34,691 nucleotides of DNA from Deltaproteobacteria bacterium (GTDB lineage Bacteria > Myxococcota_A > Polyangia > Polyangiales > JADJMO01). Below, piece by piece: positions 1 through 34,691 of the stretch (positions are counted from its first letter, which is position 1; each line of letters opens with the position of its first letter). A model generated the notes under the pieces. That model saw only the letters and a list, made by a program, of their open reading frames with translations, was not told where the DNA came from and made no database searches. The stretch lies in contig JANYDK010000077.1 in NCBI GenBank assembly GCA_025363655.1, forward strand, positions 1 to 34,691, read 5' to 3'. Position numbers and translations under genes: made by a program.

Positions 1-183
1 GTCACGACGACGCCGACCGGGACGACCACGCCCTTCGTGAAGCCGAAGCCCAAGCCGCCGATCGTCCCGACCACCGTTCCCCCTCCGATGCCCGGTGGAA
101 TCGGGATGGTGAAGCCGCCGCCTCCGATGCCGATGCCGCCGAAAATGGCCGGTGGCGCCAAGCCAGCGAGTCCCACCATCTGA
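1..183 (+). CDS. Pro-rich protein, C-terminal fragment (5' end outside window)
   Basis: The frame is open from the left edge to a TGA at 181-183 and gives about 60 residues with no start in view. The visible part is Thr-rich, then strongly Pro/Met/Lys-rich (runs such as KPKPKPP and PPPMPMPPK). It has no recognisable domain and looks like a disordered tail. The next gene downstream on the same strand has a similar Pro/Thr/Val-rich composition, so the two may be related envelope proteins, possibly duplicates. The function cannot be assigned. Confidence 0.55.
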   Translation, partial: VTTTPTGTTTPFVKPKPKPPIVPTTVPPPMPGGIGMVKPPPPMPMPPKMAGGAKPASPTI

Positions 184-275
184 GCTCCTGTCGGTCGAGA
201 GACCGGGAAAACGCGGCAGATCCTTTCGCAGAGCGGCCCGTATCCTAGACTGAAGACAGACGGAGGCGCCTCGTC

Positions 276-809
276 ATGAAGAAGAAACTCTCACCTGCCC
301 CGCTCGTTCGCTCCGAAGTTGCTCACGCGCGTGGTCTCGAGTCCGCTCGTGTTTCGACGAGCATCCTGCCGACCGCGGCGCTCCTCGGTGCGCTCCTCTT
401 TGCGCTTGGGAGCGCGGGTTGTGCAGCGCCGACCAAGGGTGGCGACGATCTCGACATCACCGCCGACCATGGTCGCAAGCCAGCAGTCACCGCCGAGGCG
501 ACTGCGGCAACGACGCCCGCCGCGCCGACCACATCCACGATCACTGGGCCCGGCACCGGCGAGCCGATCGATCCGGTGGCGACGATTTCGGTCAAAGGTG
601 AAGCTCCCGCGGTGATGCCGGTCGCGACCGCGACAGCCGTCGCGTCGATTGCTCCTCATCCGCTCCCGCCGATGCCCGCCGGAAAGATCAAAGTCACGAC
701 GCCGACGCCGGTGCCGCACCCACCTCCGCTCGGGGGCAAGCCGAGCAACGTGAGCCCGAAGGCGTCGAGCGGGCCCTGTGCCTTGCCGTTCGCGATGGAC
801 ACGAACTGA
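276..809 (+). CDS. Pro/Thr/Ala-rich putative lipoprotein, 177 aa
   Basis: The protein has a long n-region of about 30 residues (MKKK start), a hydrophobic stretch at about residues 31-46, and a good lipobox, S-A-G-C, with the cysteine at residue 49. This suggests export and lipidation. The rest is low-complexity Ala/Thr/Pro (for example PPMPAGK, PTPVPHPPP) with no recognised domain. A GGAGG about 10 nt upstream of the ATG supports the start. Composition resembles the partial gene ending at 183, 92 bp upstream, so the pair may be co-expressed. It ends 18 bp before the convergent exporter gene. The function is unknown; it may be a cell-envelope spacer or anchoring protein. The antisense frame over the same region is Arg-rich and is a GC-bias shadow. 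Confidence 0.65.
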   Translation: MKKKLSPAPLVRSEVAHARGLESARVSTSILPTAALLGALLFALGSAGCAAPTKGGDDLDITADHGRKPAVTAEATAATTPAAPTTSTITGPGTGEPIDPVATISVKGEAPAVMPVATATAVASIAPHPLPPMPAGKIKVTTPTPVPHPPPLGGKPSNVSPKASSGPCALPFAMDTN

Positions 810-827
810 GCTGAAAATCACGCCACT

Positions 828-2135
828 TCAGAGCATCTTCTTCGCCGGCAACACCAGGTTGGCGAAGAGGACGCCCATCACCAGACCGCCGGCGATGAGG
901 AGCATCTGCACGCCGCGGGCGGCGCCGCTCATGAAGTCGCCGTGGACGAAGTCGTCGAGGGAGAGAAAGCCGAAGCTCCCGGGAACGAGCAGCATCATGC
1001 CGGGCAATTGGAAGAGCTGCGCCGGCCTCCCTGTCTTGCGTGCGAGGCCGTTGGCCACCGTGCAGACGACGAACGACGCGAGGAACGACGCGAGGTGCGC
1101 AGGGAGAAAACGGGTCGCGGTGCTGGTGACGACGTAGCTCGTGGCACCGGAGACGAGCGCGGCCCAGAGCCACCGTCTCGGCACCGCGAAGGCGACGCCG
1201 AAGCCGAACGAGACGGCGATCAACGCGAGGAGCTGAAACGGCAACGGCAAGGCGACGCGCGCCGGTGAGACGTGCGGCGGCCCGAAGAGCGCGTGGTAGC
1301 CGGCGATGCTGAGCGCGATGCCGAAGACGAGTGAGAGGAACGTCATCATCGCCTCGACCAGGCGCGCGCCGCCGGAGACCAGGTGTTTTTGCGCGATCTC
1401 CGCGAGGCCGGTGGTGAAGGTCATGCCCGGGAAGAGCGCGATCATTCCGGCGAGGACCATGACCTCCCGCGCGCTCGTCGGCACCCATCGCGCAACGAGG
1501 AGCGCTACCGACGAGGCGACGAAGGCGCCGGCGAAATCGACGAGGTGGCCTCCAGAAGGACGACGCGTGAGGCCCGCGGCGAGGAGGTGGACGACGAGCG
1601 CGATGCCGCCAGCCGCGAGGACCTCGACGAGCCCGCCCCGAAAAAAGACGGCCGCGGCCGCAGAGAGCGCGAAAGAGGCGACGAGCTTCACGAGCTCGGG
1701 GTAGGGCGCGGGACGCTCGTCGAGCCGTCGCAGCTCGACGCGCCCGCTGTCGATGGTTCGGCGACCGGCGGCGACGTCGTTGAAGATCTCGTCGATCGCG
1801 ATGAGGCGATCGAGATCGATGCTCCAACCATCGAGCCGCTCCATACGATGCACCGGCCGCACGTGCGCGGCGCCGGCGATGACGTGGCGAGGACGTACCG
1901 TCACGAAGAGGGCCGTCGGTACGGCAAAAACGGAGGCGTCGTGATCTTCGTCGGCGGCCAGTGCGCGCAACAGTTGCTCGATGCGATACGAAGGACACGC
2001 GTAGCGCGCGAGCTTCTGACCGATCTCCATCAAGTAGTCGGCCACCTCTTCGGCGGTACGGCTCGCCGCCTGCGAAAGGCGGATGGTGCGCTCCGAGGGG
2101 AACGCCGGCGGCACCGAGTCGAGCGCTTTTGCCAT
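828..2135 (-). CDS. ThrE-type threonine/serine exporter family protein (fused ThrE-1/ThrE-2)
   Basis: This 435-residue protein combines both halves of the ThrE family. An N-terminal cytosolic region (about 20-160) carries the DUF1212 type signature (the Y-R-I-E-Q segment, then V-P-T-A-L-F). It is followed by about nine to ten hydrophobic segments from residue 165 to the C-terminus, including the conserved F-P-G-M-T-F-T-T-G loop and a second copy-like P-G-M-M-L-L-V-P-G-S motif. In Corynebacterium, ThrE exports threonine and serine by proton antiport; many bacteria split the two halves into separate genes, but here they are fused. The start lies 21 bp after the stop of the beta-barrel gene on the same strand, so the two are probably an operon. 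Substrate specificity is inferred from the family only. Confidence 0.85.
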   Translation of the reverse strand: MAKALDSVPPAFPSERTIRLSQAASRTAEEVADYLMEIGQKLARYACPSYRIEQLLRALAADEDHDASVFAVPTALFVTVRPRHVIAGAAHVRPVHRMERLDGWSIDLDRLIAIDEIFNDVAAGRRTIDSGRVELRRLDERPAPYPELVKLVASFALSAAAAVFFRGGLVEVLAAGGIALVVHLLAAGLTRRPSGGHLVDFAGAFVASSVALLVARWVPTSAREVMVLAGMIALFPGMTFTTGLAEIAQKHLVSGGARLVEAMMTFLSLVFGIALSIAGYHALFGPPHVSPARVALPLPFQLLALIAVSFGFGVAFAVPRRWLWAALVSGATSYVVTSTATRFLPAHLASFLASFVVCTVANGLARKTGRPAQLFQLPGMMLLVPGSFGFLSLDDFVHGDFMSGAARGVQMLLIAGGLVMGVLFANLVLPAKKML

Positions 2136-2156
2136 CAGAAGCCCATCAATAGCGCA

Positions 2157-2840
2157 TCAATAGGCGAGCGTGCCGACGGCGAGGAAGCGCCACACGAGGA
2201 GCCGTTCGTCACGGGTCGCGTCGCGGCAGGACTCGTCGCCGTTCGTCGGCGTCTCGCACGTGCGCGTGCCTCGAAGCAGATACGTGCCTAGCTGCGGGCC
2301 GAGACGGAAGTGATCGCCGAGATGGAAATCGACGCCAATCGCGAGAGGGAGCGTCCAGCCGCTGACCTTCCAGCGATAGGTGTCGGTGGCGTTGGAGGCC
2401 TTGGCGTTGAACGCGGCGAAGCCGAATCCGGCTTGCAAATAGGGATCGGCGACGCCGTGATCGAACCAGTACCAACGGAGCATCGGCGCGAAGTACCAAG
2501 AAGAAAACGAGACGTCGGTGCTCGGATCCGTCAAGCGGCCGCGCCATTTGTCGTTGGCGTTGAACGAGTTGAGCGCGATCTCGCCGCCGACCGCGAGGTG
2601 AGGATGGAAGCGGAAAGTGCCGCCGACCGCGAAGGCGGCGCCGGCCTTGCCGACCACACAGTCGTCGGCCGGCTTCTTGTCGTCGCACACTGCGTTGCCG
2701 AAACCGACGCCGAGGAAGCCTTCGCCGCTCGGGCGTGTCGCTGGGGCAGCGCGCGCCGGGTCGAGGAAGCTCGTCGTCACCAGCAGCCCGACGAGGACGA
2801 CGAGGCCGGAATGCGCACGAGGCTGGGAGGATCGACGCAT
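2157..2840 (-). CDS. Outer-membrane beta-barrel family protein, 227 aa
   Basis: The N-terminal signal peptide has a hydrophobic core at about residues 12-26 (LVVLVGLLVTTSF) and an A-R-A signal peptidase I site near residue 31. The mature part has alternating aromatic and polar strands typical of small 8-strand outer-membrane barrels (for example APMLRWYWF, PYLQAGFGFAAF, LPLAIGVDFHLG, FRLGPQLGTYL) and ends in a hydrophobic residue plus Tyr (TLAY), which resembles a barrel-insertion signal. Two Cys pairs (C-D-D-K-K...D-C and C-E-T...S-C) may form loop disulfides. I chose the ATG at 2838-2840 because the signal peptide begins there; the frame stays open much further upstream but that part reads as antisense shadow of the response regulator. 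It is followed by the exporter gene after 21 bp. Function unknown. Confidence 0.72.
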   Translation of the reverse strand: MRRSSQPRAHSGLVVLVGLLVTTSFLDPARAAPATRPSGEGFLGVGFGNAVCDDKKPADDCVVGKAGAAFAVGGTFRFHPHLAVGGEIALNSFNANDKWRGRLTDPSTDVSFSSWYFAPMLRWYWFDHGVADPYLQAGFGFAAFNAKASNATDTYRWKVSGWTLPLAIGVDFHLGDHFRLGPQLGTYLLRGTRTCETPTNGDESCRDATRDERLLVWRFLAVGTLAY

Positions 2841-2921
2841 CGACCAAGAGTAACCCGAATTTCGTCGACGATTTCCCGGTGGGAATGCGACCGGGCCCGG
2901 CGCGCGTTTGCATCTCGGAAA

Positions 2922-4379
2922 ATGCTCCACGACGCTCTCGCCCGCCGCATGACCGACGCCGACGCCAACGTCCCCGACAACGACGCCGCGCCCGACTCCG
3001 AGACGATCGAGCCGCGCGAGGGCGACACGTCGAGGGAGACCACCATCCTCGTCGTCGACGACGACGCCAGCAACCTCCAGTCCCTGGAGACCATCTTCAC
3101 CCGCGAGGGCTTTCGGGTCTTCTCGGCCAGCGGTGCCAAGCGGGCGCTCGAGATCTCCCGTCGACACCGGGTGCAGGTGGTCGTCACCGATTTGATGATG
3201 CCAGGCACGAGCGGGCTCGAGCTGCTGAAGGCTCTGAAAACGGTGTCGCCGGAGACCGAGGTGGTGCTGATGACCGCTTACGGCACCGTCGAGACGGCCG
3301 TCTCGGCGATGAAGGACGGCGCCTTCGACTTCGTCGAGAAGCCGCTCAAGCGCGCATCCATCGTCAAGAGCGTCCGGCTCGCGACGTCGCACGGACAGCT
3401 CGTCGCCGAGAACCGCGCACTGAAGAAGAAGATCGACCTCCTCACGCACCGCGAAATCGTCGGCAGCTCGCCGGCGCTTCGGCGCGTGCTCGAGACGGCG
3501 ACGCAGGCCGCCCCCTCGATGGCGACGGTGCTCGTCCTCGGCGAGAGCGGCACCGGAAAAGAGCTCCTCGCGCGCTTCATCCACGAGCGGAGCCAGCGAG
3601 CGCAGGGTCCCTTCATCGCCGTCAACTGCGCGGCGATTCCCGAGTCGATCCTCGAGGCCGAGCTCTTCGGACACGAGCGAGGCTCCTTCACCGGCGCGGT
3701 CGCGCGTCGCGAAGGTCGCTTCGCCAAGGCAGGCGGCGGCACGCTCTTCCTCGACGAAATCGGCGAGCTCTCGCCGCAGGTGCAGGTGAAGCTCCTCCGC
3801 GTCCTCCAAGAGGGCGAGTACGAGCCGATCGGCGGCGACACCGTCAAGGCCGACGTCCGCATCGTCGCGGCCACCAACCGTGACCTCAAACGCGAGGTGA
3901 GCGAGGGCCGCTTTCGCGAAGACCTCTTCTACCGCCTCAACGTCATCGCCATCACCGCGCCGCCGCTGCGCGCGAGGCGTGAAGACGTGCCGCTCCTCGT
4001 CGATCACTTCTTCGGGGTCTACTGCGCGAAGAACGGCAAGCCGCGCATCGGCGCCTCCAAGGCTGCGGTCGCGCGCCTCGTCGAGTATCCCTTCCCCGGC
4101 AACGTGCGCGAGCTCGAAAACGTCATCGAGCGCGCGGTCGTTCTCTGCCGCGGCTCGCAAATCGAGCTCGAAGATCTCCCCGACGCGATCGCGCAAGGCG
4201 AAGGCACCGGCATCTCCTCGCAGATGACCTTTGCCGTCGGCACCAGCCTCGACGAGATCGAGCTCACCGCCATTCGCGAGACCTTGAAACAAGCGCGCGG
4301 CGACAAGACCTTGGCCGCGCAGCTCCTCGGCATCTCGATTCGCACGATTTACCGCAAATTGGGCGAGAACGAAGACTAG
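2922..4379 (+). CDS. NtrC-family sigma-54-dependent response regulator
   Basis: The order is receiver, AAA+ activator, Fis-type helix-turn-helix. The receiver has the acidic pair in VVDDD, phospho-acceptor Asp in VVTDLMMPG, Thr in LMTAYG and Lys in VEKPL. The central domain has Walker A GESGTGKE, the sigma-54 contact loop as GSFTGA (usual form GAFTGA), Walker B GTLFLDEIGE and the arginine-finger region. The C-terminal helix-turn-helix reads L-A-A-Q-L-L-G-I-S-I-R-T-I-Y-R-K-L. It would activate transcription from -24/-12 promoters when phosphorylated. No histidine kinase is adjacent, so it is an orphan here. The start is uncertain: ATG at 2922 (485 aa, weak purine-rich upstream) or ATG at 2949 (476 aa). 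The 81 bp before it is shared with the divergent barrel gene. Confidence 0.92.
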   Translation: MLHDALARRMTDADANVPDNDAAPDSETIEPREGDTSRETTILVVDDDASNLQSLETIFTREGFRVFSASGAKRALEISRRHRVQVVVTDLMMPGTSGLELLKALKTVSPETEVVLMTAYGTVETAVSAMKDGAFDFVEKPLKRASIVKSVRLATSHGQLVAENRALKKKIDLLTHREIVGSSPALRRVLETATQAAPSMATVLVLGESGTGKELLARFIHERSQRAQGPFIAVNCAAIPESILEAELFGHERGSFTGAVARREGRFAKAGGGTLFLDEIGELSPQVQVKLLRVLQEGEYEPIGGDTVKADVRIVAATNRDLKREVSEGRFREDLFYRLNVIAITAPPLRARREDVPLLVDHFFGVYCAKNGKPRIGASKAAVARLVEYPFPGNVRELENVIERAVVLCRGSQIELEDLPDAIAQGEGTGISSQMTFAVGTSLDEIELTAIRETLKQARGDKTLAAQLLGISIRTIYRKLGENED

Positions 4380-4382
4380 CGC

Positions 4383-4406
4383 CCGCGGACGAGACTACTT
4401 CCGCGG
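4383..4406. terminator. Possible hairpin between convergent genes
   Basis: Two self-complementary CCGCGG hexamers (4383-4388 and 4401-4406) can pair around a 12-nt loop that includes the stop codon of the minus-strand lipoprotein. They lie directly between the stop codons of two convergent genes. There is no T-tract, so a Rho-independent terminator is only a weak suggestion. Confidence 0.25.
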
Positions 4407-5003
4407 CTCTGGCGGCTCGCACGTCTCGACGCAGTTGGTCGCCGCCTTGGTGTCGGTCGCCGCGAGGTAGCAGGATACGAAGCATCGGTAGCGCGCGACG
4501 TCGCTCTCCACCAACGGATCGAGGCGCGTTCGACACTCGTCGTAGAGGTGATCGAGGACGCCGGCGTCGTTGCTCTGGCCGAGCAGCGTCGCCGCGCGCG
4601 CGCAGATGGTGTTGGCGTCGGTCTCGCAGCGGGGTGCGCACGTTTCGAGCTCGGCGAAGTCTTTGGCGGTGCCGATGCAGCGGCAACGACAGTCGTGCTC
4701 GTCGGGCCTCCCGCCCTCGAGCGCGTCCAGCTGTTGTCGACAGGCATCCTCACGCACGGTGAGCTCGTCGGCCGGCACCGTTCCTCCACCGACGTTGGCG
4801 ACGTCGAGGAGGGAGAAGAGCCGCGTGCAAAGCACGCCGTGATCGAATTTCTGCCGCGGGATTTCCTTCTTCTCGGCCTTCTTCCGTGACGACGTCGAGA
4901 CCGGCACGTCGTCGTAGCGGACCTTCTCTTCGCATCCACCGAGCCCGCACGCGAGCACGAGCGGGGCAATCACGCGGGACACGGACGCCTGCCTCACCAC
5001 CAC
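4395..5003 (-). CDS. Cys-rich putative lipoprotein, about 202 aa
   Basis: The hydrophobic N-terminus (VIAPLVLACGLGGC) offers two candidate lipobox cysteines, residues 19 and 24; the second is followed by acidic residues, as is common for mature lipoproteins. After a Lys/Glu/Ser-rich linker (about 36-50) the body carries about a dozen cysteines in short-spaced pairs (CRCRC, CAPRC, CFVSC), which suggests a disulfide-stabilised extracytoplasmic helical domain. Three GTG codons in a row (4995-5003) make the exact start ambiguous. No family is recognised. It is convergent with the sigma-54 regulator and divergent from the PmbA-like gene (83 bp gap). A role cannot be inferred. Confidence 0.65.
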   Translation of the reverse strand: MVVRQASVSRVIAPLVLACGLGGCEEKVRYDDVPVSTSSRKKAEKKEIPRQKFDHGVLCTRLFSLLDVANVGGGTVPADELTVREDACRQQLDALEGGRPDEHDCRCRCIGTAKDFAELETCAPRCETDANTICARAATLLGQSNDAGVLDHLYDECRTRLDPLVESDVARYRCFVSCYLAATDTKAATNCVETCEPPEPRK

Positions 5004-5086
5004 GGCTTACCGGCCTTTCGTACGGTCGGCAAAGGAGGTGGCGAAGGGCGGAGACGCGACGCCGCGCATGAGGTATCGATCGAGAA

Positions 5087-6538
5087 ATGCCTGTCGATCC
5101 GTCTTCGCTCCTCCGCGACCCCGCCATCACCATCGCCCAGCGACAAGCCGACGATCACGAGCTCGCCTCGCTCCTCGCCATCGCCGACGACGTGACCGCG
5201 CGCACGCGCAAAGGCGGCGCCGACGTCGCCGAAGTCGTCGTGCGCTCCGGCAGCGAGCTCTCGGCCAGGGTGCGGCTCGGCGAGCCCGAGTTGGTCGAGG
5301 AAGCAGGACATCGGTCGCTCGGCATGCGGCTGATGAAACGCGTTCCAGGCGGCGAAAAGTCGCTTCGCGTGGCGCTCACCTCGACGAGCGACACCACCGA
5401 CGAAGGCATCGCGCGTTTCATCGAGGACGCGCTCGAGCTCGTCGAGCTCGCGCAACCCGATCCCTTCGCCGGCCCGCCCGACGACGCGCTCCTCACCAAG
5501 GGACCGTGGCCCGATCTCGATCTCTACGATCCGGCGTGCGGTACCGTCGACGCGGCCGAGGCCATTCGTCGCGCGACGCTCGCCGAAGCCGCCGCGCGCG
5601 CCTTCGATCCGCGCATCACCAACAGCGAGGGCGCCTCGTTCTCACGCACGCAAGGCGCGGTGGTGATGACCACCAGCGGGGGCTTCCGCGGCGGCTATCG
5701 AGGCTCCTATGCCTCGCTCGTCGTCACCCCGATCGCCGACGAGGCCGGCACCGAGAAGAAGCGCCGCGGCTACCATTGGACGGCGCGGCGCGCGCTCGCA
5801 CGCCTCGACGATCCGAAGCTGGTGGGCGAAGAGGCCGCTCGCCGCACGCTCCGCAAGCTCGGTGCGACGAAGATCCCTACCTCGGAGCTGCCGGTGGTGT
5901 TCGATCCCGACGCCGGCCGATCGATCCTCGGCCTCCTCGCCGGGTCCATCTCAGGCGGCGCGATCTACCGTAAATCGAGCTTCCTCGTCGATCGCGAGGG
6001 CACGCGCGTGGCCTCCGAGCTGGTCTACATCGACGACGATCCGCTCATCTCCGGCGCGCCTGGCTCACGTCCGTTCGACGGCGAAGGTTTGCCGTCGCGA
6101 CGTCTCTCCATCGTCGAGGGCGGCGTCCTCAAGAGCTACCTCCTCGACAGCTACAGCGCGCGCAAGCTGAACAAGTCGCCGACCGGCAGCGCCTCGCGTG
6201 GCGGCTCGGGTGGGGTCGGCGCGTCGACCTCGAACTTCATCCTCCGCGCCGGCACGACGCCCGCGAAGGACATCGTCAAGCAGACCAAGCGCGGCATCTA
6301 CGTCACCGAGATGATGGGCTTCGGCTTCAACGGCGTGACCGGAGACTTTTCCCGCGGCGCCGCCGGTTTCCTCATCGAGGACGGCGAGCTGACGACGCCG
6401 GTGAGCGAAATCACCATCTCGCTCAACCTCGACCTGATGCTGCAGCGCATCGACCTGGTCGGCGACGACTTGGACATGCGCACCTCGGTCGTCTCGCCGA
6501 CCTTCCGCGTCTCGCAGATGACGATCGCGGGCTCTTAA
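5087..6538 (+). CDS. PmbA/TldE-like TldD family metallopeptidase subunit
   Basis: The 483-residue protein matches the TldD/PmbA fold. The N-terminal alpha/beta region has ADVAEVVVRSG and the pattern of a substrate-tunnel domain. A central linker carries the segment reading NSEGASFSRTQGAVVM, and the C-terminal barrel-like domain has VVFDPDAGRSILGLLAGSISG, the P-F-D-G-E-G turn and the closing GFGFNGVTGDFSRGAAGF motif. The HExxxH zinc motif of TldD is absent, which places it on the PmbA/TldE side. In E. coli the TldD-TldE heterodimer trims unfolded peptides and matures microcin B17. No TldD partner lies in this window. Its TAA stop interlocks with the TAA of the convergent kinase gene. The ATG at 5087 gives the natural N-terminus. 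Confidence 0.88.
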   Translation: MPVDPSSLLRDPAITIAQRQADDHELASLLAIADDVTARTRKGGADVAEVVVRSGSELSARVRLGEPELVEEAGHRSLGMRLMKRVPGGEKSLRVALTSTSDTTDEGIARFIEDALELVELAQPDPFAGPPDDALLTKGPWPDLDLYDPACGTVDAAEAIRRATLAEAAARAFDPRITNSEGASFSRTQGAVVMTTSGGFRGGYRGSYASLVVTPIADEAGTEKKRRGYHWTARRALARLDDPKLVGEEAARRTLRKLGATKIPTSELPVVFDPDAGRSILGLLAGSISGGAIYRKSSFLVDREGTRVASELVYIDDDPLISGAPGSRPFDGEGLPSRRLSIVEGGVLKSYLLDSYSARKLNKSPTGSASRGGSGGVGASTSNFILRAGTTPAKDIVKQTKRGIYVTEMMGFGFNGVTGDFSRGAAGFLIEDGELTTPVSEITISLNLDLMLQRIDLVGDDLDMRTSVVSPTFRVSQMTIAGS

Positions 6539-9500
6539 GCGCTCGGGAGCTTTCGCGCTTCTTCGAGGCCCTGATCGGCGTCGATGATCATCGACTGCAT
6601 CGCCAGCTTCTGCGCGAGGCCGCGGGCGAGGCTCAACTCCTCGATGGCGGGGAGTCGCTCTTTCTTCGCGACGTAGAGGAGCCCGAGCCAGTAGCGCGCG
6701 TTGAGCTCGTCCCAGTGGTACCCGCGTGCGTGGTTCCAGGCGACGATGTCGACGAGGCGACCCGCTGCGCCCGCGTCGCCGGCGATGCCGTCGAGGTACG
6801 CGATGGGCGCGCGGTTGATGGCGATGAGCCGCTCGTGTCCCCCCTCTTCGGCGAGCGCGAGTGACTGCTGGAGGGCTGCATAGGCGGGCGCGTTCTCACC
6901 GAGGCGAATCTTCGCGTCGCCGAGGTTGTGGAGCGCGATGCCCGTTTCGAAGAGGAGGCCAGCGTCGCGCGCGATGTCGGCGACGCGCTCGCAGAGCTCG
7001 ACGGATGCCCGGAAATCGCGGGCGAAGAAGCACGCGAGCGTGCGCGATTTCAACCGATCGATTTGGCGGAGCGGGTTGTCGCCGATGCGCGCAGTGATCG
7101 CTTCGGCGCGGTCGAGATAGGCGAAGGCCTTGGCCGCAGCACCGTCTCCACCGACCGCCGCGGTGGCCGAGCCGAGCCCGACGAGGACCTCGTAGAGCTC
7201 GGTGGCGTTGCTCTTCTCGGCAGCGACGAGCGGCTCGAGCCGCGCCAAGATCGACGCGGCCTCGCCGAACTCACCGGAGCGACGTGCGACTTCGACGCGA
7301 GCCATGAGCACGCGACGAAGGGCCTTGTCTTCCTTGCCGGAGAGGAGCTCTGCTTTGTCGAAGGCATCTTTCGCGCGATCGAAGATCGAGACCGCACCGA
7401 AGCAGCGACCGGCGTCGACGAGCGCGTCACGCCTCGCCCGCACGTCACCGTCGAGATCGATGCGAGCGAGTGCGCGATCGATGGCGGTCGAGGTCTCGCT
7501 CGAGCCACGGCCGCGCGCGCCACGAGCGACGCCGAGCGACGACGCCAGCGCGCGGAGCCAACGCATCACCTCTTCGCCAGAGCGATCGCGGAGATCGGCG
7601 ACGACGAGGGCGCGGATGAGATCGTTCGCCCCGCCCTCGGGCCGCTTGGCGGCGAGGAGGTGCTCGCCCGATCGAGCGAAATTGTCGGCCGCGCGTTCGC
7701 GATCGCCGCCCTCGAGGAGGTGATGAGCGATGCGTTCGTAGGACGGCGTGGACTTCGGTTGTCCCGGTCTTTCGCCGGTCTCCGAGAGCTGGATCAGCGA
7801 GGCCGCGATGGCCGCGTGCAGCTCGCGTTTGGCCTCGAGCGGCGTGGCATCGAGGACCACCTCGCGAGCCACGGGCGAGACGAAGGCGACCGAGCGCTCG
7901 CCCCCGCGACGAAGGATTCCCTGCTGCTCGAGCGGGCCGAGCATGCGCTCGAGGCTGGCGATTTCTTCACCGGCGCTGAGCGCGAGGATGTCGATTTCGG
8001 CAGGCTCGCCGAGGAGAGCGACCGCCGTGAGAATGGCGCGCTCTTTCACCGAGAGCTTGGCGAGGCGCGAGGCGACGAGACCACGCAGTGATTTCGGCAG
8101 ATCGATGGAGTCGGTGCCTTTGCGCGCGACGGCGCGTTCGACGGGCGGCTTGCCCTTCTCGGGATCGCCGGGCTCGGAGACCTTGATGATCGCGCCGGCG
8201 TCTTGCATCGCGCGAACGAGCTCTTCGAGGAAGAGCGGGTTGCCGCCCGCGCGTGCGGTGATGAACGAGACCAGCTCTGGGCCCACCTCTTTCACGCCGA
8301 GGCGCGTCGCCACCATCTTCTGGCTGTCGTCCTTGCCGAGCTCTTGCAAGACGAGGAGGTGCTGCTGGACCATTCGTCCATCGCTCTGCGGTCCCGACGC
8401 GGCGCCGCTCTTCGAGCTCGGCGAGGCGATGACCGGGTCGCCTTCGGGACCGGCGAAGATGAGCACCACGCGGCAGCTCGCCACCGCGCGCGCGACCGAG
8501 GCCAAGACCGCCGTCGAAGCGGGATCGACCGCCTGCATGTCGTCCCAGGCGAGCACGTGCAGACGATCGTCGCAGAGGCGCGAAATCATGTGCGCGAGGG
8601 CCGCCGCGGCGTGCTCCTGACGACCGCCGGCCTCCATCCCGCCGTGCGCATCACCGCCGGAGCGCGCGAGATCGAGCACCGTGCGCAGCTCGTCGTCGCC
8701 GAGGCCGAGCGCGCGCAGTCGCGGACGAACGGCGTCGATTTTCACGTCGGCGTCGCCCTCTTCGATGCCACAGAGGACGCGCATCATCGCCGCCACCGAC
8801 GAGAGCGGGACGTTGCGACCATGCGGCGGACAGGTCGCCAGATACCAGCCGACGTTGTAGGCGCCGCGGGTCAGACGACGCTGTACCTCGTGGAGGAGCC
8901 GAGTCTTGCCCGTGCCTGGCGCGCCGTGAAGATTGACGACGCGCGCCCGACGACGCGTGGCGGCCGCGAGGATTTCGCCGAGCACCCGCAGCTCGTCACG
9001 ACGACCGACGAACTTGGCGTAGAGATCGCTCGCCGGCTTGCGCCCCTTGACGAGGACGCCGCTCACCGCCGAGAGGGCGCGGAAGGAATCGGAGATGGGC
9101 TCGGCGTCGATGGCGGCGCGGACGTGGCGCAACGCGGCGGCGGAGATGGCGACACGGCCGTCTCCACAACGCGCGAGATCGCGGGCGTCGACGACGATCG
9201 CCGACAGCTTCTCGTCGCGGGCGATTTTCCCATCGGCGTCGACGGTGATGCGGCCGGCGTGGATGCCGACGCTCGACGCCGGCGCGAGCTCGCGGAGGGA
9301 ACGAAGGAGCACGAGGCCGCAGCGCACGGCGAGATCGGTGTCGCGACCGTCGGGCTCGTCGAGGCCGAAAATGGCGGTGATTCGGCCTTGCTCGCTGTCG
9401 ACGATGTGCGCGCCGTAGCGCCGGAGGAGCTCTTCGCCGCCGCTGGATGCACGCTCGATCGGCGAACGGGGCGCGGCGTCGGCGTCGGTCGTCGCGAGCA

Positions 9501-10755
9501 CTGGAGCGTCGATGGCGCCGGCGATTTCCAGGACCAGTGACGTCACCTCGCGGTGTTGACCGAGGCTCGCCGCGCGCGCGAGGCCGCCTTGGCTGAGCTC
9601 GATGTTCGAGGACGCTGCCGAAGTGCCTGCGCGTGGGGGCAACGTCGCCATGTCGGCGGCGTCGGGCACCTCGACCGGCGTGCGCACGAGACCTTCTTCG
9701 ACGTCGTCGCTGTCGACGATGACCGCCGAGGCCGGCGTGCTCCCGAGCCCGTCTTCGCGATATCGCTGGAGCAGCTCGCTCAGCGGGTGCGAACCGAAGC
9801 GCTCTCCGGCGGTGTAGAGGAACGCCAACAAATCGTCGTGGAGGCGTGCGGCGTCGGCGTAACGCTCGTCGGGCGACAGCGCCAGCGCCCGACGGACGAT
9901 CGACGCGAACTCCTTCGGGACGTCGGGACGCGCGAGCTCGAGCGGCGGAGCTTCGGCGGCGCGCACCCGACGCAACGTTTCGAACATCGTCGGCGCGGCG
10001 AAGGGATTGGTGCCCGCGAGCATTTCGTAGAGCACCACCCCGAGCGCCCAGATGTCGGCGCGCGCGTCGATGGTCTTGCCGTTCGCCTGCTCGGGACAGA
10101 GGTATGCGTACTTGCCGCGGATGGCGATGCGCCCATCTTTTCGCGGGGCGTCGTCGTCATCCTCGGTGCCCGTTCCCAGCGTGTCACGCGCCTTGGCGAT
10201 GCCGAAGTCGGTGACCTTGACCTCGCCCTCGAAGCTCAGGAGCACGTTCTGTGGGCTGACGTCGCGATGGACGATGCCGAGCGGACGCAGCTGCTCGTCG
10301 CGACGTCGATGCGCGTGATCGAGCCCCTTGGCGACCTCGGCGGCGATGTATGCGGCCGTGGCGAACGACATCTTCTCGCCGCGCCTTCGCGACCACGCCA
10401 GCAGCGTCGCCAGGTCGAGCCCGTGCACGTACTCCATCGCGATGAAGAGGGCGTCGCCGACGCGCCCGAGGTCGAACACCTGGACGACGTTGGCGTGCGA
10501 GAGGCGCACCGAGAGCTTGGCCTCGCGGACGAACATCTCGACGAACTTCGACTCTTGCGCGAGCTGCGGAAGGATTCGCTTGATGACGAGGACCTTCTCG
10601 AAGCCCTCGACGCCGTAGGACTTGGCGCGGAAGACCTCTGCCATGCCGCCCTGCCCAATCTTTTCGAGCAGCGCATAGCGACCGAAGGCCTCCCTTTGGG
10701 GAGGCTCGGAGCTTCCGGCGGGCGGCCGCAGGGTGTTGTTCACCGTGCTCGACAA
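6535..10755 (-). CDS. Giant Ser/Thr protein kinase with cyclase-like, AAA ATPase and TPR regions (1406 aa)
   Basis: The N-terminal Hanks-type kinase (about 27-320) has the glycine loop GQGGMAEVF (34-42), Lys59, catalytic HRDVSPQN (163-170) and DFG (183-185), so it should be active. A basic/acidic activation-segment insert (EDDDDAPRKD) is notable. Residues about 400-580 resemble a class III nucleotidyl cyclase (R-E-V-T-S-L-V-L then A-S-S-V-G-I-H-A-G), but the expected metal Asp is replaced in LVLEIAGA, so it is probably catalytically dead. A predicted ATPase follows, with Walker A GAPGTGKT (611-618) and a Walker B-like LHVLAWDD. The last 400 residues are Ala/Leu/Arg helical repeats of TPR type. 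The start is TTG at 10753-10755, with GGGGAG about 10 nt upstream; a GTG at 10741-10743 is an alternative. Such proteins are typical of Myxococcota. Confidence 0.9.
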   Translation of the reverse strand: MSSTVNNTLRPPAGSSEPPQREAFGRYALLEKIGQGGMAEVFRAKSYGVEGFEKVLVIKRILPQLAQESKFVEMFVREAKLSVRLSHANVVQVFDLGRVGDALFIAMEYVHGLDLATLLAWSRRRGEKMSFATAAYIAAEVAKGLDHAHRRRDEQLRPLGIVHRDVSPQNVLLSFEGEVKVTDFGIAKARDTLGTGTEDDDDAPRKDGRIAIRGKYAYLCPEQANGKTIDARADIWALGVVLYEMLAGTNPFAAPTMFETLRRVRAAEAPPLELARPDVPKEFASIVRRALALSPDERYADAARLHDDLLAFLYTAGERFGSHPLSELLQRYREDGLGSTPASAVIVDSDDVEEGLVRTPVEVPDAADMATLPPRAGTSAASSNIELSQGGLARAASLGQHREVTSLVLEIAGAIDAPVLATTDADAAPRSPIERASSGGEELLRRYGAHIVDSEQGRITAIFGLDEPDGRDTDLAVRCGLVLLRSLRELAPASSVGIHAGRITVDADGKIARDEKLSAIVVDARDLARCGDGRVAISAAALRHVRAAIDAEPISDSFRALSAVSGVLVKGRKPASDLYAKFVGRRDELRVLGEILAAATRRRARVVNLHGAPGTGKTRLLHEVQRRLTRGAYNVGWYLATCPPHGRNVPLSSVAAMMRVLCGIEEGDADVKIDAVRPRLRALGLGDDELRTVLDLARSGGDAHGGMEAGGRQEHAAAALAHMISRLCDDRLHVLAWDDMQAVDPASTAVLASVARAVASCRVVLIFAGPEGDPVIASPSSKSGAASGPQSDGRMVQQHLLVLQELGKDDSQKMVATRLGVKEVGPELVSFITARAGGNPLFLEELVRAMQDAGAIIKVSEPGDPEKGKPPVERAVARKGTDSIDLPKSLRGLVASRLAKLSVKERAILTAVALLGEPAEIDILALSAGEEIASLERMLGPLEQQGILRRGGERSVAFVSPVAREVVLDATPLEAKRELHAAIAASLIQLSETGERPGQPKSTPSYERIAHHLLEGGDRERAADNFARSGEHLLAAKRPEGGANDLIRALVVADLRDRSGEEVMRWLRALASSLGVARGARGRGSSETSTAIDRALARIDLDGDVRARRDALVDAGRCFGAVSIFDRAKDAFDKAELLSGKEDKALRRVLMARVEVARRSGEFGEAASILARLEPLVAAEKSNATELYEVLVGLGSATAAVGGDGAAAKAFAYLDRAEAITARIGDNPLRQIDRLKSRTLACFFARDFRASVELCERVADIARDAGLLFETGIALHNLGDAKIRLGENAPAYAALQQSLALAEEGGHERLIAINRAPIAYLDGIAGDAGAAGRLVDIVAWNHARGYHWDELNARYWLGLLYVAKKERLPAIEELSLARGLAQKLAMQSMIIDADQGLEEARKLPSA

Positions 10756-10977
10756 GAGACGAACGCTCCCCAGCGCGTCGACGATCTCTTGGCCCCCGTT
10801 TTCGACCCCCGCAGCACCTCGTCAGCGTACCACGTCGTTCGCCCGATTCCCCAGCGGGAAGCGCGAGGCGGCTCCCTTCCGTGAGTGCCGCGGTGAGACC
10901 AAATTGCGACCCCGGCGAGGTCATCTCGGGAGAGCGCTTGTCGAGGCCCCCCCGAGCACTTAACTTCTCTGACGCCC

Positions 10978-11865
10978 GTGCCCAGCTCCCCTCCCAAGGT
11001 CCTCGACGCCCCGCCGCCGCGAAAGGCGAACGTCAAAGGCGAAATGCCCGGTCCCCTGGAAAAACGGCCCGCCAGGCGCGCAGTCGAGAAGGGCGAGGCC
11101 AAAGACGGCGAGCTCGCCAAGCCCAGCAAGCTCCAAGAGTTGCGGCGACGATTCGGCGGCGCCGACGCAGGTGAGCGGCGCCTCCTCGATCTCGTGCTGA
11201 CCGCGCCGGTATTTTTTGTCTACCACATCGGCGTCGTTTTCTTGTCGGTGCGCAATGGTGTCGATCCGATCACCGATCAGCTCCTGCGTCTGCTCCACGG
11301 ATCGCTCGCGGCCTACCTCGGGCTCACCTTCGCCATCGCGGCTGTGCTCGCTGGCTTCGTCTGGCTCACGCGCGCCAAAGCGAAGCTCAACCCGGCCGCC
11401 TTCGCGCTCCGTCTCGGTGAGGCGGCCATCTACGCGGTCTTGATGTGCGTCGTCGCCAAGGCCGCCGTCACCTTCCAATTCTCGTTTCCCTCTGGCGGCG
11501 GCAAGGGTTCGGGGATGGGCGTCTTCCCGGCCGTCGTCATGTCGATGGGCGCTGGTTTTTACGAAGAAATCGCCTTTCGTGTGCTCCTCTTCGGCGGCGG
11601 CGTGTGGGTGCTCGACAAGCTGCGCGTGGCGCGCTCACCTGCGCCGAGCACCGACGTCGCCATCCAAGTCGCGTGGGCCATCGTCGCTGCGCTCTGCTTC
11701 AGCGCCGTGCACTACGTGGGGTCGCTCGGCGACAAGTTCACGCTCTCGTCGTTCGTCTTCCGCCTCGTCTGCGGGCTATTTCTCACGCTCGTATTTCGCC
11801 TCCGCGGCTTCGCCACCGCGGTCTGGACGCATGCGCTCTACGACGTCGGCGTGATGGCCTTGTGA
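10978..11865 (+). CDS. CPBP family intramembrane glutamic protease
   Basis: After a charged, disordered cytosolic N-terminus (about 1-65; Pro/Lys-rich) there are about eight hydrophobic segments. The CPBP signature is complete: motif 1 YEEIAFRVLL (E-E-x-x-x-R), motif 2 FSAVHYVG (F-x-x-x-H) and motif 3 WTHALYD. These Glu and His residues form the active site in Rce1-type CAAX proteases. Bacterial members act as membrane proteases in immunity, peptide maturation or stress control; the substrate here is unknown. The start is GTG 10978 with no clear ribosome-binding site; an in-frame ATG at 11044, after AAAGGCGAA, would remove 22 residues and is equally possible. It is divergent from the large kinase gene (222 bp gap with nothing recognisable). 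Confidence 0.88.
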   Translation: MPSSPPKVLDAPPPRKANVKGEMPGPLEKRPARRAVEKGEAKDGELAKPSKLQELRRRFGGADAGERRLLDLVLTAPVFFVYHIGVVFLSVRNGVDPITDQLLRLLHGSLAAYLGLTFAIAAVLAGFVWLTRAKAKLNPAAFALRLGEAAIYAVLMCVVAKAAVTFQFSFPSGGGKGSGMGVFPAVVMSMGAGFYEEIAFRVLLFGGGVWVLDKLRVARSPAPSTDVAIQVAWAIVAALCFSAVHYVGSLGDKFTLSSFVFRLVCGLFLTLVFRLRGFATAVWTHALYDVGVMAL

Positions 11866-11878
11866 ATTCGCGTGGGCG

Positions 11879-12379
11879 TCACTTCGAGCTGAAAATGGCG
11901 AGCAATTTCGCGGGTGGCGGGCGATGGAGCCGACACGTGCGCAGGGCAGCACGCGTCTTCGCGTCGAGCTCGCGGGCAGCCAGCGCGTCGATCACCGCGC
12001 GGAGAAACACGCGACGCTCGTCGGCGATCGGTCGATAGGTCGCGAAGTCTTCGCGAAAGGCAGACCAGCGTTCGCGCAGCTCTCGTTCGCGACGCTCCTG
12101 GTCGGCGGCGAGCGCGACCAGCTCACCTCCGTCGATCAGCCCTGTGGTGATGGCGGGATCGAGACGCGCGAGGAGGACTCCGACGGCGCGCAGTCGATCC
12201 GCCAGGAAATCGTGCCCTTTGGGACCCAACCCTTCCGTCGATCGTTCACGAGGCTCACGCCGTCCGCGTCGCCTCTGGCTCTCGGGCGGAAGCTCGTCTT
12301 GCTCGTGCTCGTCGCGCTCATCCAGCTCGTTCGCACTCGTAGTCATCGCAATCATCGCAGTCGCAGTCGTTGCGCTCAT
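11879..12379 (-). CDS. Hypothetical charged helical protein, about 166 aa
   Basis: After a Thr/Ala-rich start and an acidic/basic low-complexity stretch (DERDEHEQDE, then QRRRGRREPRE), residues about 50-166 look like a compact helical domain (LADRLRAVGVLLARLDPAI, then ELVALAADQERRERELRERW, ending RPPPAKLLAIFSSK). I do not recognise a family. No signal peptide or membrane segment is seen. The ATG at 12377-12379 has a GGGAGAAAG about 10-14 nt upstream; an earlier ATG at 12433 (184 aa) is possible. The DNA at the start is a degenerate TGCGAY repeat. The gene lies 176 bp downstream of the ExbD-like lipoprotein on the same strand and is convergent with the CPBP protease gene (13 bp gap). Confidence 0.55.
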   Translation of the reverse strand: MSATTATAMIAMTTSANELDERDEHEQDELPPESQRRRGRREPRERSTEGLGPKGHDFLADRLRAVGVLLARLDPAITTGLIDGGELVALAADQERRERELRERWSAFREDFATYRPIADERRVFLRAVIDALAARELDAKTRAALRTCRLHRPPPAKLLAIFSSK

Positions 12380-12555
12380 CGCTCGGCGTCTTTCTCCCGT
12401 GACGAAGCGGGTCACCAAAGGTCGCGAAAACATCCGTCCGCCGCCTATCGCTGGAGAGCGGGGCGCAGTTGCGTCGACGCACGACAAAAGAGCCAGCGTT
12501 CGTCCCGAGAGGACTCCGCAGCTCGACGCGTGTGCAGTGCCAGCGACGAAAACGG

Positions 12556-13362
12556 CTACTTGATGACGTCTTCGATCGTGTCCATCGGGCCGAGCGAAGG
12601 GACCGCGAAGAGCAGCTTCGAGAGGTGCGGCTTCTCCTTCGCCTCGGCGAAGGCGAGCGCGAGATCGAACGCGGGACCGAAGGTGCCGGTCGGCTGCGCG
12701 TAGATGCGCATCTGGCCTTCCGTGCACGCGCCATCGAGCTTGCGAACGAGCGCGAGCACGTGGTCCGTGGCGACGCCGATCGAGCTCGGCCACACCACCG
12801 TGCCGAACATGTGCGTCTCGGCATCGCCCGGGTAGGCGAGTGTGCGGCGATCCATGCCCACCTGCACCTTGGCGTCGGGCCCGATCCACGCGGTCGCGTA
12901 GCAGAAACCACGTGGCAGAGGGCCAGGCGGCGCGACCTGCACCGAGAGGAAACCACCGCCGTCGCGCGTGCCGTAGAGCTCCCAAACGCCGATGCGATAC
13001 CCGAGACCCGCTTGCATGAGACGGGTGAGCTGACCGTAGGGAACGTCGCGTTCGACGCGGATGCGAATCGGTGCGCCGCCGCGCTCTTTCGCCACGCGCT
13101 CGAGCAGTGGCCGCACTTCGGGAACTTCTTCCGAGAACTCGGGGCTGACGGGGAGCGGCGTGGTGTTGCCGTAGCCGACGATCGCGCGACGTTGCAGGTG
13201 CAGATCGACGATCGGCGATGCGAAAGGAGCATCGGCCATCGAGGCGCCGCTCGCGTCGGCAGGTGGGGTCGTCGACTCCTCGCCCTTGCGACAAAGGCAG
13301 CCGCCGAAGCTCGTGGCTAGGGCGACGCCGACGAGCAGCGCCACGGAGAAGCGGAAACCCAC
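12556..13362 (-). CDS. Putative lipoprotein with ExbD/TolR-like periplasmic region, 268 aa
   Basis: The start is GTG at 13360-13362. The hydrophobic N-terminus (VALLVGVALATSFGGC) ends in an imperfect lipobox with Cys22, then CRKGEE. Residues about 65-135 (P-I-R-I-R-V-E-R-D-V-P-Y-G-Q-L-T-R-L-M-Q then AGLGYRIGVWELYG) follow the pattern of the ExbD/TolR periplasmic domain, where a strand, a helix and a strand carry 'v.i.ad..v.yg.v..vmd.a...G'. Real ExbD is anchored by one uncleaved TM helix, so a lipidated version is unusual. The C-terminal half (about 135-268) is unrecognised and has two cysteines. The gene is divergent from the B12-riboswitch operon, 405 bp away. A link to TonB-type transport is inference only. 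Confidence 0.62.
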   Translation of the reverse strand: MGFRFSVALLVGVALATSFGGCLCRKGEESTTPPADASGASMADAPFASPIVDLHLQRRAIVGYGNTTPLPVSPEFSEEVPEVRPLLERVAKERGGAPIRIRVERDVPYGQLTRLMQAGLGYRIGVWELYGTRDGGGFLSVQVAPPGPLPRGFCYATAWIGPDAKVQVGMDRRTLAYPGDAETHMFGTVVWPSSIGVATDHVLALVRKLDGACTEGQMRIYAQPTGTFGPAFDLALAFAEAKEKPHLSKLLFAVPSLGPMDTIEDVIK

Positions 13363-13466
13363 GGCGACGTTCTAGCAGGAATTTCCCTAGACCCGCGTCG
13401 ATGGTTGCGTACCGAGGATGGGTACGAGTAGAGAGAGCGCGCGTCGGCCGGAATCCTGGTCGACGA

Positions 13467-13651
13467 CGTCGAGGCGGTTCTCGCGCGGGCGCATCAGCGG
13501 TCGCACGGGAGAATAGGGAAGTCGGTGAAAATCCGGCGCGGCCCCCGCCACGGTGACCGGGGACGATCGCGGACGTTGCCACTGGGTGCTCGCACCCGGG
13601 AAGGGTCCGCGGGAGGACGATCCGGGAGCCCGGAGACCTGCCGTCTCGACG
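13467..13651 (+). ncRNA. Cobalamin (B12) riboswitch
   Basis: The conserved core is readable in order on the plus strand: GGGAA (13516-13520), GGTGAAAATCC (13524-13534), GCCCCCGCCACGGTGA (13541-13556), then GCCACTGGG and CCCGGGAAGG on either side of a hairpin (about 13577-13604), and the B12 box AGCCCGGAGACCTGCC (13627-13642). The outer helix P1 closes it well: 13467-13477 pairs with 13641-13651 (10 Watson-Crick pairs plus one G-U). This fixes boundaries and strand. Cobalamin riboswitches normally repress B12 uptake or B12-independent genes when the ligand is abundant. The RNA ends 117 nt before the lipoprotein start at 13768. It accounts for most of the 405-bp gene-free stretch 13363-13767; the remainder shows no other gene. 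Confidence 0.95.
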
Positions 13652-13755
13652 CTTTCGTCCGGAGCACGCGGGGAGCGTAGCGGCGGTCGACGATGGTGTC
13701 GTCCGTTCGCGCGCGTCCCGAGTGGCTCCGATCGGCGGTGCGAGGGTGCACTGCT

Positions 13756-13765
13756 GGAGGTCACC
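13756..13765 (+). promoter_or_regulatory. Shine-Dalgarno with potential to pair with the riboswitch core
   Basis: GGAGG at 13756-13760 lies 7 nt before the ATG at 13768 and decides that start over an ATG 75 nt upstream, which would read through riboswitch-distal leader. The heptamer GGTCACC (13759-13765), overlapping the Shine-Dalgarno, is an exact complement of GGTGACC at 13552-13558 in the conserved riboswitch core. Alternative pairing could couple ligand binding to ribosome access. No clear Rho-independent terminator is seen in the leader. The pairing is inference from sequence only. Confidence 0.45.
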
Positions 13766-13767
13766 CC

Positions 13768-15138
13768 ATGGGCTCGATCATCGATTCACGTATTTCACGC
13801 GTCGCCTTCGTCGCGTGCCTCGGCATGACGCCGCTCTCGTTCTCGATCGCCGGTTGCGCCGACGACGCGGACACGCCGCACCCGACGCCGACGCCGGAGG
13901 ACAGCTCGGTCAGCGAAGTCGGCGCCGATTCGGGCGCCGACTCGGGCGTCGATTCGACCTTGCCCGACACGCGCGTGGACACTGGAACCGACACCGGCAC
14001 GTCCGCCGACACGCGTGACGCTGCGTTCGACGCCGATGTCGCCGATTCGGCCGATGCGCCGACCGACTCTGGCACCGCGGCCGATTGCCTGGCGTCGACC
14101 ACTGGCTCCGCTGTCTTCACCATCACCGACACCAGCCTCTGCGTGGTCGCCGCGTACACGTTGCCGAGCGGCTACGTCTCGTCGCTCACGTGGGGTCGTC
14201 ATGGCGGTCCGCTCGGCTTCGACTCGTTCGGTTCGCCGGCGGTCAAGCTCGTGCGCTGGGCGCCTCCGTCGGGCGCGACCGGTGCGCTGACCTCGACGAC
14301 GACCACCGTCAACGTGCCGTCGCTCCCGTCGTCCACGTTCTACTGGGACTCGCAGGCGCTCGATTTGCCCTTCTACAACTGGACGGCCATCGCGTATGCC
14401 GGCACCAGCGCCGGCTACCCCGGCGAGCTCGTCCTCGCCTCGTCGTCGAGCACCGACCTCGTTCGCTACAACGTCAACGGCTACTTCTCGGAGTCGGCCG
14501 TCGGTCTCGCGGCGTCGGGCGGACGTCTGCTCTATACCGGTCTCTCGCCGCTCGCGACATCGGCCTCGACCACCAACGCCGGCGGTCTCTACGCGGCCGA
14601 TCGCTGCGGCTCGGCGACCAGCTCGCCGCGTCTCCTGCCGGACACCGACACCACCTGCGGCGCGCCCCTCGAGGTCGCGACGTGGGAGAGTGGCAGCTCC
14701 GGCCCGATCGCGGCCGACTACAAGGAGAACGTCTTCGCCATCCTCTCGACGTTCAGCGGCAAGCAGGAGCTGCGCGGCTTCGAAAGCAGCAAGATCGCCC
14801 GCGGCGGCCTCGCCACCAACGGCACCAAGCTGTTCTCGATCGACGGCTACACGGGCGAGATGGTCGCCGATGGCAGCAAGGTCGTCTTCCAGTCGCACGA
14901 CAGCGCCTACAAGCCGATCGACGTGCAAGCGATCGATTACACCGTCGATGCCACCGCCAAGACGGTGAATCCGAGCGGCTCGGTTCGCGACATTCTCCAT
15001 ATGGTGACGCCCGGCACCGGCGTCGCGCTCCTCGTCGACGACAAGCACCGCGTCTGGGTGGGCGTCGCCGATCCGGCCACCGGAGACGCCGGGCCGACGA
15101 GCTCGACCTTCTACGTGTTGCGCAAGAAGACGCCGTGA
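13768..15138 (+). CDS. B12-riboswitch-controlled lipoprotein, propeller-like, 456 aa
   Basis: The signal peptide has a hydrophobic core (about 12-27) and lipobox I-A-G-C with Cys30. Next is an Asp/Ser/Thr-rich flexible linker (about 31-110; repeats such as DSGADSGVDS) typical of surface-exposed myxobacterial lipoproteins. The remaining 340 residues are Ser/Thr/Gly/Val-rich beta-strand segments with recurring loop motifs (ELVLASSSSTDLVRYNV, GGLYAADRC, GLATNGTKLFSIDGYTGEMV, VALLVDDKHRVWVGV) that look like blades of a beta-propeller; at least four cysteines are present. No named family is recognised. It is the first gene under the cobalamin riboswitch and overlaps the next lipoprotein gene by GTGA, so expression should fall at high B12. 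An uptake or surface-binding role is inferred from regulation, not homology. Confidence 0.85.
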   Translation: MGSIIDSRISRVAFVACLGMTPLSFSIAGCADDADTPHPTPTPEDSSVSEVGADSGADSGVDSTLPDTRVDTGTDTGTSADTRDAAFDADVADSADAPTDSGTAADCLASTTGSAVFTITDTSLCVVAAYTLPSGYVSSLTWGRHGGPLGFDSFGSPAVKLVRWAPPSGATGALTSTTTTVNVPSLPSSTFYWDSQALDLPFYNWTAIAYAGTSAGYPGELVLASSSSTDLVRYNVNGYFSESAVGLAASGGRLLYTGLSPLATSASTTNAGGLYAADRCGSATSSPRLLPDTDTTCGAPLEVATWESGSSGPIAADYKENVFAILSTFSGKQELRGFESSKIARGGLATNGTKLFSIDGYTGEMVADGSKVVFQSHDSAYKPIDVQAIDYTVDATAKTVNPSGSVRDILHMVTPGTGVALLVDDKHRVWVGVADPATGDAGPTSSTFYVLRKKTP

Positions 15139-16286
15139 GTCTCCCTCGCCGAAGCGCGGTCTTCGGCGGGACCCTCTTCGTCTCCGGCGTGCTCTCCTGC
15201 TCGGTGAGCACGCCGGTCGGCGATGGCAGCGTATTTCCCGCTGGGATCGGCGTGATGATCGTCGAATCGACGTATGACGGTCAGTCGATCGTCGAGGCCG
15301 TCGACTCGAGCACCCACGTGCGCGCCTTGCAGACCGGTGTCGGCTACGACGCCGATCCGCACCTGCGCAAGCTCCTCGGTGCCGACGGTCGCGCGCGATA
15401 TTTCCTCGTCGGGTCGACCAACGGCACCGTCAGCGAGCTCGACGCGCATGGCGTCGTCATGCAGGTCATCTCGGCGCGCGACGACGCGAAGGGGACCGCG
15501 TCCAATCCGCAAGACGTCGCGCTGATGTCCGACGGCACACTCCTCGTCACGCGCGGGAAGTTGTCGTCGCTCCTCTTCCTCCATCCCGACGGAGCACGCG
15601 AGACGGCCGATCTCGCGTCGTTCGCCGATCCCGACGGCAACCCCGACGCCGATGCGGTGACGATCGTCGGAGAAAGCGCGTTCGTCACGCTGCGGCGACT
15701 CGGCGATGGGTTCGACATTCTCCCCGCCTTTCCCTCGATCCTCGTCGCCGTCGATCTCGCGAAGCCGCACGCCACGCGCAAGATCGCCGAGCTTCCGCCC
15801 GACCCGTTCGGCCCGATCCGGAAGCGTCCCGGCGGTCCGGATGGCGAGCTCTGGATCACGTCCATCGCCGGGCCGATCAGCACGCCTCCCACCCACGGCG
15901 CGGCGCTCGTTCGCGTCGATGCGTCGACCGGTGCGGTGGTGCGGGTCCTCGACGAGGCGAACGTGCACGGCTTCGTCGACGCCTTCGACCTGCGCAGCGA
16001 GCACGAGGGATACGCGATCGTCGCCAGCTTCGAGGGGGCCAATCCGACGCACCTCGTGGCCTTCGATCCGGCGACCGGCGTGCTCCGTTGGTCTCTCGCG
16101 CCACGCGCCGAATACGTGCTGTGGGACGTGCAGGCACGCGGCGATCTTTTGTTCGTCACCGATCGAACGAAGGAGACGCCGAACCTCGCGCTCCTTCGAA
16201 CCAGCGACGGCGCACCCGTCGCCCAGTTCGCGACTCGCACGCTGCCGATCGATTTCGTCCTTCTCGGCGACTCGCAGAGCCGGTGA
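15135..16286 (+). CDS. Second lipoprotein of the B12-riboswitch operon, beta-propeller-like, 383 aa
   Basis: The GTG start (15135-15137) overlaps the TGA of the upstream lipoprotein, indicating translational coupling. The N-terminus RRSAVFGGTLFVSGVLSC is a short signal peptide with a plausible lipobox cysteine at residue 22. The body repeats a pattern of blade-like units: YFLVGSTNGTVSELDAHG, VALMSDGTLLVTRG, LLFLHPDG, ILVAVDLAKP, ALVRVDASTGAVVRVLDE, LVAFDPATGVLRW, LALLRTSDG. This strongly suggests a six- to eight-bladed YncE/NHL-like beta-propeller. No catalytic motif is visible. The obvious functional parallel is BtuG, the propeller lipoprotein that captures cobalamin for BtuB in Bacteroides, but sequence relationship cannot be claimed by eye. 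It ends 15 bp before the convergent adenosine deaminase gene. Confidence 0.85.
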   Translation: MSLPRRSAVFGGTLFVSGVLSCSVSTPVGDGSVFPAGIGVMIVESTYDGQSIVEAVDSSTHVRALQTGVGYDADPHLRKLLGADGRARYFLVGSTNGTVSELDAHGVVMQVISARDDAKGTASNPQDVALMSDGTLLVTRGKLSSLLFLHPDGARETADLASFADPDGNPDADAVTIVGESAFVTLRRLGDGFDILPAFPSILVAVDLAKPHATRKIAELPPDPFGPIRKRPGGPDGELWITSIAGPISTPPTHGAALVRVDASTGAVVRVLDEANVHGFVDAFDLRSEHEGYAIVASFEGANPTHLVAFDPATGVLRWSLAPRAEYVLWDVQARGDLLFVTDRTKETPNLALLRTSDGAPVAQFATRTLPIDFVLLGDSQSR

Positions 16287-16301
16287 GAGCGGTGACCTGC
16301 G

Positions 16302-17495
16302 TCAGATTTTGAGATCGCGCGCCATCGCCTCGCCGTTCGGCGGAGGGGCGGCGCTCTCGCGCTTGCGCTCGTAGCGGCGCCGTGAGGAGTGCATCTCCAT
16401 CTGCACCTCGTCGCTGATGGTGCCGTCCTCGTGGAAGCGATCGAGCTCGAGCGAAACGCGGCGCAGATACTCTTGCTTGACGTGGAAGGGGAGGAACGAG
16501 CTCTTGAAGCCGCTGACCACGATTTGCTTGAGATCGGCGAGGTTGAGGCCCATCTCGGTGTGGCAGAGCCAGAGCTCTTTGGAAACCGTCGTGTCGGTGA
16601 TGAGGCGATTGTCGGTGTTGACCGTCACGCGCAGGCCGAGGTCGGCGTAGAGCTTGAGCGGGTGCGACTTGAGGTCTTTGATGGCCCCCGTCTGCACGTT
16701 GCTCGACGGGCAGCACTCGAGCGCGAGGCGGTGGTCGTTGACGTAGTGGAGCAGGTCGCCGTCCTCGCGGAGGCGGCAGCCGTGACCGATGCGGTGCGCG
16801 CCGCAGATGTGAATCGCCTGGGCGATCGACTCGGGGCCGTACGCTTCACCCGCGTGGATCGTGCAATTGATGTTGTTGTCGCGGACGAGCTGGAAGGCAG
16901 CGCGGTGGTGCTTGGCGGGGTGCCCGTCTTCGCCGCCGGCGAGGTCGAAACCGACGACACCGCGGTTTTTGTAGGCCACCGCGAGCTCGGCCATCTCCAG
17001 CGACGACTCGGCGCTGATGTTGCGGATGCCGCAGACGATGATGTTCGACTCGATGCCGTGGTCTTTCTGCGCGGCCCGGAGCCCCTCGAGGACCGCCTCG
17101 ATCACCGACGTCAGCTTCAGCCCCTTGCGGGTGTGGAGCATCGGCGCGTAGCGAACTTCCATGTACCGCACGCCCTCGGCGGCCGCGTCTTCGGCGAGCT
17201 CGTAGGCGATGCGGGTGAGCGCGGGCTCGGTCTGCATCACTCGGAGGGTGATGTCGAAGGCCTTGAGGTACTCGACCAGCGAGCCGCAGTTCTCGCCGAG
17301 GTGCATCGCCCGGCGGAGGGACTCGGGGTCGTCTCCAGGGAGCTCGACTCGATCGCGCGCGGCGAGGTCGAGGATGCTCTCGAGGCGAAGGGAGCCGTCG
17401 AGGTGGACGTGGAGGTCGGTTTTGGGGAGCTTCTCGATGAACGAGAGCGGGAGACGCGTGCTCGCCGCTCCGGCGGCGTTGTTGTGGGTCGTCAT
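16302..17495 (-). CDS. add: Adenosine deaminase
   Basis: The 397-residue protein has the metal-dependent ADA motifs in order: [11 protein letters not shown] (HxH zinc ligands at about 29 and 31), a substrate-proximal [12 protein letters not shown] (catalytic Glu after zinc His), R-I-G-H-G, and the final zinc Asp in VNTDNRL. The second residue of the usual D-D pair is Asn here, a variant also known from actinobacterial-type adenosine deaminases. The enzyme hydrolyses adenosine to inosine plus ammonia in the cytosol for purine salvage. The C-terminal tail (about 370-397) is basic then Pro-rich and probably disordered. It stands alone between the B12 operon and the DUF296 gene; an inverted repeat lies 37-52 bp upstream of its ATG. 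Confidence 0.93.
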
Positions 17496-17531
17496 GGAGA
17501 ACTATTAGTACGACTCGGCGTGCGCGTCATG

Positions 17532-17547
17532 CTCGTGAGATCACGAG
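17532..17547. repeat. 16-bp inverted repeat upstream of adenosine deaminase
   Basis: CTCGTGA and TCACGAG are perfect complements separated by GA. The site lies in the 62-bp gap between the stop of the DUF296-type gene and the adenosine deaminase start, both on the minus strand. It could be a repressor operator for the deaminase gene or part of a termination hairpin for the upstream gene; no T-tract follows. Confidence 0.35.
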
Positions 17548-17557
17548 ATTCGCGACG

Positions 17558-18463
17558 TCAGCCGTGTCGGCGTTGCGTCAATCGGAAGAGGCGCTTTCCG
17601 TCTTCGTCGCGCGGTTCCTCGGCGTGGAGCGCGGAAATGCGGATGGTTCGTGTTCGCCCCGACGCCGGGTGCTGGACGAGGAGCTCGTCTCCGTCACTGC
17701 GGAGGACCTCGCATCGGCCGAAGGTGAAGTGATCGATGAGATCGCCCGGCTCGGGATAGATTTCTTGGTCTACCAGTTTTCGTCGTGGAGGCGTCGGAGC
17801 CATGGGCGGAGGCAGCGCCGGGGAAGGGGGCGGCGGCTTGCGAACCGGAGCCGGCGACCCGCGGGAACCCGAAGAGCTCGAGGAGCTCGAGGAGCTCGAG
17901 AAGACACGCGGAGGAGGGGCCTGCGCCTCGGCCGAAGCGTCGGCGAGGGCTGCCCAAGGCGACGGCGCGGATCCGCGAGCCTCGTCCCGACGGCCAGGCG
18001 CGGGCTCGTGTCGCTGTGGTCGGTCGCGCTCGTCGGTCGTGTTTGTCGTGTTTGCCGCGGCAGTTGCGTCTGTCGGGGTCGCCTCGCTTCTGGCAGTGGT
18101 GGGCTCGAGGGGCGTGACGAGGAGCTTCACGTCGTCGGCCACCGCGCGGGTGACGTTTCCCGTGAGAATTTCCGGGCCTCGCACCGAGCTGCGGGCCACC
18201 GTGGCCGAGACCTGGAGGGCTCCCCGTCCATTTCCCCCGGCCGTGGCGTGCCCGTGGAGGCCGATGATGCGCGAGGCGGTGGCGAAGGTTCGCTCCCCGC
18301 TGGCCTCGTGGATCGCCACTTCCCGCAGCGTCCCATGCCCCTCTATCCAGGCATGCCCGACGCCGTGCTCGGCCAACGCGGCGGCAATTGCCTCGAGGAT
18401 GTCGTCACCGGGTTCCAATGCCAAGAGGAGCGCTTCGCGCATAAGGCACCGCGTCACCTGCAT
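17558..18463 (-). CDS. PPC/DUF296-domain protein with long disordered linker, about 301 aa
   Basis: Residues about 7-120 match the PPC (DUF296) fold: [23 protein letters not shown], then [12 protein letters not shown], a GLHGHATA segment, and a closing strand ending KLLVTPLE. In plants this domain accompanies AT-hook DNA-binding proteins; bacterial stand-alone versions are poorly characterised. A low-complexity linker (about 120-230) follows, with Thr/Asn, then ten consecutive serines, then a Pro-rich run. A small C-terminal beta domain ([26 protein letters not shown] and following) resembles a basic single-stranded-binding or SH3-like fold, but this is a guess. The start is uncertain: GTG 18472, ATG 18463 (chosen) or ATG 18442. 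It is divergent from the large response-regulator gene, 138 bp away. Confidence 0.72.
17874..17900. repeat. Three perfect 9-bp tandem repeats (GAGCTCGAG)
   Basis: Copies lie at 17874-17882, 17883-17891 and 17892-17900. On the minus strand they encode the poly-serine run of the DUF296-type protein. Each unit contains SacI and XhoI-like palindromes, so the array is prone to slippage and length variation; units are 9 bp, so changes keep the frame. Confidence 0.8.
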
Positions 18464-18601
18464 CCTCGACACGCTGCGCCGTTTTTTCGGGCGCGTCGAC
18501 GCTCCCGAGAGGTAGTCTGTCCCCCCGGGGTTTTACCCCGTCCGCGACCGTGGTTGCAGTTCGTGTCGCGGTTCTGTTCGTCGTCGGGTCGGAGACACTC
18601 C

Positions 18602-21493
18602 TTGGCCAAACAGCAGCTACTCCTCGTCGACAGCGACCCACGTGGCGTTCGCGTCCTCGAAGTGAGCCTGAAGAAGGCCGGATACTCGGTCACGGTCGCG
18701 CACGACGTCGAGGACGCGACCTCCAAGGTCGAGCTCTCGATCCCCGATCTCATCCTCACCGACACGCGGCTGTCGGGAGGCGACGGCTTCCAGCTCGTCC
18801 GTCGGCTGAAAGATCACCCCGACTGGTCGACGATCCCGATCGTCTTCCTCGCCAGCGACAAGTCCATCGAGGACAAGGTCCGCGGGCTCGAGCTCGGCGT
18901 CGACGACTACCTGACGAAGCCCATCTTCGTCCGCGAGCTCCTCACGCGCGTCAGCATCCTGTTGCAGAAACGCTCGCAAGAACGACTTACAAGTCCTCGA
19001 AATAGCGGAAGAACTCGCTTCGCCGGCTCTATAGAGGACATGGCCGTCGTCGACCTCCTGCAGACCATCGAGGTCTCTCGCAAGAGCGGCAACGCGCGCA
19101 TCGCACATGGCGCGCAGACCGCGACGTTCTGGTTCCGCGACGGACAGGTGATCGACGCGGTGCTCGGACGGCTCGAGGGCGAGGAGGCGATCTACCGCGC
19201 GCTCGTCTGGAGCGAGGGCACCTTCGAGGTCGAGTTCGCGCCGGCGACGAGCGTCCTGCGCGACCAGACCATCACCGTCAACACGCAGGGCCTCTTGATG
19301 GAGGGGATGCGTCGGGTCGACGAGTGGGGGCGCCTCCTCGAGCAGCTACCGCCCCTCGACATCGTCTTCGAAGTCGACCGCGCGGTCCTCCTCGAGCGCC
19401 TTGGCGAGATCCCCGACGAGCTCAACGGCATCCTCCGCCTCGTCGACGGGCATCGATCGATCATCGAGCTCGTCGACTCCAGCCCCTTCGAAGACCTGTC
19501 GACCCTCTCGACCATTTCCAAGCTCTATTTCGAGGGTCTCCTCGTCGCGCGGACGGGAGCGGCGGTCGAGGCAGTGGTGCCCGGTCCCGAAGATCACAAG
19601 AGCAGCGGCAAGTTCAACACCCACGCGCCGGGGATGCCGGTCGAGGAAATCGTGCCGCGCGCGGGGCAGGGGACGTTGCCGCCGCCCCCCGCCGACACGT
19701 CGCGCGCGAGCCCCACCGCCCTCGCGCTCGGCGATCGCGCGAGCAGCCTCTCGCTCGAGCCGCCGGCGTCGGCGCCGCCGCGGGAAGGGTACCTCTCGCC
19801 CGACGAGGCCGTCGCGCCGCTGCCCGCGCGCAAGCCGCCATCGACCGCGCCGTATGCGCATGCGTTGCCGGCGTCGATGAACCCGGGGGCTCCTCCCGCA
19901 GCCCCGGCCGAGGGTGCACCACGCTCGGAGGAAGCGCTCGCCGTCGATCTGGCGCTCGCAGCGCTCGCGGGAGCGAGTGAGCCTTCGAGCAAGTCGCGCA
20001 TTTCCGCAGCACCGCCGGTGCCCGGAGGCCCAGCGAGTCCCGAGGCCAAGCCGGAGGCCAAGCGCAGCGACCCACGTCAAGCAGCGGCGAAGCCTCCGCC
20101 CGTGCCGCAGACTTCACGGAGCATCGGTGGCAACGGCGCGCCGTCGGGCAGCAAGCTCGAGCGCGCCATCGCTTCGGTGCCGGTCGGCGATCCAGAGATG
20201 CCGCCGCTCCCGAGCTCGGCGACGCCGGCGATCTCTGCTACCGAAAAGGCTGCGGCCGACGAAGAGGCGCGCAAGGAGATGACCCTCCCTTCGGTCGTCC
20301 GCGCGGAGACGACGCCGACGCGTCCCGAGTCGCCAATCGCCAAAGAGACGCGCGACGCCGAGGTGCCTGCTGCTGCGCCGAAGAAGCCGAACGCCGACAC
20401 GGTCATCGGCTTCGCGCAGCAACTGGCGCCCAACGCCCCGCCGCCGGTGAGCGGGCACACGCAACGTGGCATCCGAGCCGTGCAAGTGCCGGAGGTCGAG
20501 ATGCCGGGCGCGCGCCTCGCCGTCGTCGAGCCGCACTCGCAACCGCCCAAGGCGGCGGCGACGAAGACGCCGGGCGAGGAGCACGGGCACTCGGAAAAAC
20601 AAGGCGAAAAGCACGAAAAGCGCGAGAACCACGAGAAGGGAAAGCACTCGTCTGGGAAGATCGACGCCTCGGGGGCGCCTGCCTTCGACGACGACATTTC
20701 GCATCCCGGCTTCTTCGAAAAAAGCGATCACGAGGTGCACGCCGAGGACTGGCGTCGTGAAGCCCCCGACCTGCACGAGCATGATCACGATCACGATCAC
20801 GACAACTCGCCGACACGCCGACATCAGCGGGTCGCGCCTCATCGCGCGCGGACCATCGTCTTGGCCGTCCTCGGTTTGGCCATCGTCGTCCTTGCCGTCG
20901 CTGGCGTGCAGAAGATGTTGCGCGGGACCACCCCAACGACGACGAACAGCAACAGCACGACGCCGAGTCCGGCACCGAGTCCGACACCGAGCACGGTTTC
21001 GAGCTACGACGAGCACCCGCTCGAGGTCGACTCCGGCGGCGCGATCGTCGTGCCGGGCGTCGTCGATGCCTCTGAAACAGAGGTTGGCGACGCGCTCGCC
21101 TCGGCCACCGACACCGCCGATGCGGCTGTCGCCGACACTGCCGATTCCGCTGCGCACGACACTGCCGATTCCGCCGCGCACGACACCGCCGGTGCCGCGA
21201 CGACCGACGCTGCAATTGCCGGCGCCGATGCTGCCGTCGACCCCGACGCCGAGCTCAGCGGTGGTGAGCTCCTCGCGCGTGCAAAGGCTGCGCTCGGCGG
21301 CAATCCAGTGCGCGCTGCGGCCCTCGCGCGCAAGGCGGCCGCGAAGGGCGCTGGCGGAAGTGCCTATTACGTGATGGGCGCTGCGTACCAAGCGATGGGC
21401 TCGAACGCCGCTGCCAAGGGCGCGTACGCAAAGTGCGCGGCGATGGGCGCAGCGGAGGCCGGCGAGTGCGCGGCGCTGGCAGAAGGTCTGTGA
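18602..21493 (+). CDS. Response regulator - PATAN(DUF4388) - disordered - single TM - repeat protein, 963 aa
   Basis: The start is TTG at 18602, with GGAG 7 nt upstream. The receiver (about 4-118) is complete: acidic D10/D12, phospho-acceptor D54, S85 and K106-P107. A PATAN/DUF4388-type domain follows (about 140-230; [22 protein letters not shown], then [27 protein letters not shown]), then a second winged-helix-like region to about 330. About 400 residues of Pro/Ala/Glu/Lys low complexity end in a His/Asp cluster ([10 protein letters not shown], about 724-733). One hydrophobic helix ([19 protein letters not shown], about 750-770) would anchor it. The C-terminus has a Thr/Asp/Ala repeat and then alpha-helical repeats ([15 protein letters not shown]) like a TPR/Sel1 unit, predicted extracytoplasmic. 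It may relay phosphorylation to a membrane or envelope complex. Confidence 0.83.
21134..21199 (+). repeat. 24-bp tandem repeat encoding DTADSAAH
   Basis: Two near-identical 24-bp units (21134-21157 and 21158-21181, one mismatch) and a diverged partial third encode D-T-A-D-S-A-A-H twice and then D-T-A-G-A-A. They sit in the predicted extracytoplasmic linker of the response-regulator fusion and probably act as a spacer of variable length. Confidence 0.75.
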
Positions 21494-21509
21494 TGATGCG
21501 GTGTCGTGC

Positions 21510-22490
21510 ATGACGATCGCCGTGTTGGGGTGCGGAGACTGGGGCAAGAACCTCGTCCGTAACTTCTTCGAGCTCGACGCGCTGTCGGCGATCGTCGATT
21601 CCGCGCCCGCAGCACGTCAGCGTGCGAGCGAGCTCGCGCCGGGCGTACGCGTCTACGAGGACGTGGCTGCCGTGCTCCGCGATCCGAACATCCGCGGCGT
21701 CGTCGTCGCCACGCCTGCCGACACCCATGCGCGGCTCAGCGCAGCGGCGTTGCGTGCGGGCAAAGACGTCCTCTGCGAGAAGCCGCTCGCCCTTCGCTAC
21801 GAGGACGCGCGCGAGGTCAGCGCCATCGCCGCCGAGCATTCGCGCGTGCTGATGGCGGGCCACATCCTCGAGTACCACCCCGCCATCCAGCGGCTGCGAC
21901 AACTGATCGCCGACGGAGAGCTCGGCGCCGTCCGCTATGTCTACTCCACGCGCCTCAACCTCGGCAAAGTGTGGCTCGAGGAGAACATCCTCTGGGCCCT
22001 CGCGCCGCACGATATCTCCGTCATCCTCCGCCTCGTCGACGCCATGCCCTTCCAGGTCGTCTCCACGGGCGGCGCCTGCATCCAGCCCAACGTTTTCGAC
22101 GTCAGCGTGACGCAGCTCCTCTTCGAGAACGGCGTTGCCGCTCACGTGTTCGTCTCCTGGCTGCACCCATTCAAGGAGCAGAAGCTCGTCGTCGTCGGGA
22201 GCAAGCGCATGGCGGTCTTCGACGACGTGCGCCGCGAGCTCGTCGTCTACGACCAGCGGGTCGACGTTCACGGAGGCGAGCCGGTGCCGATTCGGGGCGA
22301 AGGACGCCTCGTCGAGTACTCCAACGACGAGCCACTGAAGCTCGAGTGCCGCGCCTTTCTCGACGCGATGAGGTCGCGCGAGCCCCCGCTCACCGGCGTC
22401 GCCAGCACCATGCGCGTGATGCGTGTGCTTCAGGCAGCGCAACGCTCGCTCGTGACGCGCGGCCAGCCGGTCACGCTCCCGATGGAATGA
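21510..22490 (+). CDS. Gfo/Idh/MocA oxidoreductase, WlbA/WbpB-like
   Basis: The protein is 326 residues. The Rossmann dinucleotide site is GCGDWGKN near the N-terminus, followed by VVVATPADTH and the family CEKPLA motif with the catalytic Lys. The C-terminal alpha/beta domain has A-G-H-I-L-E-Y-H-P and ALAPHDISVI (His of the active site). This pattern and its two downstream neighbours point to UDP-N-acetylglucosaminuronate 3-dehydrogenase (WlbA/WbpB), which makes a 3-keto sugar for transamination. ATG at 21510 starts a clean Rossmann strand; a GTG at 21501 is in frame three codons earlier. The 5' end is 16 bp after the response-regulator stop. The acetyltransferase gene follows after 13 bp, so the three sugar genes form an operon. 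Confidence 0.85.
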   Translation: MTIAVLGCGDWGKNLVRNFFELDALSAIVDSAPAARQRASELAPGVRVYEDVAAVLRDPNIRGVVVATPADTHARLSAAALRAGKDVLCEKPLALRYEDAREVSAIAAEHSRVLMAGHILEYHPAIQRLRQLIADGELGAVRYVYSTRLNLGKVWLEENILWALAPHDISVILRLVDAMPFQVVSTGGACIQPNVFDVSVTQLLFENGVAAHVFVSWLHPFKEQKLVVVGSKRMAVFDDVRRELVVYDQRVDVHGGEPVPIRGEGRLVEYSNDEPLKLECRAFLDAMRSREPPLTGVASTMRVMRVLQAAQRSLVTRGQPVTLPME

Positions 22491-22503
22491 CCTCGGAGGT
22501 GTC

Positions 22504-23124
22504 GTGAAGGCCTTCGTCCACCCGTCCGCCATCGTCGACGTGCCTTGCGAGATCGGCGAGGGGACGAAGATTTGGCATTTCACCCACGTCATGGTGGGTG
22601 CTCGGATCGGCCGAAGGTGCAACCTCGGACAGAACGTGCACGTCGCCTCCGGGGTCGTCGTCGGTGACGGCGTCAAGATCCAGAACAACGTCTCGCTCTA
22701 TGCCGGCACCGTCGTCGAGGACGACGTCTTCCTCGGGCCGTCGTGCGTGCTCACCAACGTGAAGAACCCGCGCGCCGCAGTGAGTCGACGTGAGCACTAC
22801 GCGCCAACGCTCTTGCGACGAGGGTGCACCGTCGGCGCCAACGCGACCATCATCTGCGGCGTCGTCGTCGGTCGGCACGCCTTCGTCGCGGCTGGCGCGG
22901 TCGTCACTGCAGACGTCGCCGACTATGCCCTGATGGTCGGCGTCCCCGCGCGACGCGTCGGATGGCTGAGCCGCCACGGACACCCTCTCGAGGCTCGCGA
23001 CGACGGCTTGATGATCTGCCCGGAGAGCGGCCTGCGCCATCTCGAGACCGACGGCGTCGTTCGCTGCCTCGATCTCGACGAAGACTCTCCGCTCCCTCCG
23101 CAAGTGCGACCGGTGTCTTCGTGA
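22504..23124 (+). CDS. Left-handed beta-helix N-acetyltransferase, WbpD/WlbB-like
   Basis: The start is GTG at 22504, with GGAGGT about 4 nt upstream. The first 150 residues are hexapeptide repeats (V-D-V-P-C-E-I-G-E-G-T-K-I-W-H-F, then ARIGRRCNLGQNVHV, VVGDGVKIQNNVSLYAGTVVEDDVFLGPS), with the conserved ending LMVGVPARRVGWLSRHG found in WbpD/WlbB proteins. In that pathway the enzyme acetylates the 3-amino group of UDP-GlcNAc3NA using acetyl-CoA. The tail (about 150-206) contains M-I-C-P-E-S-G and later a single Cys, a possible small zinc site as in related proteins. Its stop overlaps the GTG of the aminotransferase (GTGA), showing coupling. Confidence 0.87.
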   Translation: MKAFVHPSAIVDVPCEIGEGTKIWHFTHVMVGARIGRRCNLGQNVHVASGVVVGDGVKIQNNVSLYAGTVVEDDVFLGPSCVLTNVKNPRAAVSRREHYAPTLLRRGCTVGANATIICGVVVGRHAFVAAGAVVTADVADYALMVGVPARRVGWLSRHGHPLEARDDGLMICPESGLRHLETDGVVRCLDLDEDSPLPPQVRPVSS

Positions 23125-24272
23125 CGAGGATTCCGCTGCTCGACTTGCGGCGCCAAGACCAAGCAGTCGACGCCGAGCTCGTCGACGCCTTCCGGCGCGT
23201 GCTCGAGAGCGGCTGTTACATCCTCGGACCCGAGGTCGAGGCGTTCGAGCGGGAGTGCGCCCGCTACCTCGGCGTCGAGCATGCGGTCGGCGTTTCCTCG
23301 GGGACCGATGCGCTCTTACTTTCGCTGATGACCCTCGGAATCGGCCGCGGCGACGAGGTGATCGTTCCGACGTACACGTTCTTCGCTACCGCAGGGGCCG
23401 TAGCGCGAACTGGGGCCACGCCGGTCTTCGCCGACGTCGATCCGCGATCGTTCAACTGCACGGCGGACGCCATCGCCTCCCGCATCACTGGGCGCACGAA
23501 GGCGATCGTCGTCGTGCACCTCTTCGGCCAGTGTGCGGACATGGATCCGATCCTCGCACTCGCCACGAACAGGGGCGTGCCCGTCGTCGAGGATGCTGCG
23601 CAGGCGATCGGCGCACGACATCGTGGGCGGAACGCGGGCGCAATGGGCGCGTTCGGCTGCTTCTCATTTTTTCCATCGAAGAACCTCGGCGCGATGGGCG
23701 ACGCGGGTCTCGTCACGACGAACGACGCGGCCCTCGCTCACCGGGCGCGCATCTCACGCGTGCACGGAGCCTCTCCGAAGTACCATCATCACCTCGTCGG
23801 CGGCAATTTTCGCCTCGATGCACTGCAGGCTGCGCTCCTCCGCGTGAAGCTGCCTCACCTCGAAGAGGCAACCGAGCGAAGGCGAGCGAACGCCGAGCTG
23901 TACCAGCGCTGCTTCGCCGCCCTCGAGTTCGCCGCCCCCAACGACGGCGATCTTCACGGCAACGCGGTGCTGCTCTGGCCGACTTGCCTGCAGGAACGCC
24001 ACGTCTACAATCAATACGTGGTCCGCGTCGCCCGAGCCGGCGCGCGTGATCGGCTGCGCGCATTCCTCGACGAACGAGGGATCGGGACGGAGGTGTATTA
24101 CCCGATACCGATGCACCTCCAGGCCTGCTTCTCCGAGCTCGGCCATCGGAAGGGTGACTTCCCCGACGCCGAGACCCTCGCCGACGAGTCGCTCGCGCTC
24201 CCGATCTTTCCCGAGCTGCAGGCAGACGAGATTCGCCGCATCGTCGGCCACATCGCGGAGTTCTTCGCGTGA
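23121..24272 (+). CDS. DegT/DnrJ/EryC1/StrS sugar aminotransferase, WbpE-like
   Basis: This is a 383-residue PLP enzyme. It has GVSSGTDALLLSL (phosphate-binding loop), VIVPTYTFFATAGAV, FADVD, HLFGQCADMDPI, VVEDAAQAIGA (Asp contacting the pyridine nitrogen), and the Schiff-base Lys187 in FFPSKNLGAMGDAG. The C-terminal segment with YNQYVVRV and GIGTEVYYPIPMHLQ is typical. Next to the WlbA- and WbpD-like genes, it most likely transaminates UDP-3-keto-GlcNAcA with glutamate to the 3-amino sugar. The GTG start overlaps the previous stop. It ends only 4 bp before the stop of the convergent CysN/CysC gene, so transcription from both sides meets here with no room for an independent terminator. Confidence 0.9.
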   Translation: MTRIPLLDLRRQDQAVDAELVDAFRRVLESGCYILGPEVEAFERECARYLGVEHAVGVSSGTDALLLSLMTLGIGRGDEVIVPTYTFFATAGAVARTGATPVFADVDPRSFNCTADAIASRITGRTKAIVVVHLFGQCADMDPILALATNRGVPVVEDAAQAIGARHRGRNAGAMGAFGCFSFFPSKNLGAMGDAGLVTTNDAALAHRARISRVHGASPKYHHHLVGGNFRLDALQAALLRVKLPHLEEATERRRANAELYQRCFAALEFAAPNDGDLHGNAVLLWPTCLQERHVYNQYVVRVARAGARDRLRAFLDERGIGTEVYYPIPMHLQACFSELGHRKGDFPDAETLADESLALPIFPELQADEIRRIVGHIAEFFA

Positions 24273-24276
24273 GGCT

Positions 24277-26181
24277 TCAGCGCAGTCGTCCCGCAGCACG
24301 AAGCGCGTCGACGATCTGCGCCGCCGCCTCGTCGGGCGACGTCTGCCCCGAAGCTATGCGAATCTCCGGCTTCTCGGGCGCTTCGTAGGGCGAGTCGATG
24401 CCGGTCATGTTGCGGAGCGTGCCTGCGCGCGCCTTCTTGTAGAGCCCCTTCGGGTCGCGCCGTTCGGCCTCTTCGAGCGCGACGTCGACGAAGACTTCGA
24501 AGAACTCTCCGGCCTCGACGATGCTGCGCGCGAACTCTCGCTCGGCGCGGAAGGGCGAGATGAACGACACCAGCACGATGAGCCCGGCGTCGGCCATCAG
24601 CTTCGCCACCTCGGCGACGCGTCGCACGTTCTCGACGCGATCAGCGTCGGTGAAGCCGAGGTCTTTGTTGAGACCGTGCCGCACGTTGTCGCCGTCGAGG
24701 AGATACGTGTGATGACCGAAGGCGTGGAGACGCTTCTCGACCAAGTTGGCGATGGTCGACTTCCCTGCGCCTGAAAGACCGGTGAACCAGAGAATCGACG
24801 CCTTTTGCCCTTTGGCCTCGGCGCGCGCCTTCTTCGAGACGTCGAGCGCGTGCCAGTGGACGTTGTCGGCTCGCTGCAGCGGGAAGTGCACGAGACCGGC
24901 GCCGACCGTGGCGTTGGTCTGCCGATCGATGAGGATGAACGAGCCCGTCTCGCGGTTGCCTTCGTAGGAATCGAAGCCGATTTTGCGATCGAGCGCGACG
25001 TTGCCGACGCCGATGTCGTTCATCGCCAAGGTCTGCGCCGCGAGCTCGTCGCCGGTGTTGATGTCGAGCTTGTGACGAAGCGAGGTGATGGTCGCGGTGA
25101 CGGTGCGCGCGCCGGTCTTGAGGAGATACGAACGGCCCGGCAAGAGCGGATTCTCGTGCATCCAAATCAGCGTCGCCTGCAGCTGATCGGCCGGACTCGG
25201 CGCGCTCGCGACGTCGACGAGGAGATCGCCACGGCTGACGTCGATCTCATCCTCGAGGGTCAACGTCACCGATTGCCCGGCGACGGCGCTCTCGAGATCT
25301 CCCCCGTGGGTGACGATGCGGGCGACGCGGCTCTCGTGGCCGGAGGGGAGGGCGCGCACGAGATCGCCCTTTTTGATGACGCCGCCAGAGACGTAGCCAG
25401 CGAAGCCGCGGAAGTCGGCGCTCGGCCGGTTCACCCACTGCACCGGCATGCGGAACGGACGTCGATCTTGCTCGTCTTCGACGGGCACCGCTTCGAGGTG
25501 CGCGAGGAGCGTGCGTCCCGCGTACCAAGGCATCTTCGTGCTCGCCTCGATGACGTTGTCGCCCTTCAGCGCCGAAAGCGGAATCGGCACGATTTCAAGG
25601 TCGCTTCGTAGTCTTGCTGCGAAGCGGCCATAGTCCGCGACGATGGCGTCGAAGACGTTTTGGTCATAGCCGACGGCGTCCATCTTGTTGACCGCGAGGA
25701 CCACCTTGCGGATACCGAGGAGCGAGACGATGAGGCTGTGACGGCGCGTTTGCACGAGCACGCCCTTGCGCGCGTCGATGAGGATGATCGCGAGATCGGC
25801 CGTCGACGCCGCGGTGACCATGTTGCGCGTGTACTGCTCGTGACCCGGCGTGTCGGCGACGATGAACTTGCGCTTGTCGGTGGAGAAGAAGCGATAGGCG
25901 ACGTCGATGGTGATGCCCTGCTCACGCTCTGCGGCGAGCCCGTCGACGAGGAGCGCGAGGTCGATCTCTTCGCCCTGCGTGCCCGACTTCTTCGAATCGG
26001 CCACGAGCGCCTCGAGCTGATCGGCGAAGACCAAGCGCGACTCGAAGAGGAGCCGGCCGATGAGCGTGCTCTTGCCGTCGTCGACGCTGCCGCAGGTGAG
26101 GAACCGAAGAAGACTCTTGTGCTGCTGCTGGTGGAGATAGGCGCCGATGTCGCGGGCGATGAGATCGGATTGGTGGGCCAT
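24277..26181 (-). CDS. cysNC: Bifunctional sulfate adenylyltransferase large subunit / APS kinase (CysN-CysC fusion)
   Basis: The 634-residue protein starts with an EF-Tu-like GTPase: G1 GSVDDGKST (31-39), G3 DTPGHEQY, G4 NKMD, followed by the beta-barrel domains ([18 protein letters not shown] and so on). From about residue 450 a complete APS kinase follows: Walker [10 protein letters not shown] (about 467), GDNVRHGLN, and F-I-S-P-F. CysN with CysD makes APS from ATP and sulfate, driven by GTP; the CysC part phosphorylates APS to PAPS. Its ATG overlaps the TGA of cysD (ATGA). PAPS production beside polysaccharide genes suggests sulfation of sugars or general sulfur assimilation; no reductase or sulfotransferase is visible in the window. 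Activity depends on a working CysD, see the interrupted gene upstream. Confidence 0.95.
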
Positions 26182-27086
26182 CAGAAGTAGCCCTCTTGCT
26201 TCTTCTTCTCCATCGAGGCCGAGGCGTCGTGATCGATGACGCGCCCTTGCCGCTCGGAGGTGGTGGTGAGGAGCATCTCCTGGATGATCGCCGGGAGCGT
26301 GTCGGCCTCGCTCTCGATCGCGCCGGTCAACGGATAGCAACCGAGCGTGCGAAAGCGCACTTTTCGCTGCGTCGGCACCTCGCCGGGCGCGAGCGGCATG
26401 CGCTCGTCGTCGACCATGATGAGCCCACCGTCGCGCTCGACCACCGGACGCACGGCGGCGAAGTAAAGCGGCACGATCGGTATGTTCTCGAGGTAGATGT
26501 ACTGCCAGACGTCGAGCTCGGTCCAGTTGGAGAGCGGGAAGACGCGCAAGGTCTCGCCTTGGTGACGATCGATGCGCGTGTTGTAGAGCCGCCAGAGCTC
26601 GGGACGCTGGTTCTTCGGATCCCAGCGGTGACCGCCCGCACGAAAGGAGAAGACGCGCTCCTTCGCCCGCGACTTCTCTTCGTCGCGCCGCGCGCCGCCG
26701 AACGCCGCGTCGAAGCCGTGCTTGTCGAGCGCTTGCTTCAGCGCCACCGTCTTCATCACGTCGGTGTGCACCACCGAGCCCGACGTGAACGGATTGATGC
26801 CCGCGGCGACGCCCTCTTGGTTCACGTGGACGAGGAGATCGAGCCCGAGCTGCTTCACCCACGCGTCGCGGAAGGTGATCATCTCGCGGAACTACCAGGT
26901 CGTGTCGACGTGGAGGAGCGGGAAGGGCGGTTTTGCCGGGTAGAAGGCCTTCATCGCCAGGTGCAGCATGACGGCGCTGTCTTTGCCGATGGAGTAGAGC
27001 ATCACCGGGTTTTCGCACTCGGCGACGACCTCACGGAGGATGTGGATGGACTCGGCTTCCAGGCGTTGGAGGTGGGTGAGGGGCAT
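26181..27086 (-). pseudogene. cysD: Sulfate adenylyltransferase small subunit, interrupted by an in-frame TAG
   Basis: The full frame from ATG 27084-27086 to TGA 26181-26183 would encode about 301 residues, the normal CysD length, and all motifs are intact: [13 protein letters not shown], the PP-loop [108 protein letters not shown]. Only one codon breaks it: TAG at 26894-26892 replaces the Lys (AAG in most relatives) of the conserved W-K-F-R-E-M. No frameshift or deletion is seen on either side. This could be a recent nonsense mutation, a base error, or a readthrough site. An ATG 9 nt after the TAG could restart the C-terminal 233 residues, but these lack the PP-loop. It is translationally coupled to cysNC. 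Confidence 0.88.
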
Positions 27087-27239
27087 GGGAGGCGAGCGCT
27101 CTGATAGCACCGCGGCACGACCGGAACGACTCCAGAGCGACAATCGCGCGAGCGCCGCCGAGGACCGATCACGGCGCAACGCTCCGACTCGGGCAAAAAT
27201 CTCCCGATGCTTCGCCAGCCGAAGGCGTGGATCCGGCTC

Positions 27240-27270
27240 GATGCCCGAGCATCGTCACGTTCGCGTGACG
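27240..27270. terminator. Paired hairpins after the dTDP-sugar operon
   Basis: Two adjacent perfect stems share one base: GATGC-CCGA-GCATC (27240-27253) and CGTCACG-TTCG-CGTGACG (27253-27270). They begin 4 bp beyond the stop of the minus-strand RmlC-like gene and lie in the 187-bp gap before cysD. No T-tract follows on either strand, so this may be an attenuating or RNA-stabilising structure more than a classical terminator. Confidence 0.4.
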
Positions 27271-27273
27271 GAA

Positions 27274-27759
27274 TCAGTGTTCGTGGTCCATCTGGAACAT
27301 GCTCTTCGGGTCGTCCTCGTGGCGAATCTCGTCGATCGGCAACTTCTTGCCTTGCCCCATGAAGAGGCGGTTCGGCAGGTTGGTTACCAGCCCATCCTTT
27401 CCGCCGACGTTTCGATAACCGTGCACCACTCCGGCCGGGACGATCACCGCCGTCGGATCGTCCTCACCGACGACGATGCGAATCCGATTCCCATAGGTCG
27501 GCGACGACTGGCGATTGTCCCAAAGCACCAGGAGGAAGTTCGACGGCCCGAGAAAGCAGAAGTAGTCGGCCTGATCGATGTGCTCGTGCGGCCCGCGCTG
27601 CACACCAGCGCGGGAAATCGACGCATAACACATCGTCGGGCGAAACTCGGCCGCGACCTCGTCGTCTCGATACAACTCACAAAGCCAGCCACGCTCGTCG
27701 ACGAACTTGCGCAGCTTGCGGACCTCGACCCCTTCGATGGGACCCTTCTTGAAGGACAT
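27274..27759 (-). CDS. RmlC-like cupin (dTDP-4-keto-sugar epimerase family), 161 aa
   Basis: The cupin fold matches the dTDP-4-dehydrorhamnose 3,5-epimerase family: FVDERGWLCELYR, the QRGPHEH site (the RmlC catalytic His lies in R-G-L-H), and VIVPAGVVHGYRNVG. It is shorter than typical RmlC (about 180), and the stretch that usually carries catalytic and substrate tyrosines reads VTNLPNRLF here, so full 3,5-epimerase activity is doubtful. It is last in an operon with rmlA and rmlB. AGGAG at 27765-27769 lies 5 nt before the ATG. It may act as an epimerase or isomerase on dTDP-4-keto-6-deoxyglucose. No rmlD is in the window. Confidence 0.78.
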   Translation of the reverse strand: MSFKKGPIEGVEVRKLRKFVDERGWLCELYRDDEVAAEFRPTMCYASISRAGVQRGPHEHIDQADYFCFLGPSNFLLVLWDNRQSSPTYGNRIRIVVGEDDPTAVIVPAGVVHGYRNVGGKDGLVTNLPNRLFMGQGKKLPIDEIRHEDDPKSMFQMDHEH

Positions 27760-27767
27760 GAACGCTC

Positions 27768-28847
27768 CTATTCCCGTGAAAGTTCGATGACGCAGTCGTC
27801 ACCGATCATGAGTGAGAGCGTCCGGTCGCGCGAAGATCCGCGCCTGACGACCACCCTTTTTCCGATCAGCGAATCGGCGATCCGCTCGATGTCGACGATG
27901 CTCGTGCCCTCCATGATGACGGAGTGAGCGACAGTCGAGCGGAGCAGCGTGACGCCGTCACCGATGGCCGTAAACGGCTCGATGCGCGCGTCGCAGATGT
28001 GAGCGTTCTCCCCGATGACTACCGGTCCGCGAATGATCGAACGCTCGATTCGAGTTCCCTTGCCGACGCGGACGCGACCGCTGCAGACGCTCTTGTCGTC
28101 CACCTCGCCCTCGATGCTCCCTTTGAGCCAGTCGTCGAGGACGGTGTCGTTGGCGAGCAGCATGTCATCCTTCTTGCCGGTATCGAGCCACCACTTGTCG
28201 AGGCGCGAGAAGCGAACGCGGTGTCGATCGACGATGAGCTGATTGATGGCGTCGGTGATCTCGAGTTCGCCGCGAGGCGAAGGCTTGATCCGGGAAATCG
28301 CCTCGAAAATGGTCTTGCGGAAGAGGTAGATCCCCACCAAGGCGAGGTTCGACCGCGGCTCCTTGGGCTTCTCCACCAGTGAGATGACTTCGCCGCGGTT
28401 GTCGACTTCGGCGACGCCGAAGGCCGAGGGGTTGGGCACCTCCTTGAGCATCACCGACGCACCAAGCGAGGCGTCTTCGGCAAAGGCTCGCACCATTTCG
28501 CGAATGCTCATGCCGATGAGGTTGTCGCCGAGATACATAACGAAGTCGTCGTCGCCGAGGAATGGACGGGCGGTGGCGACGGCGTGGGCAAGACCCGCGG
28601 GCTTGTCCTGCAAAATGTACGTAAACTTGACGCCGAAGCGCGAGCCATCCCCGAGCGCGCGCTTGATCTCGGCGCCCGTTTCCGGAGAAACAATGACGCC
28701 GATGTCGCAAACGCCGGCGTCGACGAGGTTGTCGACGACGTAGAAGAGTACGGGGCGATTGGCGACCGGCACGAGCTGTTTTGCCCCAGTGTGGGTCAAA
28801 GGACGGAGGCGAGTGCCAGCGCCCCCGGCGAGGACCAGTGCTTTCAC
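27768..28847 (-). CDS. rmlA: Glucose-1-phosphate thymidylyltransferase, long form
   Basis: The 359-residue protein begins [32 protein letters not shown] (nucleotidyltransferase signature with the catalytic Arg and Lys), then [10 protein letters not shown], a D-x-D-like metal region near FVMYLGDNL, and V-E-K-P-K-E-P. From about residue 245 a left-handed beta-helix domain ([26 protein letters not shown]) marks it as the long StrD-like class, not the ~290-residue RmlA of enterics. It makes dTDP-glucose from dTTP and glucose-1-phosphate. The start is GTG at 28845-28847, which overlaps the TGA of rmlB by 3 nt. The RmlC-like gene follows after 8 bp. Confidence 0.92.
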
Positions 28848-29917
28848 GACGCACCTGCCGGCATCGCTTCGGTGCCGAGGCGCTCGCGTCGATAGCGGCT
28901 TTGCGTGATTCGCTCGCACCACTCTCGGTGAGAAAGATACCACTCGACGGTCCTGCGAATCCCCTCGTCGAACGCGGTTTTCGGCGTCCAGCCAAGGTCG
29001 CGACGAATCTTGTCTGAGTCGATGGCGTAGCGCCGGTCGTGGCCAGGACGATCGGCAACGAAGCGAATGAGTTCCTCGTGTACGCTCGCCCGCGGAGCGA
29101 GTTCGTCGAGGTTTCGGCAGATCGCAGTCACGATTTCGATGTTGGTTCGCTCGTTGTTTCCGCCGACACAGTACGTCTCGCCGGGAATCCCCTTTTCCGA
29201 TGCGGTGAGGAGTGCCTCAGCGTGGTCGTCGACGTAGAGCCAATCGCGCACGTTCTTGCCGTCGCCGTAGACGGGAAGCGTCGCCCCTTCCATCGCGTTG
29301 AGAGTCACCAGCGGGATGAGCTTTTCCGGAAACTGGTAGGGACCGTAATTGTTCGAGCAATTGGTGATGATTGTGGGAAGTCCGTAGGTGTGGTAATATG
29401 CCCGCGCGAGGTGATCGGCAGAGGCTTTGGACGCCGAGTACGGAGAACTGGGAGCGTATCGCGTGGTTTCTTCGAAGAGGCCTTCGGGACCGAGCGAGCC
29501 ATAGACTTCATCGGTCGAAACCTGGATGAACCGGAATCCGTTCTTTCTGTCGACCGTTGTCCGGTAAAAGGCGCGAGCTGCCTCGAGAAGCTCGAACGTT
29601 CCAACGATGTTCGTATGGACGAACGCCCCAGGACCGTCGATGGAACGGTCGACGTGAGATTCGGCCGCGAGATTGAGCACGACGTCGGGGCAGTATTGCT
29701 CGAAGACAGAACGCACTGTGGCGCGATCGCAGATATCACCTTGCACGAACCGAAAGCGGGCGTGCCCCTCGAGCTCGGCGAGATTCTCCAGGTTGCCGGC
29801 GTACGTTAGGCTATCCAACACGACGACGTGAGCTTCCTGCCTGGTCGCAACGAGGTGATGGACCAGGTTCGAGCCGATGAAGCCTGCACCGCCCGTAATG
29901 AGGAAGGTTCGACGCAT
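28844..29917 (-). CDS. rmlB: dTDP-glucose 4,6-dehydratase
   Basis: The extended SDR enzyme of 357 residues has the NAD site [12 protein letters not shown], a dinucleotide-binding [14 protein letters not shown], catalytic VSTDEVYGS (Thr-Asp-Glu triad) and [15 protein letters not shown] (Tyr-xxx-Lys), with [18 protein letters not shown] and DWLYVDDH downstream. It converts dTDP-glucose to dTDP-4-keto-6-deoxyglucose. It is the first gene of the rmlB-rmlA-rmlC-like operon. The ATG is preceded by AAGGGA with 5-nt spacing. The 220-bp gap to the divergent fibrinogen-like lipoprotein gene should hold promoters for both directions. Confidence 0.96.
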
Positions 29918-30002
29918 TTTTATCCCTTTGCATCAACAATCGAGGGCGAGAGAGTATCACGAATTCCTGCACGTTCCGACCTTCACGACGGCGTCGACCG
30001 GC

Positions 30003-30031
30003 TTGAGCGGCACGGCAACGCTTGGTATGTT
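30003..30031 (+). promoter_or_regulatory. Predicted sigma-70-type promoter
   Basis: TTGAGC (30003-30008) and TATGTT (30026-30031) are separated by 17 bp, close to TTGACA-N17-TATAAT. The predicted start near 30038 would leave a leader of about 100 nt before the fibrinogen-like lipoprotein at 30138. In GC-rich DNA such a match is uncommon but not conclusive. Confidence 0.4.
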
Positions 30032-30137
30032 CCGATGCACGATGGAGCGCTTGCGTTCGATGCGATGCGGGTTCGCTAGACGCTGTCGGCGAGAGTCGGC
30101 GGTGCCGACGCTGCCGGCGCGGTGAAACGGAGATCTG

Positions 30138-31358
30138 ATGCGAGGCCGCGCGATGTTGCTCTCGCTTGTCCTCCTCGTCGCTTGCCGACTCGACCGGGGC
30201 GGCCTCGGCCTCGGCACCCAGACCTTGGATGGTGGCGTCGACGTCGGCCCGTCGTCGGACTCGAGCGACACGGGGACCGAAACCGGGACGTGCGGCAACG
30301 GCGTGCGCGATGGCGACGAGAGCGACGTCGACTGCGGCGGTGCGTGTGCTCCGTGCGGCGTCGGACAGGGTTGCAGCGTCGCTGCCGACTGCATCACCAA
30401 GAAGTGCGGGCCGAGCCAAAGCTGCGTCGCGCCGCCGCAATGCGAGGACGGTGCCGTCGACGGCGCCGAGACGGACGTCGACTGCGGCGGCCCGATATGC
30501 GCCAAGTGTCTCGACGGCAAAGCTTGTTCTGGAGGCAGCGACTGCGCCAGCGCCAGCTGCGGCTCCGGCAACACCTGCCGTCGTCCGAGTTGCAGCGATG
30601 GAGTGCGAAACGGCAGCGAGACGGACGCCGACTGCGGAGGCAGTTGCCCAAACGCATGCGATGTCGGTCAGGCATGTCGCGTCGACGGCGATTGCGTCAG
30701 TTTCCTCTGCAACGGCAAAAGTTGCGAACCGCGCCAGTCGTGCCGAGCCATTCGTGCAGCGGCACCGACGGGTGTGTCGCTCAAGAGCGGAAGCTACACG
30801 ATCGATCCCGACGGCAGTGCCGGTGCGCTTGCGCCATTCCTCGTCTACTGCGAGATGAGCATCGATGGCGGTGGATGGACCTTCTTTGCTCACGCCAATC
30901 AAGACTACGTCGGAGGCAAACTCTTCGAGGCCGACGTGGGAAGATATCATGCCGACCGCACGGATGACGGTACGACGTACGGACTCGGAGCGACGCTGCT
31001 GAAGCGCGCTGTCCACACCAACATGATGGTGACGCTGGACCGCGCCGATCCGTTGTCGGCGGCAGCTGCCAACAAGCTGCTCGTTCTAGCCTACCCGGCC
31101 GGTTCAGCCGGATTCTCCAGCGGTCCGATCCCTTGCGTGGGCCTGAGCCCCTTCGAGTATCGCTTGACCACCACTGGAGCCACGATTCCGGGCTTCTCTG
31201 GCAGTCCGTGCGACACGCTTCGTTGGTATCTGCGCAGCAACGGTGACGCCAACTATCTCACAAATTTCCTCGAAGCGGCAGCGCTGGGAAACTTCTGGGG
31301 TATCGGGATGGGAGGGGACGACAGCTGGTCGCACGACGGCTATTGGTACGTCCGCTGA
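30138..31358 (+). CDS. Lipoprotein with Cys-rich repeats and a fibrinogen-like C-terminal domain, 406 aa
   Basis: The signal peptide MRGRAMLLSLVLLVAC has a lipobox with Cys16. After an Asp/Ser/Thr linker, three Cys-rich repeats follow (about 50-210), each with the pattern C-x-N/D-G-x-x-D/N-G-x-E-[ST]-D-x-D-C-G-G then C-x-x-C and x-D-C-x-S-x-x-C, a module very common in myxobacterial surface proteins. The C-terminal ~200 residues begin SCRAIRAAAPTGVSLKSGSYTIDPDG and contain VYCEMSIDGGGWTFFAHA, which is the fibrinogen-related (FReD) signature, ending GDDSWSHDGYWYVR. FReD domains usually bind carbohydrates or acetyl groups. GGAG about 6 nt before the ATG supports the start. Lying among polysaccharide genes, it might bind or anchor the polymer (inference). 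Confidence 0.85.
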   Translation: MRGRAMLLSLVLLVACRLDRGGLGLGTQTLDGGVDVGPSSDSSDTGTETGTCGNGVRDGDESDVDCGGACAPCGVGQGCSVAADCITKKCGPSQSCVAPPQCEDGAVDGAETDVDCGGPICAKCLDGKACSGGSDCASASCGSGNTCRRPSCSDGVRNGSETDADCGGSCPNACDVGQACRVDGDCVSFLCNGKSCEPRQSCRAIRAAAPTGVSLKSGSYTIDPDGSAGALAPFLVYCEMSIDGGGWTFFAHANQDYVGGKLFEADVGRYHADRTDDGTTYGLGATLLKRAVHTNMMVTLDRADPLSAAAANKLLVLAYPAGSAGFSSGPIPCVGLSPFEYRLTTTGATIPGFSGSPCDTLRWYLRSNGDANYLTNFLEAAALGNFWGIGMGGDDSWSHDGYWYVR

Positions 31359-31402
31359 CATGGCGCGGGGCGTGCACCGTGCGCGTGCGATGTCACACCG
31401 AT

Positions 31403-33667
31403 TCAGTGAGTGGGTCGATCCGCCGGCGGCTCATCCTGTCGACGGTCCGGTGGCTTCAGCGCCGGCTCAGCAGGGTTGGCGCTGTAGTTACGTGAATGAT
31501 AGTAGTGGTATTCACTGTATTTTCCGTATTCGGCGCGGCTGAGGTTGACGTCGTTGAGGACGATCCCGGCCAGGTGTCCTTTGACGCCGAGTAGTTGCTT
31601 GACCGCTTGGCGCACCGCGTACTTGTCAGTGCGGAAGGCGCGCACGACGACGACGACGCAATCGACGAGGCGGCTGAGAATCGCCGCATCCGTGACCGGT
31701 AGCACCGGCGGGCTGTCGAATACGATGCGGTCGAATTTACTCTTCAGTGTCTCGACCAAATCGCGAAACCGGTGGCTCTCGAGGAGCTCGGCCGGATTGG
31801 GCGGGATCGGTCCCGACGTAAGCACCCACACGTTGGGAATGCCCGACTCGCGAATGCACTCGTCGAGCGGAGCCTGCCCGGTTACGACGAGGCTCACGCC
31901 GACGTCGTTGGAAATACGGAAGGTGCGATGCAATCGAGGTCGGCGAAGATCGGTGTCGATGACGAGGACTCGGAGACCGGTTTGCGCGAAGACCGTGCTC
32001 AGCGAACAGACGACGGTGGTCTTGCCCTCTTGCGGGATTGCACTGGTCACCAGGACCGCTGCGTAGGGCTTGTCGGGCGACATGAAGGTGAGGTTGGTGC
32101 GGACGACGCGGGCCGCCTCGGCAACGCTCCCGAGCGGCGATTGCGACACGATCAAGTCGCGGTCCGAAAGCGCCAGCACGGTGCCCGTTTCCGTAGTCTT
32201 GACCTTGCGTGCGTACTCGGCGACACCGGACTTGGCGATCTCGGGAAGGAGGCCGAGGCAGGTGATGCCGACGTATTCGTCGATGTCGGCGGGGGTCTTG
32301 ATCGAACGATCGGAGAATTCTCGAACCAGCGCGGCACCCACGCCGAGGAGGAACCCGGCCAACACTCCCATAAGCATGTTCACCGGGACGTTGGGGCGCA
32401 CCGGAATTTTCGGCTCCATCGCCTCGTCGACGACCTGAATGTTGTTGAAATTCATCATTCGTGTGAGGTCGGTTTCGTGGGCTCGCTCCAGAACGATGCC
32501 GTAGATCTTCTCGTTGTTCGCCTTCGTGCGGTTGAGTTGGTTGTACGTGATCTCGAAGGACTGAAGCGTATGAGCTTGTTGCTGGAGTTCCTCGTACTGT
32601 TTCTTCAGCGAGCTCGCCTGCATGTCGACCGACTTCAGGTCGCGCCCGACGGCGCCCTTGATGTTTTCTATCTCGCTCTTGATGGCCTTCTTCACCGCTT
32701 CGATGCGGCCGGTGGCGGCGAGCATTTTCGGGTGACTCTGATCGAGCGTGGAAGCCAACTCCTCGTAGTTGCGCATCTGCTCGGCGTACTGCTGTCGCAG
32801 CATGGAGAGCACGGTGCTCGAGAGGAGCTCGGTCGAGCCCGCTTGCGACGGGTCGGTCGGCTTGACAGACTCGAGCTGGGTGCAGCGGGCCCGTAGCTCG
32901 GCGCGCTTGATCTGCAGGCTGGTGGTCTGCTTGGCGACCTCGTCCAGTTGCGTCGCGAGAATGTTGTGCTGGTCTTCGAGCGAGATGGAAAGAACGTTGT
33001 TCTTCTGTCTGAAGTCGTTGAGTGCTCGCTCGCTCGTCTCCAGATCCGACTTCAGGTGATCGAGCTGGCCGTTGAGCCATTCCGACGCGTACGTAGAGAT
33101 GCGCGAGGTATTTTCCAGGTTTTGCGCGAGGTAGGTCCGGACTACGGTGTTGAGAATGAGTTGGGTGCGCTTGGGATCGGTGTCTTCGTAGCGGTAGTAG
33201 ACCAGGCTCGACTCTTTGAGCGGCTCCACGATCAGCCGTTTGGCGAGAAGCTCCGCCGCCTCGTCCACGGAAATGGGCTTCCAGCCCGCCTGCTTGGACT
33301 GTCGAACACCGACAAAAGAGGGGTCGGCGTTGAGTCCAAGCGACCGCACGACGGCCACGCAGAGTCGCATGGACTTCATGATCCGATACTCGGACTCGTA
33401 GAATTCCCTGCGGTTCCAGTAGCTGCTCGCCTCGCGCCCGACAACCTCGACCTTTTGCCCGAGCGGGCGAGGAGGATCGGGATCGAGGCGCAGGAGCACC
33501 TCGGCTCGGTAGATCTTCGCCTGGCCGAGCGTCCAGAACAGCACGATCGCAACGACCGCTATCCAGCAGACGAGCACGAGCAAGACGTGCTTGCGCGCGA
33601 TGTTGAAGATGTCGCGCAGCGAGACGGGGCTCGGAGCAGCAGCGCGGGACGACGTCGGGAGGTTCAT
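31403..33667 (-). CDS. Wzc-type tyrosine autokinase for polysaccharide export
   Basis: Numbering from the ATG at 33667 (754 aa): Wzz-like N-terminus with TM1 (about 27-47), long periplasmic coiled-coil region (about 190-400), GNVR-like segment (SFEITYNQLNRTKANNEKIYG, about 370-390), TM2 (about 431-449), then a cytoplasmic BY-kinase domain with Walker A S-A-I-P-Q-E-G-K-T (Lys549), Walker A' VLVIDTDLRRP (Asp571, Asp573), Walker B IVFDSPP (Asp651), and a C-terminal tyrosine cluster (Tyr714, 717, 720, 722, 723, 728), the usual autophosphorylation site. It controls chain length and export of Wzy-dependent polysaccharide. An in-frame ATG at 33712 would add 15 residues; neither start has a good ribosome-binding site. 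It is convergent with the fibrinogen-like gene and follows the TPR gene. Confidence 0.93.
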   Translation of the reverse strand: MNLPTSSRAAAPSPVSLRDIFNIARKHVLLVLVCWIAVVAIVLFWTLGQAKIYRAEVLLRLDPDPPRPLGQKVEVVGREASSYWNRREFYESEYRIMKSMRLCVAVVRSLGLNADPSFVGVRQSKQAGWKPISVDEAAELLAKRLIVEPLKESSLVYYRYEDTDPKRTQLILNTVVRTYLAQNLENTSRISTYASEWLNGQLDHLKSDLETSERALNDFRQKNNVLSISLEDQHNILATQLDEVAKQTTSLQIKRAELRARCTQLESVKPTDPSQAGSTELLSSTVLSMLRQQYAEQMRNYEELASTLDQSHPKMLAATGRIEAVKKAIKSEIENIKGAVGRDLKSVDMQASSLKKQYEELQQQAHTLQSFEITYNQLNRTKANNEKIYGIVLERAHETDLTRMMNFNNIQVVDEAMEPKIPVRPNVPVNMLMGVLAGFLLGVGAALVREFSDRSIKTPADIDEYVGITCLGLLPEIAKSGVAEYARKVKTTETGTVLALSDRDLIVSQSPLGSVAEAARVVRTNLTFMSPDKPYAAVLVTSAIPQEGKTTVVCSLSTVFAQTGLRVLVIDTDLRRPRLHRTFRISNDVGVSLVVTGQAPLDECIRESGIPNVWVLTSGPIPPNPAELLESHRFRDLVETLKSKFDRIVFDSPPVLPVTDAAILSRLVDCVVVVVRAFRTDKYAVRQAVKQLLGVKGHLAGIVLNDVNLSRAEYGKYSEYHYYHSRNYSANPAEPALKPPDRRQDEPPADRPTH

Positions 33668-33718
33668 GCGATGGGTACCAGGTTCGGTGAGCGGCCGGAG
33701 CTTAGCATTCAACGGGTT

Positions 33719-34691
33719 TCATGGGAGAGGGAGGGCCAAAGCGTTTCCCGGGCCAGCGGGACCAGTGGGGTCGCCGCTCGCGTTCCGGATTCGGACGATG
33801 GCGTCTTGGTAGGATTTGTCGTTCGGGTACTGCGCGCCGAGTCGCTCATACAGCGCGATGGCCAAATCGTAGCGCTTGGACGACTCGGCAAGCTCGGCCG
33901 ATGTGCGTAGAAAACTGGTCCCGTCGGAGGCAGCCGCTGCTGCATCGAGGTAGCTCGAGAGCGCGGCGCCGACGTGGCCTCGAGCCAGCTCCACCTCTCC
34001 CATCAGCGCATGTACCCGGTAGATCTGGTTCATCTCGGCCAAGACTGTCCGCAGGCGGTCGAGTTCGCCAGAGACCGCGGCCAGACCCAGACGCTTGCCG
34101 CGTCGCCGTACCAGGGCCTCGAGCAGATCGGCGTCGTCTCCGAGTGCTTGCAGCCCGACGACGAGCTCCGCCTCGGCAGCGACTGGGTCGGGCTCGAGGT
34201 CGCAGAGAGCCAGGTAGCCCTCCGGGGCGTTGGGCACTTGCCGAACCAGCATCCGCGCGATGGCGATCGCATCCGCCTCTTGATGGGCGGCCTTGGCGCG
34301 GCCGATGCGGCGGAGCGCTGCGGAGATTGCCGGTGGATGAGCCTCCGTGAGGACCAGGTCGACGGCGGCGGCGTCGTCGTGGCGCCCCGCGGCGTCGAGT
34401 GCGAGCGATGCCTGCTCGAGAAGGGCGGGTGAGGCAGCGACGGCAGCGATGTCGGCGGTCGGCGCGCCGAGCAGGATCAAGTCGCCCAAGACCGTTCGGC
34501 CGAGTGCCGGACCGAGGCGCAAGGCCTCTCGGTACTCCGCGTAGGCCTGTCCGCGTCGCCCTGCTCTGGCGAACCAGCGTGCGAGCCAGAAGTGGCTCTG
34601 CGCACGCCAGGGGCCTTGGACCACCGAGCGCGCCAAAATGGGTCCACCTTGGGCATCGCCTAGATGACGCACGCCCTCGAGCATCGTGATG
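33719..34691 (-). CDS. TPR-repeat protein, C-terminal part (5' end outside window)
   Basis: The frame is open to the right edge (codons before the first Met at 34684 are also sense), so the gene probably starts outside the window. The visible 320 residues are Ala/Leu/Arg helical hairpins with TPR spacing: SHFWLARWFARAGRRGQAYAEYREALRLGP, then repeated units ending DGTSFLRTSAELAESSKRYDLAIALYERLGAQYPND. The C-terminus is a Pro/Gly tail. It lies 51 bp upstream of the tyrosine autokinase on the same strand. TPR proteins of exopolysaccharide loci often scaffold the secretion channel or follow a Wzy/ligase domain; which of these applies cannot be told without the N-terminus. Confidence 0.78.
   Translation of the reverse strand, partial: ITMLEGVRHLGDAQGGPILARSVVQGPWRAQSHFWLARWFARAGRRGQAYAEYREALRLGPALGRTVLGDLILLGAPTADIAAVAASPALLEQASLALDAAGRHDDAAAVDLVLTEAHPPAISAALRRIGRAKAAHQEADAIAIARMLVRQVPNAPEGYLALCDLEPDPVAAEAELVVGLQALGDDADLLEALVRRRGKRLGLAAVSGELDRLRTVLAEMNQIYRVHALMGEVELARGHVGAALSSYLDAAAAASDGTSFLRTSAELAESSKRYDLAIALYERLGAQYPNDKSYQDAIVRIRNASGDPTGPAGPGNALALPLP

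Follow-up and report, generated by a model that had tools for sequence, protein, structure and literature searches.

The window analyzed here is a stretch of 34,691 nucleotides from a genome of the order Polyangiales, in which a cobalamin riboswitch was followed by two overlapping lipoprotein genes on the forward strand. The riboswitch aptamer (13458-13659) was a complete copy of RF00174 that aligned to model positions 1-189 with a cmscan score of 115.5 bits (E-value 1.6e-28). As the gathering score of the family is 31.5 bits, the window switch is a member far above threshold, and the covariance search bore out the clear riboswitch that had been claimed from the sequence. Between the aptamer and the first start codon lies a leader of 108 nt (13660-13767), where a GGAGG sequence (13756-13760) precedes the ATG of the first gene. 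The scan of this leader found no terminator-like site, and we therefore infer that the riboswitch acts by translational control. Cobalamin riboswitches repress their genes under an ample supply of the cofactor, and they control functions of uptake, synthesis, and B12-independent isoenzymes. The host genome encodes three copies of RF00174 including the one in the window; the other two were found before nrdA/nrdB-type reductase genes and before a LIC_13355-like lipoprotein gene, and none of the three precedes a receptor or btuCDF gene.

The first gene, P0001 (13768-15138, 456 amino acids), begins with a signal peptide and a lipobox ending in IAG|C30 (13768-13857), followed by a linker of approximately 75 residues rich in Asp, Ser, and Thr (13858-14085), which varies in length and composition among homologs, and a predicted propeller domain of approximately 24 strands, or six blades of four (14086-15135). 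The second gene, P0002 (15135-16286, 383 amino acids), starts at a GTG codon within a GTGA overlap with the stop codon of P0001 (15135-15138), and encodes a BtuG-like propeller lipoprotein with a signal peptide and a probable lipobox, VLS|C22 (15135-15200). Neither protein matched a Pfam or NCBIfam family over the cut-off, which agrees with the original prediction of an overlapping lipoprotein pair unlike known proteins of B12 synthesis or transport. Within the window, no receptor or btuCDF gene adjoins the pair. The flanking genes run in the opposite direction and encode a small lipoprotein-like protein (12556-13362, reverse strand) and an adenosine deaminase (16302-17495). The former had no family match and was conserved next to P0001 throughout the five genomes of the host family.

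The mature domain of P0001, modeled by AlphaFold2 with 19 sequences, was predicted as an all-beta structure of about 24 strands (pLDDT 91.7, pTM 0.91). The model matched propellers, foremost Drp35, sugar dehydrogenases, Pizza6, and NHL domains, with Z scores of 18-20 over 240-280 residues, where the scores for Drp35 and Pizza6 were 19.9 and 19.4, respectively. Hence, P0001 is confidently predicted to be a beta-propeller, and the suggestion that the first protein is propeller-like after a long Asp/Ser linker was supported by this model. The propeller is probably six-bladed, as judged from the strand count and the six-bladed top matches and not from a count on the coordinates. Since high Z scores were obtained to many unrelated propellers, these matches indicate the fold of P0001 and not its function. 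At the sequence level, the P0001 profile (A5) reached a designed Pizza protein at an E-value of 0.0012 and no BtuG at an E-value of 1 or below, no match to PF16819 was found, and profile tests did not connect P0001 with P0002, the other riboswitch-controlled propellers, or the combined superfamily. BtuG was also absent from the 50 matches listed for the P0001 model by VIA-align, an absence that was not counted as evidence against a likeness.

Searches with the P0001 profile identified the family in 44 of the 184 genomes of the order, and in the named collection its relatives occurred in Polyangiaceae and related Myxococcota MAGs. The family is unnamed and, in the sampled genomes, occurred only in Polyangiales. 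A single ortholog was found in each of the five genomes of the host family, always directly behind an RF00174 copy. Across the Rfam searches of loci and genomes, RF00174 was located directly upstream of 31 of the 38 homologs, and one further homolog had a riboswitch truncated at the edge of its contig, where 30.3 bits remained; the distance from switch to gene, measured in 20 genomes, was 84-241 nt. The other members for which a switch was missing were those of three genomes of one genus, second copies in two genomes (G337 and G338), and a divergent paralog in G004. Four label changes for switch presence were counted on the tree of P0001 homologs, among them that of the switch truncated at a contig edge. 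The riboswitch therefore looks ancestral in the family, and the switch-less members would be either second copies or the outcome of a small number of independent losses. A WGxHxGP motif was present in all 38 homologs, with its W, G, H, G, and P residues invariant; in P0001 it reads WGRHGGPL (residues 142-149, positions 14191-14214). A simple pattern detected a lipobox in 31 of the 38, although a few of these are probably spurious.

In six Polyangiaceae genera, P0001 is followed by a block encoding a kinase, a TPR-TonB receptor, and a lipoprotein. This block (loci L143:7846-14187, L144, L145, L147, L148, and L155:2918-9435) was considered as a source of the cognate receptor and rejected, as its receptor is closer to TOL_0244 than to BtuB and as the block occurs by itself, away from P0001, at C76 of the host genome. 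It is regarded here as a neighbor of P0001.

P0002 belongs to a different and broader group. The profile of its nearest relatives (A2) had matches in 56 of the 184 genomes, and many of those in family f5 were riboswitch-linked. Profile comparison gave 99.2% between A2 and f5, and 99.8%, 99.7%, and 99.2% between f5 and L156, L165, and the X type, respectively; by these profiles, the P0002 group is joined to riboswitch-controlled lipoproteins of other families of the order. The superfamily profiles (A7 for the core and A6 for a broader set) matched 21 riboswitch-downstream open reading frames from other genomes, a count that includes members used in profile building, and had no match in the P0001 set. 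Many P0002 homologs in Polyangiaceae, including the highest-scoring ones, had no riboswitch within 1.5 kb. In the host family, close relatives of P0002 adjoin nadD-like genes, and the copies in G003 and G004 have riboswitches of their own. None was detectable for the relatives in G002 and on C68 of the host genome; the host-genome paralog of P0002 beside nadD-like genes (L011:751-1923) differs in this respect from its syntenic, riboswitch-bearing counterparts in G003 and G004. Taken together with the counts for P0001, the survey of related genomes showed repeated riboswitch control of homologs of both genes, as the original prediction had asked of them. Profile matches to Pizza6, NHL, and BtuG support a propeller fold for P0002, and those of the superfamily profile were most specific for BtuG. 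Its single-sequence AlphaFold2 model had a pLDDT of 36, and the earlier count of at least seven blades in this protein was not confirmed.

The relation of P0002 to BtuG was evaluated by searching 177,635 PDB sequences. The core profile A7 reached 11 sequences at an E-value of 0.5 or below, of which the first nine (7.7e-4 to 2.4e-3) were propellers whose entries are named as YncE-family or surface layer proteins. These nine included BtuG2 (8BMX, 8BMY, 3DSM) and BtuG3 (8OKV, 8P97/8P98), as identified through PMC10404256, alongside 8PUJ, 8BAI, 8BAZ, and 8BN0. The E-values of about 1e-3 between the core profile and BtuG should be read with the knowledge that repeat folds inflate such scores. With the broader profile A6, BtuG was reached at 5.8e-6 and ranked below designed Pizza proteins alone. 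The A2 profile, built from the nearest relatives of P0002 alone, did not reach BtuG in the PDB. No PF16819 match was found for P0002 or elsewhere in the host genome, and P0002 is therefore called BtuG-like and not a proven BtuG; one of its relatives (L225) had a weak match of 18.3 bits to this family.

Additional support came from the gene neighborhoods of P0002 relatives. In G322, the riboswitch is followed by a TonB receptor and then a P0002-type lipoprotein (L225). In G337 and G360, the order is riboswitch, LIC_13355-like lipoprotein, receptor, and propeller-type lipoprotein, and in G406 a riboswitch precedes genes for a BtuB-like receptor, a propeller-type lipoprotein, a FecCD/BtuC-like permease, a BtuD-like ATPase, and a Peripla_BP_2 protein. 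The lipoproteins of G406 and G337 have a weaker link to the P0002 group, with profile comparisons of 96.9% to f5 and 36.7% to A2. In G032, a P0002-superfamily lipoprotein gene and a receptor gene diverge, each with its own riboswitch. The best-scoring models for the receptors of these loci were those of BtuB, MxcH, or siderophore receptors, in no case over the cut-off. A TonB receptor gene thus lies beside the relatives of P0002 in four genomes (G322, G337, G360, and G406) but not beside the pair in the window; of the arrangement of a lipoprotein beside a receptor in a riboswitch locus, the window contains the lipobox and the riboswitch, and the receptor neighbor was found in relatives alone (L225, L229, L231).

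Other genes under cobalamin riboswitches were also noted in the order. A family of LIC_13355-like lipoproteins, with the motif VDGxGxDFxVFEN and a partial match, below the cut-off, to the LIC_13355 lipoprotein model NF033170, was riboswitch-controlled at several loci (L010:7507-8352, L037:4964-5611, L038:4837-5499, L039:5130-5846, L183, L173, and L231:5529-6323). Its genes were followed by a TonB receptor gene in G337, G338, and G360 and by a TlpA-like thioredoxin gene in others; it had no match in the PDB and is a candidate B12-binding protein. An unnamed type Y protein was also riboswitch-controlled (L231:3475-4881, L230:6432-8362, L187:2-1335), sometimes with a gene for a lipoprotein of about 200 amino acids ahead of it, and showed no profile relation to P0001 or P0002. 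Class I nrdA (nrdB) genes behind a cobalamin riboswitch constituted a recurrent second regulon member in the order (L009:3981-7336, L157, L158, L162, L177, L207, L209, L210, L214). In G001, the genes for CbpA/CbpB (TIGR04164/TIGR04163) lie behind a cobalamin riboswitch and beside a CobT-like gene (L040:2878-4403); they encode a radical-SAM-modified peptide pair.

BtuG is a protein that binds cobalamin very tightly. To our knowledge, the YncE, NHL, and SMP-30 propellers have no link to B12; they share the general propeller fold with P0001 (for YncE 3vgz, Z 18.1, 3.6 A, 259 residues) but only approximately 10% identity. The pair in the window resembles BtuG2 and BtuG3 of Bacteroides thetaiotaomicron (PF16819; 8BMX, 8BMY, 8OKV) in that propeller lipoproteins are encoded under a cobalamin riboswitch, and relatives of P0002 directly follow a TonB receptor gene much as btuG adjoins btuB. 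Unlike BtuG, neither P0001 nor P0002 matches PF16819 and no btuB lies beside them, and BtuG2 is seven-bladed (PMC10404256), whereas P0001 probably has six blades. BtuG has been reported as exclusive to Bacteroidetes (PMC6143338). Bacteroides has further riboswitch-controlled B12 lipoproteins in addition to BtuG, namely BtuJ/DUF4465 and BtuH (PMC12751083, PMC8941943), and DUF4465 is also present in Myxococcota (PMC13398666). However, DUF4465 is an augmented jelly roll and not a propeller, and neither P0001 nor P0002 matched it. The literature search found no account of propellers under riboswitch control in Myxococcota.

These observations are best explained if P0002 serves in capture as a divergent, BtuG-like lipoprotein and P0001 is another propeller of the regulon with an unrelated sequence. 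Of the two options of the original prediction, a divergent equivalent of BtuG fits P0002 and a convergent one fits P0001. None of the three outcomes named at the outset as contrary (no switch, no propeller, no B12 linkage among homologs) occurred. On balance, the two proteins are probably B12-controlled cobamide-capture lipoproteins that serve a TonB-dependent receptor. At low cellular cobalamin, the switch would permit production of P0001 and P0002, which would be exported, receive lipid anchors at Cys30 and Cys22, respectively, and be tethered by a flexible linker at the outer membrane, presumably exposed on the surface. Their propellers would then bind scarce cobamides and pass them to the receptor, with P0001 performing either the same task as P0002 or a partner step. 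A propeller lipoprotein would suit an uptake role, which for P0002 has three lines of support, namely the riboswitch, the receptor operons of its relatives, and the profile match to BtuG. For P0001, a role in B12 metabolism is suggested by its riboswitch linkage and fold, and cobamides could be bound by both proteins in tandem, or P0001 could act otherwise during B12 starvation.

It is also possible, and we propose tentatively, that P0001 represents a new class of cobamide-binding propeller unrelated to BtuG in sequence, where the loop of the invariant WGxHxGP motif would aid corrinoid binding, possibly through His145; Polyangiales would thus possess two independent propeller capture proteins, here combined in one riboswitch operon. 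A rather unlikely alternative is that P0002 alone captures B12 and P0001 is a surface protein of B12 starvation with another task, such as the binding of a different cobamide precursor, cobalt, a protein partner, or a surface. Such a division would suit the lack of sequence relation between P0001 and either P0002 or BtuG, the usual location of P0001 outside operons with a B12-type receptor, and its coexistence in G337, G360, and G406 with a receptor operon in which a propeller-type lipoprotein is already encoded. However, P0001 has a fold of the same class, and in G202, G168, G125, and G357 the RF00174 copy before its homolog was the only one found in the genome; with P0001 as the sole riboswitch-controlled gene found, a peripheral role becomes less likely.

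The structural neighbors of P0001, which include the Drp35 lactonase, PQQ sugar dehydrogenases, and phytase, together with SMP-30 matches in some P0002 relatives, could also indicate that the pair are lactonase-, phytase-, or quinoprotein-like enzymes used under B12 scarcity, such as B12-independent substitutes or periplasmic remodelers of corrinoids. We regard this as improbable, given the low identity to these neighbors and the equal Z scores to many unrelated propellers, the absence of any enzyme family over the cut-off for either protein, and the combination of lipoprotein, linker, and receptor operons, which suits binding better than catalysis. Slightly less credible still is control of the propellers by accident of descent with no functional link to B12: some homologs of both families do lack a detectable switch, but B12 riboswitches accompany two unrelated propeller families and the receptor operons in several families of the order.

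The present data locate BtuG-like propellers under riboswitch control, in some cases within receptor operons, in several families of a Myxococcota order. P0001 adds to these another propeller family, unrelated in sequence and linked even more tightly to the riboswitch. Should binding be confirmed, lipoprotein-assisted capture of B12 would not be confined to gut Bacteroidetes, and the two marker families, together with a testable motif, would become available for the study of corrinoid competition in soils and waters.
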